In this document: piece by piece, positions 1-64,000 of the stretch
Position numbering within the stretch: position 1 is the first letter of the stretch
How the letters are laid out: every line of letters starts with the position of its first letter
Assembly (NCBI GenBank): GCA_945893365.1
Contig: CAMDED010000011.1
Coordinates: 1 to 64,000, forward strand
Length of the DNA stretch: 64,000 nucleotides
Direction of reading: 5' to 3'
Source of the DNA: Candidatus Sulfopaludibacter sp. SbA3
GTDB taxonomy: Bacteria > Acidobacteriota > Terriglobia > Bryobacterales > Bryobacteraceae
Translations under genes and position numbers: made by a program
Notes under the pieces: generated by a model
What the model was told of the DNA's origin: nothing
Database searches by the model: none
Seen by the model: the letters and a program-made list of their open reading frames with translations, nothing else

Positions 1-6
1 GCACGT

Positions 7-123
7 TCAGACCACCTGGACGTCAATCTGCGCGACTTGGTCTAACTTCACGGCCTTCTGCGAACCTTGCTTTACATTTTCTATCTGCGCCCCGTAGTCG
101 CCCGGCAGGTCTGGTTCCGAAAT
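7..123 (-). pseudogene. Possible 3' coding remnant at the window edge
   Basis: A 38-codon open stretch on the minus strand ends in TGA at 7-9 and is closed upstream by an in-frame TAG at 124-126. The peptide (ending QIDVQVV) has an ordinary soluble-protein composition, unlike the Arg/Pro/Ala-rich nonsense frames of this GC-rich DNA. It lies directly downstream of the zinc-ribbon-like reading frame at 156-434, so the two may be pieces of one decayed gene. I recognise no family. Confidence is low because the stretch is short. Confidence 0.2.
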
Positions 124-155
124 CTAGGCACTTCTACCACGGGCTGCTAGCGATA

Positions 156-434
156 TTAGCGAATGGGGTGAAATCGCCCGTCGCGGTTGAGGCGGTATTT
201 AGTCCCGCGCCAGTCTATCATGTTGCCGAAGAAGCCGCCGCCCCAGCAAGCGGTTTCAGAATGAGAGAAACGACGACTGGCTGAGCGCCTCCCTCTACTA
301 TCGGCGGAGGAGGAGGAATCTGCATTCGGCCGAATCCGCGGAAACCCCATGACAGCGTTAGCTTGGTCCACGCACAGCGGGCGCCCGTGAATTTCAATGA
401 CCGCCGGCCGTCCGCATTGAGTGCATTCCACCAT
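156..434 (-). CDS. Small hypothetical protein with N-terminal zinc-ribbon-like motif
   Basis: A 92-residue reading frame starting at ATG 434 rather than the TTG one codon earlier, because AAGGA sits just upstream at a workable distance. The N-terminus MVECTQCGRP has a CxxC pair and a third Cys at HGRPLCVD, which looks like the beginning of a metal-binding ribbon. In a full ribbon I would expect a fourth Cys right after CVD, but the sequence changes character there and becomes Ser/Arg-rich, so the gene may be frameshifted or truncated. It lies 127 bp downstream of the E2 gene on the same strand and could be a trailing member of that operon. No function can be assigned. Confidence 0.4.
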   Translation of the reverse strand: MVECTQCGRPAVIEIHGRPLCVDQANAVMGFPRIRPNADSSSSADSRGRRSASRRFSHSETACWGGGFFGNMIDWRGTKYRLNRDGRFHPIR

Positions 435-561
435 CAATCCTTCAATTCCAGCGGGAGGAGGAGCGCCGCGGACAATGCTCTTCCATGAAACCGGCCTCCC
501 TGCTTTTTCACAAAGGCTTTGCAGCCCAGCACATTACGCTGAGGAACCTCAGGCTCTCGGA

Positions 562-1701
562 CTAAAGCAAACCATCCCCGTTCAGCCCAAGTGCAACCGA
601 CGGCGACTCGATGAGCCCCGTCAGCGTCCGGAGAAAACGGGCCGCCGGGGCGCCGTCGAGCGCGCGATGGTCGAACGTCAGGCTCAGCGTTACGATGTCG
701 CGGAGACCGATCGCATCGCCTACCGCCACGGGCTGACGCAGAATACGGCCCACGCCGAGAATCGCGCACTCGGGATAATTGACGATCGGCGTAAAAGCAT
801 CAATTCCGAGGGCGCCGAGACTCGTGATCGTGAAGGTGCCTCCACGGAGTTCGTCCACGCTCAGCCGTCCGGAGCGCGCCCGTTCGGTCAAATCCCGGGC
901 ACGCGCCGCTACCTCGCGCAGGGCCAGCGCCGACACGTCGCGAATGACGGGCACGAGCAAACCGGCTTCCGTATCCACCGCGATGCCGATGTTGACCGCG
1001 GACGAGGCGGCGAGATCGTCTCCGTCCCAGCGGGAGTTCAGCGCCGGATGCGAGCGCAATGCCGCCGCGGCGAGCTTCGCCAGCATGTCGTTGTAGGTGG
1101 GAATCGCCTTGAGTTCACGGCGCAGGCGGACGAGCGACGTCGCATCCGCCGTCGTGTGCAGGGTAACGGCCGCCGTCTTCTGCTGGCTCGCAAGCATGCG
1201 CTCGGCAGTCATGCGCCGCGTCGCCGAAAAGCCCTTCGGCATTTGTGTCGCGGCCGCCGCGCGAATGTCCGCTTCTCTGATGCGTCCGCCCCGTCCCGTG
1301 CCGCGGACGTCCGTCCAATTCACGCCCAGCTCACCCGCCACTCGCCGGGCTCGCGGAGTGATGACCGGTTTGTCCCCTTTGGCCGAGGGGGAGGATTGTT
1401 GGACCGGCGGCGGTGCTGATTGTGCGGCCCGTGCATCAGCCGCCGGCACACTCTCGCCCTCAGCCAGCAGGTAGCCTAGCAACTGACCCACTTCCACCTT
1501 ATCGCCCGGTTTCGGCGCGTCCTCCGGAATGTGAAGGATGCCCGAGTCAAGCGATTCCACTTCCTGCGTAACCTTGTCGCTATCGAGAGCAAAGAGCATG
1601 TCGCCGGCGAGAACCACTTCGCCATCCTGCTTCAGCCACGCCGAGAAAGTGCCCTCTTCCATCGACCAACCCAAACGCGGAACGGTGATCGCTATCGGCA
1701 T
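562..1701 (-). CDS. 2-oxoacid dehydrogenase E2 component (dihydrolipoamide acyltransferase)
   Basis: A 379-residue E2 acyltransferase, the cytoplasmic core that moves the acyl group from E1 to CoA through a lipoyl arm. Domains in order are a lipoyl domain (about 1-80) with the lipoylation site K43 in DSDKV, an Ala/Pro/Ser linker (85-110), a peripheral-subunit-binding domain (about 113-147, TPRARRVAGELGV then GTGRGGRI) and a catalytic domain ending in DHRALDG (H345, D349), the acyltransferase active-site motif. The start is ATG 1701; the frame is open further upstream, but that part overlaps E1 and reads as nonsense. It follows the fused E1 gene by 7 bp, so E1 and E2 are surely co-transcribed. 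No E3 gene lies nearby. The substrate could be pyruvate, acetoin or a branched-chain 2-oxoacid. Confidence 0.9.
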   Translation of the reverse strand: MPIAITVPRLGWSMEEGTFSAWLKQDGEVVLAGDMLFALDSDKVTQEVESLDSGILHIPEDAPKPGDKVEVGQLLGYLLAEGESVPAADARAAQSAPPPVQQSSPSAKGDKPVITPRARRVAGELGVNWTDVRGTGRGGRIREADIRAAAATQMPKGFSATRRMTAERMLASQQKTAAVTLHTTADATSLVRLRRELKAIPTYNDMLAKLAAAALRSHPALNSRWDGDDLAASSAVNIGIAVDTEAGLLVPVIRDVSALALREVAARARDLTERARSGRLSVDELRGGTFTITSLGALGIDAFTPIVNYPECAILGVGRILRQPVAVGDAIGLRDIVTLSLTFDHRALDGAPAARFLRTLTGLIESPSVALGLNGDGLL

Positions 1702-1708
1702 CGTGGCA

Positions 1709-3700
1709 TCACTCGGAGACCAGGTCTCGCACGGACCGGATGATCGCGTCGACATCCGGGACGATGGCCTTCTCAAGCGACGGGCTGTAGGGCACGGGTG
1801 CGAACGCGCCGTTGAGCCGGCGGATGGGCGCGTCGAGGTCGTTGAAACCGGCGTCCGCCACGCGGGCCGCGACTTCCGCGCCGATGCCGCAGGGGGCGGA
1901 GACTTCATCGACGATGAGCAATCGGCCCGTCTTCGCCACCGAAGCGAGAATCGCATCGGTATCGAGCGGCGAGACCGTTCGCGGGTCGATGATCTCGACG
2001 CTGATACCTTCTTTGCTTAGTTGTTCGGCCGCGGCCAGCGCGCGATGAACCATGAGGGCGAAGGCCACCACGGTCACGCCAGTGCCTTCGCGGGCTACGC
2101 GGGCCTTGCCGAACTCGATTTCGTAGGATTCGGCGGGAACCGCTCCCTTCATCCCCATCAGTTCCCGGTGTTCCAGAAACATCACGGGGTCGTGGCAGCG
2201 GAGCGCCCGCGTCATGAGGCCTTTCGCATCAAAGGGTGTCGAAGGCATGATGACGCGCAAGCCGGGGACGTGGCTGAAAATGGAATGATAGCTGCCCGAG
2301 TGATGCGTGGCCGCCGAGTGTCCAATGCCCACGCAGCCGCGAAGCAGGATGGGCATGCGCAGCCGGCCGCTGCTCATATACTGCATCTTGGCAATCTGGT
2401 TGACAAGCTCGCCGAAAGCATCGTTGATGAAATCGATAAACATGAAGTCGATGACGGGCCGCGCGCCTGTCATCGCCGCGCCGCAGCCGAGCCCGACGAA
2501 GCCGCGTTCGCAGATCGGCGTGTCGCAAAGGCGTTCGCCGCCGTATTTGGTGTAGAGGCCCGCCGTCGTGGCGAAGTTTCCACCGCGCACGCCGATGCCT
2601 TCACCCATCACGAAGATGCCGGGCTGACGCGCCATTTCCGCGTCCAGCACCTCGAGAGTAGCGGCGGCGAATCCCAATTGCCGCGCTCCGGGTGGCGGCG
2701 GCGGAGCCTGAGTCGCAACCGGATCCTCGCAGTAGACGTGCCGCGTGGCTGTCGCACCGTCAGGCACGGGCGCCTGTTCCGCCGTCTGTAACGCCGCCAT
2801 CACCTGGTCGCGGACCTCCGCGTCGATGGCGTCAAGTTCCGCGGCTGTCGAACCCTCGTCCGCTACCAACAAAGAGCGGAGCCGTTTGATGGGGCAGCGA
2901 TCCCGCCATTCGGCCACTTCCTCGCGAGTGCGATAGGTGTAGTCGCCCATGCCCTCGGCGTGAGGACGCGTGCGGTAGGTCTTGCACTCGATGAGGGTCG
3001 GTCCGCCGCCCGACCGGGCTCGCTCGACGGCTTCCTTCGCCACGCGGGCCACGGCGGTCACGTCGTTGCCGTCCACCTCCACGCCAGGCATGCCGTAGGA
3101 TGCGCCACGCAGCGCGACACTGGGGTTGCCCGCGGCGTAGCTGAAAGGCACTTCGGTTGCGAACTGGTTGTTTTCGCAGACAAAAAGTACAGGCAGCTTC
3201 CAGATGCCCGCCATGTTGAGCCCTTCGTGAAACGCGCCATTGTTCGCCGCGCCGTCGCCGAAGAAAGCCACGGCCACGCGGTCCGTCTTGAGCAGCTTGA
3301 AGCTATAGCCCGCCCCCGCAGCCTGTAGAATGCAGGGCCCGACGATGCCGCTTGTCCCCATGAGCCCGATCTCCGGCGCGAAAAGATGCATGCTGCCCCC
3401 GCGCCCGCGCGAGCAACCGGTCTCGCGTCCAAACAACTCGGCCATTAGCTCTACCGGCGGCAAGCCCTTCGCAAGCGCATGGCCATGTCCGCGATGCGTG
3501 CTGAAAACCACGTCGTCCAGGCGCAGGTTTGCCGAGACGCCCGCGGCAATGGCTTCCTCCCCGACGTAGGTGTGGCATGCGCCATGGATCAAACCGCGCT
3601 GATGGCTCCGCGCCAATTGCTCCTCGCACTGCCGGATGAGCTGCATCGAGCGGTACCACGCAAGCATTTCCTGTTTCGCACCAGTCATCGCCGCGATCAT
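1709..3700 (-). CDS. Fused E1 alpha-beta thiamine-dependent 2-oxoacid (or acetoin) dehydrogenase
   Basis: A 663-residue protein joining both E1 chains. The alpha part (about 1-320) has the TPP-binding motif GDGAANNG (G148 onward) closing with ENNQFA, plus the RGRGGSMH loop. A Pro-rich linker (APPPPPGA, near 330) leads into the beta part, with GEGIG, PVIDFMFIDF and the C-terminal transketolase domain with IDPRTVSPLD. It decarboxylates a 2-oxoacid (or cleaves acetoin) and hands the acyl group to the E2 encoded immediately downstream. The ATG at 3700 overlaps the SDR stop codon by 4 bp (ATGA-type coupling). Single-chain E1 alpha-beta fusions are known, but the two halves are usually separate genes. 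Sequence alone does not fix the substrate; the SDR and MFS neighbours suggest catabolism rather than the central pyruvate complex. Confidence 0.9.
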   Translation of the reverse strand: MIAAMTGAKQEMLAWYRSMQLIRQCEEQLARSHQRGLIHGACHTYVGEEAIAAGVSANLRLDDVVFSTHRGHGHALAKGLPPVELMAELFGRETGCSRGRGGSMHLFAPEIGLMGTSGIVGPCILQAAGAGYSFKLLKTDRVAVAFFGDGAANNGAFHEGLNMAGIWKLPVLFVCENNQFATEVPFSYAAGNPSVALRGASYGMPGVEVDGNDVTAVARVAKEAVERARSGGGPTLIECKTYRTRPHAEGMGDYTYRTREEVAEWRDRCPIKRLRSLLVADEGSTAAELDAIDAEVRDQVMAALQTAEQAPVPDGATATRHVYCEDPVATQAPPPPPGARQLGFAAATLEVLDAEMARQPGIFVMGEGIGVRGGNFATTAGLYTKYGGERLCDTPICERGFVGLGCGAAMTGARPVIDFMFIDFINDAFGELVNQIAKMQYMSSGRLRMPILLRGCVGIGHSAATHHSGSYHSIFSHVPGLRVIMPSTPFDAKGLMTRALRCHDPVMFLEHRELMGMKGAVPAESYEIEFGKARVAREGTGVTVVAFALMVHRALAAAEQLSKEGISVEIIDPRTVSPLDTDAILASVAKTGRLLIVDEVSAPCGIGAEVAARVADAGFNDLDAPIRRLNGAFAPVPYSPSLEKAIVPDVDAIIRSVRDLVSE

Positions 3701-4503
3701 TTCAAGGCAGCCTTTCCGACGGAGCCGCCGCCGTTCATGGCCAGATTGCCGCCATCCATGGGGATGAGCGCTCCCGTGATCCAGGTTGCGCTGTCGGAGG
3801 CGAGAAAGACGGCGAGTCCTTTGATGTCGTCCGGGCGGCCCAGACGGCCCGCGGGGATGCCGCTGAGGTATTTGGTTTTCAGGTTGGGGTCGGCCGCGAT
3901 GCGCGTTTCAAGGAAGGGATTCAGCACTTGTGCCGGAAGGATGGCGTTGACCCGCACGCCCCGCCCGCTCCATTCCGTGCTGAGTTCGCGGGTCATCTGC
4001 GCCACCGCGCCCATCGCCATGCTGTAGGCGATGTGGCCGCGCCCGAGGGCTGTGACGCTGGCGAGCGAGCCGATGTTGACGATGCTCCCGCCGCCCGCCG
4101 CCAGCATGCGCCGGCCCCCCTCCTGGCACATGCAGAAACGGCCGAACACGAGCTGCCGCCACGACTGTTCCACGGCGGCGAGCGGTATCTCTTCCGGGAT
4201 TCCGAGAACGGCGTCGCCAGCCACGTTGCCCAGGAAATCGATGCGTCCGAACTGGGCATCGAGACGTCCGAACAAGCGCCGGATCTGTTCCGGGTCCGAG
4301 ACGTCGCACTGTACGGCAATTGCGCGCCGGGAGTATTTTTCTATAGCGTCGGCGGTCTGTTTTGCGCCCTCGATATTGCGGTCCACAAGCATCACATCGG
4401 CTCCCGCTTCGGCCAGCGCAAGAGACATGGCGCGGCCAAGGCCCTGGGCTGCGCCGGAGACAAGGGCCACTTTACCGGAGAGATCGAATAGGGAAGATGA
4501 CAT
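3697..4503 (-). CDS. Short-chain dehydrogenase/reductase (SDR) lacking the usual active-site lysine
   Basis: A 268-residue classical SDR by fold: the Rossmann nucleotide site SGAAQGLG (G17, G21, G23), cofactor-selecting D41 (LVDRN), D67 (CDVSD), the strand-4 region LGNVAG (in place of the usual NNAG), S146 in NIGSLAS, and Y160. In the family the tyrosine is followed by xxxK. Here the sequence reads YSMAM, so position 164 is Met, not Lys. It sits between an MFS transporter (6-bp gap) and fused E1 (4-bp overlap), which suggests it feeds an oxidised substrate to the dehydrogenase complex. The missing lysine means the activity is altered or lost, or the proton relay is different. The fold is certain, the reaction is not. 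Confidence 0.85.
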   Translation of the reverse strand: MSSSLFDLSGKVALVSGAAQGLGRAMSLALAEAGADVMLVDRNIEGAKQTADAIEKYSRRAIAVQCDVSDPEQIRRLFGRLDAQFGRIDFLGNVAGDAVLGIPEEIPLAAVEQSWRQLVFGRFCMCQEGGRRMLAAGGGSIVNIGSLASVTALGRGHIAYSMAMGAVAQMTRELSTEWSGRGVRVNAILPAQVLNPFLETRIAADPNLKTKYLSGIPAGRLGRPDDIKGLAVFLASDSATWITGALIPMDGGNLAMNGGGSVGKAALK

Positions 4504-4509
4504 AAGCGT

Positions 4510-5829
4510 TTACGTTTGAGCCGGGCGGGTTCGCTGAACTTTCACCAAACTGACAAGGATAGCGCCCAAAAGGTAGCAGCCGGAAAGAAAGATCAGGCAC
4601 GCGCCTTCGCCATAACCGTTCGACCGCAGCCAACCCATCAGGTAGTTGCCGAGCCAGCCCGCCAGGTTCGCGCACATATTGATGAAGCCTATGGCGACGG
4701 CTGCCGCCGAGGCGGTGAGCGTGAGCGTGGGCAGAGCCCAGAAGGGCGAGGGCCAGAAATAGGTGACGAATCCCGTAAGGCAGAGCCACGTCATCACGAG
4801 ACCGAACGACTGCCCGCCGATCGCGCTGCCTGCGAGAAAGAACGCCGTTGCCGCTTGGCCGAATACGCAGTGCCACTTCCGGTCGCCGGTGCGGTCGGCG
4901 GACTGCCCCGAGACGAAAACGCCAACCAGTCCGCAGCCGTAGAAGAGCCCGCTGTAGAGCAGGGTTGCGCGGTCGGTGCCGCCGGAGAGGCTCTTGACCA
5001 TCGACGGCAACCAGAAGGTCAGCGCGTATCCGCCCGTGTTTGTCGCGAAGATACCGAGCGCCAGCAGCCAGACGTTTCGCATCCGCAACAGTTGCGGGAA
5101 GGTGATCTTGTTCGCCCCTTCCTTGGCTTCCGCCTCGGCCCTAAGCGCGCCTTCGAGGTAGTCGCGCTCCGCCGGTGACAGCCACTTGGCGTGGCGCGGG
5201 CGATCGGTCATGTAGCGAAGCGTCACGAATCCCAGAATTACGGCGGGAAGGCCCTCAAGGATGAAGAGCCACTTCCATCCGGCGAGCCCCAGCCAGTCGA
5301 CGTCGAGCAACAGGCCCGAAACCGGAGCGCCCAGCGCGAGACTGAACGGTATCGCGATCACGAGGCCGGAAAGCGCGCGCGTGCGGTCCTGCGCCGTGAA
5401 CCAGTGCGTGAAGTAGACGATGATGCCTGGGAAGAAGCCGGCCTCCGCCACGCCCAGAAAAAAGCGCGCCACGTTGAACTGCATGGGCGTCTCGACAAAG
5501 GCCGTCGCCGCGGAAATGAAGCCCCATGAGATCAGAATTCGCGCAAACCATTTCCGGGCGCTCCATCGCTCGACCAGCAGCGCGCCGGGGATCTCGAGGA
5601 GAAGATAGCCGATGAAAAAGATGCCGATCCCGAGGCCGAACACGGCGTCGGAGAAGTGCAGATCGCTCGCCATGCGCAGCTTTGCAAACCCGACGTTGGC
5701 GCGGTCGAGGTACGCCACGATGTAGAGCAGGAAGACGAGCGGCAGGACCCGCCACGCCACCTTTCGCCGCAAGGCGGGCACGTTGATCGAAGGCGGGTGT
5801 TCCATCCGGATCGGCGAGGTAGGTTTCAT
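4510..5829 (-). CDS. MFS transporter of the anion:cation symporter (ACS) type
   Basis: A 439-residue, 12-helix major facilitator. The N-terminal signature region LDRANVGFAKLRM in TM1, followed by FSDAVFGLGIG, is typical of the ACS family, which imports organic anions such as phthalate, 4-hydroxyphenylacetate, tartrate or hexuronates with protons. A central loop (about residues 225-240, SPAERDYLEGAL) separates the two six-helix halves. It is the first gene of the minus-strand operon leading into SDR, E1 and E2, so its substrate is probably a carboxylate that the downstream enzymes oxidise. The substrate itself cannot be read from the sequence. Confidence 0.87.
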   Translation of the reverse strand: MKPTSPIRMEHPPSINVPALRRKVAWRVLPLVFLLYIVAYLDRANVGFAKLRMASDLHFSDAVFGLGIGIFFIGYLLLEIPGALLVERWSARKWFARILISWGFISAATAFVETPMQFNVARFFLGVAEAGFFPGIIVYFTHWFTAQDRTRALSGLVIAIPFSLALGAPVSGLLLDVDWLGLAGWKWLFILEGLPAVILGFVTLRYMTDRPRHAKWLSPAERDYLEGALRAEAEAKEGANKITFPQLLRMRNVWLLALGIFATNTGGYALTFWLPSMVKSLSGGTDRATLLYSGLFYGCGLVGVFVSGQSADRTGDRKWHCVFGQAATAFFLAGSAIGGQSFGLVMTWLCLTGFVTYFWPSPFWALPTLTLTASAAAVAIGFINMCANLAGWLGNYLMGWLRSNGYGEGACLIFLSGCYLLGAILVSLVKVQRTRPAQT

Positions 5830-6109
5830 GCGGGCGAACCGCGTTATCGATCCTCTATATTACTCCCTCTTCCGGGGCGCTGAACGTGCAAGCTGGACAG
5901 GGAATCTTCTGGACTGGATGGACAATTTCCGGCCTTCCCGGCCATGTTGGCCAGGAAAACGGGTCGACACGCTGCAAACAAGGGATTTGCAAAGACAGTC
6001 GCGGTCAACATGACCGGCGTTGGGTGTCACCGCTGTCAGGGGTGAAATCCGCACGCGTCACCGGCAGGCGAAACCTGCCGGGTGGACAAACGAACAATCG
6101 CGGATCCGT
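5830..6109. other. Intergenic region carrying the transporter operon's 5' region
   Basis: 280 bp with no convincing gene. It separates two minus-strand units and must hold the promoter of the MFS-SDR-E1-E2 operon. Reading the minus strand, TAATAT at 5862-5857 is a plausible -10, with TTCAGC 16 bases upstream as a weak -35. No strong terminator hairpin was seen for the gene ending at 6110. Confidence 0.3.
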
Positions 6110-8305
6110 CTATCTCAGATCGATGCTCCGGGACGCGGACGTTCCGAGGCGGTTCGCGATCGTCACCGAAACCGACTGGACTGTATCCGAAACGTTGGTC
6201 ACATTCTTCACGTCGCCCTGGAGGGTGAAGGGGATCGTGGCGGAAAACAGGCTGCCGAACGTCTGCGACGCCGCTCCTTGATACCAAGCGGTAAAGCTCG
6301 CATCTACGTTGAGAGTCACCTTCGTGGTGGTCACGGTTTCACCCGCCGTTGGAGTGAACGTGAAGTCCATCTGGGTGAGCGAACGGCCCGTGGCATATCC
6401 CGTTACCAGCAACGTGAAGCCCGCCGCCGTTTTGGCCGACAGCGCAACGTTCGTCAACTGGGGCGCGGATTGCGCGATTGTCAGGTTCTGCACCGTGGGC
6501 GTCGTGGGCGTGAGCACGATACCGGCGTCGGTCGAAACAAACGACGGCGTCAGAGTAAGGGTTCCCGCGACCGTGCCCGTTTGCAGCCGGATCGAGGTTG
6601 CGCCATTCGGGAACACCGCCTGGGTCTGGCCGGCTGGAATCGTGAAGTTGACCGTGCGTCCGCCCGTTGCGAACTGCACCGCCGGGTCGTTGGCGAAGAC
6701 CTCCGAGTTGAAGGCGAGCGTAAGAGTTCCCGAAAGTGCGAGGTCGTACTTCGAGGCGAGCGCGAGCCCAACCGCCGGTTGCTGCAGGGCTTGCTGGACA
6801 CCCGTCGAACCGCTGAAACTGTAGCTGGGAAGCGCGGCCGGCGGGTTCGCGAAGCCGGAAAGCGTGAAGGTCTGGTTATCCACCTTCAGACTGCCGGTGA
6901 CGAGGCCTGCCACCGACGGCGTGAACGTAACGTCGAATGCCGTGGCGCCGCCGGAGGGAATACTGGCCGGTAGTACCGGAAGTCCGGAGATTCCGAATAC
7001 CGTTCCAGTAGTGATCACACTGATACTCTGAACCGAAGTCGGCACGGTGCCGTCATTGCGAAGGCTGAACCGTAGCGTGCCTGTCTGCCCAACCGGTACA
7101 GGGCTGAATACAGCAGTCCCGCCGTTAGTGACTGTGAAACTCCCGCTGCCGGCCGCGTAGGAATATACAAGGTTCGATCCAAGGCCGTTCGCGGCGAGAT
7201 CGAAACTGTCGTTCCCGATCCGTAGCCTGCCTTGCACGCGTCCCGGCTGCGTTGGAGTGAACGTGACCGTCATCTGGGCGACACCGCCGGCGGCGAGAAT
7301 GAGCGGCACAAACGGAGCGTCCAGCGAAAAACCCGTGCCGGCGACGCTGATGACCGGAATGCGGCCCTCAAAGTTGCCGCTGTTGCGGACGCGCACCACG
7401 AGGTTGCTCTTCTCGCCGACGGTCGCATCCGCCAGTAGCAGCAACTGATTGACGGTTATAGGCACCGTGGTGGAATCCGGAATGGCTTCGTAGGTGAACA
7501 GCGGCCCCTGGCCGGAGCCCGCCACGTTGGCTAAGATCGTGCGTTCGTAGAGTCCCACCGACACGACGCCACGGACCGTATCCAGCAGTTTCGGCGTGTA
7601 CCGAACGGTGAAACGAAGATCGCTTCCGGGGTTAATCGTAACGGGAGGCGCCGGCACGCCCGCGAGCAGGAAAGCGGAATCTCCGCTATAGGAAATTCCG
7701 TTTACGACGCCCGGGCCCGAACCGCGGTTCGCGACGACGATCGTCGTTACAGCGGTTTCGTCGATGTTCGTGGTTGGGAACGCAACGTTATCTCCGTTCG
7801 CAAACGGAGTACTGTTTCCGTTCGGAAGAACATACGACAGGATAAGCTCGGGCGCGACACCGCCCAGGTTGAGCGCGAATTGTCCCGTGCGGAGGCCCTC
7901 GGTGTACCCGAATGTAATCTTGCCCGAAACGATCTTGCTTGCTGTGGGCTTAAACGTCACGTTCACCGTGAAGCTCTGATTCGGAATCAGGACGAAGGGA
8001 ACTTGCGGAAAACCGCCGATCGAGAAATCGGTGCTCCCCGTCAAATCGACTTGCGTAATCGTGGCGTTGATCGTCGTTGGCGTGGTTCCCCTGTAAGTAA
8101 TCACAGCTTGGGCGGTCGAGGCGCCGCCCACATAGTCGGCTGCAAAGGCGATTGTGGATCCATCGCTAAGATTGGAAACGATACCTGCCTGAATTACGCG
8201 TAATCCGAAATTAAGCGTCTGGGCCTCGACCGGACGGCCGGCGACGCTGAGAGCCAGGAGAACTAGGGCCGAGCCGGCCGAAAAGTGCGAAACAAATTTA
8301 CGCAT
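6110..8305 (-). CDS. Exported choice-of-anchor D / Hydin-like (ASH) repeat protein
   Basis: A 731-residue secreted protein. It has a Sec signal peptide (basic MRKF, hydrophobic SALVLLALSVAG, cleavage near VEAQT). The body is a string of immunoglobulin-like beta domains with a recurring pattern ending in VTFKPTASKIVSGKI, VRYTPKLLDTVRG, VTFTPTQPGRVQGRL and VTFTPSVAGLVTGSL, the hallmark of ASPM-SPD2-Hydin/choice-of-anchor D repeats. The start ATG 8305 has GGGAGGG upstream. Such proteins are usually structural or adhesive; no catalytic motif is visible. It is the third gene of a unit with 8309-9280 (3-bp gap) and 9321-9953. The precise role is unknown. Confidence 0.8.
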   Translation of the reverse strand: MRKFVSHFSAGSALVLLALSVAGRPVEAQTLNFGLRVIQAGIVSNLSDGSTIAFAADYVGGASTAQAVITYRGTTPTTINATITQVDLTGSTDFSIGGFPQVPFVLIPNQSFTVNVTFKPTASKIVSGKITFGYTEGLRTGQFALNLGGVAPELILSYVLPNGNSTPFANGDNVAFPTTNIDETAVTTIVVANRGSGPGVVNGISYSGDSAFLLAGVPAPPVTINPGSDLRFTVRYTPKLLDTVRGVVSVGLYERTILANVAGSGQGPLFTYEAIPDSTTVPITVNQLLLLADATVGEKSNLVVRVRNSGNFEGRIPVISVAGTGFSLDAPFVPLILAAGGVAQMTVTFTPTQPGRVQGRLRIGNDSFDLAANGLGSNLVYSYAAGSGSFTVTNGGTAVFSPVPVGQTGTLRFSLRNDGTVPTSVQSISVITTGTVFGISGLPVLPASIPSGGATAFDVTFTPSVAGLVTGSLKVDNQTFTLSGFANPPAALPSYSFSGSTGVQQALQQPAVGLALASKYDLALSGTLTLAFNSEVFANDPAVQFATGGRTVNFTIPAGQTQAVFPNGATSIRLQTGTVAGTLTLTPSFVSTDAGIVLTPTTPTVQNLTIAQSAPQLTNVALSAKTAAGFTLLVTGYATGRSLTQMDFTFTPTAGETVTTTKVTLNVDASFTAWYQGAASQTFGSLFSATIPFTLQGDVKNVTNVSDTVQSVSVTIANRLGTSASRSIDLR

Positions 8306-8308
8306 GGA

Positions 8309-9280
8309 CTACTGTTCCCTCCCGGCGGGTACAAAATAAACGGCGGGATTGGAACCGCCGTCGAGGATAAAATAGGGCTGGTTTTCGCCGCCCGCGCCAA
8401 TAAGCGAAAGCGCGTCGCTCGTGAGCGGATCGAGCCCGGTCGGAGTGAAATCGAGTTCCGTTTCGCTGAGCGGCGTCCTGGACGAGACATCGAACACCTT
8501 CAATTTCCGGTCGCCGGCATCGGCTATGAACATCCGTCGCGCGTCGCTCGACAACGCAACGCCCGATGGCGCGGATAAGCCTTCCGCGAAAGGGATCACC
8601 GATCCTGCGTTGAGGAAATCGCGAATTTCAACGATCGCCGCGCCTTCGCGGTCGACGACGAACAAATCCGTCCCTTTACGCGCCAGTAACAAGGCAACCG
8701 GGTTCCGGAAGCTTGCGAGGAGACGTTCCGTCCGCCCGGCCGCCAGCAGGAATACGCCAACGCCCTCGACGCCCGCCACCACGTTGCCCGATGCATCCAC
8801 ACCAAGTGACGCGACGCGTCCTTCCGCCCTCAACTCCGTTACTTCGCCTGCAACCGGCGCTTTGTCCAGATCGCGAATGACTTGCAGGCGGCGGCTGGCG
8901 GAGGAATAAAGAACCGCCGTGGAGGAGTCCGCCGACCAAGCCATGCGTTCGGCATCTGTAAGGGCTCCGTCGACGCCGACTGCAATCGGGGACAGCCGCT
9001 CCAGGCCGCGGACGAGCGAAAGCCGTCCCTCGGAGAGTGCAAGCGCCGCGCGGCCGTCGGGCGAGACCGCAGCTTCATCCAAACCGGAGGCCAAATCGCC
9101 GCCCAGATAGGAAGATCCCGGTACGCCGATGATGGGGCGTACCGAACGCGATCTCTTGTCAAATACGGCTCCCGATACCGGGCCGGAAGGTCCACTCGAC
9201 TCGGCGGCGGCCGCAACCGCAACCAGACCGAATACTAGAGCGATAGGTGTGAATCGTTTTCTCGACATGGGAATCGTCAT
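8309..9280 (-). CDS. Exported beta-propeller-like protein, function unknown
   Basis: A 323-residue protein with an N-terminal signal peptide (MSRKRF then ALVFGLVAVAAAAES). ATG 9280 and the in-frame ATG at 9268 are both possible starts and neither has a clear ribosome site. The body repeats short blades of the type VSPDGRAALALSEG, MAWSADSSTAVLYS, LGVDASGNVVAGV and LSSDARRMFIADAGDRKLKV, which resemble NHL/WD40-like propeller strands. There is no catalytic signature. It is encoded 3 bp before the choice-of-anchor D protein, so they are translated from one message and may form a surface complex. Confidence 0.65.
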   Translation of the reverse strand: MTIPMSRKRFTPIALVFGLVAVAAAAESSGPSGPVSGAVFDKRSRSVRPIIGVPGSSYLGGDLASGLDEAAVSPDGRAALALSEGRLSLVRGLERLSPIAVGVDGALTDAERMAWSADSSTAVLYSSASRRLQVIRDLDKAPVAGEVTELRAEGRVASLGVDASGNVVAGVEGVGVFLLAAGRTERLLASFRNPVALLLARKGTDLFVVDREGAAIVEIRDFLNAGSVIPFAEGLSAPSGVALSSDARRMFIADAGDRKLKVFDVSSRTPLSETELDFTPTGLDPLTSDALSLIGAGGENQPYFILDGGSNPAVYFVPAGREQ

Positions 9281-9320
9281 GAATTATTTTCGAACGGAAC
9301 GGCGCGAGTTGAAGCGCCGC

Positions 9321-9953
9321 TTACCTCGGCCCTCCGACCGTGACGGGTCCGGGCGTGATGCTGACGGGTATCGCCGCCGTGGTGGTTTCGTTGTCGTCGC
9401 CGCGCGACGCTACGACGCCGCCCACGATAGCGGCCACGCCGATCACGGCGATGGCCACCCAAATCTTATTCCTGCCCCCGGTCACCTTCGCGCCGGAACC
9501 GTTGCCCCGGCCGTTGCTCTGACCTATGATCGCGGTCGCGGACTTCGTGCCCGCCGTGGCGGTCACTTTGATATTGAATCGTCCCTCTTCATCGTTGGGT
9601 GTGAAGCCCGAAGCGGCGGCCTTTCCGTCCGCTCCCGAACGCGCGGTCTGCGTCCGCATCCACCCGTTGAAGACTCCGCCCGGACCGGCCGCCGGAAGCT
9701 GGAATACGACTTCCGCTCCCGCCACCGGCTTGTCCGCGTCGTCGCGCACTTCGACGGCCGGCTGTGTCGCGGTCTTGGCTCGCGTGCTGTTCAGCGCGCC
9801 TTCGCCCTGCACGACGATGATTTTCAAGCCGCTCGACTGCTGGACGGCGGGCTGCTGCACCAGACTCGTCTTGGGCGCCTCTTGCGCACCAAGGGCGAAC
9901 GGAAGAAAGAGGGCGCTCGCGGCCCGAAATACTACGGATTTACTAAGATTCAA
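9321..9953 (-). CDS. Exported Big-1/Ig-like protein with C-terminal membrane segment
   Basis: A 210-residue protein that probably begins at TTG 9953: AGGAGG (9958-9963) lies 4 bases upstream and no ATG is better placed. A signal peptide ends near FALGAQE. Residues about 40-150 form one bacterial Ig-like (Big-1/invasin type) domain, with VEVRDDADKPVAGAEVVFQL and a later DGKAAASGFTPN strand. A hydrophobic helix (KIWVAIAVIGVAAIVGGVV) near 165-185 would anchor the C-terminus. It is first in a three-gene run of exported proteins on the minus strand. This suggests a membrane-anchored partner for the two propeller/Hydin-like proteins, but that is inference from position. Confidence 0.65.
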   Translation of the reverse strand: MNLSKSVVFRAASALFLPFALGAQEAPKTSLVQQPAVQQSSGLKIIVVQGEGALNSTRAKTATQPAVEVRDDADKPVAGAEVVFQLPAAGPGGVFNGWMRTQTARSGADGKAAASGFTPNDEEGRFNIKVTATAGTKSATAIIGQSNGRGNGSGAKVTGGRNKIWVAIAVIGVAAIVGGVVASRGDDNETTTAAIPVSITPGPVTVGGPR

Positions 9954-10280
9954 AATGCCTCCTGAAGCAGGTCAGTATATCGCACACGAACGCAAAACCA
10001 CGAATGCCAAACTATGTAGGGCGCATCGAGCGCTGCAATCGTTACACCCTTCCATCGAGTTTACAGCACGCCGGATGCCAACCGCGCAGGCGGCTGTTCC
10101 ATTTATACGTCTCAATCTCAAAAAAGTTCCCAGCAACAAAATCGGATGCACGGGAGTGTCCGGTTTTGGGATCGAGTGTTCGTTCAAGAACATTCGGCTT
10201 CCGTGGATTCCACGTTGTCCGGCGAAAGCCTCGATCGGAAAAAGCTTCGGCCGCTGCATGCCTTAGTCGATAAACCTGCC
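9954..10280. other. Intergenic region without a supported gene
   Basis: 327 bp between malate synthase and the exported-protein operon, both on the minus strand. A 95-codon minus-strand frame exists here but has no start context or recognisable protein character. The region holds the second copy of the stop-codon repeat (10257-10274), the 3' end of any malate synthase message and presumably the promoter of the downstream operon. Confidence 0.4.
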
Positions 10281-10292
10281 TCAGTCGATAAA
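10257..10292 (-). repeat. 18-bp tandem duplication spanning the malate synthase stop codon
   Basis: On the minus strand, TTTATCGACTGAGGCAGG (10292-10275) is followed directly by TTTATCGACTAAGGCATG (10274-10257), matching at 16 of 18 bases. The first unit encodes the last residues FID and the TGA stop. The second repeats FID in the same frame with a TAA stop, so a readthrough product would be extended by only five residues (GRFID). Confidence 0.85.
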
Positions 10293-11885
10293 ATCGTAGG
10301 CGACCGTGGTCAGAAAATCCGAGAATCCCTCGCCGGTCATCATTTGGCCAAAGAGCTTCGCCGCCAGCGGAAAGCGCCCCTCGTCGTACCGCGCGCCGCC
10401 CAGTTGGCTGCGCAGTTTCGACAGTACCTCGGGAATGATCCGTTCCACCAATTCGGCTGTCACCACCCGCCCGTCGTTCATCTTCGCGTGATGCCGAATC
10501 CACTGCCAAACCTGGACGCGAGAAATCTCGGCCGTGGCCGCGTCTTCCATCAGGTTGTAGATCGGCACGCAGCCGTTGCCGCCCAGCCAGGCCTCGAGAT
10601 ACTGAATGCCCACATCCACGTTCAATCGCAGCCCATCTTCGGTGATCTCGCCTCCCGGCACCGCGATGAGATCGGCAGCCGAGATGTCGACATGCGGTTT
10701 CACGAGATCGATCTGATTGGGCCCGGTCATGTAATCGTCAAAAACGGTCTTCGCGATCGGAATCAGGCCCGGGTGCGCGACCCAGGTGCCGTCATGACCG
10801 GCCTTCACCTCCCGAAGTTTGTCCTGACGGACCTTGTCGAGAGCCTTCTCGTTCGCTTCCGGATCGCCCTTGATCGGGATCTGCGCCGCCATGCCGCCCA
10901 TTGCGTGGATGCCCCTGCGGTGGCAGGTCTGAATCAGCAATTGCACGTAGGAGTTGAGGAAGGGCCGGTCCATGGTGACCTGAGCGCGGTTCGGAAGCAC
11001 GAAATCCGCTCGATCCCGGAATTTCTTGATGAAGCTGAAAATGTAATCCCAGCGGCCGCAGTTGAGGCCGGCGGAATGCTCGCGCAGCTCGTACAGGATC
11101 TCGTCCATCTGGAAAGAAGCGAGAATCGTCTCGATGAGCACGGTCGCGCGCACGCTGCCTCGCGGCACGCCGAGGGCTTCCTGCGACGCGAGAAAAACGT
11201 CGTTCCAAAGGCGCGCCTCGAGATAGCTCTCCATCTTCGGCAGGTAGAAATACGGTCCGCTGCCCCTCGCCAGAAGCGTCTGCGCATTGTGGAAAAAGTA
11301 GAGCCCGAAGTCGAACAGAGAGGCGGAAATCGGCTGGCCGTCCACTATTACGTGCTTCTCGACGAGGTGCCAGCCCCGCGGCCTGACCAGCAACGTCGCC
11401 ACGTTCTCCTTCAGCGCGTACTGCTTGCCTTCGGGACTGGCGTAGGTAATCGAGCCGTTCGCGGCGTCGCGGACGTTGGCTTGTCCTTCGATATTGTTCT
11501 GCCATGTCGGCGAATTCGCATCTTCGAAATCGGCCATGAAAACATTCGCGCCGGAGTTGAGCGCGTTGATGACCATCTTGCGGTCGACCGGTCCCGTGAT
11601 CTCCACGCGGCGGTCGAGAAGGTCCCGTGGAATCGGCGCGACCTTCCATTCGGCGGCGCGCACCGTGGCGGTCTCGTCGAGGAAACCGGGGAGCGCCCCT
11701 TGCTGGATTTGCAGTTGCCGCGCGACGCGGGCGGCGAGCAGGGCCCGGCGTCTTGATTCGAATCGACGCGCAAGCGAGGCGACGAAACCGACCGCCTCCG
11801 GCGTCAGAATTTCGGCGTAGACGCCGGTGGAGGAAGAAGCGGGAATCTCGACGCCCGGAAGGGTGGAAGTTGCTGGTGTAGACAT
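10281..11885 (-). CDS. aceB: Malate synthase A
   Basis: A 534-residue glyoxylate-shunt enzyme that condenses glyoxylate with acetyl-CoA to malate in the cytoplasm, the usual length for isoform A. Recognisable segments are the Mg/substrate region [19 protein letters not shown] with the catalytic Arg, YFYLPKMES, the helix [26 protein letters not shown], and [19 protein letters not shown], whose Asp is the catalytic base. Isocitrate lyase is not in the window, so the two shunt genes are not adjacent here. The start ATG 11885 precedes [11 protein letters not shown]. The stop codon lies inside a tandem duplication, described separately. Confidence 0.95.
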
Positions 11886-12427
11886 GCGACGTTTATTCTA
11901 CAGGAAAATCGGTTGGCGCGATGCTTCAAAATTATCCAAATACAAGATTCCTGAAACGGGGGCCCGATTCCAATCCTGAAAATGGAGCGGCAAGTCGCGC
12001 GCGGCAAGATCGGAACCCGACATCGACGAAAAGGTGAAAGGCTTCCACGCAAACCAAACACCCGATTTTTGAGATCATTCCCGAATTGGAAACGAAACCG
12101 CGTTTCAAGAGCGTTCTTCGATTGGAAAATGCAACGCTCGCACAGTCTTAGTCCGGTCCTGCCGATTTGAGGCGCACCGGCATTCGCCAGGATGGCGTCG
12201 GCGAGCCGTCAATCGACCCGCGCGGCGGCCGCCTCGGCCTACATCCGGAACAACAATGTTGCGTGTCGAAGAGTGAAATCGCCGGTCGCGCGGGCGTGAA
12301 CGATCGCCGCGACCCGGGCCGGATTCCCAAGTCTCCGTTTTACGCCGACATGGGGTTTGTGCCGGGCTGCTTTGTGTGATACAAACGGACTTGTGCTGCA
12401 AAATCGCGCGGATCTCTGAAACGCTTA
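11886..12427. other. Long intergenic region, divergent promoters expected
   Basis: 542 bp between malate synthase (minus) and the response regulator (plus). Several 60-100 codon frames exist on both strands, but none has ribosome-site support or protein-like composition. A short inverted repeat, TTTGT/ACAAA around 12369-12383, lies about 45 bp before the response-regulator start and may be part of its control region. No RNA gene was recognised. Confidence 0.35.
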
Positions 12428-12799
12428 ATGAATAAACTCAAACCCGCCTCGGTTTTGATCGTGGACGACGATCCGGCGGTCCTTGCGGTCTTGCGGAGCA
12501 TCTTGACGGAATCCGGCTATGAGGTCGCCGATGCGATGGACGGCCGAAAGGCCGTGGCGAAGTTCCGTTTGGCGCGGCCCGACGTCGTGATTACCGACAT
12601 TGTGATGCCCGATCAGGAAGGCGTCGAGACCATAAGCCTATTGAAGAGGGAATCGCCCGGGTTGAAGATCATCGCCATGTCGGGCGCGATCGGGGGCCGG
12701 TACCTGAGAGTCGCGGAGCTAATGGGAGCCGATGCCACGCTTCAGAAGCCGATCAAGACCGACCAGTTGCTCGATGCTCTCAAGAAGGTGCTTCGATAG
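12428..12799 (+). CDS. Single-domain response regulator (CheY-like receiver)
   Basis: A 123-residue stand-alone receiver domain with the full phosphorylation site: acidic pair in VDDDP (D13-D15), phospho-acceptor D57 in VVITDIVMP, S85 in AMSGA and K107 in LQKPIK. No output domain follows, so it acts by protein contact, as in chemotaxis or phosphorelays. No histidine kinase gene lies nearby. The start ATG 12428 (MNKLKPASVL) is the only sensible one. It converges on the tRNA gene, with 11 bp between its stop and the tRNA end. Confidence 0.9.
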   Translation: MNKLKPASVLIVDDDPAVLAVLRSILTESGYEVADAMDGRKAVAKFRLARPDVVITDIVMPDQEGVETISLLKRESPGLKIIAMSGAIGGRYLRVAELMGADATLQKPIKTDQLLDALKKVLR

Positions 12800-12810
12800 G
12801 AGCGCGGGAC

Positions 12811-12887
12811 TGGTGGCGGCGCGCAGACTCGAACTGCGGACCTAGGGATTATGAGACCCTCGCTCTAGCCGGCTGAGCTACGCCGCC
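12811..12887 (-). tRNA. tRNA with CAT anticodon (elongator tRNA-Met, or tRNA-Ile2)
   Basis: The minus strand folds into a full cloverleaf. Acceptor GGCGGCG (12887-12881) pairs perfectly with CGCCGCC (12821-12815). D arm is GCTC...GAGC. The anticodon loop is CTCATAA with anticodon CAT; the stem is AGGGT/TCCCT, with one T-T mismatch next to the loop. The T arm is CGCAG TTCGAGT CTGCG, followed by discriminator A and an encoded CCA. It is not the initiator type, because the acceptor starts with a paired G-C. A CAT anticodon is shared by elongator Met and lysidine-modified Ile2; I favour Met. Confidence 0.95.
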
Positions 12888-12987
12888 CCCTTCCAATTGA
12901 CGCTTTCGTCATTCTAGCAGATCCGGCAAGTTGCCACCTGTTTCTCGCAATCGAAACCAATCGAAACAGTTGTTTCGCCACAAAACC

Positions 12988-14496
12988 TTAACCCAGTCCG
13001 CGCCCAAGCGCCCGGCGCAGCAGGTTATCCGTGATCTTTTGCACACGCGCATCCGGACCGTGGGGCCGTACTCCGTGCGACCACGGCAGCATGTGACCCG
13101 GCGGGGAGGAAAGCCCCTGCGCCCACCAAATCGTGGAAGCGTTGAATACAAAGTTCCTCTTCGGACCCGGATAAATGGTTGCGGTCCATCGCACCGGGCG
13201 GACACCGCCGCTCAGAGCAACCCCTTCGGCAACGACCTCGAGGCCCTGTATGTTCGCCGGTTCGCCATGGAACTCCCAACCCACGAGCCCCGGCACGCGG
13301 TCGCCTTTTTTCATCCCTGTGCCCGTAAACATCCAGTTCTCCGGCCGCGTCACGATCCAGTCGTCACCTCCGTTGAACGGATACGGACTGCGCGCGCCCA
13401 TCAGCAAGGCCTCGTTCGGTCCGGTTTCGGGAAACGGATACTTGTAAAACTCCTTTTTCTCGACTTCACTGGCTCCGCCGTACCTGCCGCGGCGGCTGAT
13501 AATCCGGTTCCGCACGCCCGAGCCGCTCGGCTCAAATGGCGAAATTCCGCAAACGGAGTTGCCCGACAGGAACAAATGCGTGACACCGGCTTTTACCGCT
13601 CCCATGGCGGCTTCGTACTGCCGCACGTCCCAGTACTCGTCATGGCCAATGCTGACGAACACCTTCGAGCGCAGCGGTTGAGCCGCGTCGATCATGTCGG
13701 AGTTCGAGCAGTAAGTTACGTCGTACCCGCGACTCTCCAACCAGTAGCACAGCGGAAACTCCCACAGCAGAAATTCACCCGAACCGATGGAGAGCGGGTG
13801 ATCGAAGATCTGCGCATACTTCCCGTAGGGCCGGTCGAAGCTCCCGGCCACATCGGGGGCCCAGGAATGGCGCGGGTCGGTATACATCGAATAGTCGTCG
13901 GGCCAGCGATTGTAGGCCTGCCACGTGTTGTCGCTGCACTGAAACAGAATGTCGGCGCGCCGCCGGTCCCGCACGATGAAGACAATGTAACTCTGCCAGG
14001 CATGCGCATTCACGCTCTCCGCGATGCGTGCGAGACGGCCGAGATAGACGCCGCTTGGCCAGTCCGCCGGAATTTTGACCTCGGCCGTGGGCTCCCAGCG
14101 GCACTCTCGCAGCCGCCGTTCCCCGATGGGCGCCTCCGGCTGCGTTTTTCCTTCAAACGGCCCCAGCACTGCGACCCGCCGCGCGCCCTGGGCGCCGTAG
14201 TAGCCCATGCGGAAGATTTCAATTTCAAATTTTCCCGGCGGATTCGCGCTAACCATGATCCGCATGGTTTGCTCCGCTTCGATGCTTTGATGCGAGCAGT
14301 AGCCTTCGATCAGGCGCGTGCGAAACCGGCTGCGTCCGTCGAGCTTGACGTTGGTCAGTTGCCAGTCCGCGCCGGGCTTCGCATTTTCCTTCCGCACAAG
14401 ATCCGAGGTGGCGGCCGGCAGCGTGGCCGCGCTTAGCGGCAATGCCAAGGTAGTCTGCAACAGATTTCTGCGGCTTGGATGCTTACCGTCGATCAT
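12988..14496 (-). CDS. Tat-exported N,N-dimethylformamidase beta-subunit-like protein
   Basis: A 502-residue protein with a twin-arginine signal (SRRNLLQTTLALPL, cleavage near residue 28). The body matches the large/beta subunit of N,N-dimethylformamidase: a beta-sandwich N-terminal part (FEIEIFRMGYYG, then DWPSGVYLGRL) and a C-terminal half with DNTWQAYNRWPDDYSMY, the SIGHDEYWD motif and SGNSVCGI. The true dimethylformamidase hydrolyses amide solvents using a mononuclear iron. Most family members, like this one, have no proven substrate and no small alpha subunit beside them. Export by Tat suggests a cofactor is inserted before secretion. It ends 100 bp from the tRNA. Confidence 0.75.
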   Translation of the reverse strand: MIDGKHPSRRNLLQTTLALPLSAATLPAATSDLVRKENAKPGADWQLTNVKLDGRSRFRTRLIEGYCSHQSIEAEQTMRIMVSANPPGKFEIEIFRMGYYGAQGARRVAVLGPFEGKTQPEAPIGERRLRECRWEPTAEVKIPADWPSGVYLGRLARIAESVNAHAWQSYIVFIVRDRRRADILFQCSDNTWQAYNRWPDDYSMYTDPRHSWAPDVAGSFDRPYGKYAQIFDHPLSIGSGEFLLWEFPLCYWLESRGYDVTYCSNSDMIDAAQPLRSKVFVSIGHDEYWDVRQYEAAMGAVKAGVTHLFLSGNSVCGISPFEPSGSGVRNRIISRRGRYGGASEVEKKEFYKYPFPETGPNEALLMGARSPYPFNGGDDWIVTRPENWMFTGTGMKKGDRVPGLVGWEFHGEPANIQGLEVVAEGVALSGGVRPVRWTATIYPGPKRNFVFNASTIWWAQGLSSPPGHMLPWSHGVRPHGPDARVQKITDNLLRRALGRGLG

Positions 14497-14681
14497 AGCC
14501 TCATCCTCGTCATACCTGCTCTTGATAATACATCCTCCCCTCGTTCTTGCGGCGATCCGCGCCGCCTGCGTGCCGGCTTCCGGCCTTCATACCGGACGGC
14601 GCCGATTCACTTCCATCTCATAATCGTTTCCACCTGAGGTAGAATATCTCGGAAGGTACCTGGGGAGGCTTTCGAGATCAA

Positions 14682-14906
14682 ATGTCCGATCGTGGTTATC
14701 TTTTTCTATTCAGCATTGTCGTAATCATCGTTTCGTTGGCTGCCGCCGTCTGGCAGATCGTTTCCGGCGCGGCCGCGTCGCTCGACGGTCTGTTCCTGAT
14801 TCTGGTTTGCGGGCTGGTTGCATTCGCATTTGCCCTGTACGTGAAGTTCCTACTCCGAACGGCTTTGGAACCCGATAAGCCGGCCGGAGCAAAAGCCAAG
14901 AAATAG
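14682..14906 (+). CDS. Small two-helix membrane protein, unknown function
   Basis: A 74-residue protein with two predicted membrane helices (LFLFSIVVIIVSLAAAVW and LFLILVCGLVAFAFALYV) and a basic, Lys-rich C-terminal tail. GGGGAGG lies upstream but rather far from ATG 14682; TAGAAT at about 14640 is a possible -10. The gene is divergent from the dimethylformamidase-like gene. No family was recognised. Confidence 0.6.
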   Translation: MSDRGYLFLFSIVVIIVSLAAAVWQIVSGAAASLDGLFLILVCGLVAFAFALYVKFLLRTALEPDKPAGAKAKK

Positions 14907-15033
14907 GCCTTCGGAAGATCAATCGGGGCGGGCCGTTACCGCCCGCAGTTCATCTGGCTTAGCCCTCCCGTTCAACCTGCGGAGCCCAGCCGGAGCGGGC
15001 CTTGACCGCCCGTTTCTCGTTGAAACCAAAGCG

Positions 15034-15049
15034 CTAGTAACGTCTAGTA
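15034..15049. promoter_or_regulatory. Direct CTAGTA repeats upstream of the ABC importer operon
   Basis: CTAGTA occurs at 15034-15039 and again at 15044-15049, exactly one helical turn apart, about 65 bp before the first permease start. A related inverted element (TGGTACTA) follows at once. This spacing suits a dimeric regulator binding one DNA face, but no regulator is known. Confidence 0.3.
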
Positions 15050-15113
15050 GCTTGGTACTAACAGCTTTATACTATCCGATTTCTCTTGCCTTGGACCGGC
15101 TCGTGAACTGATA

Positions 15114-15899
15114 ATGAAGGAGTTTTACAAAAAACTTAGAATGACTTTTCCACGCAAGCTGCTGCCATTTTCCGCCATTGCGGTCTTGATCGTGCTTTGG
15201 CACATTTCCATAGCGCGGAGCGATTCGAGCATTCTTCCAGGTCCCTGGGCCGTTGTCTTGGGCATTGCGGAGCTCGCTCAAAAAGGACTCCTCTTGAAGT
15301 ACATCGTAGCGTCACTTTTTCGAGTCACCTGGGGCTACCTACTTGCCGCGTCGCTCGGCATTCCTTTTGGCCTTCTGCTTGGCTGGTATCAGCGCGGGGA
15401 AAAGGCATTCAATCCGATTATCCAGATTTTGCGTCCCATATCGCCTTTGGCCTGGATTCCAATTGCGATTCTTTGGTTCGGCGTCGGGGATAGCGCCGCA
15501 ATTTACCTGATCTTCCTGGCTTCCTTTTTGCCGTTGACGGTTACTGCTATGAACGCAGTGCGAAACATCCCGGCGGTGAACTTGAACGCGGGCCGGAATT
15601 TCGGACTGTCGGAAGGGCAGGTGATCACAAGAATCTTGTATCCGGCTGTGGCTCCTTACCTGATTGTCGGACTGCGAATCACCCTGGGGATCGCCTGGCT
15701 GGTGGTGGTAGCCGCCGAGATGATCGCCGTGAACTCGGGACTCGGCTTCCTGATCATCGACGCGCGCAACGCCGGCAACCGCTACGACTTGGTGGTCGCG
15801 GGAATGGTGATGATCGGCTTGCTCGGAATCGTGCTCGATATAGGCATGAGAAATCTCGAAAAAATGAAATCCATTCGTTGGGGTTACGGAGGAAATTGA
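15114..15899 (+). CDS. ABC transporter permease 1 (NitT/TauT type)
   Basis: A 261-residue inner-membrane permease with about six helices. It carries the EAA-type ATPase-contact loop (AGRNFGLSEGQVITRILYPAVAPYL, spanning roughly residues 163-187) and the family-typical segments RPISPLAWIPIAILWFG and AEMIAVNSGLGFLI. The nitrate/sulfonate/bicarbonate import family uses such permeases as dimers. Start ATG 15114 lacks a good ribosome site, and an in-frame ATG at 15141 is an alternative. It overlaps the ATPase gene by one base (TGATG). A second, very similar permease is encoded after the ATPase, so the importer may use a heterodimeric channel. Confidence 0.9.
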   Translation: MKEFYKKLRMTFPRKLLPFSAIAVLIVLWHISIARSDSSILPGPWAVVLGIAELAQKGLLLKYIVASLFRVTWGYLLAASLGIPFGLLLGWYQRGEKAFNPIIQILRPISPLAWIPIAILWFGVGDSAAIYLIFLASFLPLTVTAMNAVRNIPAVNLNAGRNFGLSEGQVITRILYPAVAPYLIVGLRITLGIAWLVVVAAEMIAVNSGLGFLIIDARNAGNRYDLVVAGMVMIGLLGIVLDIGMRNLEKMKSIRWGYGGN

Positions 15900-16690
15900 T
15901 GGCTCAAGGTGTAACGACCACGCCGGAACGCGCGATTGAAACGGCGAAGATCAACGTCCGCGGTGTAAATATGGTCTTCAAGCGCGATGGCAACGAAGTA
16001 AACGTTCTCGAAAATATTAGTTTGCAGGCCCGCAAGGGTGAGTTCGTCTGCATTCTGGGGCCTTCCGGTTGCGGCAAATCGACGCTGCTCAACATCGCCG
16101 GTGGTTTCTTAAAGGCCACGTCGGGCAGCATCACCATTGATGGTGAAGTGGTAAACGGACCCGACCCAAGGCGCATCTTCGTCTTCCAGGAACGAGGCGT
16201 TTTCCCCTGGATGACAGTCGAAGGCAATATTGGTTTCGGCCTGTTCAAGTTATCCGCGGAAGAGCGCCGGAAGCGCATCGCGTACTATGTGAAACTCGTG
16301 GGGCTGCAGGGCTTCGAGCAGGCCTATCCCCAGGAACTATCGGGTGGCATGAAGCAGCGCGTCGAAGTGGCGCGGGCTCTTGCGGTGAACCCCGACGTCC
16401 TCTACCTGGACGAGCCATTTGGCGCGCTCGACTCGATTACGCGCCTCATTATGCGCAGCGAGCTGCTTCGGATCTGGGAAGCCGAACGAAAGACAATCCT
16501 GTTCGTCACCCACGATATTGAGGAGTCCGTGCAGCTTGCCGACCGGGTCATCGTGATGTCGGCGCGGCCGGCTACCATACGCCGGATCGTCGAGATCGAC
16601 ATTCCGCACCCCCGTGACATCAGCTCGCCCCGATATCTCGAATTGCGCGATAGTATCTTCGAAGAAATTGGCTTGGCCCACAAGGTTTGA
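15899..16690 (+). CDS. ABC transporter ATP-binding protein (NitT/TauT type)
   Basis: A 263-residue ATPase that powers the importer. It has Walker A GPSGCGKS, a Q-loop near FVFQERGVFPWMTV, signature LSGGMKQRVEVARAL, Walker B VLYLDEPFGALD and the switch His in VTHDIEES. The start ATG 15899 is chosen over an upstream in-frame ATG because GGAGGA (15888-15893) is correctly placed and the gene then overlaps the permease stop by a single base. The next permease follows after 4 bp. The substrate is not deducible from the ATPase. Confidence 0.93.
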   Translation: MAQGVTTTPERAIETAKINVRGVNMVFKRDGNEVNVLENISLQARKGEFVCILGPSGCGKSTLLNIAGGFLKATSGSITIDGEVVNGPDPRRIFVFQERGVFPWMTVEGNIGFGLFKLSAEERRKRIAYYVKLVGLQGFEQAYPQELSGGMKQRVEVARALAVNPDVLYLDEPFGALDSITRLIMRSELLRIWEAERKTILFVTHDIEESVQLADRVIVMSARPATIRRIVEIDIPHPRDISSPRYLELRDSIFEEIGLAHKV

Positions 16691-16694
16691 CGCC

Positions 16695-17456
16695 ATGAAA
16701 CGTTGGGAATCCTACTTCTGGCCTTTACTGGCACTGGGAATCGTTCTGATTCTATGGCGTCAGGGAGTCGTTTACAGCGGCACGAAGGTCTTTCCGTCTC
16801 CGTTCGATGTGCAGCGGGGTCTCGCCGAATTGATCCGCAAAGGGCTGCTTTGGGGATATATAGGGGATTCCCTGTTCCGTGTCGGCGTAGGCTATGCCCT
16901 TGCCATCGTCCTGGGAATTCCCGCCGGAATTATTCTTGGCTGGTATCCGAAGGCTGCGACGGCTTTCAATCCCGTCATCCAGTTGATGCGGCCCATCAGC
17001 CCGCTGGCCTGGATTCCGTTGTCGATCGTCTGGTTCGGCGTTAGCAACTTAGCGGCTATCTTTCTGATCTTCATGGCGTCGTTTTTTCCGGTCGTGGTAG
17101 CGACGATGAATGGCGTCCACAACGTGCCGCCCATGATGCGCAATGCGGGTATCAACTTCGGTCTGTCGCCCGCGGATCTGTTTCGGCGTGTCATCTTCCC
17201 AGCCGCGCTGCCTCAAGTGCTTGTGGGACTGCGCATCGCCCTCGGTATCTCCTGGCTGGTCGTGGTAGCGGCGGAAATGATCGCCGTCGATTCGGGTTTG
17301 GGCTATCTGATTATCGATTCGCGCAACGCTGGGAAGCGCTACGATCTGGTGGTCGCAGGCATGCTTCTGATCGGCGTCATCGGTCTTTGTCTCGATCTCT
17401 CCATACGCAGAGTCGAGTTGCTGAAATCAGTTCGCTGGGGGTTCCGGAATGAGTGA
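16695..17456 (+). CDS. ABC transporter permease 2 (NitT/TauT type)
   Basis: A 253-residue permease beginning at ATG 16695 (MKRWESYF), 4 bp after the ATPase; the frame extends upstream only inside the ATPase gene. It is clearly a paralogue of permease 1, sharing RPISPLAWIP, LVVVAAEMIAV, SGLGYLIIDSRNAGKRYDL and a C-terminal SVRWGF that mirrors SIRWGY in permease 1. The duplication probably arose within this operon lineage. It overlaps the binding-protein gene by 8 bp. Confidence 0.9.
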   Translation: MKRWESYFWPLLALGIVLILWRQGVVYSGTKVFPSPFDVQRGLAELIRKGLLWGYIGDSLFRVGVGYALAIVLGIPAGIILGWYPKAATAFNPVIQLMRPISPLAWIPLSIVWFGVSNLAAIFLIFMASFFPVVVATMNGVHNVPPMMRNAGINFGLSPADLFRRVIFPAALPQVLVGLRIALGISWLVVVAAEMIAVDSGLGYLIIDSRNAGKRYDLVVAGMLLIGVIGLCLDLSIRRVELLKSVRWGFRNE

Positions 17457-18507
17457 CGGAAAACGCCTTTTACTCGGCTTGCTGCTGTGGACCGGTGTGC
17501 TCTCCGCGCTGCATCTCAAGCTGAATTTTGACTGGTCCGCTGTGGTAAACGACAGGCTTCCCGAGAATCAGCGCCGTCTCAACGTTGCCTATATTCCGGT
17601 CACCTGCCACCTCACCTGCCCGGTGACGGACTACATTTCTCGCTTCTCGGCGTCTGGAAACATCTTCATCCCTAAAATGTTCCAGGGCTTCCCCGAAATC
17701 AAGGAAGCGCTGATTGCGAATAAGATGCAGGCCGGCTTCATGGTCGCGCCCATGGCGATGGCCCTGCAGTCGCAGGGTGTGCCGATCCGCATCGTCTATC
17801 TGGGCCACCGTTACGGAAGCGCCGTTGTGGTCCACAAGGCTGGTCCCGTCAAGACGTTTCCGGACTTGAAGGGCCGTGTTATCGCGATTCCCAGCCGCTT
17901 CTCCGACGAACGCCTGATCGTTTTCCGGGCTCTGAAAAAATACGGTATGAAGCCCTCGGACCTGAAAATGGTCGAGATGGCGCCGCCGGACGTGGCTGGC
18001 GCGCTGGCCGCGAAGGCGGTCGACGCGTTCTCCATGGGTGAGCCATATCCTTCCCAGGCTGAGATTTTCGGCTTTGGAAAAGTGCTCTTTCACGCACGCG
18101 AATTGTGGCCGGACTACATGTCCTGCGTGCTCGTGGTTCGCACGGATATGATCGAGAACCGGCCGGAGGCCGTGCAGACGCTGGTCGACGGTGTCGCCCG
18201 CTCCGGTCATTGGCTCGAGAAGGGTCGCCCCGAGCGGGAGCACGCAGCCGATTTCGTCGCGCGCTTCTACTACAATCAAGACCCCAGGTTACTGCGGTGG
18301 GCGCTTACCAACCCCTTGGACCGCGTGATGTATACCCCGCTCACGCCATTTAAGCCCGATTTCGACCTGGTCCGCGACCTGATGATCGAGACCGGAGTAC
18401 TCGAAAAGAAAATTGAGTTCAGCGACTACGTCGATATCCGCTTTGCGGAAGGGGCGAAGATCAAGACCGCCTGGAATTATACAATCGGCAGCCAGCACGC
18501 GGAATAG
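17449..18507 (+). CDS. ABC transporter substrate-binding protein (NitT/TauT type), membrane-anchored
   Basis: A 352-residue periplasmic binding protein. One hydrophobic N-terminal segment (LLLGLLLWTGVLSAL) lacks a lipobox Cys and probably acts as a signal anchor. The two-lobed type II binding fold is shown by LNVAYIPVTCHLTCP at strand 1, a region describing pulling of an alternative ligand (MQAGFMVAPMAMALQ), PDLKGRVIAIPSRFSDE and AVDAFSMGEPYPSQA. The CHLTC pair in the ligand lobe is unusual compared with nitrate- or taurine-binding proteins as I remember them. It may mark a metal or thiol ligand, or a disulfide. It is the last gene of the operon, translationally coupled to permease 2. Confidence 0.85.
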   Translation: MSDGKRLLLGLLLWTGVLSALHLKLNFDWSAVVNDRLPENQRRLNVAYIPVTCHLTCPVTDYISRFSASGNIFIPKMFQGFPEIKEALIANKMQAGFMVAPMAMALQSQGVPIRIVYLGHRYGSAVVVHKAGPVKTFPDLKGRVIAIPSRFSDERLIVFRALKKYGMKPSDLKMVEMAPPDVAGALAAKAVDAFSMGEPYPSQAEIFGFGKVLFHARELWPDYMSCVLVVRTDMIENRPEAVQTLVDGVARSGHWLEKGRPEREHAADFVARFYYNQDPRLLRWALTNPLDRVMYTPLTPFKPDFDLVRDLMIETGVLEKKIEFSDYVDIRFAEGAKIKTAWNYTIGSQHAE

Positions 18508-18725
18508 TCGGCGCGGTTACCGGTTCTTGCGCTCGAAGCCGCGCTCCTGTTTCCGACCATTGGCGTGATCCGGACCGTCGGCCGGGAGTCTCGCTTGAAC
18601 GAATGCCCCTTTCCGGGAAAGGCCGGCGCGAATGGGTCCTCGCGAACGAGTCCACGAAGACGGCCCCCACAACGGCTCTGAAGACGAGCCCGCTCCTTCG
18701 ACGTGACGCGCTGAAAAACTTCATC

Positions 18726-18758
18726 GAATCCTCAGCCAAACCCCGGTGCTGAGGATTC
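18726..18758 (-). terminator. Perfect 11-bp stem-loop between convergent genes
   Basis: GAATCCTCAGC (18726-18736) pairs with GCTGAGGATTC (18748-18758) across an 11-base loop. Read on the minus strand the hairpin is followed by GATGAAGTTTTTC, a moderate U-tract, so it best serves the TPR gene ending at 18772. It may also stop readthrough from the ABC operon. Confidence 0.6.
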
Positions 18759-18771
18759 CTTTGAGGAGCCC

Positions 18772-19947
18772 TTATTGATCCTTCTCGCGCCGGTAAGGCG
18801 AGCCCAGATAACGCTTCGATTCCCGTGCCGCATCGGACTCCGGCGCGAACTGAATGGTTTTCCGGTAGGCCACCATCGCCTCCTTCCGGCGATCTGTCAG
18901 ATCGTAGATCTGGCCGGTTCGCATCCACGCGATCGCGCCCGTATTCAGGTCTACCTGCTCCGCGCCGGCCGTCACTTTCTTCATCAGATCGAGGGCGTCC
19001 GGATAGTCCCGATACCAAAAATGGAGCGTTCCCAAGTGGTACTGAATCTTCTCCCATGGAATTGCCGCGTACCCGGGCACGCCGGCCTTCTTCATTTCGC
19101 TCACCTTCATGATGCTGGCGATCGCGTTGGCCTTGTCGCCGACCTGTCCGTACATCTGTGCCTGCTCAAGCCGCAGCAAATGGTTGCGGGGAAACCGGCC
19201 GAGCAAGCTTTCGATCAGCGGCAGCGCCTGCCGCGGCTTTCCCTCGCGGCGATAGAGGGCGCAAAGAAAAATCTGTGCGTCGACCCTCGTGCGCTTGCCG
19301 TTCTTTGCAACGTCTTCAAGGATGCGGATGCCCTGTTCGCGGTTCCCGCTGAATCCCGCGAAAAAGCCCAGCACGCGGTAAGCCCACGGAAGACTCGCCA
19401 CCACGTAGTCGCGCACGCCCTGCACCAGGCGCGCGTCGGCGTTCGACGGATCGATCTCGGAAACCTTCACGTGCAGCTTCCATCCCGCCGTCGCGTCCCG
19501 CAGCGCTTCGCGCCACGCCCTTCTCACCAAATAGTTGTAGTTCGCGCGCAGCGCGTGGGAAATTCCCAGCGCATAGAGCGCTTCGGTGTCGCCGGGGTTC
19601 TTCGCGATTCGGCTTTCGCTCAACTGCATGGCCAATTGAACTTCCGCGAAGAAGCGCTTCTCCACCTCCGGTGGCGCGTTCATTTTCGGACGGCGCAGGA
19701 ACGCGTTGTTTCCCGTCACCAGTTCCGTCTCAAGCGCCCCGTTGCGGTACATTTCGCGAAACATCAGAGCCTGCGCGATGTTGTTGTGCGTTTCGGCGGA
19801 GAGGGGTTCATCGGCCGCCGCCTTCTCGAATTCGGCGATGGCATCGTCGTATTCCAGATTGTAGAAGTGCTGGAGACCGGCGGCCGTGTGCCGGACTTCC
19901 GCGCCCAGTTGGCACGCAAGAACCATTGCCGCGAGAGCCACGCGCAT
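18772..19947 (-). CDS. Exported tetratricopeptide-repeat protein
   Basis: A 391-residue protein with a short signal peptide (MRVALAAMVLACQLGAEV). TPR-like helical pairs run through most of its length: FYNLEYDDAIAEFEKAAADEP, DTEALYALGISHALRAN, a middle block ending EQGIRILEDVAKN, then REGKPRQALPLIESLLG and a C-terminal pair KEAMVAYRKTIQFAPES. It probably scaffolds protein contacts in the periplasm. There is no enzymatic motif. It stands alone on the minus strand, divergent from the NHL propeller gene at 20034. Confidence 0.75.
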   Translation of the reverse strand: MRVALAAMVLACQLGAEVRHTAAGLQHFYNLEYDDAIAEFEKAAADEPLSAETHNNIAQALMFREMYRNGALETELVTGNNAFLRRPKMNAPPEVEKRFFAEVQLAMQLSESRIAKNPGDTEALYALGISHALRANYNYLVRRAWREALRDATAGWKLHVKVSEIDPSNADARLVQGVRDYVVASLPWAYRVLGFFAGFSGNREQGIRILEDVAKNGKRTRVDAQIFLCALYRREGKPRQALPLIESLLGRFPRNHLLRLEQAQMYGQVGDKANAIASIMKVSEMKKAGVPGYAAIPWEKIQYHLGTLHFWYRDYPDALDLMKKVTAGAEQVDLNTGAIAWMRTGQIYDLTDRRKEAMVAYRKTIQFAPESDAARESKRYLGSPYRREKDQ

Positions 19948-20033
19948 CTAATCAATCGTACCAGCTTGAAGAATGACGCCCGAAAAACAAGGCGATTTGA
20001 CATCGGCGCCGCGTTCGCACTACTCTCATTCCC

Positions 20034-20951
20034 ATGAAACCTATCGCCGTTCTCCTCACCGCCGCGTTTTCTCTCTTGCCCGCGTTCGCCGAACTGAAAT
20101 CCGGTCCCGCCCTGCCGCACAAGCTCGTGAAAGACTGGGCCCAACTGCCAAAAGGTTGGAACTTCGGCGAGTGCTCGGGCGTCGCCGTCGATAAGCAAGA
20201 CAACGTTTGGGTGTTCAACCGCGGACCGCACGGCATCATCCAGTTCGACAAGCATGGCAACATGCTGCAAGCCTGGGGCGATGGCACCATCAAGTGGTCG
20301 CACGGAATCCGCGTCGACGGCGAGGGCAATGTCTGGGCCGTCGACCAGAAGGGTCACGTCGTGATCAAATACAACCCGGCCGGGCGCGTCCAGATGGTGC
20401 TCGGCAACCGTCAGGGAACGCCGGGGGACAACGAAGCCCGGGAAGGATTTTCCGAGCCGACGGGTGTGACTTTCGCCCCGAACGGCGATCTGTTCGTCTC
20501 CGACGGCTACGTGAATTCCCGCGTCGTCAAGATCGGCAGGAACGGCGACTACATCACGCACTGGGGCAAGAAGGGCAATGGCGACGGTGAATTTACCATC
20601 GTTCACGACATCGCACTCGATTCGCGCGGCAAGCTCTACGTCGCCGATCGCACCAATAGCCGCATCCAGATGTTCGACATGGATGGCAAGTTCCTCGGAA
20701 AATGGACCGATATCGGGCAGCCGTGGGGCCTCGCCTACTCGGCGAAGGAAGACGCCCTATATGTGGCCGACGGCCTTAACAATCGCGTGGTCAAGCTCGA
20801 CATGACGGGGAAGATTCTGGGGCAGTTCGGCTCCTATGGCGCGGCCCCGGGACGGCTGAACTTCGCCCACAACATTGCCGTGGATAGCGAAGGCTCCGTT
20901 TACGTGGTGGAGATTAAGAACTGGCGCGTGCAGAAGTGGACCCAGAAGTGA
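20034..20951 (+). CDS. Exported NHL-repeat six-bladed propeller (peptidyl-amidating-lyase-like)
   Basis: A 305-residue secreted protein with signal peptide MKPIAVLLTAAFSLLPAFA. It has regular NHL blades: SGVAVDKQDNVWVFNR, HGIRVDGEGNVWAVDQ, TGVTFAPNGDLFVSDG, HDIALDSRGKLYVADR, WGLAYSAKEDALYVAD and HNIAVDSEGSVYVVE, which makes six. The arrangement resembles the lyase domain of peptidylglycine alpha-amidating enzymes, but bacterial relatives mostly lack a demonstrated reaction. Single-gene transcription unit. Confidence 0.8.
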   Translation: MKPIAVLLTAAFSLLPAFAELKSGPALPHKLVKDWAQLPKGWNFGECSGVAVDKQDNVWVFNRGPHGIIQFDKHGNMLQAWGDGTIKWSHGIRVDGEGNVWAVDQKGHVVIKYNPAGRVQMVLGNRQGTPGDNEAREGFSEPTGVTFAPNGDLFVSDGYVNSRVVKIGRNGDYITHWGKKGNGDGEFTIVHDIALDSRGKLYVADRTNSRIQMFDMDGKFLGKWTDIGQPWGLAYSAKEDALYVADGLNNRVVKLDMTGKILGQFGSYGAAPGRLNFAHNIAVDSEGSVYVVEIKNWRVQKWTQK

Positions 20952-21365
20952 CGCCGTGCGCGCGCCTTCCGCGTTCCAAAGCCGACCCCGGAGGTCTGTT
21001 ATTGGCGACGCCTAAAGGGCGGGCGGCAGCCGAGGATCTATCCGCGGAAACGAAGTCTTGGCGGGCCGCTTAGAAGCCGGGTTCCCTTCGGGATGGGGCA
21101 GCTTCAACCCGTAGGCGGCGCTATTCGCGACAAGGGTGTCGCCAAGCGGAACAGCCGGAATATCCGGGGACCGGCCAAGGTGCGCGGATAAGCGGGGATC
21201 GGACTCAGTCCGGCCAAAGCAAGCGGCGCCCACCGAACGTGTCTCCGCAGCCCCCGGCGCCAAAGCGTCGTCCAGGGCAGGACCTTCTCAGAGTCTCGCC
21301 TCACGCCGGGGACGAACTTCGGCCACGCGGGCGCATGGGTTGGTTCTCCCTCATCCGCGCCGGAG
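20952..21365. other. Intergenic region, no supported gene
   Basis: 414 bp between the NHL gene (plus) and the barrel gene (minus), which converge here. A minus-strand 83-codon frame is protein-like only in part (near ANSAAYGLKLPHP) and lacks start support. No strong terminator was seen. Confidence 0.35.
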
Positions 21366-22721
21366 TTAGCGCAGGGCCAGCGGCTGATCCCCTGGGCTGA
21401 ACGAGAGGCCTACCGACGCCCTGAACTGGTTCCGCGAATTTGCCTGAATTGGAAGGTTTGCGCCTGAAAATTTCTGATATCCGGTCTGCATATTCAGAAA
21501 GAGGTACCTCCGCAGTTGGTAGGTCGCACCGCCTCCGGCGTGTTTTGAGGTGTAGGCGTTTACTCCTTGGCTTACACCTATGGCATCGTTCTCGTTGAAA
21601 CCCGCATTCGCGCCGAAGTTCCACTTTTTCACCGCCGTGTAGCTGAAACCGGCGTCAAAGTTCTGCTGCCTCGATGTCAGGATAACGCCATTTCCCGGCG
21701 TGGCGCCGCGTGCGTAACTGAAAGAAAGGCTGGCCCGCCGAAACGTCCTGGTCAGCCTTACGGCCACGTCCGGGATGCGGGTAACCTTCTCAGCCACATC
21801 GAACCCAAACGTCTGACCGATGATCGCGGCCACCTCCGGGCTGATCTCGACCCTCTCTACTCCAAGCGTGTAGACACGGGAAATGCCGGCCTGCGTCGAC
21901 ACCTCCCATGAGCGTCCGAGCCGGGTCGCGAACGAGGCCCGCAGGGTTTGGATCGAGCTCCTTCCGAACGTCCTCGTGTAATCGATCCGCGTAACCGAGT
22001 AATCCATGCCGACGTTGATCCTGCGGGTGAGCCGGTATACGGCGTCGCCGCGCGCGCGGTTGCCATTCACGCCGATCTCCCCGCCCGAGCGCTTGGTGGA
22101 GAAGCGGTCCACCCCGCCATTGAACGACAGGCGCGCGCTCTTCTGAAACGTGACGTCCACAAGCGCGGCGATCGAGTTCACGCGTCCGTTCAGAATCTCC
22201 GTCTGCGGCGTCGCCCCTCCCAATCCCCGGTCGATGAAATTTTCCTGTCCCGGATTGCCGAAATACAGATTCCCGCCCGTGAATGAGCTAATGTTCCCGC
22301 CGAGCGACGCGGTGAGCCGCCTGGTGAGCCGCCTCGTCGCAGTGAACTGCAGGAATTCGTTGTTTCCATCGCGCGCGGAATTTCCGGTATATTTGCGGAA
22401 ATTCCCGTTAAAATTGAGATTGAGCGATGTCTTCCGCCATGCCCGGCCGCCGATCAAACCGAGGACGGCGTCTCCCCCGTAAAGGGTCCCGTACGAGAGT
22501 TCCGCCGCCGGATTCGCCAGACCCGCGCGGTTGTAGAACGGCGAGCCGGTTTCGAGAGAAGAAGTGAGGCTGAGGAAAGGCCGGAAGCTCAACGCGGCCC
22601 GGGGGCCGGTTCCACCACCGCCTCCCCCCCTACGGCTGAGGACGGAAGGCCCCGTATAGTCCTGACCTGCGGCCAGCGCCGCCCACACGAGCGGGAGGAT
22701 CGCTAGCTTCGTGATTGCCAT
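21366..22721 (-). CDS. Outer-membrane beta-barrel protein
   Basis: A 451-residue protein with a signal peptide (MAITKLAILPLVWAALAAG) and a Gly-rich patch (RRGGGGGGTG) after it. The body is a long series of alternating strands rich in aromatic and Thr/Ser residues (SLNLNFNGNFRKYTGN, LTASLGGNISSFTGGNLYF, LFLNMQTGYQKFSG), consistent with an outer-membrane barrel. The C-terminus ends in strand-like ASVGLSFSPG plus a short tail, so the classical terminal aromatic is not at the very end. Similar barrels in acidobacteria are mostly uncharacterised. It is divergent from the amidohydrolase gene at 22830. Confidence 0.7.
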   Translation of the reverse strand: MAITKLAILPLVWAALAAGQDYTGPSVLSRRGGGGGGTGPRAALSFRPFLSLTSSLETGSPFYNRAGLANPAAELSYGTLYGGDAVLGLIGGRAWRKTSLNLNFNGNFRKYTGNSARDGNNEFLQFTATRRLTRRLTASLGGNISSFTGGNLYFGNPGQENFIDRGLGGATPQTEILNGRVNSIAALVDVTFQKSARLSFNGGVDRFSTKRSGGEIGVNGNRARGDAVYRLTRRINVGMDYSVTRIDYTRTFGRSSIQTLRASFATRLGRSWEVSTQAGISRVYTLGVERVEISPEVAAIIGQTFGFDVAEKVTRIPDVAVRLTRTFRRASLSFSYARGATPGNGVILTSRQQNFDAGFSYTAVKKWNFGANAGFNENDAIGVSQGVNAYTSKHAGGGATYQLRRYLFLNMQTGYQKFSGANLPIQANSRNQFRASVGLSFSPGDQPLALR

Positions 22722-22829
22722 TGTCGGTCCCTGAGGAGCGAGGAATCGTCCCCTCGACGACCCACTGTTCGAATTATACCGCGACGCGGCACGCGCGCAC
22801 GGCGCGGGAACTGGTAATGTATACCGTAT

Positions 22830-23921
22830 ATGCGATCAAAGGCCTTCCGCGCTCTCGCGCCGCTCTGGGCTTCCCTATTGCCGGCCCAGGCGCCGCAACC
22901 GGCGATGACGATCGAGGAATACGAGCCGAAGACGGTACTCGTCGTGCCCGAGCACCATCCCACGCGGTCCAAGTTTCCTTTCATCGACATTCACACCCAC
23001 CACCGCGACGTCGCCCCGGGCGCCCTCACCGCTCTCCTGAAAGACATGGACCGGATGAACATGCGGATCATGGTGAACTCTCCCGTGAACGGAAGCTGGG
23101 GCGATCGCACGAAACAGTTGGCCGCCGGGTTCCGCGCCTTCAACAAGGACCGGTTCGCGACCTTCACGAACGTCAACTTCAACGGCATCGGTTCGCCGGA
23201 TTGGGGCGGGAACGCCGCCCGTCAACTTGAGGCCGACATCGGGAACGGCGCATGCGGCCTCAAGGTGTGGAAGAATTTCGGGATGTCGCAGAAAGATACG
23301 GACGGCAAGCGTGTCCCGGTGGACGATCCGCGCCTCGACCCTGTCTGGGACATGTGCGCCCGGCACAAGATCCCGGTGCTGATCCACACGGCCGATCCGA
23401 AACCCCTGTTCATGCCCATGGACAAGTCGAATGAGCGGTGGCTGGAGCTGAAGTTGCACCCGAACCGCGGCAGTGGAACCATCGCATGGGAGCAATTGAT
23501 TTCCGAACAGCACAACCTGATCCGCAAGCACCCGAAGACCATCTTCATCGCGGCCCATTTCGGCTGGATGTCCCACGATCTGGGCGCGATGGGAAAACTC
23601 CTGGACGAGATGCCCAACTTCCATCTGGACATCGCCGCGATTCTGGGCGAGATCGGCCGCCAGCCGCGCGCCGCGCGCAAGTTCTTCATCAAGTATCAGG
23701 ACCGGCTGCTGTTTGGGAAAGACCGCTACGACCCTGAAGAGTACGGTTTTTATTTCCGGATCTTAGAAACCGGCGATGAGTATTTCGACAACATTCGCAA
23801 GTACCACGGGCTCTGGAAGCTCTACGGCCTCGAACTCCCCGACGAAACGCTGAAGGCGATCTACTATAAGAACGCGCTGCGTCTGGTTCCCGGGCTCAAC
23901 CCGGCCGGCTTTCCGAAATAG
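22830..23921 (+). CDS. Exported amidohydrolase-2-like metal-dependent hydrolase
   Basis: A 363-residue TIM-barrel protein with a signal-like N-terminus (FRALAPLWASLLPAQA). The amidohydrolase metal motif appears as FIDIHTHHRD; further pieces are the conserved VLIHTADP, with its His on a later strand, FIAAHFGWM, and LLFGKDRYDPEE near the end, where the barrel-8 Asp is expected. The family includes decarboxylases and lactone hydrolases, and the substrate cannot be read here. Gene start and that of the barrel protein face each other over 108 bp. Confidence 0.8.
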   Translation: MRSKAFRALAPLWASLLPAQAPQPAMTIEEYEPKTVLVVPEHHPTRSKFPFIDIHTHHRDVAPGALTALLKDMDRMNMRIMVNSPVNGSWGDRTKQLAAGFRAFNKDRFATFTNVNFNGIGSPDWGGNAARQLEADIGNGACGLKVWKNFGMSQKDTDGKRVPVDDPRLDPVWDMCARHKIPVLIHTADPKPLFMPMDKSNERWLELKLHPNRGSGTIAWEQLISEQHNLIRKHPKTIFIAAHFGWMSHDLGAMGKLLDEMPNFHLDIAAILGEIGRQPRAARKFFIKYQDRLLFGKDRYDPEEYGFYFRILETGDEYFDNIRKYHGLWKLYGLELPDETLKAIYYKNALRLVPGLNPAGFPK

Positions 23922-24109
23922 CGGCGAGGGTCGCTCCAGGCGGCTCATACCCAGCCTTGGCCGCGACCCAACCCCAGACAACGCCGTATCCGAGGGCCCG
24001 GACCCGGCGCCAGCGGGGCCACGCTGCACGGCGGCGGCTCACACGCCGCCCTCCAAACGCCAGCCCCTGCGCGTATAGTACAATCGCGCTGAAAAGGAGC
24101 GCGGCATCC

Positions 24110-24499
24110 ATGAATGCGGAAGACTTTCGGCGGATTGCCCTGAGCCTCGAAGGCGCGGAAGAGAGTTCGCATATGGGCTCCCCCGACTTCCGCGTAGGTG
24201 GCAGGATCTTTGCGACGCTCGCCTCGCAAAAGCAGGGCTACGGGAACTTGGCGCTAACCCCGGAGCAGCAGGCGGCCTTCGTCGAGGAACTGCCCGAGGT
24301 TTTCGTTCCCATCGCAGGTGGATGGGGACGGATGGGAGCGACCCATATCCGGCTGGCCGCGGCGAACGAGGAACTGCTTGCGGGCGCCTTACGCACTGCC
24401 TGGAAGCTGCGGATCGAGAAAAGCGCAAAGCCGGTCCGCAAGAATCGCGCACCGGGAGCCGGGAGTCGGAAAACGAAAACCCGTCTCGGGAAACTGTGA
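24110..24499 (+). CDS. MmcQ/YjbR family DNA-binding-like protein
   Basis: A 129-residue protein starting at ATG 24110, selected because AAAAGGAG lies about 10 bases upstream and TATAGTACAAT just before that; the frame is open further upstream but reads as nonsense. The CyaY-like YjbR fold is recognised from MNAEDFRRIALSLEGAEE, the core FRVGGRIFATL, and GWGRMGATHIRLAAAN. Family members are small cytoplasmic proteins, some binding DNA, with no fixed role. The basic C-terminal tail (RKNRAPGAGSRKTK) is longer than usual. Confidence 0.85.
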   Translation: MNAEDFRRIALSLEGAEESSHMGSPDFRVGGRIFATLASQKQGYGNLALTPEQQAAFVEELPEVFVPIAGGWGRMGATHIRLAAANEELLAGALRTAWKLRIEKSAKPVRKNRAPGAGSRKTKTRLGKL

Positions 24500-24550
24500 A
24501 GAAACGGCCGTTTCGAAGGGCGGCGACGGCGTGATGAAGACCCTCGGCCG

Positions 24551-24789
24551 GACCGGGCGGAACGAAAAACGGCGCTGGCTTGCCTGCATGAGGAACGGTT
24601 TCGGAATAGTTCACCGGCGGAGGTGTACGCCGCGCTGCTGGATGAAGGCCGGTGTCATCGCTCGATCCGCACGATGTACCGGATCCTGGCGGATGAGGGA
24701 GAGACGCGGGAGCGTCGCGGCCAACTCGTGCATCCGGCTTACACGAAGCCCGAACTGCCGGCCCCAACCAGCTCTGGAGCTGGCGGTAA
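24551..24789 (+). pseudogene. IS3-family transposase (OrfB) N-terminal remnant
   Basis: A GC-rich fragment encoding the HTH_21/integrase N-terminus of an IS3-family OrfB: ERKTALACLHEERF, SPAEVYAALLDEG, HRSIRTMYRILADEGE, VHPAYTKPEL. After PEL the frame slips by one or two bases and continues as GPNQLWSW, the piece that in intact elements leads into DITKL. A TAA follows at once. No catalytic DDE residues, inverted repeats or OrfA remain, so it is an old, immobile fragment between the MmcQ/YjbR and hydroxyacyl-CoA dehydrogenase genes. Confidence 0.85.
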
Positions 24790-24876
24790 ACCGGACGGAT
24801 CGCGTGTTAATAAAAGCGGAGATCTTGACAAGTTAACGACAGGGGCGCCGACAGTTGAGGCGCTACAATACACCTC

Positions 24877-25827
24877 ATGTCCGACAAACCGTTTTCGAAG
24901 GCAGCCGTAGTTGGGACCGGCATGATGGGACCCGGAATCGCCATGACGCTGGCCTTGGGCGGAGTCCCCGCCGTCATTCTCAGCCGGACCGCGGAGGGCG
25001 CGAAAAAGGGGCTCGACGCAGCCCGCGCCCAGCTGCGGCTGCTCTCGGGAGCGGGCCTTGCGGATCCGGAGCGCGCGGCCGAGGCAAGCGCCCGGCTTTC
25101 GGCTTCCACGGCTTTCGACGAAACGGTTGCCGGCGTGGATCTGGCGATCGAGTCGGCGCCCGAGAACATGCAGTTCAAGCAGCAGCTTTTCGCGCGCATG
25201 GATGGAATCGCGAAACCCGGCGCGGTCCTCGCCTCGAACACCTCCGGCCTCAGCATTACGGCCATAGCGTCGCGATGCGCGCGTCCCGAACGGGTACTGA
25301 CTACGCATTTCTGGAATCCGCCGCACCTGATGCCCCTCGTCGAGATCGTGAAAGGCGAGAAAACCTCGGATGAAACCGCCGAAACCATGCGCCGTTTTCT
25401 AACGGCCTGCGGAAAGGTTGCCGTGATGGTGAAGAAGGACCGCCCTGGACAGCTTGGCAACCGCCTCCAGATGGCTCTTGTGCGCGAGGCCGTGCATATC
25501 GTCGCCGAAGGCATTGCGAGCGTGGAAGACGTCGACATCGCGGCCAAGACGGGTTTCGGCTTGCGCCTGCCGGTCTACGGCATTTTGGAGCATCAGGACA
25601 TGGTGGGCCTCGACATGGCGTTCGCGATCAACGACTACGTATCGGGCGATCTCTACAACGAGCCGCGCGCGCCCGCGCTTTATCGAGAGATGGTGGAGCG
25701 CGGAGATCTTGGCGTCAAGACGGGCAAAGGCTTCTACGACTGGTCCACGAAGGACCCCGCCGCGGTCCGGGCGCGCCGCGATCAGTTCGTCCTCGACTTC
25801 CTCCGCGCGTCACGCGAGACCCCTTAA
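24877..25827 (+). CDS. 3-hydroxyacyl-CoA dehydrogenase
   Basis: A 316-residue NAD-dependent dehydrogenase of the 3-hydroxybutyryl-CoA type. It has the N-terminal Rossmann motif GTGMMG (13-18) followed by an acidic cofactor environment, ASNTSGLSIT, and the catalytic His in THFWNPPHL (H144) with partner E92 of AIESAPE. The C-terminal helical domain ends with VGLDMAFAINDYVS and GVKTGKGFYDW, all family hallmarks. It oxidises 3-hydroxyacyl-CoA in beta-oxidation or butyrate-type metabolism. A single gene; the stop overlaps the convergent DinB-like gene by 4 bp. Confidence 0.93.
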   Translation: MSDKPFSKAAVVGTGMMGPGIAMTLALGGVPAVILSRTAEGAKKGLDAARAQLRLLSGAGLADPERAAEASARLSASTAFDETVAGVDLAIESAPENMQFKQQLFARMDGIAKPGAVLASNTSGLSITAIASRCARPERVLTTHFWNPPHLMPLVEIVKGEKTSDETAETMRRFLTACGKVAVMVKKDRPGQLGNRLQMALVREAVHIVAEGIASVEDVDIAAKTGFGLRLPVYGILEHQDMVGLDMAFAINDYVSGDLYNEPRAPALYREMVERGDLGVKTGKGFYDWSTKDPAAVRARRDQFVLDFLRASRETP

Positions 25828-26369
25828 TTGGACCAGGGAGGGCGAACGCCCATCATCCTCGCGTACGCAACGGACTGGCCCATGTGCTCGTGATTGTGAA
25901 CCAGGATCCTCAGGAAAACGGAGTCTGAGGTTGTGTCTTTGCCTAAGAATTGAACCGTCTTGCTCCGGTTCGTAGCTGGATAGGCTTGCCTCACGGCATC
26001 GAGCGAGGTCCTCAGCCAGCGAATAACGTCTGCCTTTCCCGTCACCTTCTTCTCGAGGTCCGGCGGAATCTCCGGAGTGTCGTCGGGAATCTTCCCGCCA
26101 GCCTGGGAGAGCAGCCAGTAATTCCCGACCGCGATGTGCATGAACACTTCGCTCGCCGACCGTACCCCCGGTCCCGGCCGCCAACTGAACTTCTCCGCCG
26201 GAATCGCCTCAGCGAGTGAAACCAGCTGCCGTGCCGCGAGATTGAATTCAGCCATCCAACCCTTACCCAGCTCCGGCGCTTGCCCTGTTGCTGTTTGAGC
26301 ACACAGTAGAAAGACGGCCACAGTGCTCGCCGCGCTCCGCGCGGACCTTGTGTGTATATAGAGGTTCAT
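25824..26369 (-). CDS. Exported DinB-like protein
   Basis: A 181-residue protein with a DinB/YfiT-type four-helix bundle preceded by a signal peptide (RSAASTVAVFLLCAQTATGQA). The start ATG 26369 is preferred over an in-frame ATG at 26447, which lies inside the upstream gene. Likely metal-site histidines are in EVFMHIAVGNYW and LVHNHEHMGQSVAYARM, the typical end of the bundle. Some DinB-superfamily members are thiol transferases. Exported versions are frequent in acidobacteria and uncharacterised. It lies 34 bp after the TIGR03437-type gene. Confidence 0.8.
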   Translation of the reverse strand: MNLYIHTRSARSAASTVAVFLLCAQTATGQAPELGKGWMAEFNLAARQLVSLAEAIPAEKFSWRPGPGVRSASEVFMHIAVGNYWLLSQAGGKIPDDTPEIPPDLEKKVTGKADVIRWLRTSLDAVRQAYPATNRSKTVQFLGKDTTSDSVFLRILVHNHEHMGQSVAYARMMGVRPPWSN

Positions 26370-26403
26370 CAGATCGCTCCAGCAAATACTCCGCCAATTC
26401 CAG

Positions 26404-28032
26404 TCAACGGTCCTGCCCGACAATCCAAGTGAAACCGCCATCGACACCAGGGCCGTTATACACGCACAGGCCCCCCGTGATGGGGCCTGGGTCGGGTCCC
26501 GGCGGCAGGCGGAAGTTGACCTGATAAATTCCGATCGTGCCGGGAGCGAGACCGGCGAACAATGTCTCCGCTTCGGCGCGGTACGGGTCGAAGCGGCAGC
26601 GGAACTGCCCCTGAATCGGCACGGTCCTGTCGAGCGGAGCGGGCTGGCCGGTTTGGACCGCGCCGATGACGGGTCCGAGCCCGGTCGCGTAGACAGTGAA
26701 GATATCGCCGGGGTGGAGATTGGCCGTCAACAACCCGCTGAAGTCGCCGCGCACGGCCTTGAACCCGAGGACGCTGGTTTCACCTACGCCGAGCGGTTCG
26801 AAGCGCGGAAACATAGGCCTCAAACGGTTCGAAACCGACTGGTTCTGGTGGAAAGGCGATTCGCCGGCGATCTCCAGGCGGAAGACGGGTTGCCCTGTGG
26901 CGTTTACCTCCCAAGGTACCTGGACGCCGATCTCCTTGTCGTTTGCAAACAGGATGGGAAGGGCTACATCGTCGAGGAACATCCGGCCCCTGAGAACGTC
27001 GGCCATACGCGGCAGCGTTCCGGTGAGGCGGACGAGCGAGCCCGGCACTAGGGTCGGAAAGTCCGGCACGTAAGGAGTCGGAGGCACCAGGGTTCGAACG
27101 ACAGAGCCATTCGCCAGGTCGACGCCGACGATCCGGCCTGTCGCCGTTACCAGAAAAGCGGCGGTTCCGTTACCGCTCAGCGCGCCATCCGTGGCGAGTT
27201 CGCCCTCCGGGAGAGGCACGGCTGCGCTTTCTCCGGTCATCGTGTTCGCGACGAACGCCTGACCCGCGTTCGAAGAGCCGACCCTGTACAGCAGCCGCAG
27301 TCCGTCGTTGCTCAGCCCCATGCCTCCGATAAACCCGGGTGCGGACGGCCGCGAAAAAACGACCGTCTCGCGTCCCGTCGAAATATCTCTCGCCACCAAA
27401 CGCTGCTGCGGGTTTGCCGGAAAATCAAAAAGCTGTAAATACACCAGCACGCCCGCGTTATCGCTGATGGCAAAGATGGCGAACGGCCCTCGCAAAGGGT
27501 GAGGCGTGATGCTGCCCTGCCGCCAAAGTCCGCCCTGCAAGACCACCGTTCCATCCGAGGCGATCGGGAAGGGAGCGGCCACCGGCTGGGGAAGACGAGT
27601 ACGCTCTCCGGTCCCGAGGTTAATCAAGATGGATGGAGGCGGGGCGTTTGCCGGCGGCGGCCCGGCTATTCCAGTGAGAGTCGCCCATTGCGCATTTCGG
27701 CTCATGCTCAAGCGCGCGGCTGGCCCGAGCACGGCGGCGCGAAGCCCCCGCAACTCGGCCTGCGCGTTCAGCGTAAACCCGACGGTCCGGCCGTCGGCGG
27801 AAACCTGCGGAGATCGAGCGAGGAAACCGCTTGCGTCCGGGACGTCCTCGAACAACTCCAGTCCGTTCTCGGCGATCCGGTAGATCCTCACTTCGCCGCG
27901 GCTGACCGGCGCGCCGGAGAATTGGAGAGCCGTCGTGAAGTACACTTGCTTCCCGTCGTCCGTGGATGCCAGTTCCGCGAATTGGCCGCAGAGCGGGAAC
28001 GACAACGGGATGAGAATCAACCACCTTCTCAT
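26404..28032 (-). CDS. Exported protein with Solibacter-type C-terminal domain (TIGR03437-like)
   Basis: A 542-residue protein with signal peptide MRRWLILIPLSFPLCGQ; the start is ATG 28032, the frame being open upstream only as nonsense. The first 350 residues resemble WD40-like propeller blades (SADGRTVGFTLNAQAE, LSNDGLRLLYRVG, SGNGTAAFLVTATG). The C-terminal 200 residues carry PGSLVRLTG, VALPILFANDKEIGVQVPWE, PGDIFTVYATGLGPV, and a closing PGTIGIYQVNFRLPPG, which I recognise as the Solibacter uncharacterised C-terminal domain. Function is unknown. The domain is common in Solibacterales and supports that placement. The DinB-like gene follows on the same strand. Confidence 0.8.
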   Translation of the reverse strand: MRRWLILIPLSFPLCGQFAELASTDDGKQVYFTTALQFSGAPVSRGEVRIYRIAENGLELFEDVPDASGFLARSPQVSADGRTVGFTLNAQAELRGLRAAVLGPAARLSMSRNAQWATLTGIAGPPPANAPPPSILINLGTGERTRLPQPVAAPFPIASDGTVVLQGGLWRQGSITPHPLRGPFAIFAISDNAGVLVYLQLFDFPANPQQRLVARDISTGRETVVFSRPSAPGFIGGMGLSNDGLRLLYRVGSSNAGQAFVANTMTGESAAVPLPEGELATDGALSGNGTAAFLVTATGRIVGVDLANGSVVRTLVPPTPYVPDFPTLVPGSLVRLTGTLPRMADVLRGRMFLDDVALPILFANDKEIGVQVPWEVNATGQPVFRLEIAGESPFHQNQSVSNRLRPMFPRFEPLGVGETSVLGFKAVRGDFSGLLTANLHPGDIFTVYATGLGPVIGAVQTGQPAPLDRTVPIQGQFRCRFDPYRAEAETLFAGLAPGTIGIYQVNFRLPPGPDPGPITGGLCVYNGPGVDGGFTWIVGQDR

Positions 28033-28197
28033 ACTCCGAGCATACCGGAGATTGCCTTTTGGATTTACCAGTGACGCTGCGATGCCGGCGGCCGGACTGA
28101 AACCGCGGACCGCCGAAAACAAATTTGAAGTTGCCGCAACCGGCGATCTCCGCGAACCAAACGACTGCCGCGCAGACCTCACTGGCTGCGCGCCATT

Positions 28198-29018
28198 TCA
28201 CTGCGAGAGCGGTCTACTCTTGCCGAGAACGCCTTCGAGCGTTTCCGCGGTAACGAACTTTTTCGACCAGCGCTCGAACTGGTCAACCGTGGCCGCTTCC
28301 AATCGTTCGTCCACCCATTTCGGCAACTTGCCGAATTTCGTTGCCAGTTGTCTCCGCAGCATTTTCGCGCGATCAACCCGGATGGCGTCCAGGACGAATT
28401 CGTTTTTGTAGAAAGGGTCCGTCGTGATTCCCATAGTTGTCAACTCCATTCTGAGCCGTCCCTTCAATCGGCGCAACCCCGACAGTAGCACGATCTGGGA
28501 CAAAACTCTCTCCCGTTCGGCGCCTCTCAACCCGCCCGCTCGTTTCGCGATCTCCAGCACCTGCTCCGGCCCGCCGCCGGCAAGCATCGCGAGGGCGAGA
28601 TCGCCCGGCCGGCCGCTTGCCATCAGCTTCCGCGCGTCCATCTCGCGAATGTCCATCAACGTGTAGGCGCACTTCGTCTCGCCCATGTCCACGCGATCTT
28701 CCATCCGCATCTTCGCCTGTCCTACATACAGAACCACCTGCCGCACACGGCGCGCCGGTACTTCTGTCCGAGCAGCAGACAATAGATCCCCTCGCGGTAC
28801 GGCATGTCCTTGTCATTGCCGCTCTGGAACTCGATGTGGAGAATGGTTCCATCCGCCAGCGATAACACCAAGTCCGCCCGGCGCTCCTCGACTCGGGCTA
28901 ATTCGACGTTCAGAACCTCCCGCACGGCAACACCGGCAATCAATTGGCCCAAGAGGCTCGGATGATCCCGCTGGAACAGGTCCTTCACCACCAGGTCGTA
29001 CTTGCTGCCGTCTTTCAT
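28198..29018 (-). pseudogene. Rpn-family (PD-(D/E)XK) nuclease gene broken by a frameshift
   Basis: The start ATG 29018 has GGGAGA upstream (ATG 29033 does not). The first part, counted from ATG 29033, carries the nuclease core: VKDLFQRDHPSLLGQLI, D54 in RRADLV and E68-F-Q in LHIEFQSG. It runs to GQKYRR, after which this frame ends at 28722. The protein continues in another frame from about 28750, as RRVRQVVLYVG, then helical sequence to TGA at 28198. The switch lies at a GCGCGC run, where a 2-bp gain would account for it. Rpn proteins promote RecA-independent recombination and some act in phage defence or as toxins. Unless the shift is programmed or a sequencing error, the gene is dead. Confidence 0.75.
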
Positions 29019-29117
29019 GTGGCAATCTCCCATTTTCGCTGAGCGGCCGCGATTTCGCGTGCCTCACACTATCCGCAAACAACCCGCCCGCGGGAATCCC
29101 GCTAGAATGTCCTTGAG

Positions 29118-30089
29118 ATGCCTTTCCCGATTCATCGCATGCGCCGCTTGCGCTCGACCGAGCCGCTCAGAAACCTGGTCCGCGAGACGCGACTCTCTCC
29201 GTCGCAGTTCATCCTGCCGCTATTTGTGTGTCCCGGGGAGGGCGTCCGGCGTGAGATCGGCTCCATGCCCGGCAACTTCCAGATGTCCGTCGACCGGATC
29301 GTTCAGGAATGCGGCGAGGTGCACTCGCTCGGCATCGGCGGCGTCATTCTTTTCGGCTTGCCCGAAACCAAAGACGAGATCGCTTCGGGCGGATACGCGG
29401 AAGACGGCATTGTCCAGAAAGCGCTTCGCGCCATCAAGCGCGAGCATCCGAAGCTCCTCGCCATCACCGACGTCTGCAACTGCGAATACACGAGCCACGG
29501 CCACTGCGGCAAGATCGTGGACGGCGACGTCGATAACGACTCTACGCTCGAATGGCTCGCCGCCGCAGCCGTCTCGCACGCCCGCGCCGGCGCGGACATG
29601 GTGGCGCCATCCGACATGATGGACGGCCGCGTCGGGGCCATTCGCTTGGCTCTCGACAGCCACGGCTTCGAGAAGACGCCCATCCTCTCCTATGCCGCCA
29701 AATTCGCCTCGGCCTTCTACGGCCCGTTCCGGGAAGCCGCCGATTCCGCTCCCCAGTTCGGCGACCGCCGAAGCTATCAAATGGACCCGGCCAACGGGCG
29801 CGAGGCCATGCGCGAGATCGCGCTCGACCTCGAAGAGGGAGCGGACATGATCATGGTCAAGCCGGCCCTGGCCTACCTCGACCTCATCGCCGAGGCGCGC
29901 CGCCGCTTCGATGCGCCTTTGGCCGCCTATCAGGTCAGCGGCGAGTATTCGATGATCATGGCCGCGGTCCGCAACGGCTGGATCGACCACGATCGCGCTA
30001 TGATGGAAACGCTCACCTCCATCTACCGCGCCGGCGCAGGCGTCATCGTGACCTACTTCGCGAAGCCCGCGGCGCGCCTGCTATCGTAG
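29118..30089 (+). CDS. hemB: Delta-aminolevulinic acid dehydratase (porphobilinogen synthase)
   Basis: A 323-residue haem-pathway enzyme joining two 5-aminolevulinate molecules into porphobilinogen in the cytoplasm, the expected length. The active-site zinc cysteines are present (C120, C122, C130 in [13 protein letters not shown]), so this is a zinc-dependent type. The two Schiff-base lysines are K195 (SYAAKFAS) and K248 ([10 protein letters not shown]). Allosteric-type ends are ordinary. It is separated by 84 bp from the divergent Rpn gene and heads a three-gene plus-strand unit with an aldolase (6-bp gap) and a decarboxylase. Confidence 0.97.
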
Positions 30090-30095
30090 ACTGAC

Positions 30096-31010
30096 ATGGC
30101 ATCGCTCGCTCTATCCGGAATTCACATTGCCGCGGTCACGCCCCACAAACGCGAGGGCCACGAGCCCGATATCGCCGCCACGCTCGACCTTGTGGACGCC
30201 TATTGCGACGCAGGCGCGAAGGGGATCGCGCTGCTCGGCTCTACCGGCGAGTTCCTGCACCTGAGGACGGAAGATCGCATTCGGCTGCTGAACCTGGCGC
30301 TCAAGCGAAGCCGTGTTCCCATCATCGCAGGCGTTTCGCATTCCACCCTTGATGGCGCGGTCGAATTGGCGCGCGCCGCTGCCTCCGCCGGCGCCGCCGC
30401 CGCCCTGTTGATGCCTCCCTACTTCTTCCGCTACCGCCAACAGGACGTCATGGAGTTCTATCTCGCGTACGCGAAGCAGATGCAGGGAGCGTTGCCCACG
30501 CTGCTCTACAACATTCCGTTCTTCACCACGCCGCTCGAATTCGAAACGTCTCGCGGCCTCCTCCGTAGCGGCCACTTTGCAGGCATCAAGGATTCGAGCG
30601 GAAACCTGAACGACTTCCGCTCGCTGCTTGCCCTTAGAAACGAAACGCCCTTCACCCTGTTCGTGGGCAACGACGAGATCTTCACCATTGGCCGCTCCGA
30701 AGGCGCGGATGGCGGCATCTCCGGCGTCGCGAGCGCGGTTCCCGAGCTGATGCTCTCGCTCGACGAATCCATCGCGTCCGGAAATGCCGCGAGGACCGCG
30801 CGCCTCGAGGACCGGTTGCAGGAATTCATCCGTTGGCTTGGCCGCTTCCCCGCTCCTGTCGGCGTAAAAGCAGCCACCGAAGCGCGCGGGCTTAAAGTCG
30901 GTCCGCTCGCCGTGCCTCTGTCGCCGGCGGACCGCGAGGAGCTTGATCGATTCAAGGCCTGGTTCAAGGAGTGGCTGCCCGTCGTGCGCCGGGAATCCGC
31001 CGCCGCATGA
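30096..31010 (+). CDS. DapA/NanA-family aldolase (dihydrodipicolinate-synthase-like)
   Basis: A 304-residue Schiff-base aldolase of the DHDPS/N-acetylneuraminate lyase family. It has the pyruvate-binding GSTGE loop (48-52), Y138 in LLYNIPF and the catalytic K165 in GIKDSSG. True DapA usually has GTTGE and the Tyr pair of the tetramer interface; here Ser replaces the first Thr and the surrounding sequence is divergent, so a catabolic aldolase or lyase is at least as likely. It is co-transcribed between hemB and the decarboxylase, with a 4-bp overlap to the latter. Its pathway is not evident. Confidence 0.85.
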   Translation: MASLALSGIHIAAVTPHKREGHEPDIAATLDLVDAYCDAGAKGIALLGSTGEFLHLRTEDRIRLLNLALKRSRVPIIAGVSHSTLDGAVELARAAASAGAAAALLMPPYFFRYRQQDVMEFYLAYAKQMQGALPTLLYNIPFFTTPLEFETSRGLLRSGHFAGIKDSSGNLNDFRSLLALRNETPFTLFVGNDEIFTIGRSEGADGGISGVASAVPELMLSLDESIASGNAARTARLEDRLQEFIRWLGRFPAPVGVKAATEARGLKVGPLAVPLSPADREELDRFKAWFKEWLPVVRRESAAA

Positions 31011-32356
31011 GTCCCGAAGAATTCCGTAAGTACGGATACGAAGCCGTGGATTGGATTGCGGACTTTCTCGCCCATCCGGAGCGTTATCCGGTCGTGCCGC
31101 AACGCCAGCCGGGCGAGTTGATCGACGCCTTGCCCGCCCACGGCCCGGAGACCGGCGAACCGATGTCCGCGATCCTGGAAGACTTCCGCCGCTTGATCGT
31201 GCCCGCGCTTACTCACTGGAATCATCCCGGATTCATGGCCTACTTCGCGACCTCGGCCTCCCCGCCCGGAATCCTGGGCGAAATGCTTGCAGCCGCCGTC
31301 AATCCGAACGGAATGCTATGGAAGACCGCGCCGGCCGTAACCGAGCTCGAACAGGTGACTCTCGGCTGGCTGCGCGAGTGGATTGGCCTGCCGCCGGAAT
31401 TTTTCGGCATGATCCACGACACGGCGTCAACAAGCACTATGCATGCCATCGCCGCCGCTCGTTCGGTAGCGTCCGAGGGCGATGGGCGCCTGGTGATGTA
31501 CGCCTCGGAGCAAGCTCATTCGTCCGTCGAAAAAGGCGGGCTTGCGCTCGGACTGGGACGCGATTGCCTGCGGAAAATACCGGTGGACGCTGAGTTCCGC
31601 ATGCTCCCAGGCGCGCTCGCCGAAGCCATCGGCCGCGATTTCGCCGCGGGATTCCGCCCGTTCTGCATCACGGCGACCGCGGGCACCACTTCGACGACCA
31701 GCGTCGACCCCATTCCCGCCATCGCGGAAATCGCCGCGCGCCACCGTGTCTGGCTCCACGTGGACGCCGCCTATGCTGGCGCAGCCACGCTCGCGCCGGA
31801 GTTCCGCTGGGTGCTTGAGGGCGCGGAGCACGCCGATTCGCTAGTCGTGAACCCGCATAAATGGATGTTCACGCCAGTCGACTTGAGCGCGTTTTACACC
31901 AGGCGGCCGGAAGTTCTGCGGCAGGCCTTTTCCCTCGTTCCGGAATACCTGCGTTCGGCCGGGCACCCGCGCGCGGTGAATCTCATGGACTACGGCGTGC
32001 CTCTCGGACGGCGCTTCCGGGCGTTGAAGCTGTGGTTCGTACTGCGCTCTTATGGACGCGAGGGCATCGCGGATATCATCCGCGCTCACGCCAGCTATGC
32101 CAAGGAATTGGCAGCCCTAGTGGACGCGCATCCGGACTTCGAGCGCATGGCTCCGGCTCCGTTCTCCGTAGTCTGCTTCCGCTTCAAGGGTACGGACGAG
32201 GAAAACCTGAAGCTCATCGAGCGCGTGAACGCAACGGGCCGCGCGTTTCTCTCGCACACCGTGCTCGATGGAAAAGTGGTGATCCGCCTCGCCATCGGTA
32301 ACATCGGAACCACCCGCGAACACGTGATGGAAGCGTGGCGGATGCTCAGTAGTTAG
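31007..32356 (+). CDS. Pyridoxal-phosphate group II aromatic-L-amino-acid-type decarboxylase
   Basis: A 449-residue decarboxylase starting at ATG 31007, overlapping the aldolase stop by 4 bp. It shows the PLP-lysine K285 in NPHKWMF, the cofactor-stacking H171 in EQAHSSVEKG, D253 in HVDAAYAG, and TAGTTSTTSVDP, all typical of the animal/plant-type aromatic amino acid decarboxylases also found in bacteria. Its substrate may be Phe, Tyr, Trp or DOPA, giving an amine. Residues 337-449 are encoded again, in broken form, at 36595-36936, and the region downstream is a foreign island. Thus its 3' end may be of imported origin. Confidence 0.9.
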   Translation: MSPEEFRKYGYEAVDWIADFLAHPERYPVVPQRQPGELIDALPAHGPETGEPMSAILEDFRRLIVPALTHWNHPGFMAYFATSASPPGILGEMLAAAVNPNGMLWKTAPAVTELEQVTLGWLREWIGLPPEFFGMIHDTASTSTMHAIAAARSVASEGDGRLVMYASEQAHSSVEKGGLALGLGRDCLRKIPVDAEFRMLPGALAEAIGRDFAAGFRPFCITATAGTTSTTSVDPIPAIAEIAARHRVWLHVDAAYAGAATLAPEFRWVLEGAEHADSLVVNPHKWMFTPVDLSAFYTRRPEVLRQAFSLVPEYLRSAGHPRAVNLMDYGVPLGRRFRALKLWFVLRSYGREGIADIIRAHASYAKELAALVDAHPDFERMAPAPFSVVCFRFKGTDEENLKLIERVNATGRAFLSHTVLDGKVVIRLAIGNIGTTREHVMEAWRMLSS

Positions 32357-32369
32357 TTTCCGAAGTTCG
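32017..32369 (+). repeat. Direct repeat copy A: 3' end of the decarboxylase gene
   Basis: From CCGGGCG at 32017 to GAAGTTCG just past the stop codon, this stretch matches 36595-36953. By hand count there are about 25 substitutions in 340 bases (about 92% identity), mostly at third codon positions. It marks the left boundary of the accessory gene island. Confidence 0.9.
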
Positions 32370-32442
32370 GCGCCTATCCCGCAGACCGTGAAGCGCTGAG
32401 TATCAGACCTATGGCGTCAATCGTATATTGCACGTCTGGATG

Positions 32443-35400
32443 CTACTCCAACCGTCTGCGCACTGCTGCTTCAGAATCTTCCCAGGCGGCCTCACGTTCA
32501 TACGTCGTGGCAATCTGCCCCACCATATTGGCGACAAACGGATACTCGAATGCCAGTTTCCGTGACCAGTTCCGGTACTTCTCGGCAATCTCACGTTCTT
32601 GGCTACCGCCTACACCGCCCCGGTGGACGCCGCGTGAGTTTAAACGCCCGACACGCATACCGGAAGCGAGGTCCTCGGAACCGATCTCTTCCAGAGCCTC
32701 ACGTACGGCCTCACATGGCCATACGCCGTCATCGCCGTCGCGTGCCCAAGACAGAATCTGCCCGATCATCTGATCTCCAATCTTCGCGCGCGCATACTTC
32801 GAACATAAGGATCGCGCCTCCGCCAACCACGCCGTAAGTTTTGTCGACTTGATCGCTCCGTTTTCATCCGCACCGGGAATGCGTTTGATGTTTGCGAGGA
32901 GCGTATAGGCTGCATCCCCTACAGCCTGTTTTCGCTCCGCATTGCCGATGCTCCACTCTGGCGGGTCCCCGCCGTCGTCGCTTCGCTTGAAAGTTAGCGC
33001 CAATGCCTGTACGAATAGGGATGGCGACCCACTGATCTGGCGCTCCAAGTTCGGGATGCCGTGCCCACTATGCTCAAGTACCCTGATGAACAGAAACTCG
33101 AGCCGCGCCATTTCATCCGGTGTCACGCCCGTCCGGCTTTGCAGGATCTCAAGGGCGCAAGATAAGTGGTACTCGGGGACCTGGTAGGTTCCGGCGGCTT
33201 CCGCATCGCACGTAGCGACCTCGTGGAGCAGCCGTTTCAACCGGGACGTCTCCATTTCTGCTAGCGCGAAATGGACAGTTTGAAACGCGGCGCGGGGGCG
33301 CTGTGCCTCGAGAAGCCCGTCGACGACTTCATTGACTTCTGACGAGTTCAGCCCTATCCAGGACGGATGGACTTCGCGCCAGTACTGCGCGCGTATTTCC
33401 GGTTCCTGGGAATCGAAATGCTGCCATGTCTCCCCTTGAAAGGGCAAGCATTTGAACAGGCGACAGCGTTCGGGCGCAGGCAGGGTAGCCAGGAGGCTAG
33501 TGGTAATCTCTTGACGTCTTGTGTTATCCCCTGGCCGAAGGAAGCTACGAACGAGTTCGTCCATCTTATCGGTGGTCGCCGCGTTGTTGACTCTGAGACA
33601 CGTCTTGAGAAATGCGGATGCACCGGCGCTGTCAATCACCCCGTTAGCCATATGCCATCCGATCGCGGATGCGGCGCTACTTTCGGAGAGTAGGAACTGG
33701 ATGCCTTCAAATCCACTCTCTCTCCATATTTCTTGAAGGGCGGCAACTCGCTCTTTACCGACTCTCTCCTCCCGGCTCTGAAAGTCAAGACTCTCGTCGA
33801 ATAGCTCGTCCGCCGATTCCTCGATCCAGTTTGCAGCGAACAGCCATTGATGCCGGATAACGGCGTCCCGAGGGGCCAGAAGTGTGTATGCTTCACGCGC
33901 ACGGTCTTTTATTTCGCCACCAATTCCGCGATGCTTGCTCCACCGCGTGAAGGCATAGCGGCGGACACGTTCACGCAGGACCGCCTTAAGTTTGTCATCC
34001 TTCTCCGTTTTTGCCCAGCTTTCGATCAGACTCCATACCTTATGCTGGTCTTCTTCTGGAAGGCCGTGCAGGTTTTCAACTAGATCACCCAGAGTATTCG
34101 CGTCGTGTTTCGTCCACGCGATAGCAAGATCTAACGAATTTCTCGCAAACTCGTCTTTCTCTTTTCCAGTCACCGGTAGCCCCGCGCCGTGAGCATCGCT
34201 ACGCCAGCGCGGACGATAGCTATAGTGTCCGAGCCTGGAGCGCCGAGTAAAGTGGTAGAGGCAAACCTGCCAAGCCAAACGGGGGAACCGTTTCGTGAGG
34301 ATCGCAAGCGCTTTCTTCCTCTCGTCAATCGAAGCGGCAGTCTGTGGCATCCACGAGCGGTAAATGGCCAAAACGCTGTTGGCTGGCTTATTGGTCCAGT
34401 TGTCGTCTATCTCCCGCTCTGCCAGCTTTGCAAGTATCAAGGAGACACGGACGAGCTGGTCGGGCTTCCAGGCGAGGCTCTCCAGAGCCCAGAGCAGCCC
34501 AGTGCGGGGACAGCCGCCGAAAAAGCCGGTATCTGCCGGTTTCATGAGCGCGTAGATTTGCGGTTCCGCGGTTTTCAGGTCTGCCTCGATGATCTTAAGG
34601 AACTCCTCGGGAGCTGCTTCAGCGTAAAGAGGAAGATCATCGCTTTGCGAGAGAAGCTTCTCTGGGGTCAGTGGAGTCAGCAGGCTGCGAATCAAGAGAT
34701 TAACCTTCACTTCCATGTTGATCCCAAGTCGATCGGGGAAGAGACTGTTGCCGTGAACGGCCAGGAGGACGAGCGTTTCACAGATTCCTTCGCGCAGTGC
34801 ACGCGAGTGCTCCCTCGTCTTTCCGTACAAGCCAGCGAACGGCCTCTCGTCTTCCGGAAGGTCCAGCGCCGGATCGGTTTCCGACAACACTATTTCTGCC
34901 GCGAAGAGGAAGTCATCGAGGTTTTTTTGGATTACTTTTCCATGAACCGCAAAGAAGGCATCGATCTTTGATGAGACGCCTCGGACTTGGCCCACAGACC
35001 ATAGGGGAGGGTCATCAAATCTGAGCAAATCTGCGATCTGTTCCTCAATTTCGCTGTAGGGTCGCGCGGCAAGAGAGGAGAGGATCTCGCAATCAGCGTT
35101 TGAGTCCGCGTGCCATGCTCCGACAAGCATCATCGGGATAATGCCTTTGACCGCGCCGGCATCCTGTGTCCAGGGCGGCGACTTTATGGAGGGGTTTTTT
35201 GAGAGACGTCGCCGTAATATGGTGGGCGAGCGACCACATTCGCGCTCCAAGATTTCGGCGCGCTGGTCGTCGATCCCCATGGCCGCCAACGCCTTTCTGA
35301 ATGATTCGTGACTAAGCGAATCCACCACGATGTCAGGGTTTGGATCGATGGCATTTCTTGGGCGGACGATAATCGTATGAAGTTTGCAGTAAAGGCCACC

Positions 35401-36522
35401 GAGTTCTCGCGCTACTTCTTCTGTGAAAACCACGGGGATAAATTTCGAGGAGGATGACACCAACTTCCGCAACGTTTGCGCGCACGAAAATACGATCACT
35501 CTGTCTTTGTATCCTTCTGCCGCAAAGTCGTCCGCATCGAAGACACACGAAAGAAACGCCAACGCTTCGTCCTTGGAGTCCGCACACACGATAAGCGGCG
35601 CGGACGGCTCGTTCTTGATCCATGATGCCAGCTTGCCTTTGTGGCGCTCGACCGAAGGCTCAAAGATTCTCGTTGAAAGTTCCGGGTTTGTGACGGAAGC
35701 CCATTCCTGCCACCGCCTCTCCAGAGACTCGGCACCTTCACTAGGCAAACTAATCTGTTCTGCCATCCATCCCTGTGCGGGGAGTGAGTGCTCGAGCCAT
35801 TGTTCAAGGTTGCTCGCGTCGTAAGCCCTGACCGATTTCCATTTTCCAAGAGCCTTTTTCTCTTTTGCCCATTCATCCTTCGCGGGCCAATTCCGGGGCG
35901 TCACGAAGACAAAAGTTATTTCCGCGCGCTCGCGCGCGGGAATCGCACTCACACGGGCTGCAAAATCGCCCTCCGCCTTCTGCTTGGGCTTTTCGTTGCA
36001 GCCGAATTCCCAACCAGACTTGCCAAACGGCACCCACGGTGTCGCAGCTCCCGCTTCTACCTGCCCGTCCCAACCCTTTCTCTCGGCGTTATCATATCCG
36101 GGAAAGTCGACGTGCGAAAGAATTTGGCCTGTAGAATTGACAAGTCGCCTCAGAAATACGGCGAGCGTTGAACGAGCCTGGAGGTTTCCATCCGCCCAGT
36201 TTTCGATGTTCCTAGCCGTAATCTTGAGGAACGGGGGAACATAGGCAGCGACGGTAATATCCTTCTCGCCACTCCTGTCTTGAGATTGATCGAATTCGGC
36301 TTGGCGCTCAAGCAGCGCTTTCTGGCTAACCCCAAAAGCCTTTTCAAAACGGAAAGCCATGTCGCGTGATAGCGCTGCGTTCCCGTTGAGCAAATTCGAG
36401 AGCGCCGGACGACCGACGCCCAGAAGTTGAGCAGCAGCTTTCACGGAGAGGCCCGTTGGAAGCACTTTTTCTTTGATATAGACCCCAGGGTGCAGCGGCT
36501 CAAGGTTGTCTATTGGCGGCAT
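32443..36522 (-). CDS. HigA-type HTH fused to a restriction-endonuclease-like and large helical protein; candidate defence or toxin gene
   Basis: A 1359-residue protein. ATG 36522 is chosen over the TTG one codon upstream because AGGAGG (36527-36532) then has four bases of spacing. Residues about 8-75 are a HigA-family antitoxin HTH (HPGVYIKEKVLPTGLSV, LGVGRPALSNLLNG, ending in FGVSQKALLERQAEFD). Residues about 100-255 look like an endonuclease-fold region: HVDFPGYDNAERKGWDG, TPWVPFGKSGWEFG, then EITFVFVTPRNWPAKDEW and VRAYDASNLEQWLE; D152, E172 and a following Lys are candidate catalytic residues. Around 305-325, where related large NTPases as I remember them have a nucleotide-binding start, I see APLIVCADSKDEALAF but no Walker A. 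The remaining ~1000 residues are mainly helical, with a CGRSPTILRRRL segment. No HigB toxin is adjacent. It is more A/T-rich than its neighbours and lies between duplicated decarboxylase ends, so it is probably acquired. Function is inferred only. Confidence 0.8.
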   Translation of the reverse strand: MPPIDNLEPLHPGVYIKEKVLPTGLSVKAAAQLLGVGRPALSNLLNGNAALSRDMAFRFEKAFGVSQKALLERQAEFDQSQDRSGEKDITVAAYVPPFLKITARNIENWADGNLQARSTLAVFLRRLVNSTGQILSHVDFPGYDNAERKGWDGQVEAGAATPWVPFGKSGWEFGCNEKPKQKAEGDFAARVSAIPARERAEITFVFVTPRNWPAKDEWAKEKKALGKWKSVRAYDASNLEQWLEHSLPAQGWMAEQISLPSEGAESLERRWQEWASVTNPELSTRIFEPSVERHKGKLASWIKNEPSAPLIVCADSKDEALAFLSCVFDADDFAAEGYKDRVIVFSCAQTLRKLVSSSSKFIPVVFTEEVARELGGLYCKLHTIIVRPRNAIDPNPDIVVDSLSHESFRKALAAMGIDDQRAEILERECGRSPTILRRRLSKNPSIKSPPWTQDAGAVKGIIPMMLVGAWHADSNADCEILSSLAARPYSEIEEQIADLLRFDDPPLWSVGQVRGVSSKIDAFFAVHGKVIQKNLDDFLFAAEIVLSETDPALDLPEDERPFAGLYGKTREHSRALREGICETLVLLAVHGNSLFPDRLGINMEVKVNLLIRSLLTPLTPEKLLSQSDDLPLYAEAAPEEFLKIIEADLKTAEPQIYALMKPADTGFFGGCPRTGLLWALESLAWKPDQLVRVSLILAKLAEREIDDNWTNKPANSVLAIYRSWMPQTAASIDERKKALAILTKRFPRLAWQVCLYHFTRRSRLGHYSYRPRWRSDAHGAGLPVTGKEKDEFARNSLDLAIAWTKHDANTLGDLVENLHGLPEEDQHKVWSLIESWAKTEKDDKLKAVLRERVRRYAFTRWSKHRGIGGEIKDRAREAYTLLAPRDAVIRHQWLFAANWIEESADELFDESLDFQSREERVGKERVAALQEIWRESGFEGIQFLLSESSAASAIGWHMANGVIDSAGASAFLKTCLRVNNAATTDKMDELVRSFLRPGDNTRRQEITTSLLATLPAPERCRLFKCLPFQGETWQHFDSQEPEIRAQYWREVHPSWIGLNSSEVNEVVDGLLEAQRPRAAFQTVHFALAEMETSRLKRLLHEVATCDAEAAGTYQVPEYHLSCALEILQSRTGVTPDEMARLEFLFIRVLEHSGHGIPNLERQISGSPSLFVQALALTFKRSDDGGDPPEWSIGNAERKQAVGDAAYTLLANIKRIPGADENGAIKSTKLTAWLAEARSLCSKYARAKIGDQMIGQILSWARDGDDGVWPCEAVREALEEIGSEDLASGMRVGRLNSRGVHRGGVGGSQEREIAEKYRNWSRKLAFEYPFVANMVGQIATTYEREAAWEDSEAAVRRRLE

Positions 36523-36540
36523 CAAACCTCCTTGTGTATT

Positions 36541-36561
36541 CTGTAGCGTAACACGCTACAG
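36541..36561 (-). promoter_or_regulatory. Palindromic operator overlapping the HigA-fusion gene promoter
   Basis: CTGTAGCGT and ACGCTACAG form a perfect 9-bp inverted repeat around AAC. On the minus strand a promoter fits over it: TTGCGG (36573-36568), 17-base spacer, TACGCT (36550-36545), then AGGAGG and the ATG. HigA-type proteins bind such palindromes to repress their own genes, so autoregulation is likely. Confidence 0.75.
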
Positions 36562-36594
36562 TGTAATCCGCAAGTATTTTGAAGTTCATGAACA

Positions 36595-36936
36595 CCGGGC
36601 GCTGAAGCTGTGGTTCGTACTGCGTTCTTACGGACGCGAGGGCATTGCGAAAATCATCCGCGCTCACACCGGCTATGCCAAGGAATTGGCAGCCCTTGTG
36701 GACGCGCATCCTGACTTCGAGCGCATGGCCCCGGCCCCGTACTCCGTCGTCTGCTTCCGCTTCAAGGGCACGGACGAGGAAAACCTGAAGCTCATCGAGG
36801 GGGTAAACGCGACTGGCCGCGCGTTTCTATCGCACGCACCGTGCTCGATGGCAAAGTGGTGATTCGCCTCGCCATCGGTAACATCGGAACCACCCGCGAA
36901 CACGTGATGGAAGCCTGGCGGATGCTCAGTTCGTAG
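36595..36936 (+). pseudogene. Broken duplicate of the decarboxylase 3' end
   Basis: The sequence encodes residues 337-449 of the decarboxylase (RALKLWFVLRSYGREGI, then HPDFERMAPAPYSVVCFRF, to EAWRMLSS and TAG). It lacks the 5' three-quarters, including the PLP lysine. A 2-bp insertion at about 36837 (CGCACGCACCG against CGCACACCG) breaks the frame. Because most differences from the intact copy are synonymous, both copies seem to have evolved as working genes before this one was displaced. Confidence 0.9.
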
Positions 36937-36953
36937 TCCGTTTCTGAAGTTCG
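36595..36953 (+). repeat. Direct repeat copy B: right boundary of the island
   Basis: Counterpart of 32017-32369 in the same orientation, ending with TTTCTGAAGTTCG after the stop codon. A third GAAGTTC lies at 36581-36587, just before this copy, and one at 32362-32368 ends copy A, so the 4.2-kb segment between them is itself bounded by the 7-mer GAAGTTC. Confidence 0.9.
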
Positions 36954-37345
36954 CTCACGTATTGCCAGGGCGAAGTCCCGCCCCGCCGGCAATCTGCTTG
37001 ACTACATGAGCCGGCTTCTCGCCGGGGGATCCGGAGGTAGCGGCGGGCGGCCGCCGATCCGCGTCGGGCCTACCCAGGAACGGCCAAAAGGGGCGCTCGC
37101 CTGAGCGCTCGGCTGTGCCAACACATCTTCGACGAACTCCCATACCCAGCAAACACCGCGGCGACATCTGCCGGAGCCCGCTCTCTTCCGCCAGGGCGTG
37201 AAACGGTCTGCCAATCCGCTTGCGGCGGAATCAGGCCCGCGCGGGCAAGTCGTGCGTTCCTCTTCTCTCGAAGGTCAGACGCAATCCGTCCAGGCATTGA
37301 GGCAAAACAACGGTTTCGGTATTCAGGGATAATAGAGGCGAGCAT
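36954..37345. other. Intergenic region, no supported gene
   Basis: 392 bp between the broken decarboxylase copy and the toxin-antitoxin pair. Minus-strand frames of 70-105 codons overlap each other and lack protein character. A short stem (GCGCTC-gcct-GAGCGC near 37094-37109) is present without a T-tract. It presumably holds the promoter of the antitoxin gene. Confidence 0.35.
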
Positions 37346-37579
37346 ATGGAACGCACGATCACTCTGCCGGACGAACTTCAATCTCAACTGGAAGAGACCG
37401 CCCGCGCGGAAGGCAGGACTCTTTCAGAAGTGATGCAGGAAGCCGCCGAGCGATACCTGAACCATAGGAGCCTTGATCGGCTGCTGGAGCGGGGGCGTAA
37501 ATATGCCGCCGCCAAGCCCTTCACCGCTGCTGATGTTCCGCGTCTCGTCCGCAAGACCCGATCCGAACGCTCGCGGTGA
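37346..37579 (+). CDS. Ribbon-helix-helix antitoxin
   Basis: A 77-residue protein. The N-terminal strand MERTITLPDELQSQL and helices EEGR-like ARAEGRTLSEVMQEAAERYL form the ribbon-helix-helix fold that binds operator DNA as a dimer. The C-terminal part (LDRLLERGRKYAAAKPF) would wrap the toxin. It overlaps the PIN toxin gene by 4 bp (GTGA), the classic antitoxin-first order, and should repress its own operon. Confidence 0.85.
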   Translation: MERTITLPDELQSQLEETARAEGRTLSEVMQEAAERYLNHRSLDRLLERGRKYAAAKPFTAADVPRLVRKTRSERSR

Positions 37580-37980
37580 AGCGCGTCACTCTGGATACAA
37601 ACGAGTACATCTCCGCGCTCCAGTACGGCGGCAGAGCCATGCGGCTTCTACATATGGCGGTAGACGGCGATATCGAGATCGCGATTTCCGCGCCGATTAT
37701 TTCCGAAGTGCTCCGGGTTCTGCGAGAAAAGTTCGACTGGCAGCCGTATGATCTGAATGACGCTGCGCAGCGACTGCGGAAAATAGCCCGCCTCGTGGCG
37801 CCCACTGAGACGCTCAGTGTCACTCACGATGAGCCGGACAATCGGATTCTGGAATGCGCAAAAACCGCCGGCTCCGAGGGCATCGTCACGGAAGACAAGG
37901 ACCTCCTCCGCATCGGGGCGTTTGAGGGGATCAAGATTCTGAACGCTTCAGACTTCCTGCAGGCAGGCCGGAGCAGGTAG
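37576..37980 (+). CDS. PIN-domain toxin (PIN_3-type ribonuclease)
   Basis: A 134-residue protein that starts with GTG 37576 inside the antitoxin stop. The PIN nuclease site is complete: D7 (LDTNEYISAL), E44 (SEVLRVL), D88 (DEPDNRILECA) and D107/D109 (TEDKDLL). These coordinate Mg for RNA cleavage, so the toxin should be active. It is paired with the ribbon-helix-helix antitoxin. The target RNA is unknown; related toxins cut tRNA or rRNA. Confidence 0.88.
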   Translation: MKRVTLDTNEYISALQYGGRAMRLLHMAVDGDIEIAISAPIISEVLRVLREKFDWQPYDLNDAAQRLRKIARLVAPTETLSVTHDEPDNRILECAKTAGSEGIVTEDKDLLRIGAFEGIKILNASDFLQAGRSR

Positions 37981-38155
37981 CGTAAGGGCTTCGCACGAAA
38001 TTGTCGATGGAAAGCTGCCGGTTGGATAGGCGTTGCGGATGGCCCTACCACCTGCCGGCGCACCCCGTTTGCACGCCGAAAGCGCCCCAATATGCCCAAA
38101 TAGGTACGGATATGCACCGGTATTATGATAGATACGTAGCGAATAGGAGCTTGCC

Positions 38156-39325
38156 ATGAACGCCGCTTTCGAACGACGAACTTTTCTCGGACACGCTGGA
38201 GCGGCCGCCCTCGCGGCCGGCTTCGGCGGATTTGTCCACTCCGCGGCCGCCGCGGCCGCCGCCGCCGCCAAGGTCGAATGGCGCAACCGGCAATCTTCGA
38301 TGTCCTACCGCCGTTTTGGGCGCACCGGCATGATGATCTCCGAAGTCGTGAGCGGCGGCGATCCCATTACACTGGCCAACTTCGAGCACCTGAACCTCGC
38401 GCTCGAGATGGGGCTCAACTATCTGGACATGGCGCCGGCCTACAACCGCGGGGACACCGAGCGCGCTTACGGCAAGCTCATCGCGAGCGGTTCCAGACGT
38501 TCGAAGGTATTTCTCACCACTAAAGTGAGCGGACTGCAAAACGTGCGGAACGGCATGTACAAGGAGATCTTCGACGGCCTTCCCGGAGAAAAGCGGGAAG
38601 CCATCCGCAAGCGCAGCGAGGAAATGATCCGCGAAAGCAACGTGATGAAGCCGGGTTACTTCATCGACTATTTTCCGGGCCAGCGCAACCAGATACCGCC
38701 GGCGTACTTGAGCAACGCGATGGCGAAAGACTACGCCCACAAGGTGGACGCGAACCGGAAGTTTCGCGACTTCATCGCGCAGTCGCTCGAAGGCAGCCTC
38801 CAGCGCGTGGGCACGGACCACTTCGACACGCTCATGTGTCCTCACGGAGCCTGCTGTCCGGAAGAGCTCGATATCCCGGAAATCTACGAGACCTTCCTCG
38901 GTTTGAAGAAGGCGGGGAAAGTGAGATTTCTCGGCGTGACGTCGCACAGCGACCCGGCGGGCGTGCTTCGCAAGGCGAGCGAGCTCGGCTACTACGACGC
39001 CATCATGCACGCCTATAACGTGGTGAACGGCGGCTATCTGGAGCATGCGATCCAGCAGGCCGCGGCGAAAGGCATGGGCATCGTCGCGATGAAGGCGGCC
39101 ATGGCCGTGGCGACGCATCACAAATCGCTGCAACCTGTGCCGCAATGGCGTATCGACAAGATTGACCGCATCGTTCCGGGAGACATGAAAGCGCCCATGA
39201 AAGCTTACGTGTGGGCGCTCCAGAATCCGAATATTTCGGCTGTGGTCTCGAACCTTTGGGACGAAACCTTCGTACGCGAGAACCTTTCGGTGGCCGGCAG
39301 GAAAGTCGAGCTGCAGCCGGCGTAA
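38156..39325 (+). CDS. Tat-exported aldo/keto reductase
   Basis: A 389-residue protein with a twin-arginine signal (FERRTFLGHAGAAALAAGF) followed by an unusual run of nine alanines (residues 30-38) before KVEWRN. The reductase barrel has the expected catalytic set: Asp and Tyr in LDMAPAYNRGDT, Lys in FLTTKVSG and a His in DTLMCPHGACC. The NADP-binding end (GITSH-like GVTSHSD, then SAVVSNLWDE) follows. Tat export fits folding with the cofactor in the cytoplasm. The start ATG 38156 has AGGAG 8 bases upstream. A TolB-like gene follows after 4 bp and a truncated haemoglobin after that. Confidence 0.87.
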   Translation: MNAAFERRTFLGHAGAAALAAGFGGFVHSAAAAAAAAAKVEWRNRQSSMSYRRFGRTGMMISEVVSGGDPITLANFEHLNLALEMGLNYLDMAPAYNRGDTERAYGKLIASGSRRSKVFLTTKVSGLQNVRNGMYKEIFDGLPGEKREAIRKRSEEMIRESNVMKPGYFIDYFPGQRNQIPPAYLSNAMAKDYAHKVDANRKFRDFIAQSLEGSLQRVGTDHFDTLMCPHGACCPEELDIPEIYETFLGLKKAGKVRFLGVTSHSDPAGVLRKASELGYYDAIMHAYNVVNGGYLEHAIQQAAAKGMGIVAMKAAMAVATHHKSLQPVPQWRIDKIDRIVPGDMKAPMKAYVWALQNPNISAVVSNLWDETFVRENLSVAGRKVELQPA

Positions 39326-39329
39326 GGGG

Positions 39330-40844
39330 ATGAGTCCGATGCGCGCGTTCTTGACCGTTATCGTGTGTCTATCCGCGGGCGCGCCGGCCCGCGCCGCGGA
39401 TGTCAAGCCGGGAGTGTTTGATGGAAATTCCGACGTCGGCGTCACGCCGAAAGCGGGCTCTACGGAATTCGACACCGCTCGCGGAGAGTACCGCATCACG
39501 GGCGGCGGCGCGAACACCTGGGCCAAAGCCGACGCCTTTCAATTCGCTTGGAAGCGAATCACGGGAGACGTGACCGTGACCGCCGATGTTGGGTTCATCG
39601 GCGCGGGCGCGGTGGCCCATAGAAAAGCGGCGCTGATGATCAGACAGAGCCTCGACGCCGGATCGGCATACGCCGATATCGCGGTGCACGGCGACGGCTT
39701 GACCGCGCTGCAATACAGGCCCGCAGCGGACGATGTTACGGCTGAGACGCGCTCGGAATTGAAAGCTCCGGTCCGGCTGCGCATCGAGCGCCGCGGCAAC
39801 CAGTTCACGGTGTTCGCCGGCGGCCCGGGAGGCGAGTTGAAGTCCACCGGACCCGTCACGGTCGCGATGCAGGGTCCGGTTTATGTGGGCCTCGCGGTGT
39901 GTTCGCACGACGCGAACGTTCTTGAAACCGCGGTCTTTTCGAACGTCGGAATTGAAACGCCTGTTCAACCCAGGGTCAGGAGTAAGATTTCGATCTACGA
40001 TCTGAAGCGCAAATCGACAGCGGTTATCTACACGGCGGACAAAGTATTTGAAGCCCCGAACTGGTCGCGCGACGGCAAGTTTCTGCTGGTGAATTCGGGC
40101 GGAAATCTGCTGACGCTCGATCTGGGCGCAAAGGGCGCGGAACCGCGGAAAATCGACCTTGGCTCGATCGCCGGCTGCAACAACGACCACGGTATTTCAC
40201 CCGATGGGAAGATGCTTTCCTTCTCCGCGCGCTCGGGCGGCGCGAGAGGCTCGCAAGTCTATCTTGCAAATGCGGACGGCTCGAACCCGCGCCTGATGAC
40301 GCCTAATACGCCAAGCTACTATCACGGCTGGTCGCCGGACGGAAAATGGCTCGCCTACACGGCGGAACGGAACGGCAATTTCGACGTTTACAGAATGGCG
40401 GTGACCGGTGGCGATGAGGAGCGGCTGACGTCCGCGAAAGGGCTCGATGACGGTCCCGATTATTCGCCGGATGGGAAGTGGATTTACGTCAACTCCGAGC
40501 GCACGGGTAACTTCGACGTCTGGCGGTTTCCGGCGGACGGCTCGGGACCGGACGACAAGCTGGCACAACAGGTGACGCGCGACGATCTCGAGGATTGGTT
40601 TCCGCATCCCTCCCCGGACGGGAAATGGATGGTCTTCGTTTCCTTCGAGAAAGGCACCAAGGGACATCCCGCCAATAAGAACGTTCAGCTGCGTCTGATG
40701 CGCTTGCCCGGCGCGAAGCTGAAACAGGATGCGCCCATCACGGTCCTGACCAGTTTGTTCGGAGGCCAAGGCACGATCAACGTGAATTCCTGGTCGCCCG
40801 ATTCCAAGCGGTTCGCGTTCGTGAGCTACGAGTTATTGAAATGA
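39330..40844 (+). CDS. Exported TolB-like beta-propeller with N-terminal lectin-like domain
   Basis: A 504-residue secreted protein (signal peptide FLTVIVCLSAGAPARA). Residues about 25-205 form a jelly-roll resembling DUF1349/concanavalin-type domains (AFQFAWKRITGDVTVTADV, then MIRQSLDAGSAYADIAV). Residues about 210-500 are TolB/WD40-like blades: APNWSRDGKFLLVNSGG, GISPDGKMLSFSAR, WSPDGKWLAYTAERNGNFDVYRM, YSPDGKWIYVNSERTGNFDVWRF and PSPDGKWMVFVSF. It may bind sugars or a partner protein in the periplasm. The gene overlaps the haemoglobin start by 4 bp. Confidence 0.8.
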   Translation: MSPMRAFLTVIVCLSAGAPARAADVKPGVFDGNSDVGVTPKAGSTEFDTARGEYRITGGGANTWAKADAFQFAWKRITGDVTVTADVGFIGAGAVAHRKAALMIRQSLDAGSAYADIAVHGDGLTALQYRPAADDVTAETRSELKAPVRLRIERRGNQFTVFAGGPGGELKSTGPVTVAMQGPVYVGLAVCSHDANVLETAVFSNVGIETPVQPRVRSKISIYDLKRKSTAVIYTADKVFEAPNWSRDGKFLLVNSGGNLLTLDLGAKGAEPRKIDLGSIAGCNNDHGISPDGKMLSFSARSGGARGSQVYLANADGSNPRLMTPNTPSYYHGWSPDGKWLAYTAERNGNFDVYRMAVTGGDEERLTSAKGLDDGPDYSPDGKWIYVNSERTGNFDVWRFPADGSGPDDKLAQQVTRDDLEDWFPHPSPDGKWMVFVSFEKGTKGHPANKNVQLRLMRLPGAKLKQDAPITVLTSLFGGQGTINVNSWSPDSKRFAFVSYELLK

Positions 40845-41272
40845 AACCGCGATTTCTCCCTTTGATCGCGCTCGCGCTCTGCCTCGTCGTTCCCGGGCAG
40901 CGGAAAGAAAGCGATGTCACGCTTTACAGCCGCATCGGCGGTTACGATGTGATCGCGGCCATCACGGACGGATATTTGAAGGGCGTGCGCGGCGATCCAA
41001 GTTTCGCCCGTTTTGCCGGACGCGGCACGGATTCTCTGAAGCGCGCAAGGCAATTCTTAAAGGACCAGTTGTGCGCTATGACCGGTGGATCCTGCGTCTA
41101 CGTGGGCCGCGACATGAAGACGGTCCGCGGCGGCCTCGGCATCACGGAGGCGGAATGGGCGGCGAGCATGAAGCACATGTCGGCGGCGCTCGAAGCCGTT
41201 CCCATCAAGTCGAAGGAGAGGGCGGAGTTCCTCGCGATGGTCGACGCGCTCAAGGGCGATTTCGTCGAATGA
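40841..41272 (+). CDS. Exported truncated haemoglobin (group I) with the proximal His replaced
   Basis: A 143-residue group-I truncated globin. An N-terminal signal peptide (RFLPLIALALCLVVPGQ) puts it in the periplasm, unusual for this family. The globin core is clear: TLYSRIGGYDVIAAITDGY, the Phe-rich FARFAG, LKDQLCAMTGG, and DMKTV, then GLGITEAEW. In other group-I truncated globins the residue after DMKTx is the proximal His that binds haem iron (VHxGxGIT). Here it is Arg96, codon CGC at 41126-41128. One CAC to CGC transition would explain it. Haem binding is doubtful unless another residue takes over. It is the last gene of an operon with the reductase and TolB-like protein. Confidence 0.85.
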   Translation: MKPRFLPLIALALCLVVPGQRKESDVTLYSRIGGYDVIAAITDGYLKGVRGDPSFARFAGRGTDSLKRARQFLKDQLCAMTGGSCVYVGRDMKTVRGGLGITEAEWAASMKHMSAALEAVPIKSKERAEFLAMVDALKGDFVE

Positions 41273-41351
41273 CGCGAAAAGTTCCCTCACGGAATCATCA
41301 TGAGCGGGAACCCGCGAGAAACGCCTCTGTTTGCGCTCCTCGGCGGCGGCT

Positions 41352-42896
41352 TCACTCGAGCAACTTGTTCAGCGTATACGCGGCTTCCACGGTACAGAGC
41401 GGCTCTCCGTCCCGTCCCACGATGCGCCTCGGGCGCAATTCGTAAACTCTCCGCGGGACCAACTTATCTACCGAGAGCCACACCTTCCGGCCGTCTTCGG
41501 AAACTTTGACGTTGCGCACGATCGCCGGGGTCACGTCCGTCTTCGGCGATCCGTACATCAGATGATATTTGTAATAGTAGTGCGTGAGGGAGTAATTGGC
41601 GGGGTCGGCGGCGGTGGACGCCACCGGCTTGGTGAAGGTCAATTCGAATCCGTCTTTCGTAAGCCGCATGTGTTGAATGTCCATGGGCGTCTTGCCCGTG
41701 TAGACGATTCGTTGCAGTCCTTCACTCGTTCCCCAGATGCGCGAGGTCTGCGAGGTGTAAAGGCTTTTGCCGTCCGGCGATAACGCAATCCGATTGTTTC
41801 CGGCGCGAAGCCCGTTCGATTCGACGAGGATGAACGCGGCTCCCTGATACTCGCCGCCCACCTTCTCCAGGTCCGCGCGAAGTATGCGCGGATAGGTCCA
41901 TTCGGCGACCAGCATTTGACCCGCGTAGGGTCCGAAGGATCCGCCCGTCGTGTCAAGCAGCGGCTGCGTCACGGACCCGCCCATGTCGTTCTGCGGAAAC
42001 TGAATGGCGGGGAGTTTGCGCATCCGGTCGAGTTCTTCGACGCTCGCCTCCACCGGATCGCGGCCCTTGAACCAGGGGGCCCAGTTGAGCGACGCCGGGT
42101 GGCCGTGGAACGCGCCGGGCGTCACGTGGTGTAACGGAGACGTGCCGACCCAGTCGCCCTGATTGTCCGTGGCGAACAGGTCTCCCTCGGCATTGAACCC
42201 CAGTCCATTCGGCTGGCGGAAACCGCAGGAGAGTAGCTCAACCGCGCCCGTGGGAGTAATCTTGATGGAGCAACCGCGGTATGTAGTGGGCGAATAGTGG
42301 CCCACAGCTCCGACGGCGCCTTCTTTCGCTTCCTTGGCCCGGCGGCCCTTGATCGTAAACTCTCCCCGCACGGGCATGCGCGGCTCGGCCCCGTTCGACG
42401 AAAGACCGAGAGAGAGGTAAAAGTTGCCGGCCTTGTCCCGCACGGGGCCGTAAAGGAACTCGTGATAGTTGCCGGAAATACCCCACCCGTCGGCGACGGT
42501 TTCGTAGAGATCGGCTTTGCCGTCGCCATCGGTGTCTACGACGTGCGTCACCTCAGGCAGATGCGCGACGTAGAATTCGCCCGCCTTTTCGCCTGCCATG
42601 ATTCCGAGGGGAGACTGAAAGCCCTCGGCGAACTTTCTCCAGCGCTGGGTCTTCGGGTCCATCAGATACAAGTACCCGCGGCGGAAGGTGACGGCGAGTT
42701 GGCCGTCCGCGCTGAACGTCACGCCTGCGACTTCGGGGGCGATGCCGCGGGGTAACGGAACGTTCTCCACACGGTAGCTGGAAATCGGCGCCTGAGCCTG
42801 CAAGGAAACCGCGATCAGAAATGCGGCGGCCGTTGACAGACCGGGAGGTCTGTCCCATCTGGCGGCAGCGATTCTCGCACGGGCGGCCTGTTTCAT
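41352..42896 (-). CDS. Exported PQQ-type sugar-dehydrogenase-like beta-propeller
   Basis: A 514-residue secreted protein with a signal peptide (STAAAFLIAVSLQAQA). The body has propeller features of the soluble glucose/sorbosone dehydrogenase superfamily, as in the PVC-type membrane-bound dehydrogenase proteins: VTFSADGQLAVTFRRG, EVTHVVDTDGDGKADLYE, GFRQPNGLGFNAEGDLFATDNQGDW, and IALSPDGKSLYTSQ. The C-terminal 100 residues resemble a beta-sandwich. It overlaps the upstream cytochrome gene by 4 bp, which suggests electrons pass from this dehydrogenase-like protein to the haem protein. PQQ use and the substrate are unproven. Confidence 0.78.
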   Translation of the reverse strand: MKQAARARIAAARWDRPPGLSTAAAFLIAVSLQAQAPISSYRVENVPLPRGIAPEVAGVTFSADGQLAVTFRRGYLYLMDPKTQRWRKFAEGFQSPLGIMAGEKAGEFYVAHLPEVTHVVDTDGDGKADLYETVADGWGISGNYHEFLYGPVRDKAGNFYLSLGLSSNGAEPRMPVRGEFTIKGRRAKEAKEGAVGAVGHYSPTTYRGCSIKITPTGAVELLSCGFRQPNGLGFNAEGDLFATDNQGDWVGTSPLHHVTPGAFHGHPASLNWAPWFKGRDPVEASVEELDRMRKLPAIQFPQNDMGGSVTQPLLDTTGGSFGPYAGQMLVAEWTYPRILRADLEKVGGEYQGAAFILVESNGLRAGNNRIALSPDGKSLYTSQTSRIWGTSEGLQRIVYTGKTPMDIQHMRLTKDGFELTFTKPVASTAADPANYSLTHYYYKYHLMYGSPKTDVTPAIVRNVKVSEDGRKVWLSVDKLVPRRVYELRPRRIVGRDGEPLCTVEAAYTLNKLLE

Positions 42897-45118
42897 TGGC
42901 CGATCTTCGCCTCCAGCTTGACGTTCGTACCCTGGGGAACCGCGCGGCCTTCGAAAAACACAGGCTGATCGACGCGGCTGAACGTGAGCTCCCGCCGGAT
43001 CGCTTTTTCCCCCTCGACAGGCGAAAGCTTCTCGTATACGTCGATATCGTCTATCCGATAGTGGAATTGCGGAAGACCTTCAATCATCCGGTAGCCCTTG
43101 AAACGGCGCTGCGGAATGCGGCGCTCGGAACCGATGCGGATCGGAAATTCGGCGCCGCGCCAGAAGATCGTTCCAACGATTTCCGCGGTTGGCGTCCGCC
43201 GGTTTGGATCGGTCTTGCGCAGCAACGTTCCCGTCAGGTCTATAAATCCGCCGGACCACGCATAAAGCACACGGCTCTCGGCGGCGTCGAAACAGTAGGA
43301 AAGCCCGCCAGGCAAACCGACGGCGATCGCGGCGGGTGTCGCTTCAGGCATGTCCCAGCGCACGATGATGGCTTCCTTTCCCGGAACGGGCTTCGCTTCG
43401 CCGGAGACTTCGAGATCGCCGGTACGGTAACCATCGGGCACCGGCGCATGTCGACCGAGTTCGAGCCCGGCCCAGAGGGTATGAATGGAATCCATCGCGC
43501 GGCTGCGGGGAAGCGAAGAGAAATAATTCGGCATCGACGTGCCGGAGAGGATACGCGCGGGATTCCGCATCCACCGCTCAAACCAGTCGAAGCGCATACG
43601 CGCGGCGGCGTCGATCAACTGCGGCCCTTCTTCTCCAAGCGACTTGTAGGCTCCCCAGTCATGGCAGCCGATACAGGACATTCCCCGAGTCTTCGGATTC
43701 GTGCCGAGCATTCCGATTCCTTCGAAGCGCTTCGCGCCGGGGAATGAGGGAGGCGCGGAACCGTCTCCGGGAGCAAGGCCTTCCACTTTGGCGAAGCTCG
43801 AAAGCCAGGGACGCATCTCGGCCTCGCTGTAGTTCGGCATGCGCAGCTCGCGGCCGGGACGAATACGCTTCTTCGCCCACAGCACCTCTCCGATCCAGGA
43901 GGTTTTGAGTTTTTCGCCCACTCCGTCGAGGCTCGGCGCGTCGGTGCCCGGTTTATGGCAGGACGTGCAGTTGTACTTCGCCAGACGAATGGGAAATTCG
44001 TAGACGGGCGCCCGGCTCCTGTCCGGCGGGCCGTTCAGAAAGGCCGCGGCCGCCTTTTGCCCGTCCGCGCTCCAGGCCGGACGAATCACGCGGCACTCGG
44101 CCGATCTCAATGCGGCGAGCGGCTTCGCGCCGGGCTTCCGGTCATCGTCATGGTCATGGCACGAAGCGCAGCCAAGCGAAGCAAACGCCGCTGCTCCCTT
44201 CGATGCATCGCCCGCGGGCGCCGGCTTTTCGTATTCGACATTGGTCGACCGGATGAGGTAAGCCGCAAGCGAAACGGCGTCGTCGCCGTTGAGCATCATG
44301 GACGGCTGGTGTTTGCTGAGCAGCTCTTCGGTTAAGACGTCGAGCGTATACTTCGATCCCAATCCGCCAAGCGTGTGGCAGTGCGCGCAGCCCAGGGTTC
44401 CGAACAACTCGCCGCCCTTGCCTACGGAAACTTCGTTGGCCTTTCTCGCCCTCGGAGGCGCAGCGGTACGTAAAGCAACGAGATGCGCCGCGAGATTCGC
44501 GCTTTGATCCTCGGTGTGCTCGACCACCTGATGCCGGTTGAGCCAGGCGTAAAGCCACTTTGCGTTGGTTCGCCCGCCGATGCCCGCGAGCGAGGCAACT
44601 CGCCTTTCCATGCCCACCATGTCCGCTGCCCGATGGCAGTTCGCGCAGGCCGCCTCAAGGACAAGCATTCTGCCTCGTTCGATGTCCGGGTTCGCTTCGT
44701 CCAGCTTGTCATGCGACCACGCGGCGGCCGGAACAGGCTCCCACTCAAACGCCGGCGTGCGCCAGAGGAGCCGGAGAGAGGCCGTGCCGGCGGCGCGGAC
44801 ATAGGGAAGCGTGAACCTGTGCGTGCCTCCGGAGAGCGTGTGTTTGCGGCCGCTCTTGCCGTTCACCGTCACCTCGCTGCTGAACTCGTACTCGGCGTTT
44901 TCGAGGATGCGGAGGGACCCGGACCACTCGCCCCGGAATTCGGGACTCAAAGCGGGATGGATCGATTCGTTCGGCTCAAGGTGGAAATTCGGCGTTGCGG
45001 CGGTGAAGCTGGCCTTGCTGGTTCCGCCGGTGAAATTGCCGATTAGCCCGGGCACGGTTTGGCCGGGAAGAGCGGCGGCGCAGGCAAAGCACAGCCAGTA
45101 TCCGGCGCGTCGCGTCAT
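42893..45118 (-). CDS. Exported multihaem cytochrome c with PA14-like N-terminus
   Basis: A 741-residue periplasmic protein with a signal peptide (YWLCFACAAALPGQ). Residues 25-125 resemble a PA14-type carbohydrate-binding domain (GEWSGSLRILENAEYEFSS, LSGGTHRFTLPY). Five CxxCH haem motifs follow: CANCH (158), CAHCH (244), CASCH (317), CTSCH (384) and CIGCH (482). Candidate axial Met residues lie in MPNYSEAEM and MPNYFSS. The C-terminal 180 residues are a haem-free beta domain. It is co-transcribed with the dehydrogenase-like propeller (4-bp overlap), and the pair probably oxidises a sugar or alcohol and relays electrons to the respiratory chain. Confidence 0.85.
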   Translation of the reverse strand: MTRRAGYWLCFACAAALPGQTVPGLIGNFTGGTSKASFTAATPNFHLEPNESIHPALSPEFRGEWSGSLRILENAEYEFSSEVTVNGKSGRKHTLSGGTHRFTLPYVRAAGTASLRLLWRTPAFEWEPVPAAAWSHDKLDEANPDIERGRMLVLEAACANCHRAADMVGMERRVASLAGIGGRTNAKWLYAWLNRHQVVEHTEDQSANLAAHLVALRTAAPPRARKANEVSVGKGGELFGTLGCAHCHTLGGLGSKYTLDVLTEELLSKHQPSMMLNGDDAVSLAAYLIRSTNVEYEKPAPAGDASKGAAAFASLGCASCHDHDDDRKPGAKPLAALRSAECRVIRPAWSADGQKAAAAFLNGPPDRSRAPVYEFPIRLAKYNCTSCHKPGTDAPSLDGVGEKLKTSWIGEVLWAKKRIRPGRELRMPNYSEAEMRPWLSSFAKVEGLAPGDGSAPPSFPGAKRFEGIGMLGTNPKTRGMSCIGCHDWGAYKSLGEEGPQLIDAAARMRFDWFERWMRNPARILSGTSMPNYFSSLPRSRAMDSIHTLWAGLELGRHAPVPDGYRTGDLEVSGEAKPVPGKEAIIVRWDMPEATPAAIAVGLPGGLSYCFDAAESRVLYAWSGGFIDLTGTLLRKTDPNRRTPTAEIVGTIFWRGAEFPIRIGSERRIPQRRFKGYRMIEGLPQFHYRIDDIDVYEKLSPVEGEKAIRRELTFSRVDQPVFFEGRAVPQGTNVKLEAKIGQ

Positions 45119-45332
45119 AGGGATATTATGGCGCGAAGCGCGCGAAACCGCCGGTTTCGCGGCGGCGTCCAGAGTCCACGGATGCGGGTTCGCATCGCGG
45201 ACGGCCTGGCAGGGCGCGGATGTTCGAACCAGGCGCGGTTCGCGTCAATGCCCCTTCGCCGACGGCGGGAAGCGCTTCCCGGGCGCCCGCGAAAACGCCT
45301 TTTTTTGCGTTGGTGGCGGCTATCTCAGGGCT

Positions 45333-46463
45333 TTAACGCGCCCCAGCGCGCAGTGATGCGACGCGGCTGACGGCGCCGGCCAGGCGTCGGTAAGGCGGTT
45401 GTTCGAATCGTTCCCAATGGAGAAACTCCCCGTCGCGCCAACTGGAATAGTACCAGCGCGAAAGGATGGCGAGTTGCTCCTGACGTTCGGCGGTGCTAAA
45501 CGCCCGCGGCTGGCACCCGGCCATCAGATCGCGCAACTTACGGTCGAGCGAGACAGCCTTCTCGCCGGTCAATTCGAACTCGAGACGCAGCGGCTCCTGA
45601 CGAAATCCGCGATGAAAAGGCCACAGCAGGACGGTTCCGGGAGCCACGCCGCGAGTGACGGCCGCTCCGTGCAGGCGATCGACACTTAGGGCTAGCTCAT
45701 CGCGCAGCGCGAGCGCCTGCTGCACTTTCTCCAGGCGCTTGTGCTGGCGCGCGGCTTCTTCGAAGTTCATCTCCTCGCTTAAGCGGTCGCGAGCCCGCGA
45801 AATGGTTGTCAGGAGAGAGCGCCCATTGGTGGAAAGAAATTCGGTTACACGGGCCACCTCATGGGCGTATTCCTCCACTCCCACCACCTCCTGACAAGGC
45901 CGCAGACACATTCCCATTTCGCCGTACATACAACCGGGGTGCTCTGGCGAAGGCTCCAGATCTTCCTGGCATCGCCGGATCGGAAAAAAATCGAGAAACT
46001 CGCTTTCGAACCGCTCGGCGCCGGCGCGGCTGCGAAACGGGCCGTAGTAGACCGCCGAAGAAAGGCCGACATGCGACGTCACCATCGAGCGCGGGAACCG
46101 GTTGCGCAGCACGATTTTCACATAGGGCGGCATGCGGAGTTTCAAGCGCTTCAGGTAGGAATCGGGAAAGTGGGCGCGCGCCAGCTCGTGCAGGCGCACG
46201 CTCGATTCGAAGGAAGACCCCGTCAGCCAATACTCAATCCGCCGGGCGGTATCGCGGAGGTTAAGCAGGCGGCTGGAGCGGTCCCGAACGCGCAGCAGCC
46301 GAACCAGCCGCGTCCGCAAGCGGGCCGTACGCGCCAGTAGCGGCTCGCCCTCGCGCGGCCAGATGGCGTATACGGCGGGAGTGTTAGGAACCTCGGCCAG
46401 CAGGGCGTCGAGGCCGTCGTCCCAGCCGCCTGGGCTGCCGCCGCCGTCGATCAAAGCATACAT
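45333..46463 (-). CDS. UvrC-like protein with degenerate GIY-YIG and UVR motif, no C-terminal nuclease
   Basis: A 376-residue protein that aligns with the first part of excinuclease UvrC. The GIY-YIG region reads VYAIWPREGEPLLARTARLRTRL, where a working enzyme has a Tyr-Val-Gly-Lys at the second motif; here the Tyr, Gly and Lys are gone. UvrC-like features continue in VYYGPFRSR, CQEDLEP, the cysteine cluster CMYGEMGMCLRPC, and a UVR motif MNFEEAARQHKRLEKVQ. The RNase H-like and HhH domains of full UvrC are missing. It could be a Cho-type or regulatory paralogue, or an inactive relic. The EpsI gene lies 19 bp upstream. Confidence 0.75.
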   Translation of the reverse strand: MYALIDGGGSPGGWDDGLDALLAEVPNTPAVYAIWPREGEPLLARTARLRTRLVRLLRVRDRSSRLLNLRDTARRIEYWLTGSSFESSVRLHELARAHFPDSYLKRLKLRMPPYVKIVLRNRFPRSMVTSHVGLSSAVYYGPFRSRAGAERFESEFLDFFPIRRCQEDLEPSPEHPGCMYGEMGMCLRPCQEVVGVEEYAHEVARVTEFLSTNGRSLLTTISRARDRLSEEMNFEEAARQHKRLEKVQQALALRDELALSVDRLHGAAVTRGVAPGTVLLWPFHRGFRQEPLRLEFELTGEKAVSLDRKLRDLMAGCQPRAFSTAERQEQLAILSRWYYSSWRDGEFLHWERFEQPPYRRLAGAVSRVASLRAGAR

Positions 46464-46482
46464 GCGGAGCGCGCGAATTCGC

Positions 46483-47148
46483 TCAGGACGGCAGGTAACT
46501 TCTCAGCGGCGGGAAAACCGCGCTCACGAACTCCAGCGCCGTCTTCATAGCTGCCGCGTCGTCCTTATTGCTGACGGGAACCACGATCCGAACGAGCGCG
46601 GTGTCCGTGCGCTTATAGCGGATGGAGTCGGCGACAAGATAGATTTTCGCGGCGTATTCGCTCGCGACGACGCGCTTCGGCGTTTGGTACCAATAGAGGA
46701 CCACGCTCCGGGCGTCGCCACGCGAAACAATGTACCGGTTGACGGAAATCGGGGCGGTCTGCCCTGGAACCGTCACGTCGATGATATCGCTCTGGTCGGC
46801 CACCCACCCGTTTCCCGGCAGACAGTTCTTCGGGGAATGCGGCGCGGCGCCGGTCCGCTGCGTGCGGAAAAACGCAACAAACAGATTCGCCGTGGTTCGG
46901 GTCGAAGGGTTCGCGTAAGTGCGCGTCAACAGGTCGTCGGCGCGCAGAACGTCCTGAACTTCCTTTTCGATGGTTCCCTCTTGAATGCGAAGCCATTTGC
47001 CGACGAGCTTTGGAAACTCGCTGAGAGGAGCGTTCACCGGTACGATCTCGCCGTGCGAAATCGTGTAAAACAGGGCCGCTTGAGCGACAAGAACGCCAGT
47101 CAGAATCCGCGTGTACTTGCTCGACAAAAATCCGCTAAGGTCCGGCAT
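46483..47148 (-). CDS. epsI: EpsI-family exosortase-associated protein
   Basis: A 221-residue membrane-anchored periplasmic protein. One N-terminal helix (ILTGVLVAQAALFYTI) precedes the EpsI domain, recognised from the motif PKNCLPGNGW and the later VVLYWYQTP. EpsI accompanies exosortases and extracellular polysaccharide export; its exact role is unsettled. It overlaps the upstream exosortase gene by 14 bp, so the two are co-translated. Confidence 0.85.
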   Translation of the reverse strand: MPDLSGFLSSKYTRILTGVLVAQAALFYTISHGEIVPVNAPLSEFPKLVGKWLRIQEGTIEKEVQDVLRADDLLTRTYANPSTRTTANLFVAFFRTQRTGAAPHSPKNCLPGNGWVADQSDIIDVTVPGQTAPISVNRYIVSRGDARSVVLYWYQTPKRVVASEYAAKIYLVADSIRYKRTDTALVRIVVPVSNKDDAAAMKTALEFVSAVFPPLRSYLPS

Positions 47149-47995
47149 GAATTATCCTGTAGGAGCGCTCCACGGTCTGATGGAATCCAACCAGAATCAC
47201 GAGCGCGATCATGAAGATCACCCAACCCGAGGCGCTGTGTATCAGCCCCTCCGCGTACGCGGGGTTGATGTTGGCCAATATGGCGGTGAGGGTAACGCGC
47301 GTCGCATTGGCGAGAATCGCGATCGGCACGGTGGAAAAGAAGAGCGTAACGCGCAGCCAGTTCTTTTTCTCGAAAAAATACCCGTAGATGAGCGATAGAA
47401 ACGAGAGGGAAAGCAGAGACCGGATTCCGCTGCAGGCTTCCACCACGGAGAGCTTCTGGTTGGCCAACTCGAGGACATTCCCGTCGCGGAGAACGGGGAT
47501 GTCGAAAATATTGATCATCGCGGACGTAGCCACACGGCTGGCCAGCAACTGAAGGGGAAACGTGATCTGGTTATAAATAATTGCGGGAATCGGCACCATG
47601 AAGAAGAGGAGGAACAGCGGGAATTTCAGAATTCGTACGGTTTCCGTGCCGAAAAGGAACAGTACGGCCCCTATAAGGGAAAAAACGAATGCGGTGCGCG
47701 CAAGGAACAACTCGGCGCCGAGCGTGGCTAAATAACACTGGACGGCTCCGAAGACTACCAAAGCCAAACCCCACCAGTTCGGTTTCGGAACCACGGCAAG
47801 GATGGCGTCGCGCTTCTGCCATGCAATCCACGCGGCAAGCACAGGGACGAAGAAGCCGTGTCCCATGTCTTCGTCGCTGTTCCATTGCTGGACAAGACGC
47901 TGCAGGATCGGCGCGTAGCAGACGATCAGCAGCGCGCCAAACCAGAACAAGGGTGTCAAGCCGCTGACGCCTGGGTGCTTTTCCGCCGTACTCAT
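47135..47995 (-). CDS. xrt: Exosortase (membrane transpeptidase for C-terminal sorting)
   Basis: A 286-residue integral membrane protein with about eight helices, starting at ATG 47995; an upstream ATG at 48037 is possible but reads as nonsense. The exosortase triad is intact: Cys in EACSGIRSL, Arg in NATRV, and His in LIHSASGW. Exosortases cut C-terminal sorting signals (usually PEP-CTERM type) during protein anchoring, often alongside exopolysaccharide genes. Its partner EpsI is directly downstream. No protein in this window ends with a PEP-CTERM-like tail, so its targets are elsewhere. Confidence 0.88.
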   Translation of the reverse strand: MSTAEKHPGVSGLTPLFWFGALLIVCYAPILQRLVQQWNSDEDMGHGFFVPVLAAWIAWQKRDAILAVVPKPNWWGLALVVFGAVQCYLATLGAELFLARTAFVFSLIGAVLFLFGTETVRILKFPLFLLFFMVPIPAIIYNQITFPLQLLASRVATSAMINIFDIPVLRDGNVLELANQKLSVVEACSGIRSLLSLSFLSLIYGYFFEKKNWLRVTLFFSTVPIAILANATRVTLTAILANINPAYAEGLIHSASGWVIFMIALVILVGFHQTVERSYRIIHAGP

Positions 47996-48147
47996 CGTGT
48001 CGATCAAGGCTGTACTATGATAGCACTCTAACGCCATGAGCCCGGTTTGGCGGACTTGAGACGCTGGGGACTTGGGCCGAAGGGCTGCGCGACACCGCTG
48101 CCGCCGGCTCCGCGAGGGCCGGCCGCTCCCCGCCGTTATCAACAGGT

Positions 48148-49149
48148 CTACGTTCCGCGGGACCGCAACCACTCGCGGAAAGCCGGGTGGCGCTGCCAGG
48201 CGCCGCCGAGCTCCTTCGCGCAGACCTGGGCTTCGGTCTCGTCGCCCCGCCGGTAGTACTCCGGCGCCTGATCGGGCGCCTTGCGTGTGCCGAGGATGTA
48301 TTTTTCCACGAACGGGTTGACCTTTCGCGCCCGCTCCAGCGCCGCTTCAGCCTCCACCAGTTCTCCGGAGAGCCACCGCTCCATCACGCGCCCCCATGCA
48401 AACGACCCCATTATCCGCTCTTCATCCGGGTAGCGGGCCATTACGCTTGCGGCGGCCGCGGGCTGATTCGCGAACAGGTACAAGCCGACCAGCGGATATC
48501 GCATTCCCTGGTTGTCGTTCGGATTAAGCTCGAGCATTCGCTCGAAAATTCCGGCGGCCTCTTCCCGTTCGCCCGCGCCGGCTAACAACTCGCCCAGGTG
48601 CTGCTTCGCTCGCATGTAAGGCCTGGTGGCAATCGTGCCCCAGAAATGGCCCGTGTTCTCCTCGAAGAAGCTCTTACCAAGATTTCGCTCCGCCTTTTCC
48701 ACGACCTCGCGCATGAGGCGGACGCGGTTGCCGGGTTCCACCGGAAGCAGGGCAACCATAAGGCGATTCGCATCAGTGCAATCCGGATCCAGTTTTAGGG
48801 CTTCGGAGACCAGCCAAAGAGCTTCCTTGATGTCATCGGTCTCGAGGGCGTCGTAAGCCAATTCCTGAGCGCGCCATTTTGGGTCGTCCTGCTTCCAGGT
48901 GTTGGCCATTTCGGAGATCCGGCCTCCCTCCGTCAACTCCGCGAGCCTGGCATTGATCTCGTCGGCGCTATTGAACTTCCGGCCCTCCATCAGAGCTTGA
49001 ATTTCCCGCATGGACCGCTCGGAGGCAAAGGGGTGCGTGAGCGGCGGAATCGGCTTCATGCCGGACGGTGGAGGCGGGCCCGCCTTGCCGCGCCGGATGC
49101 GCTCCCGGCGCAATTTGGCTCTGTGCGGATCGTTGCGGATTCGGCTCAT
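48148..49149 (-). CDS. TPR-type protein (suppressor of tumorigenicity 7-like)
   Basis: A 333-residue soluble protein of unknown function starting at ATG 49149 (MSRIRNDPH); the frame upstream overlaps a neighbouring gene's edge. The highly basic N-terminus (RAKLRRERIRRGK) leads into helical repeats with TPR character: KEALWLVSEALKLDPDCTDA, LGELLAGAGEREEAAGIFERMLELNP, and GELVEAEAALERARKVNP. The layout is like the ST7 family, whose role is unknown in bacteria. It lies 28 bp after the DUF1501 gene on the same strand. Confidence 0.7.
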   Translation of the reverse strand: MSRIRNDPHRAKLRRERIRRGKAGPPPPSGMKPIPPLTHPFASERSMREIQALMEGRKFNSADEINARLAELTEGGRISEMANTWKQDDPKWRAQELAYDALETDDIKEALWLVSEALKLDPDCTDANRLMVALLPVEPGNRVRLMREVVEKAERNLGKSFFEENTGHFWGTIATRPYMRAKQHLGELLAGAGEREEAAGIFERMLELNPNDNQGMRYPLVGLYLFANQPAAAASVMARYPDEERIMGSFAWGRVMERWLSGELVEAEAALERARKVNPFVEKYILGTRKAPDQAPEYYRRGDETEAQVCAKELGGAWQRHPAFREWLRSRGT

Positions 49150-49177
49150 GGAATTATCAACGGTAGCGCGGAAATTC

Positions 49178-50614
49178 TCAGGTGAGAATATCGCGCACCA
49201 CGCGGCCATGCACGTCGGTGAGGCTCACGTCGCGGCCTCCGAAGCGATACGTGAGCTTCTTGTGATCGAGTCCGAGAAGCTGCAGGATGGTCGCGTGAAG
49301 GTCGAAGACCTCGGTCACGTTCTCGACCGAACGCATACCGACCTCATCCGTCGCGCCATAAACAAAGCCGCTTTTCAAGCCCCCGCCCGCCATCCACACG
49401 GTAAAGGCCGTTTCATGATGGTCGCGGCCGTCGGGCTTCGGCGCGTGCGGCGTGCGGCCGAACTCCGTGGCCCACACAACCAGCGTTTCCTTGAGCAGGC
49501 CTCTATCTTTCAAGTCCTTAAGCAGCGCGGCGATGCCCTGGTCCGTGATAAGGGCGTTGCCTTCGTGCCCCTTCTTCAATTCCGAATGCTGATCCCACGT
49601 CCCATTATTTCCGCCGAAAACCTCCGGACACGTGATCTCGACGAAGCGAACGCCGGACTCAATCAGCCGCCGCGCGCGCAAGCACTGCATGCTGTAGAGG
49701 CGCTTGTTCCGGTCGGCGGCGTCCAGCCCGTAAAGACGCCGGGTGGCCTCACTCTCCTTCTCCAGATTCAGCACGTCCGGCACGACGGATTGCATCTTGT
49801 AGGCCATTTCATAGTTCTGAATAGCGGATTCCACGGCGTCGTCGCCTCGGATCGATTGGAGGAATTGCCGGTCCTGCTGAAGCAGGATATCGAGCTTGGC
49901 GCGCTGTATCCTGGGGTCCTTATCGCCAGGCTCGATGTTGACGACCGGCTTGCCGTCGGCTTGCATCCCCGTCGCCTGGAAGGTGCCCGGTAGAAATCCG
50001 TTGGAGAAGTTCTCAAGGCCTCCCGGCGGCACGGCTCCCGCGTGCAGCAGAACGTATCCGGGTAGGTTCTTGTTCTCGCTGCCAAGCGCGTAATTGACCC
50101 ACGAGCCGAGGCTTGGGTAGCCACCGGTATTGCGTCCCGTGTGCATCAGCAAGTTCGCCCGCGGGTGTAAGGGAAAACCGGAGACCATGGACCGGATCAC
50201 GGTGATCTCGTCGGCGCAGGCCGCAATATGCGGAAACAACTCGCTGACCCAGATTCCGGATTTCCCGTGCTGTTTGAACTGCCACGGACTTTTCACCCAT
50301 TTGCGATTGGTTTCCTTCTTCGCACCGACCTGATAGAAACCGTCGAAGGGTTTGCCATCGAGTTCGGTGAGCTTCGGTTTCGGGTCGAAGGTATCGACAT
50401 GCGAAACCGCGCCGGGCATGAAGCAGAAAACGACATTCTTCACCTTGGGCGCAAAGTGCGGCTTGTCGGGCGAGAGGTCCGCGTACGCCTTGTCCGCCAT
50501 GAGCGCGGAAAGCGCCATCAATCCGAAACCGTTCGACGCGTACTTTAGGGCATCGCGGCGCGACACCGGCATGTCCGCGCAGCCGGGGCATTTCGTTTCG
50601 GGCAATTTGCTCAT
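49178..50614 (-). CDS. DUF1501 Tat-exported protein (sulfatase-like fold)
   Basis: A 478-residue protein starting at ATG 50614, overlapping the DUF1549/DUF1553 gene by 4 bp. The twin-arginine signal is SRRDALKYASNGFGLMAL. Family segments are NVVFCFMPGAVSHVDTFDPKP, PFQ-type WQFKQHGKSGIWVSELFPHIA, VIRSMVSGFPLHPRANLLMHTG, PSLGSWVNYALG, FVEITCPEV and VVWATEFGRTPHAPKPDGRDHH. DUF1501 resembles alkaline-phosphatase/sulfatase folds. It always occurs with DUF1549/DUF1553 cytochrome proteins, in planctomycetes and acidobacteria, presumably for extracellular carbohydrate handling; the reaction is unknown. Confidence 0.92.
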   Translation of the reverse strand: MSKLPETKCPGCADMPVSRRDALKYASNGFGLMALSALMADKAYADLSPDKPHFAPKVKNVVFCFMPGAVSHVDTFDPKPKLTELDGKPFDGFYQVGAKKETNRKWVKSPWQFKQHGKSGIWVSELFPHIAACADEITVIRSMVSGFPLHPRANLLMHTGRNTGGYPSLGSWVNYALGSENKNLPGYVLLHAGAVPPGGLENFSNGFLPGTFQATGMQADGKPVVNIEPGDKDPRIQRAKLDILLQQDRQFLQSIRGDDAVESAIQNYEMAYKMQSVVPDVLNLEKESEATRRLYGLDAADRNKRLYSMQCLRARRLIESGVRFVEITCPEVFGGNNGTWDQHSELKKGHEGNALITDQGIAALLKDLKDRGLLKETLVVWATEFGRTPHAPKPDGRDHHETAFTVWMAGGGLKSGFVYGATDEVGMRSVENVTEVFDLHATILQLLGLDHKKLTYRFGGRDVSLTDVHGRVVRDILT

Positions 50615-53600
50615 CGCTGGTATATGAACTCCTTCAAATTGAAAATGGCGTGGGCCATGTCTTTCCACACGTCACGGTTTTTGAGCGCTTCGGACGGATC
50701 GGGCGCCACTTTGTGAAGGCTGGCCAATTCCTTCGCCAGTCCGGAGAACCGGGCACGCTCGGCGTCGTCCGGCAGCCGGCCGAGAGCCGTGCGGAACATC
50801 GAATCGATTCTCGATTCCACGGTTGGCGTCTGCTTTGCGATTAAGCGTGCTGCCCAGAACGCGGCCTGGTCGAGGACAAAGGGATCGTTGAGAAGCGCCA
50901 GCGCCTGCGGAGGCACGTTGGTCGTGTCGCGATTGCCGCGGGCGACGGTGGGGTTCGGAAAGTCGAAGGTTTCGAGAAAGCGCGACCCCTCGTGGCGCGT
51001 CACTTTCAAATAGATGCTGCGGCGTCCATTGCCATCGAGCGGACCCTGGTGAAGTTTGCGATAGTCCTTCGGCTCTTCGCGATAGGGCTGAATGCTGGGG
51101 CCGTACAGGGTGCGATCGAGACGCCCGGAGACGGCGAGGATCGCGTCGCGAATGGATTCGCCTTCCAGGCGGCGGATTGGAAAATACGAGAGCAGCAGGT
51201 TTCGCGGATCGATCGCAATCGATTCGGCGGAAGGCTTGCTCGACTGTTGGAAGGCCCGCGACAGAACCAGATAGCGAATCTGCTTCTTGATGGACCATCC
51301 TTCGCGAATGAACCGCGCCGCCAAATGATCGAGCAGCTCGGGATGCGAGGGACGCTCGCCGTAGACCCCGAAATTATCGGCGGTGGGGACGATGCCGTGT
51401 CCAAAAACGTGCAGCCAGATGCGGTTCGCCATCACGCGCGCGGTCAAAGGGTTCGTGGGGCTCGCGATCAAGTCGGCAATCTCGCGCCGCCCGCTGCCAA
51501 AAACGCGGAGTCCGTCGCCGTTTCCCGTAATGAGCTGAAGAAAACCGCGCGGCACGATTTTGCCCGGATGCTCGGCGTCGCCCGCGGGCAGCACGGGGAA
51601 ATCGTAGCCCGGATCGAGATCCGCCATTCCCTGAAACGTCTTCGGGTCGCGAATGCGCGATTCAGCCGCGCGGTACTCCTCTATGAGTGTATGGAGACGC
51701 GGATCGGCGCTGTTGCTGTTCGCGAGCAGGCCGTTCTCGAAAAGCCAGCCGATCCAGCGCAAGTCGTCATCGCCGGCTTTTTCGCGGGCCCAGCGATCGA
51801 GGGATTGCTTCGCGATGGATGCATAGCGCGTGGCGAGCTCGTGCGAATCGGCCGGAGCGCCGCCTTCGAAAAGCCGGGCCATCTGCGTGAGTTCGTCGCG
51901 GGGCGATTCATCCACATCATGCAGCACCGCCCGCGTGATTCCGAAGTATGAATAAGGAGACGCGATCTGCTCCTCGGTAACCTTGAGGCGGCCGGGACGG
52001 TCGGGAATTCTCGGATTCACCGCCTTGGTAACCAGCTCCAGATAGAACGGCAGCCCGGGCTGGTCCTGGCGGTTCGGAATCTTGAGCCAGCGCAGGGAAT
52101 CGTGCTCGAACAACTGATAGTCTTCGCTGAGCATGCAGTTATCGAGGATGGTTCGCCACGCGCCCATCTTGCCGCCCATCACCTGAAGACTCACAAACTT
52201 CTTGTCTTTGGGAACCAGAGGCGAGCGCGCGGCGGCATCGAGCCGCTCAGACAACGCATGCGTGTAGACGCCGGCGGGAAAGATTCCGGTGATCGCCCCT
52301 GGACCGCTATTCGCCACGGCGAAATCGCCGCTTGGAGAGGGGCCGTCCATCAGCGCGTTTCCATCCGCATGCCACCCGCCGAAGCCATCCTTCGCGAGAT
52401 CACCGAACGGACGGAATTGCTCGCGATTGAACGCCGTGCGGCTCTGTGTCTCCTCCGAATAGCGCGCCTTCAGTTTGGGCCATTCGGCAGCCGGACCGGA
52501 GCCCGCCGATTGCACCCAGGCGTACAGCGGATCTTCAACGCCCAGCTTCTGCTTTTCCAGCAGCGTCAACCAGGCCTGCACCCTTTCGAGCGAAAGACCG
52601 GCGAGGTCTTCGGGCTTCGGCGCAAGGCCCTTCCATGCACGATGCGCCGCCATCAGGTATCGCGGAATCAGGCTCGCTTCCGCGGTCCATTGCTTCGCCA
52701 GCTCCGCGCGGATGAGCGGCTTCAGCTCGCGTAAACGCCGTTTGGCGGCGGCATTGACGTCCGGCGTGCCCGCGCTGCGCATCACCATCCGCGAACTGGT
52801 CAGCGCGCCGTAGAGCGCATAGTAATCCGACGTGGGGATGGGATCGAGCTTGTGATCGTGACATCGCGCGCAGGCCACGGTGAGGCCTTGAAAGGCCTTG
52901 CCGATCGTGTCGATCTGGTTATCGACGACGTCGGTGCGAATCTGGCGGAAACGAATACAATCGTCATGCCCGAGCTCGCCAAGGCGAAGGAATGAGGTTC
53001 CGATCATCGATTCGTTCACGCCTTCGGCGGCGTCGATGCGCGGCTTTTCGAGGAGATCGCCGGCGAGATGCTCGCGGATGAGCTGGTCATAGGGAACGTC
53101 GCGGTTGAACGCGCGGATGAGGTAGTCGCGATAGAGCCACGCACCCTTGATTTCGTAGTTCCAGTCGTTGCCGAAAGTCTCGGCGAACCGCATGACGTCC
53201 ATCCAGTGGCGCGCCCAGTGCTCCCCGAAATGCGGCGAAGCCAGCATGCGATCGACAAGCCTTGGATAGGCGTCCGGCGACTCGTCCTTCACGAAGAGAT
53301 CCACTTCGAGCGGCGTGGGAGGGAGACCGGTAAGAGTAAGACTGAGCCTGCGGACGAGCGTTTCTTTGCTGGCGGGTTCTGAAGGCTTCAAACGGGCTTG
53401 GCGCTGAGACGCGAGGAGGAAGAGGTCAACCGCATTCCCGGCGTCAGGCGTCTGCGGGGGCTGCGCGTCGCGTATTTTCTGGAACGCCCAGTGCTCACGC
53501 TTGATCCGGTCGTAGAGGCCGGGGGAGGCCGTGGCCGACGAAGTGCCGGCATCGGCCGGCCAAGGCGCGCCCAGGTTGATCCACCTTTCGACGGCGGCAA

Positions 53601-53958
53601 TTTCCCCGTCGGGCAGTTTGCCGCCCGCGGGCATCTTGAGTCCATCGTGCCGGAGGGCTTTCGCCAGCAGGCTCAGGTTCGCGTCGCCGGGAACGATGGC
53701 CGGTCCGCGATTGCCGCCCTTCAGAAGCGCATCCCGCGAGTCGAGACGCAGCGAGGAGAATTGCTGGGCCGGCCCGTGGCACGACATGCACTTTCCAACG
53801 AGCAGGGGCCGGACCTGCTTTTCGAAGAGCTCGACCGACTTCGGATCGGGCTTGGTTTCGGCGGCATCGGCGGGCGCGGCCGAATGAATCGCGGTGAGAA
53901 GAACGCACGACGTGAGCCACCACGCGGGATGAATCCGCAAGCCTGCCGCCAGCATCAT
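50611..53958 (-). CDS. PSD1/planctomycete cytochrome c protein (PSCyt1-DUF1549-DUF1553)
   Basis: A 1115-residue secreted protein. After a signal peptide (WWLTSCVLLTAIHSAA) comes the PSCyt1 haem domain with CMSCH (57-61). The PSCyt2/DUF1549 domain follows, with ARHWMDVMRFAETFGN, VACARCHDHKLDPI as second haem site, and a long inserted region (about 430-760) that looks like a beta-rich insert. The C-terminal DUF1553 domain has NPLTARVMANRIWLHVFGHGIV and FPIRRLEGESIRDAILAVSG, ending in AIFNLKEFIYQR, the usual end of these proteins. Operon partner DUF1501 follows with a 4-bp overlap. Electron transfer linked to polysaccharide breakdown is presumed. Confidence 0.93.
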   Translation of the reverse strand: MMLAAGLRIHPAWWLTSCVLLTAIHSAAPADAAETKPDPKSVELFEKQVRPLLVGKCMSCHGPAQQFSSLRLDSRDALLKGGNRGPAIVPGDANLSLLAKALRHDGLKMPAGGKLPDGEIAAVERWINLGAPWPADAGTSSATASPGLYDRIKREHWAFQKIRDAQPPQTPDAGNAVDLFLLASQRQARLKPSEPASKETLVRRLSLTLTGLPPTPLEVDLFVKDESPDAYPRLVDRMLASPHFGEHWARHWMDVMRFAETFGNDWNYEIKGAWLYRDYLIRAFNRDVPYDQLIREHLAGDLLEKPRIDAAEGVNESMIGTSFLRLGELGHDDCIRFRQIRTDVVDNQIDTIGKAFQGLTVACARCHDHKLDPIPTSDYYALYGALTSSRMVMRSAGTPDVNAAAKRRLRELKPLIRAELAKQWTAEASLIPRYLMAAHRAWKGLAPKPEDLAGLSLERVQAWLTLLEKQKLGVEDPLYAWVQSAGSGPAAEWPKLKARYSEETQSRTAFNREQFRPFGDLAKDGFGGWHADGNALMDGPSPSGDFAVANSGPGAITGIFPAGVYTHALSERLDAAARSPLVPKDKKFVSLQVMGGKMGAWRTILDNCMLSEDYQLFEHDSLRWLKIPNRQDQPGLPFYLELVTKAVNPRIPDRPGRLKVTEEQIASPYSYFGITRAVLHDVDESPRDELTQMARLFEGGAPADSHELATRYASIAKQSLDRWAREKAGDDDLRWIGWLFENGLLANSNSADPRLHTLIEEYRAAESRIRDPKTFQGMADLDPGYDFPVLPAGDAEHPGKIVPRGFLQLITGNGDGLRVFGSGRREIADLIASPTNPLTARVMANRIWLHVFGHGIVPTADNFGVYGERPSHPELLDHLAARFIREGWSIKKQIRYLVLSRAFQQSSKPSAESIAIDPRNLLLSYFPIRRLEGESIRDAILAVSGRLDRTLYGPSIQPYREEPKDYRKLHQGPLDGNGRRSIYLKVTRHEGSRFLETFDFPNPTVARGNRDTTNVPPQALALLNDPFVLDQAAFWAARLIAKQTPTVESRIDSMFRTALGRLPDDAERARFSGLAKELASLHKVAPDPSEALKNRDVWKDMAHAIFNLKEFIYQR

Positions 53959-53980
53959 ATGGATGTCCTATTGTACCGTT

Positions 53981-54676
53981 ATGATAACGATCCGCAGGTC
54001 CGCCGAGCGCGGCCACTTCAACCACGGATGGCTCGACAGCCATCACACTTTTTCTTTCGCCGATTACTACGACCCGGCGCATATGAGTTTTCGCTCGCTG
54101 CGCGTGATGAATGAGGACGTGTTCGAGCCCGGCCGCGGGTTCGGCATGCATCCCCACCGGGACATGGAGATCGTCACCTACGTCATGTCGGGCGCGGTGG
54201 AGCATAAGGATTCCATGGGCAATTCCGGCGTCATCCGCCCAGGCGAGCTTCAGCGCATGTCGGCAGGCACGGGCGTGATGCACAGCGAATTTGCGGCAAG
54301 CGAAGAACCGCTGCATCTCTACCAGATCTGGATTCTGCCCGAGCGCAACGGCATCGAGCCCGGCTACGAGCAAAGGGCGTTTCCTATCGAAGAGCAACAG
54401 GGCCGCCTGCGCCTGACCGCCTCGCGCGACGGCCGCGAGGGGAGCCTCACCATTCACACGGACGCCAGTATCTACGCTGGAACATTCGCGGCGGGAGAGA
54501 CCGCCAGCTTCGCACTCGCGCCCGGCCGCCATGCATGGCTGCAAGTCGCGCGGGGCTCGGCGACGCTCAATGGACAGCCGCTCGAAACAGGGGATGGCGC
54601 GGCAATCAGCGGTGAAACCGATCTCGGCATTGCGTCCGAACGCGGCGCCGAAGTGTTGCTTTTCGATCTCGCCTGA
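53981..54676 (+). CDS. Pirin-family (YhaK-type) cupin protein
   Basis: A 231-residue bicupin beginning at ATG 53981 (MITIRRSAERGHFNHGW). An upstream ATG at 53963 would add six residues, but homologues as I remember them start at MITIRR. Metal ligands are H and H in GMHPHRDMEIVTY, with H and E in GVMHSEF. Pirins bind iron and some act as quercetinases or redox sensors. It is divergent from the DUF1549/DUF1553 gene, whose start is only 22 bp away, so their promoters must overlap. Confidence 0.88.
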   Translation: MITIRRSAERGHFNHGWLDSHHTFSFADYYDPAHMSFRSLRVMNEDVFEPGRGFGMHPHRDMEIVTYVMSGAVEHKDSMGNSGVIRPGELQRMSAGTGVMHSEFAASEEPLHLYQIWILPERNGIEPGYEQRAFPIEEQQGRLRLTASRDGREGSLTIHTDASIYAGTFAAGETASFALAPGRHAWLQVARGSATLNGQPLETGDGAAISGETDLGIASERGAEVLLFDLA

Positions 54677-54694
54677 GTGAAACGGGCTTCGCTC

Positions 54695-54726
54695 AAACAG
54701 ACTTTGCGTTAAACAGACTTTGCGTT
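54695..54726. repeat. Perfect 16-bp tandem duplication at the oxidoreductase stop codon
   Basis: AAACAGACTTTGCGTT occurs at 54695-54710 and again, without a gap, at 54711-54726. The second copy encodes the C-terminal NAKSV of the Gfo/Idh/MocA protein on the minus strand. The stop TAA (54711-54709) lies at the junction. Because 16 is not a multiple of three, readthrough would change frame. Confidence 0.95.
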
Positions 54727-56046
54727 GGGGTGCTGCCACGGCGCGCGGTAGGGCCGGGTCAACAGCTTGTTCGCCTCCGGATCCCCCACGATGGACCCTT
54801 TGGCGGCATCCCACGCCAGCGTTCGCCCCGTCTTCAGCGCGAGGTTCGCCAGCAGGCAGCTTGCCGTCGAAATGTAACCCTGTTCGATGTCCGCCACCGG
54901 GCGGCCGCGCTTGTCGATCGCCGCGAGTAGATCTTTCATGTGTCCGCGAATCGCCGGTGCGACGTGGCGCTCAAGGGCTTCCTCGGTCTTGTCCTCCGGA
55001 TACTCCTCGAGTTCGTACTTCACGTCCTTGTGGATGGCCTGATCGTTCTTGTCGAGGGGGGTGAAATCGTAGCCCATCACGCCCGCGCGCAGCGTGCCTT
55101 TATCCCCGTAGATGGTCGCGCCCCAAGGGTACTTGGCATCGACCGGATGCCCCCACGAGCGGTGCTGCCACACGATTTTCAAATCGTCGTATTCGAACGT
55201 GGCGATCTGGGTATCCGGGATGTTGGCTTTGCTCGCCTTGTCCATCAGGATTCCGCCCGACGACGAGACGCGGCTCGGCCACCCCAGATCGAGCATCCAG
55301 CGCACCATGTCGAGCATGTGGACGCACATGTCTCCCATGATGCCGTTTCCGTACTCGATGAACGCGCGCCAGCTTCGCGGATGAACCAATTTGTTGTAAG
55401 GGCGCAGGGGAGCCGGACCGGTCCACATTTCGTAATCGAGATTCGCGGGAGGCGCGGTGTCAGGCGGATTGTCCTTCGCGCGCATGTGATAGTAGCAGTA
55501 CACTTCGGCGTGGGCGATCTTTCCCAGTTTGCCGGTCTTGACGATGTTCTCGCGCGCTTCGATCAGGTGCGGCGTGCTACGCCGCTGCGTTCCAATCTGA
55601 ACTACGCGCTTGTACTTGCGGGCCGCGGCAAGCATCGCCTGTCCTTCCGCGATGTCGACGCTGATGGGCTTCTGGCAGTAAACGTCGGCGCCGGATTTCA
55701 CGACTTCGATCATGGTCAACGCGTGCCAATGATCCGGCGTGGCGATCAGGCAGACGTCGAGATCTTTCTCCTTCAGCATCTCGCGGTAATCGGAGTAAGT
55801 GCGGGGCTTCTTCTTCGACGTCTGGCGGGTGGCCGTCATTTCGGCGGCTGCGGCGAGCATGCGCGAATCCACGTCGCACAGGGAAACCACTTCGACGGGC
55901 GCAACCTGAATCAGCCGGAACAAATCGGCTTTGCCATACCAGCCGCAGCCGATGAGGCCGACCCGCCTCTTCTTGTCCGAAACCTGCGCGGCGGCCAGAC
56001 CGGCGGCGGTTGTAGAGAGAAATTCGCGGCGATTGAAAACGGGCAT
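54709..56046 (-). CDS. Tat-exported Gfo/Idh/MocA family oxidoreductase
   Basis: A 445-residue protein with twin-arginine signal FNRREFLSTTAAGLAA. The Rossmann domain begins at RVGLIGCGWYGKADL. LIATPDHWHALTMIE and YCQKPISVD (EKP motif with Gln for Glu, catalytic Lys kept) are typical of exported members. The C-terminal substrate domain follows (EMWTGPAPLRPYN, YGNGIMGDMCVHMLDMVRWML, WGATIYGDKGTLR). These enzymes usually oxidise or reduce sugars or inositols with a tightly bound NAD(P). Such exported versions are abundant in Solibacter-like genomes. The gene stands alone on the minus strand. Confidence 0.9.
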   Translation of the reverse strand: MPVFNRREFLSTTAAGLAAAQVSDKKRRVGLIGCGWYGKADLFRLIQVAPVEVVSLCDVDSRMLAAAAEMTATRQTSKKKPRTYSDYREMLKEKDLDVCLIATPDHWHALTMIEVVKSGADVYCQKPISVDIAEGQAMLAAARKYKRVVQIGTQRRSTPHLIEARENIVKTGKLGKIAHAEVYCYYHMRAKDNPPDTAPPANLDYEMWTGPAPLRPYNKLVHPRSWRAFIEYGNGIMGDMCVHMLDMVRWMLDLGWPSRVSSSGGILMDKASKANIPDTQIATFEYDDLKIVWQHRSWGHPVDAKYPWGATIYGDKGTLRAGVMGYDFTPLDKNDQAIHKDVKYELEEYPEDKTEEALERHVAPAIRGHMKDLLAAIDKRGRPVADIEQGYISTASCLLANLALKTGRTLAWDAAKGSIVGDPEANKLLTRPYRAPWQHPNAKSV

Positions 56047-56347
56047 GCCAAGAGTATATGCCTTTGCCGGGACTCGCCGCTCCGCAAGGGGCGGTCAAGA
56101 ATCAAGATTCAAAGAAGCAGGCGGATTGCGTCCGCCCGCCGGGCGGCGTACCGCAACACCGCGGGTCGAGCAACCCGGCTTTCGCGAGGCCGGCAGCCGC
56201 GCCCACCTGCCCTTCCCGCCAACTTCCCGTTTGCCGGTCACCGGTTCGGAAGCCCTTTGCCCCCCATTCCTGCCACACGCCGGAGCCGATGCGAACGCGG
56301 TTCGGCGCACGGGTCAAGACTTGCACACCACTTGCTATAACATACGA
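56047..56347. other. Intergenic region between divergent genes
   Basis: 301 bp containing no supported gene. It must hold promoters for the minus-strand oxidoreductase and the plus-strand toroid gene; TATAAC at 56335-56340 is a fair -10 for the latter. A GC-rich imperfect hairpin (GCGGGTCGAGCAACCCGGC region, near 56161) is visible but unassigned. Confidence 0.35.
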
Positions 56348-57313
56348 ATGCGCCTACACGATTACGCACCCCGGCCCGCGCACCTCAAATGGCTCCTCGA
56401 TTCCGACCCAGCCATCCGTTGGCAGGCCATGAGGGACCTCACCGGCGAAGCTCCCGAAGCGATCGCGGCCGAGCGGTCTCGCGTCGCAACCGAAGGCTGG
56501 GGAGCCCAACTTCTCGCCATCCAATCTCCTGCTGGCGACTGGGGCGGGAGCCCCCGCGGGTGGAGAGACGATTTGCCGAAGGAGGACCGAGGCTTGCTTA
56601 TTGCCCTCTACACTCTCGTCGTCTTGAGGGACCTGGGTCTCGACCCCGCCAGCAAGCAGGCTCGCAAAATGATCGCCCGCGTCGACAGGCGGCTCGTGTT
56701 TAAGCGGCTCAACAACCGGCCTTTCCTTCGCGGCGAAACCGAGCCCTGCATCAACGGCAGGATTCTCGCCATCGGCTCCTATTTCAAAGAACCGAACGAC
56801 GCACTGGCCAATCAACTCCTGGGCGAGCAGCTCGAAGATGGCGGCTGGAACTGCGAAGCACCCAAAAGCCGGCGATCTTCGTTCCATACCACCATCTGCG
56901 TGCTCGAAGGACTGCTCGAATACGAACGAGCGGGGCGCAAATCGGCGGCCGTCACTCAGGCCCGCAACGGGGCCGAGAACTATCTGCTCGATCGCCGCAT
57001 GTTCCGCTCCCTTCGAACCGGCGAAGTCATCGACAAACGCTGGCTCCGTTTCTCGTTCCCGACGTTTTGGCGCTACGACGTCTTGCGCGGACTCGACTAT
57101 CTGCGGAATGCCCGCATCGAGGCCGACAGCCGCGTCGGCGACGCCATCGAAACCGTGATTGAGCGCCGCCACCGGAATGGGCGCTGGCCGCTCAACCTCC
57201 TTCATCCCGAACATATTCCATTGGAGATGGAGACCGGTGTCGGCAGGGCAAGCCGCTGGAACACACTGCGCGCTCTCCGGGTTCTGCGTTGGTACAACAA
57301 CTCAACGGGGTAG
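56348..57313 (+). CDS. Prenyltransferase/squalene-cyclase-like alpha-toroid protein
   Basis: A 321-residue protein beginning at ATG 56348 (MRLHDYAPRPAHLKWL); the frame continues upstream only as nonsense. Helical repeats of the alpha/alpha toroid appear as DPAIRWQAMRDLTGEA, IQSPAGDWGGS, NGRILAIGSYF, LGEQLEDGGWNCEAP (a QW-type motif), SFHTTICVLEGLLEYE, and RHRNGRWPLNLLHP. It lacks the DxDD catalytic motif of cyclases, so it probably binds rather than cyclises. Many such proteins in acidobacteria remain unnamed. Single gene. Confidence 0.75.
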   Translation: MRLHDYAPRPAHLKWLLDSDPAIRWQAMRDLTGEAPEAIAAERSRVATEGWGAQLLAIQSPAGDWGGSPRGWRDDLPKEDRGLLIALYTLVVLRDLGLDPASKQARKMIARVDRRLVFKRLNNRPFLRGETEPCINGRILAIGSYFKEPNDALANQLLGEQLEDGGWNCEAPKSRRSSFHTTICVLEGLLEYERAGRKSAAVTQARNGAENYLLDRRMFRSLRTGEVIDKRWLRFSFPTFWRYDVLRGLDYLRNARIEADSRVGDAIETVIERRHRNGRWPLNLLHPEHIPLEMETGVGRASRWNTLRALRVLRWYNNSTG

Positions 57314-57549
57314 TTGCGGCTTGGGCCTGCCGCGCCTTGGCTTGGGTCGGAGTGGCCGCGAATTTTTACGCGTCACGCGGACGCGGCGGATGCCAAAGAA
57401 ACGGCATAGCGGGCCGCTCCCCGGATCGCCGCCAATCTGGCGCAACACGTCTCGTGGTTGAGCGCCAAGCGCATCGCGCACTCCGATATCACGAACGCGG
57501 CAGTGCTCGCGGGGTGCGCCAAGCGCCGATGACGATCACGCCGCAGTCG

Positions 57550-58224
57550 TCATTTCGGCAGCTCTTCGCCGGCCTGCTCGCGCACCATGTAATCGGCGTA
57601 CCAGTCCGGCCAGTTCGGGTCGGGTTGCCCCGTCCGCGCCTCGTGCTGCCCGTGCGCGGCCGCGGCGCGCTGCATCGCCCGCGACAGGTCGCCCGCCGAC
57701 GCATACGTCGTGCCGCCGGCGACGCGGCCAGGCGCCCGCGTCGTGACCTCCTGCAGCAGCCAGCCGTTGCCGTCGGGATCGCTGAAGGAGACGAACGAAC
57801 GGTAGCTGCGATGCTCGGGATCCGGACCGCCGACCCGGAGCCGCCCAAACAGGTAGGGCTGGTCCGCGCCGGCGTGCACGCCGCCGGCGTCGTGGAACAC
57901 CTCGGTCGCGTCGACGCCGTGCGCGACGAGTTCGTCGCGCGCAGCCTCGATGTCGGAGACGATCAGGTACAGGCCCTGGGCGGAGCCGGGCGCCGCGGCG
58001 GTGACGTTCTTGCCGAAGATGACCGAGCACCCGGAGCCCGGCGGCGTGAACTGCATCACCCGGAAGTCGGCGCCGTTGTCGTAGTCGGCGTCGAGCCGCC
58101 ACCCGAGCCTCCCGTAGAACTCCTTCGCGCGGCCGACATCCGAGACGGGGATGACGACCACCTCGAACTTCATGTCGACTCTCGCCGCTGTCGCGTCGTT
58201 ACTTCGAACTTCGTTGGCGCTCAT
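57550..58224 (-). CDS. VOC-superfamily (glyoxalase/bleomycin-resistance-like) protein
   Basis: A 224-residue protein starting at ATG 58224, with AGGAGG well placed upstream. The first 125 residues are the paired beta-alpha-beta-beta-beta VOC fold: VVVIPVSDVGRAKEFYGRLG, DFRVMQFTPPGSGCSVIFG, GLYLIVSDIEAARDELVAHG, and FVSFSDPDGNGWLLQEV. The C-terminus (GGTTYASAGDLSRAMQ, then WPDWYADYMVREQAG) is an appended helix found in some members. Its DNA is even more GC-rich than its neighbours, so recent transfer from a high-GC bacterium is plausible. Substrate unknown. Confidence 0.87.
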   Translation of the reverse strand: MSANEVRSNDATAARVDMKFEVVVIPVSDVGRAKEFYGRLGWRLDADYDNGADFRVMQFTPPGSGCSVIFGKNVTAAAPGSAQGLYLIVSDIEAARDELVAHGVDATEVFHDAGGVHAGADQPYLFGRLRVGGPDPEHRSYRSFVSFSDPDGNGWLLQEVTTRAPGRVAGGTTYASAGDLSRAMQRAAAAHGQHEARTGQPDPNWPDWYADYMVREQAGEELPK

Positions 58225-58340
58225 GGCTGCCTCCTTGGTTGTCCTAAATCTTGTGTCGAGTGCTCACTAGCGTATTGTGCCTTGAAACAGGGTTGCCCCG
58301 TCGTGGTCCGGCCGACTCGCGCGCTCGATCGCCGCCGCGC

Positions 58341-61300
58341 CTAGAACTGAAGTTTTAGCCCGAACTGCACGCGTCTCGGCTCACCGGCGCTCGTGATAGC
58401 TCCCGCCCCGGGCGTGTTGATATTCGCGGCGGGCAATCCGAAATATGGCGTGTTGGTCGCGTTGAAAGACTCGGCGCGAAACTGCAGCCGGAAACGCTCC
58501 GTCAAGGAAAACGTCTTCGCAAGCGAGAAATCGATGTTACTCAGAGCCGGTCCCACCAGGATGTTCCGTCCCGAGTTTCCGTACGTATAATTCGGCTGAA
58601 CCTGGAACGCGCTTACGTCGAACCAACCGTCGATCGACCGGCGATCGGCGGGCAACGCTCCGTCGCGCAGCCGGTTCGGCCGGTCCGCGCCGCCCGCGTT
58701 CGTGATGCCGCCGGACGTCGTGACGGTGAACGGCAAGCCGCTCGTCCGGCCAAGGATGCCGCTGATCTGCCATCCGCCCAGGACCAGGTCCGCGGGCCTG
58801 CCGGCTTTCGCCATCCACCTCTTCCCTCTGCCAAAAGGCAGCTCATAGGTCGAGCTCAGCACGAAATTGTGCCGCGCATCGGTGAGAGCATTGGCGCGAT
58901 TCAAGCCGCGGTCCCAGGGCTTCAATACCGCTACTCCGTCGTTGTTGCCGACCTCGTCCGTATTGTCGATGGCGTGCGACCACGTGTAGGCCCCAAGGAA
59001 CGTCAGGCCTTTCGAGAAGCGCTTTTCCAGCTTTGCGATCAGTCCGTTGTAGTTCAGATTTCCCAACGGTACTTGCTGGTTGACCGCGTTGTAAAATCCC
59101 CAGACCCGGCGATTCGCGAGCGGCACAGGCGACGGCGCAATGTCGTAAGGAAGATTGTAATTCAAGGCCGTCAGCATCTTGCGCGTGCCGTTTCCGTTGT
59201 AGCCTACCGTCCACACAACATTGAAAGGCAGCTCGCGCTGGATGTCGAAAAACCACTGCTGCGAATACTGATTCGGCAGGTAACGCGATGGAGCTTCGAT
59301 CCCCACCTGATTCGGCCCCGGCACCACCGTCGCGGGCAATTGCACGGCGGGAAAGCCGCCGCTCAGCGTCAGCCTCGCATTGATGCGGTCGATGGTGCCG
59401 AAGCCGATCTCCACGAAATCCGGCGCCTGATTCTGGCCGCGCGCGTACTGCGTCTGCACGGAATCGGCGCGGGCGTAAATGAGTCCCGCGCCGGCGCGCA
59501 CGACGGTCTTGTTGTTCAGCCGGTAGGCAAACCCGAGGCGCGGCGCGAAATTATTGAAATCGTTATCGCAATTGCAGGCGCCGTTCGCAAAGCGCGTCTG
59601 TTTGAGTTGAGCGGCAGGCCCCGTGTTGGCGAAGTCGAGTTCGAACGCCGACACGCGGCCGTCCGGAAAAGTAGGGGCGAAGAAGACATCGTAGCGAACG
59701 CCCAGGTTCAACGTCAGCCGGGGCGTGACCTTCCAATCGTCCTGCACAAACGCGGATAGGGTATTCGTCCAGATGTTTTCGCCGTTCTCATTGCCCAGGC
59801 TTCCGCCGCTCGCCAAGCCGAGCATGAATTCGGCCAGACCGTCTCCGGTGGCGCCGCGGTTCGCCGGATTTGCCGTGAACTCCCGCGCAAACGCGAACTG
59901 GCCGCGGGCGAATCGGGCGGCGTTCCGGAACACGTTGTCCCGCCGGAACTCTCCACCCACGCGGAGGCTATGTTTGCCCCAGCTCTTGTACAAGGTGTCC
60001 GTGAACTGGTAAAGCTGCAGGTTGTTGGTATTCGGCCAGAAGGAGCGCGAACCGAGCTCCGCGTAACCGCCGGGCGTGAAGCGCGACAGACCATGATCGT
60101 TGGACGTCGAAAAATTCACCTTCGGGATTCCCTTGATGCCGTATTCGTCGTAGAGCGGCTTGTCGTACGGGATGTCGAAGTTGGTAAGCATCCGAGTCAA
60201 CCCAAAGCGGAATTCGTTCGTCAATGAGGGACCGAACGTGGCGGTGTGCGCGGCGGCGACGCTATGGCTCAGGATGGATGTCGTGGTGGCAAGACCGCCG
60301 TCGGCCGGAAGCGGCAGAGGACCCGGCTCGAAGCGGTCGCGGTCGCGCCGGCTGTAACGAACGGACAGACGGCTGTTGTCGCTCAAGTTGTGATCGCCCT
60401 TGACGTCGTATGAGTCGACATCATTCTTCTCCGACGGCGAGAAAAAGTAGTTGTTGGCGATTCTGGAATTGTCGGTCGGAAGCGGATAGAGCTCGAGCAG
60501 CTTCGGAAACAGGGGATCCCACCGGTTTCGGGGGACGATGTTTCCGGGGAACTGCTGGCGCGTGAAGCTTGCCGCGGTTCCCACGGTTGTCGCCGGATCG
60601 AATACCGGACGAATCCGGCTGAAATCGCCGTTCCTAACCTCGGTCACCGGCACGGTCGAGATAAAGCTACGGCCGAGGCGCGTGCGCGTACCCTCGAAGG
60701 AAGCGAAGAAGAAAGTCTTGTCCTTCCGGACCGGCCCGCCGACGGTGCCGCCGAACTGATTTTGTTTGTACGCCGGCTTAGCGGCCGCGTTTCGATTCGC
60801 GAAAAAATTCGTGCCGTCGAGCGCGGAATTACGGAGAAATTCAAAGGCGGTTCCATGAACGGCGTTGGTTCCGGATTTGATATTCACAAACACCTGGCCG
60901 CCCATTCGGGTACCGTACTCGGCGGAAAGGTTGTTCGTGACCACGCGGAACTCGCCGACGGCGTCCACGCTCGGCTTCACGGCCTGTGCCTCGAAACCGA
61001 TAGGACCTCCGGAGTATGTAGTGGAGTTGTCCACGCCATCGATGTTGACCTGCACTTGATAGCCGTGCTGCCCTCCAGCCGAAAACACTCCTTCGCTCTG
61101 CGGGCGGGAGCCGCGAGCGGGCGCCGTTCCAGCGGTAAGGCGGGCGAGCTCCAGATAGTTGCGCCCGTTGAGCGGCAGTTCGACAATTCGCTTATTGTCG
61201 ATTACCTGGCCGACGGTGGCCGTCTCGGAATCGATCAGCGCAGCCGTTGCGGAGACTTCGACGCGATCCGTCACCGCGCCAGGCTTCAGGCTGAAATCGA

Positions 61301-61598
61301 TGCGGGCCGCCTGACCGACGTCCAACTTGATTTCAGCCACTTCGGCGGGGGAAAAGCCGGCCAGCGACGCGGTAATTCTGTAGCGCCCGACGGGCAGCGT
61401 CGGAACCGAGTACAAGCCGGTGTAGTTCGTGGATGCCTCGCGGCGCAGGCCTGTGTCCAGATTCGTCACCGTTACTTGCGCGGCTACCAGCACCGCGTCG
61501 GACTGGTCTTTGACAAGTCCCTGAATCGAAGCCGTCTGCGCGCAGAGCGCAAAGGCGGAAAGAAGAGTGGTGGTGATCCCGAAGCGAAGACTTCTCAT
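58341..61598 (-). CDS. TonB-dependent receptor with carboxypeptidase-regulatory domain
   Basis: A 1085-residue outer-membrane receptor of the type expanded in Solibacter-like acidobacteria. A signal peptide (TTLLSAFALCAQ) is followed by a Cna-B/carboxypeptidase-regulatory domain (IQGLVKDQSDAVLVAAQVTV, then TNYTGLYSVPTLPVGRY). The plug has RIVELPLNGRNYLELARL, VNIDGVDNSTTYSGGP, and EFRVVTNNLSAEYGTRMGGQV. The barrel begins near 260 and ends in a C-terminal aromatic, GLKLQF. It imports large ligands or polysaccharide fragments with energy from TonB, which is not encoded here. The ligand is unknown. Confidence 0.93.
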   Translation of the reverse strand: MRSLRFGITTTLLSAFALCAQTASIQGLVKDQSDAVLVAAQVTVTNLDTGLRREASTNYTGLYSVPTLPVGRYRITASLAGFSPAEVAEIKLDVGQAARIDFSLKPGAVTDRVEVSATAALIDSETATVGQVIDNKRIVELPLNGRNYLELARLTAGTAPARGSRPQSEGVFSAGGQHGYQVQVNIDGVDNSTTYSGGPIGFEAQAVKPSVDAVGEFRVVTNNLSAEYGTRMGGQVFVNIKSGTNAVHGTAFEFLRNSALDGTNFFANRNAAAKPAYKQNQFGGTVGGPVRKDKTFFFASFEGTRTRLGRSFISTVPVTEVRNGDFSRIRPVFDPATTVGTAASFTRQQFPGNIVPRNRWDPLFPKLLELYPLPTDNSRIANNYFFSPSEKNDVDSYDVKGDHNLSDNSRLSVRYSRRDRDRFEPGPLPLPADGGLATTTSILSHSVAAAHTATFGPSLTNEFRFGLTRMLTNFDIPYDKPLYDEYGIKGIPKVNFSTSNDHGLSRFTPGGYAELGSRSFWPNTNNLQLYQFTDTLYKSWGKHSLRVGGEFRRDNVFRNAARFARGQFAFAREFTANPANRGATGDGLAEFMLGLASGGSLGNENGENIWTNTLSAFVQDDWKVTPRLTLNLGVRYDVFFAPTFPDGRVSAFELDFANTGPAAQLKQTRFANGACNCDNDFNNFAPRLGFAYRLNNKTVVRAGAGLIYARADSVQTQYARGQNQAPDFVEIGFGTIDRINARLTLSGGFPAVQLPATVVPGPNQVGIEAPSRYLPNQYSQQWFFDIQRELPFNVVWTVGYNGNGTRKMLTALNYNLPYDIAPSPVPLANRRVWGFYNAVNQQVPLGNLNYNGLIAKLEKRFSKGLTFLGAYTWSHAIDNTDEVGNNDGVAVLKPWDRGLNRANALTDARHNFVLSSTYELPFGRGKRWMAKAGRPADLVLGGWQISGILGRTSGLPFTVTTSGGITNAGGADRPNRLRDGALPADRRSIDGWFDVSAFQVQPNYTYGNSGRNILVGPALSNIDFSLAKTFSLTERFRLQFRAESFNATNTPYFGLPAANINTPGAGAITSAGEPRRVQFGLKLQF

Positions 61599-61744
61599 GG
61601 CGGCAGTATATCAAGGGAAAATGCAAGAAACATGACAGTGCGGGGGACGGCGCTCCACCCAAGCCACGCGCCAGCCTGGAGTATGATGACCGGGATGCGG
61701 CGGGCACGCCGGGAGCGCCGCGACTCTGCTACGATAGAGTCGTT

Positions 61745-61954
61745 ATGGGAATTCCGAACGTAAAGCGCTTCCGTCCGTTCTGCACCACCTGCAACCAGAG
61801 CTTCACCCTGATGGCCGTCCTTCCAAAGGACGCCAACGTGGAAACCTATCTTGCCGACGCCGTCGCACGGCACGATCACAAGACTTTCCAGGAAGGCAAG
61901 GTTGCGCAGTTCAAGGTTCGCGTCGGACAGCAAAAGCAGAAAAAGTCGAAGTAG
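61745..61954 (+). CDS. Small CxxC protein, unknown function
   Basis: A 69-residue basic protein with CxxC (C13, C16 in PFCTTCNQSF), a histidine pair in ARHDHKTF and a Lys-rich tail. The Cys/His set could hold one zinc ion. TACGAT lies 14 bp before ATG 61745 as a possible -10. It is divergent from the TonB receptor and converges with the HEAT-repeat gene, with only 8 bp between their ends. No family was recognised, but composition and promoter make it a believable gene. Confidence 0.65.
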   Translation: MGIPNVKRFRPFCTTCNQSFTLMAVLPKDANVETYLADAVARHDHKTFQEGKVAQFKVRVGQQKQKKSK

Positions 61955-61962
61955 ACCTTTTC

Positions 61963-63243
61963 TTAGATCCTGGCCTTCAGCGCCTGCAACGCGCGCACGG
62001 CCTCCTGCACAACCTCGGAATTCGCATCGTGCGTCAGCGATTCGAGGGGCGCGGAGGAGTCGGCCGCACCGCTGCGGGCGAGTATCTGTGCAAGCTGTAT
62101 CTTCTCGTCCTTCGTCCCCTGGGGCAGCGCCGGATAGATGGCGGCGCGCACCGCCGGCTTCCGCGCAAGCTCTTCCAGCAGGGGGAAAGCCTCGCCCTTT
62201 CGCGCCGAGGAGTTCAGCGTGTTCACCAGATATTGAAGGGGGCTCTCTTCCGAGAGTTTTTCGTCGCCTAACATCACCAGCGCAAACGCCAGGGAGAGGC
62301 GCGGCGAATCCTTCCTTTCCTCCTCGAAGGCTGTCCGGAGAGCGGGAACGTCGGACTTCTCCCCAAGCCGTCCGTAACCCTCCGCCGCGGCCCCGCGCAT
62401 TCCTTCGTCCTTGTCCTGAAGATAGCGGGCGTAGATGTCCCTGTTCTTCGTATCCGGCAGCATGGCGATCGCAGTGAGCGCGGCGCGGCGGACTTTGGCG
62501 TTGCGGGTGCGGTTCAGAACGCCGGCGAGATCGGGAAGCGCGTCCTTGTTGCGGAGGATGCCGGTGGTCTCGATGGCCGCGATTTGCACCTTCGGGTCAA
62601 GATCGCGCAACAGAAAAACCACGTTGCCCGCAACCTTCGGATCGCGGATCTTCTGCAGCGCGACCAGCGTTTCGTAGATCAGGTCCGTGTCCTTGGAACG
62701 CAGCCCTTCAAGAAGATCCGGCATCGCCGATGCACCTCGCAGGACGCCAACGGCGCGTGCGGCGTTCGCGCGCACCTCCTGGCCCGCGCCTCCGCGCACA
62801 AGCTTCCCGAGCGCGCCGACGACTTCGGGCCGCGCCTGAATATACGGCGGAACGACGGCATCGTTGGTATCGGAAAACCGCGATATGATCTTCGTCCCGG
62901 CGCGGCGGAAGGACGCGCTGAGTCCAGACTGGACATAGCCCGGCTGATAGAAGTTCACCAGGCCGTCCGTCGCGCGGATCTGGATCTCGGCATCGGCGTC
63001 GAGCGTGGCCTCGATGAGCGGATCGATACTGTGCTGCGTCCCGGTCTGGACTATGGCCTTCACCGCCTCGATGCGGATCTCAAGAACCGGGTTCTTGAGC
63101 AAAGCGCGGAGTCTCGGCATCGCCGCGGAGCCTTCCTTGGCGATTTCGCGAACGTCTTTCGGTTTCAGGTTCCCCGCCGAATCCTGCGGAGCGGCGAACA
63201 GCGGAACTGCCGCGAAAAACATCGACACACGTAACACGTGCAT
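61963..63243 (-). CDS. Exported HEAT-repeat protein
   Basis: A 426-residue protein (start ATG 63243; an in-frame ATG at 63258 is possible) with a signal peptide (RVSMFFAAVPLFAAPQ). The body is a series of HEAT-like helical pairs: LRALLKNPVLEIRIEAVKAI, IDPLIEATLDADAEIQIRAT, MPDLLEGLRSKDTDLIYETL, and LRDLDPKVQIAAIETTGIL. It probably scaffolds protein complexes in the periplasm. No catalytic motif. It precedes nothing co-oriented within 70 bp except the menaquinone gene upstream, from which it may be transcribed. Confidence 0.8.
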   Translation of the reverse strand: MHVLRVSMFFAAVPLFAAPQDSAGNLKPKDVREIAKEGSAAMPRLRALLKNPVLEIRIEAVKAIVQTGTQHSIDPLIEATLDADAEIQIRATDGLVNFYQPGYVQSGLSASFRRAGTKIISRFSDTNDAVVPPYIQARPEVVGALGKLVRGGAGQEVRANAARAVGVLRGASAMPDLLEGLRSKDTDLIYETLVALQKIRDPKVAGNVVFLLRDLDPKVQIAAIETTGILRNKDALPDLAGVLNRTRNAKVRRAALTAIAMLPDTKNRDIYARYLQDKDEGMRGAAAEGYGRLGEKSDVPALRTAFEEERKDSPRLSLAFALVMLGDEKLSEESPLQYLVNTLNSSARKGEAFPLLEELARKPAVRAAIYPALPQGTKDEKIQLAQILARSGAADSSAPLESLTHDANSEVVQEAVRALQALKARI

Positions 63244-63335
63244 ACTTGACGGTAGCATTGGCGGCGCGTTTTGCTCAAGGGGACCGCGGACATGGATGAA
63301 CGTGAATGCTCCGCGGATGCCGATGCGTGCCGGTA

Positions 63336-64000
63336 CTACCTCACGAATTCGAGTTCCACGCGATGGGGGATGATTCCCGCCTCGTGCCCCATGTCGAGCA
63401 ACCTCTGAGCGGCGGCCGGGACGGCGTCGCCGCAGTCCACCGTGTAATGGTTGACATACATGCCGACGAACTTGTCGGCGAGACGGTGTTCCATATCGCG
63501 GGCGAACTGCATGGCGTAGGTCAGCGCCTCGTCGTGATTATCGAGCGCATACTGAATGCTCTCGCGCATCATCCGGCACGCTTCCGACTGCAGATCTTTC
63601 GAGAGCCGGCGGGCCAGGGCGTTGCAGCCGAGAGGCAGCGGCAAATCGTACGTCGTCTTCCACCAGCGGCCGAGATCGAGTATCTTGTGAAAACCCTCGC
63701 GATCATACGTCAACTGGCCTTCATGAATGATCAAGCCCGCATCCACGCTCTTCTCTTTTACGGCATCGAGGATCTTGTCGAATGGGACCACGACAGCTTC
63801 GAAATCCGGCTGGCAGAGTTTCAAGGCCAGATACGCGGTCGTCATCAATCCGGGGACGGCGATCGTCTTGCCCTTCAATTCCTCCAGTTCGACAGGGCGG
63901 AGCGCCACCAGCAGGGGGCCATACCCGTCGCCTACGCTTGACCCGCTGGCCATCAAAACGTACTTATCGGCGACGTAGGGATACGCGTGATAGGAGATGG
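63336..64000 (-). CDS. MqnA/MqnD-family menaquinone biosynthesis enzyme (5' end cut off)
   Basis: An open frame to the window edge, so the start is outside; 221 residues are visible. The visible part begins SYHAYPYVADKYVLMASG and includes SSVGDGYGPLLVA, TAYLALKL, a C-terminal VDAGLIIHEGQLTYD, and DLPLPLGCNALARRL, matching 1,4-dihydroxy-6-naphthoate synthase (MqnD) more than MqnA by the LPLPLGxNA segment. It would act in the futalosine route to menaquinone. No other mqn gene is visible. Confidence 0.85.
   Translation of the reverse strand, partial: ISYHAYPYVADKYVLMASGSSVGDGYGPLLVALRPVELEELKGKTIAVPGLMTTAYLALKLCQPDFEAVVVPFDKILDAVKEKSVDAGLIIHEGQLTYDREGFHKILDLGRWWKTTYDLPLPLGCNALARRLSKDLQSEACRMMRESIQYALDNHDEALTYAMQFARDMEHRLADKFVGMYVNHYTVDCGDAVPAAAQRLLDMGHEAGIIPHRVELEFVR

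Follow-up and report, generated by a model that had tools for sequence, protein, structure and literature searches.

The window, that is, the whole 64,000-nucleotide stretch of DNA that was analysed, carries on its minus strand an uninterrupted reading frame of 1359 codons that begins with an ATG at 36522 and ends with a stop codon at 32443-32445. The features of the gene, its upstream region and its flanks are collected in Table 1. Pfam and NCBIfam scans of the 1359-residue protein found no named domain beyond a helix-turn-helix (HTH) and no peptidase match, and sequence searches of the PDB gave matches confined to the HTH, with weak matches of the NTPase region to 9jix and 4i1u being set aside. 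PADLOC returned no confident match of the protein to any named defence system, only a weak one to PD-Lambda-4_A at residues 634-739 (E 0.002). A scan for consensus promoters and terminators at the gene gave a result no better than chance, and Rfam had no match around it.

Table 1. Features of the fused gene and its surroundings (window coordinates)
Feature	Coordinates	Strand	Basis or remark
HigA-HTH / PD-(D/E)xK-like / degenerate NTPase / helical-solenoid protein	32443..36522	-	1359 aa, single-gene unit
HigA-type HTH, residues 7-79	36286..36504	-	TIGR02607 E 9.8e-15; Foldseek to GraA/HigA
PD-(D/E)xK-like domain, residues 97-260	35743..36234	-	AlphaFold2, profile comparison, alignment
NTPase-like alpha/beta domain without Walker A, residues 265-445	35188..35730	-	AlphaFold2, hhalign, Foldseek, alignment
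Likely winged helix, residues 475-516	34975..35100	-	inferred from secondary structure
HEAT/karyopherin-like alpha-solenoid, residues 520-1359, presumed sensor	32446..34965	-	predicted model, HEAT matches
AGGAGG ribosome-binding site	36527..36532	-	ahead of ATG 36522
Palindromic HigA-type operator TGTAGCGTGTTACGCTACA (minus strand)	36542..36560	.	19 bp upstream of start codon; unique in window
Flanking direct repeat, copy 1	32017..32357	+	3' end of intact decarboxylase gene 30971-32356
Flanking direct repeat, copy 2	36595..36937	+	frame-shifted decarboxylase 3' fragment

The gene sits in a segment bounded by repeated host sequence, as a preliminary description of the locus had it, and both repeats derive from the 3' end of a decarboxylase gene. 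In two pieces they share 91% and 89% identity, and they are the sole two copies in the genome; the second is broken by a 2-bp frameshift, and over the 80 codons compared, 14 differences are silent and 5 are not. Two genomes of the same genus (86% and 73% complete) each hold a single decarboxylase copy, 81-85% identical to the repeats, which are closer to each other. In both, the decarboxylase is followed by different downstream sequence, and no match to the fused gene was found. The gene itself has a GC content of 56.0% and a GC3 of 0.62, relative to a GC3 of 0.74-0.85 in neighbouring host genes. Judged by its low GC, the flanking duplication and the missing match in the two relatives, the gene is acquired DNA, as had also been proposed, bounded by a duplication that either arose in this lineage or came in from a close relative. 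Integration of the tRNA type was rejected because no tRNA lies at the insertion. The window copy has no partner or other defence gene beside it, a VapBC-like pair at a distance of 0.8 kb excepted.

The amino-terminal HTH first described at residues 8-75 proved to be a full HigA-type domain, with TIGR02607 scoring 54.2 bits over residues 7-79 (cut-off 47.7), HTH_3 of Pfam also matching, and a Foldseek search with the predicted model leading, for this part, to HigA and GraA (TMt up to about 0.8). Also borne out is the earlier statement that no HigB is encoded beside the gene: a search of this genome for PF05015, the HigB family, gave matches on contigs C29, C106 and C123 only, and none on C11, the contig of the window. 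Among the tested genomes with listed coordinates, the nearest PF05015 match on the same contig as a family gene was about 13 kb away, in G351.

Behind the HTH, the core of the protein resembles component A of PD-Lambda-4 (Vassallo et al. 2022; PADLOC PDLC03990/PDLC03991). Specifically, hhalign against PD-Lambda-4_A relatives gave a probability of 98.8 and an E-value of 8.9e-17 over 824 colinear columns (window residues about 97-990), in which the nuclease, the NTPase and the helical region all line up. To check specificity, each profile was compared with every reading frame of 250 residues or more in 30 loci, the window included, and nothing scored apart from members of the family and two neighbours that resemble PD-Lambda-4. 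The PADLOC model for PD-Lambda-4_A matched 13 of 24 members weakly (best E 4.2e-6). The structure prediction and fold search that had been proposed as a check were carried out for residues 1-500; they yielded a predicted nuclease-like core and, among solved structures, Avs4 as the best match (E 2.9e-5), followed by Avs3, SAMD9 and Apaf-1. TM-scores to large proteins, Avs4 and Avs3 included, were low (0.22-0.24 of the query, with an rmsd of 12-18 for Avs4 and Avs3), so the similarity to these two is one of domain by domain and not of superposition. Profiles and predicted folds together indicate that the core is a remote, diverged and colinear relative of PD-Lambda-4_A/Avs-type immune proteins.

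The preliminary description had placed an endonuclease-fold-like region at residues 100-255, and the AlphaFold2 model of residues 1-500 (alignment of 19 sequences, pLDDT 87) agrees, predicting a PD-(D/E)xK-like alpha-beta-beta-beta-alpha-beta core over residues 113-234 in which D152 starts one strand and E172 ends the next. In an alignment of 35 members, D152 is present in all 34 that have a residue there, E172 in 33 and K182 in 32. The position of the canonical nuclease lysine is held by a glycine (G174) in 32 members and by lysine in none, and the profile alignment sets GFQVK of the PD-Lambda-4_A relatives over GWEFG of the window protein. The window protein thus has E172-F-G174 where PD-Lambda-4_A has QVK, and lacks the canonical (D/E/Q)xK motif; the nuclease-like domain would either use K182 or be inactive. 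Roughly 1000 helical residues had been described behind this region. The predicted model of residues 262-1359 (pLDDT 87) upholds this for the solenoid, from about residue 520 onward, which matches HEAT/karyopherin proteins, and not for residues 265-445, modelled as an alpha/beta NTPase-like domain, or for the likely winged helix that follows. In the NTPase-like domain, the GK(S/T) P-loop is absent from all 35 aligned members, a family-wide loss of Walker A, and CADSKDEA of the window protein aligns over GHSGVGKT of PD-Lambda-4_A; from these residues, the usual nucleotide binding is not expected. That a whole family should do without the ATP-binding motif is odd, as such receptors normally need it.

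Since the family lacks Walker A as well as the canonical lysine of the nuclease, neither assembly driven by ATP nor catalytic activity can be taken for granted. It is conceivable, though unlikely, that the nuclease-like and NTPase-like domains are dead and that the protein serves as a regulator, a decoy or a sensor subunit acting through another protein, such as an intact nSTAND of the PD-Lambda-4 type. The loss of both motifs throughout the family would fit, as would two Rhizobium plasmids in which an Xre-headed member is followed by a protein of the PD-Lambda-4 type whose P-loop (GASGLGKS) is intact; the distance is 64 bp in L069 and, going by annotation, about 0.4 kb in L025. Neither the window gene nor almost any other locus, however, has such a partner nearby, and the retention of D152, E172 and K182 in at least 32 of 35 members, despite identities down to 22%, would be unexpected for a dead site.

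What the HTH does is best judged from its distribution and from the sequence ahead of the gene. In a tree of 33 cores, a fully supported branch sets the 16 HigA-headed proteins apart, and 9 Xre-headed proteins form another group with full support; the remaining family members have a MerR-like HTH or none. Because the sister clades differ in this way, the HTH is regarded as an accessory that is gained, lost or swapped. Ahead of the window gene lies a perfect palindrome, TGTAGCG-TGTTA-CGCTACA, the sole such site in the window, against 0 expected. (When palindromes are scored, a shorter form, TGTAGCGCTACA, has its central CG counted twice.) TGTAGCG/CGCTACA, matched at no fewer than 13 of 14 positions and no more than 120 bp upstream, precedes 8 of the 16 HigA-headed genes (shuffle mean 0.015) and 0 of 19 other members; the other eight HigA-headed genes have no clear copy. 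Nearly the same palindrome, at 13 of 14 positions, precedes higB in the higBA locus of G141, and the other higBA loci that were looked at have mostly different palindromes or none that is clear. Repression of the own promoter by way of a palindrome is known for both HigA and GraA (PMC6987408, PMC6393540). Given an accessory HTH and a HigA-type palindrome next to the start codon, the most likely role of the HTH is that of an autorepressor attached to an immune receptor like Avs or PD-Lambda-4, and not that of an antitoxin in cis, autorepression being the simplest reading of the candidate operator.

The preliminary description had suggested that regulator and effector may be in one chain; as a single-chain toxin-antitoxin module, the HigA part would neutralize a toxic nuclease part. 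A genuine HigA family match is what such a protein would show, and there is a precedent in PD-Lambda-2B, which joins a HigA-like HTH and a peptidase and is toxic alone (PMC9519451). This proposal is nonetheless unsupported and improbable: HigA folds bind HigB and the core is not HigB, its kin being PD-Lambda-4_A and Avs; the operator palindrome explains the presence of HigA; and sister clades carry the same core with no HTH or one of another family, which would not be expected if the HTH were an essential cis-antitoxin. The DNA-binding HTH and its palindrome might also suggest that the protein is simply a large regulator of host-gene transcription, yet the palindrome occurs once in the window, at the gene's own promoter, and neither the patchy spread nor the immune-receptor architecture suits such a role, which is considered highly implausible.

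The neighbourhoods of homologues, another of the checks proposed at the outset, support the idea of a gene that keeps company with defence. Relatives of residues 95-1359 occur in 17 of 396 genomes of the phylum, about 4% of those sampled, and are patchy, lying in defence islands and on plasmids. The full-length query found relatives in genomes of Planctomycetota and Pseudomonadota and in 51 plasmid records, some of which match through the HTH only. Relatives adjoin AbiE, SIR2/Abi/RES-Xre genes, type I restriction-modification together with another restriction endonuclease, reverse transcriptases, SLATT and a Shedu domain. Likewise, PADLOC on 87 chromosomal neighbours listed, as an inventory and not as an enrichment, a type IV restriction endonuclease (9e-216), a CBASS cyclase (2e-124), a phospholipase (1e-160), DRT UG29 and others. 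The chromosomal neighbours of the closest, HigA-headed homologues are mostly host genes, with a transposase and an Xre/MbcA antitoxin, so these copies look like isolated single-gene inserts and not like members of islands. No relative was found on viral contigs. A typical phage gene was rejected because INPHARED phages gave one match only, on an unverified 6.6-kb scaffold. Many relatives lie on conjugative plasmids, one of them directly behind ParA/ParB, which raises the alternative of a gene for the maintenance of plasmids or mobile elements, or for competition between elements, in place of anti-phage defence. Such a role has little likelihood, however, since chromosomal copies exist in several phyla and anti-phage systems are among the neighbours.

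Taken together, the evidence makes it reasonably likely that the window gene was acquired horizontally and encodes, on its own, an immune receptor of the Avs/PD-Lambda-4 type with a built-in repressor, and the protein is probably a self-repressed anti-phage factor. In such a receptor, a dimer of the HigA-type HTH would bind the operator-like palindrome and keep the gene's own expression low. The carboxy-terminal alpha-solenoid, by analogy with Avs, may recognize a signal of infection, e.g., a phage structural protein, and the winged-helix/NTPase-like core would then relay it by a change of shape or by oligomerization without a canonical P-loop. Finally, the predicted PD-(D/E)xK-like domain may attack nucleic acid, where K182 on the next helix could stand in for the replaced canonical lysine, leading to abortive infection or DNA restriction. 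It is tempting to go further and to suggest, more tentatively and at somewhat less than even odds, a widespread, unnamed Avs-like family that has dispensed with Walker A ATP binding for both signalling and nuclease activation, has moved its catalytic lysine to K182, and carries a swappable, self-repressing head of the HigA, Xre or MerR-like kind. The defence catalogue barely detects these proteins, as the PADLOC score of the window protein illustrates, despite their presence in the phylum at the frequency given above and on dozens of plasmids. If a defence role is confirmed, the known immune receptors would be joined by a family that brings its own repressor. The family would also provide a direct test of whether NLR-like bacterial receptors work after loss of the P-loop, which is thought to drive their assembly.

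Among known systems, a close likeness is to PD-Lambda-4_A, which has the same order and length of parts, namely a PD-(D/E)xK-like head, an NTPase and a helical tail of about 800 residues. Its relatives, however, have an intact P-loop, a QVK nuclease motif and no HTH, whereas the window protein has neither motif and a HigA head. Avs4 and Avs3 (AVAST) are nSTAND receptors of phage proteins and share, by predicted fold, the nuclease or nuclease-like head, the STAND-type core and the helical repeats; of the Avs/nSTAND features, the window protein has a modelled carboxy-terminal helical-repeat region, but it lacks the intact P-loop, its tail is HEAT-like and an HTH stands in front. HigBA offers the same HTH family and a palindromic operator at its own promoter, although the window gene has no HigB and the antitoxin part makes up only about 6% of its chain. 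In CdxB/LypABC, CdxB, an XRE-family HTH, represses the CARD-NLR-like LypABC, whose overexpression kills, and LypA is also without Walker residues (PMC13236601); here, however, the repressor is a separate gene, there is no fusion, and the effector is unrelated. A HigA-like HTH fused to another domain is found in PD-Lambda-2, a proven defence system of HigB, a HigA-peptidase fusion and a third component (PMC9519451), which differs in its peptidase and its three-part, HigB-containing make-up from the nuclease-like, NTPase-like and solenoid parts of a gene without HigB. As such, the initial view that no named system has this architecture holds insofar as PADLOC made no confident assignment, but was too strong given PD-Lambda-4_A and Avs; the gene represents an existing architecture in a new version, and for the fusion of HigA to an effector in defence, PD-Lambda-2 provides the precedent.

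Xre-headed members of the family have a start-region palindrome of their own: GTCATATATTTCATATGAC lies upstream of the start codon and overlaps the start region in three of them (L025, L067 and L068), and locus L072 has a similar palindrome, ATCATATTTAATATATGAT. This suggests that Xre-headed members are autorepressed via an operator unlike that of the HigA-headed genes.

Members also vary in architecture. The head of an Arthrobacter plasmid member (L076:6851-10813) is a MerR/excisionase-type HTH (HTH_17) rather than HigA or Xre. A Buttiauxella plasmid member (L077:6875-9643) lacks the nuclease region and possesses a short SSVSQNHTGTGHNVAGD segment close to its start. One fusion (L036:8470-10974) joins an N-terminal GHKL (HSP90-like) ATPase domain to the family's C-terminal half (from about residue 690), perhaps through a deletion that joined two adjacent defence genes. 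A single genome, G503, encodes two distinct, full-length HigA-headed copies (L039 and L052).

In the window, a VapBC-like RHH/PIN pair (37346-37980, +) sits immediately beyond the duplicated flank of the window gene, and the acquired segment may therefore be a two-module island. Finally, the large PD-Lambda-4_A-type proteins behind two Xre-headed members (see table) raise the possibility that a P-loop-less receptor and an intact receptor form pairs at these loci.

Genes neighbouring the window gene and Xre-headed members
Feature	Location	Strand	Context
RHH antitoxin of VapBC-like pair	window 37346-37579	+	
PIN toxin of VapBC-like pair	window 37576-37980	+	
Large PD-Lambda-4_A-type protein, intact P-loop GASGLGKS	L069:10850-14695		directly behind Xre-headed member
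Large PD-Lambda-4_A-type protein, intact P-loop GASGLGKS	L025:12191-15688		directly behind Xre-headed member

Follow-up and report, generated by a model that had tools for sequence, protein, structure and literature searches.

Arginine at the proximal-histidine position of an exported truncated haemoglobin from Candidatus Sulfopaludibacter

Introduction

The iron of 2-on-2 globins is held by a sole bond to the protein, made by the proximal histidine at position F8. In a comparison of 1107 truncated haemoglobins (trHbs), this residue was described as 'strictly conserved' (Bustamante et al., 2016; PMC4720485). The methods of that study discarded sequences without an F8 histidine (PMC4720485). 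Such variants were therefore invisible to the survey, and the strictness of the conservation is partly built in. Our literature search for trHbs with a His-to-Arg change, or otherwise devoid of a proximal histidine, found nothing relevant. Human Hb Mozhaisk is an unstable variant with histidine replaced by arginine at beta-F8; the search gave nothing relevant to it among the matches listed, and it carries no weight as evidence here.

The gene described here lies in a stretch of 64,000 nucleotides from the soil bacterium Candidatus Sulfopaludibacter sp. SbA3 (contig CAMDED010000011.1, positions 1 to 64,000), referred to below as the window. It encodes an exported trHb in which the F8 codon specifies arginine.

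A group-I trHb with arginine at F8

The window globin (Table 1) scores 44 bits with the Pfam profile Bac_globin (PF01152), whose cut-off is 21; no NCBIfam family is assigned to it. Among solved structures, phmmer recovered HbN of Mycobacterium tuberculosis (1idr, 4e-10), with other group-I trHbs also near, and a Foldseek search with the predicted model agreed with the sequence in placing HbN at the top. Both glycine motifs of the family are present, G33-G34 at A-B and G82-G83 at the end of E. The N-terminus, judged from sequence, is hydrophobic and of the export type, a feature common to the orthologues. By family profile and fold, the protein belongs to the group-I trHbs; by the proximal histidine that characterizes the group it does not, as Arg96 occupies that place.

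In the HMMER alignment, the F region runs without gaps and Arg96 falls in the column of the HbN ligand. The first-pass annotation had read arginine from the proximal-histidine codon, and this reading stands. It had also placed the histidine two residues before a GxGIT motif, which is incorrect, since the position directly precedes GGLGIT (MKTV-R-GGLGIT). Its description of the remaining fold as well kept is broadly right, with two exceptions: the proline of the near-invariant GGP motif, residue 84, has become serine, and the predicted model has no F helix. The Cys pair, the distal positions and hydrophobic pocket residues (Met92, Tyr87) are all retained.

Table 1. Positions of the features discussed, numbered from the first letter of the window.
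Feature	Coordinates	Strand	Remarks
PD40 beta-propeller gene	39330-40844	+	upstream; 4-bp overlap (ATGA) with globin start; Pfam PD40; same order in sibling
Exported group-I truncated haemoglobin gene	40841-41272	+	143 aa; residues 1 to about 20, predicted signal peptide
Cys78...Cys85 pair flanking GG motif	41072-41095	+	probable disulfide of exported form
Ser84, codon TCC	41090-41092	+	Pro of GGP motif lost; Pro in 70 of 72 homologues, CCC in sibling
Short F-helix region M92-G98	41114-41133	+	predicted helix in sibling, not in window globin
Arg96, codon CGC	41126-41128	+	proximal-histidine (F8) position; under HbN His81
His112, sole other histidine	41174-41176	+	HbN H97 (G11) by register; His in 25 of 72 homologues

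Conservation of F8 among homologues

A scan of GTDB species genomes and a set of 237 genomes from the same family supplied the homologues, and 72 sequences were aligned, alignment being one of the checks that the first-pass annotation had proposed. Histidine fills the F8 column in 70 of the 72; arginine occurs in the window globin alone, and the distant homologue L011 has glutamate. The motif Y..GRDM[KR]..R.G, searched for as a degenerate DNA pattern in 396 genomes of the phylum, hit one, the window's own; its histidine counterpart, run likewise, hit 14. Eleven alignment columns are at least 97% conserved, of which the window globin breaks two, L011 four and all other sequences none or one. 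Cys78 and Cys85 occur together in each of the 34 homologues whose N-terminus resembles a signal peptide but in only 22 of the remaining 38, a distribution that suggests a disulfide in exported trHbs. Homologues from Mycobacterium and Mycolicibacterium (L054-L056, L059, L062-L066; about 50% identity) have no signal peptide and nest within the acidobacterial clade of the tree, which suggests horizontal transfer.

Another genus of the same family (Bryobacteraceae) holds a globin without histidine in the normal F8 place. Its representatives L093 (genome G026) and L094 (G227) are orthologues from two species, are 80% identical and match Bac_globin at 34-39 bits. Their F motif reads YHGPATVVAEEH[LI]T, compared with YxGRDMKTxHxGMGIT in the others; glutamate stands at the usual position and a histidine follows two residues on, after a shortening by two residues. 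This downstream histidine could be a shifted ligand, or haem could be bound by a different one. The proline of GGP is lost here too (GGP to GGA), and there are extra histidines. As the variant is conserved in two species, it is not an error. The genes of this exported clade (L093:1501-1938 and L094:1501-1920; also L011) adjoin genes for an SDR and a prolyl-oligopeptidase-type peptidase.

The sibling orthologue and the timing of the change

An orthologue from the same genus (L005, identical to L045; SYKU01000251.1), hereafter the sibling, is 73% identical to the window globin and forms a sister pair with it in the tree (support 100/98). Its gene comes after the propeller gene, as in the window, and the convergent gene opposite is also the same. 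The globin and its convergent neighbour were both missing from a third member of the genus (G002), whose genome is 73% complete, so that this absence carries no information. The sibling has CAC at F8, which bears out the earlier remark that CGC is one transition from a histidine codon. Because it also has CCC at residue 84, both H96R and P84S arose on the window lineage, and each is explicable by one transition.

The rest of the gene evolves under normal constraint. Between window and sibling, dN/dS over the mature domain is 0.166, compared with 0.15-0.20 for pairs of the histidine-bearing trio L020-L022, and the terminal branch of the window globin (0.17) is no longer than that of the sibling (0.23). 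Neither measure gives any sign of relaxed selection, and a long-standing loss of function does not fit them. The change therefore looks recent or isolated; a recent event, an error and selection for the change would each be consistent with this pattern. Nor is there an established non-haem lineage, as the ligand is missing in one genome and the sister orthologue has it.

Alternative ligands and the F helix

The first-pass annotation had offered haem loss, another ligand or a new role as ways to explain the arginine, and had named a conserved histidine elsewhere as one observation that would overturn its reading. The alignment of 72 holds no such residue. His112 was considered as a replacement ligand and rejected; it is poorly conserved, lies in the G11 register and matches no known proximal position. 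The suggestion of haem loss is borne out to the extent that the normal ligand appears to be gone with no conserved histidine to substitute for it.

AlphaFold models of the window globin and the sibling were built with one identical set of 37 sequences as the alignment. They agree outside the F block. Within it, block confidence differs (pLDDT 91 with a helix at 92-96 in the sibling, 66 with no helix in the window globin), by a method that is uncalibrated for point substitutions. The models are suggestive of a local loss of the F helix in the window globin.

Gene neighbourhood and other globins

A new role beside a reductase and a propeller is not supported by the comparisons. Close relatives keep the histidine, and arginine occurs in one genome. 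No aldo/keto-reductase gene lies upstream of the sibling globin, and the order of PD40 and globin genes is confined to the genus among the relatives compared. The aldo/keto-reductase gene, the SMP-30/gluconolactonase-like gene and the multihaem cytochrome gene are absent from the vicinity of the globins of other relatives. In the sibling, the propeller gene (L045:3981-4990) has lost an internal segment and is broken up over different frames, which reflects either real decay or a draft-assembly fault.

The window's genome encodes two more globins that keep the F8 histidine, one an ankyrin-repeat fusion and one adjoining a ferredoxin-type reductase. The fusion (L001:694-2178, minus strand) joins Bac_globin to ankyrin repeats and has histidine in the F motif SLRESHRRF. 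A fusion of DUF4394 with a group-I globin domain occurs in several genomes of one genus (L035:847-1917, also L042 and L044; confirmed by Pfam for L035 alone).

Weighing the explanations

We lean, by a little, towards a reading in which an otherwise canonical exported globin recently lost its haem-iron ligand on this lineage alone, probably with impaired haem binding as a result. An ordinary exported group-I trHb would have changed F8 from histidine to arginine by a single A-to-G transition, accompanied by P84S in the loop leading into the F helix. Because arginine is a poor iron ligand, the protein would bind haem weakly or not natively at all, so native ligation may be lost or weakened, and periplasmic NO/O2 chemistry or another haem-linked role would be gone or much reduced. 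With two canonical globins encoded at other loci, the bacterium could tolerate such a loss, and the gene would so far be free of visible decay. On the evidence of the alignments and the tree, the position of the change, its uniqueness, its lineage and the normal constraint on the rest of the gene are established. Two observations count against a loss: an intact open reading frame with a signal peptide means that the globin could be functional, and an arginine confined to a single genome may reflect an error at the assembly or strain level.

Such an error is the strongest of the rivals, though unlikely. The organism would truly have His96, and the arginine would come from a consensus error or from a minority strain's base in a draft genome that was probably assembled from a metagenome. 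At 299 contigs the assembly is fragmented, a single transition in a single codon of a single genome is concerned, and all close orthologues have histidine. However, P84S is a second near-invariant change 36 bases away in the same intact frame. RpoB of the window's genome, moreover, breaks 2 of 572 invariant columns, within the range of the other genomes in the set (0-13), which indicates that the consensus is not unusually bad. A functional globin that is independent of haem or alternatively ligated, serving a new function in binding or sensing, or holding haem through Tyr45 (B10), His112, Met92 or Arg96, seems quite unlikely. The intact frame, export signal, Cys pair and Met92/Tyr87 pocket favour it, as do purifying selection across most of the branch, the L093/L094 clade and known non-haem globin domains such as that of RsbR (PMC6614362). 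Against these stand the confinement of arginine to one species, the want of a compensating residue, the unconserved neighbours and the unpredicted F helix. We give little credence to the narrower claim of a selected exported trHb that works without a proximal histidine, haem-free or with a non-histidine ligand. The comparisons gave no positive support for a selected new role, and a damaging mutation or a draft-genome error is more likely than a new invention.

Engineered myoglobin cavity mutants hold haem through the pocket or an exogenous ligand. The window globin, with its distal and hydrophobic pocket positions retained, might likewise keep haem, with function altered and not lost; this is the least probable of the readings, as a charged arginine facing the iron would suit haem less well than a cavity does. 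Should the base be real, the window globin is a natural F8 His-to-Arg trHb that has a close histidine-bearing orthologue, and the two make a pair for testing how far 2-on-2 globins depend on their sole protein-iron bond.

Comparison with known systems

With M. tuberculosis HbN, the window globin shares the fold, the GG motifs, the YxGxxM motif preceding F together with the F motif, and the 2-on-2 helix order. Unlike HbN, it has arginine at F8, GGS in place of GGP, an export signal with a Cys pair and another register of the E helix. It is closer to the exported trHbs with the motif LC..GGPCxYxGRDMKTxH from Bryobacteraceae and other phyla (the sibling, L019-L024 and relatives), which include its same-genus orthologue with the same gene order and, at 57-73% identity, its closest clade; in contrast to the window globin, all of these have the F8 histidine and Pro84. 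The N-terminal domain of RsbR resembles the window globin in having a globin-type fold without a haem ligand (PMC6614362). However, that domain belongs to another globin family, serves as a cytoplasmic sensor and lost its ligand long ago, whereas the window globin would represent a recent single substitution.
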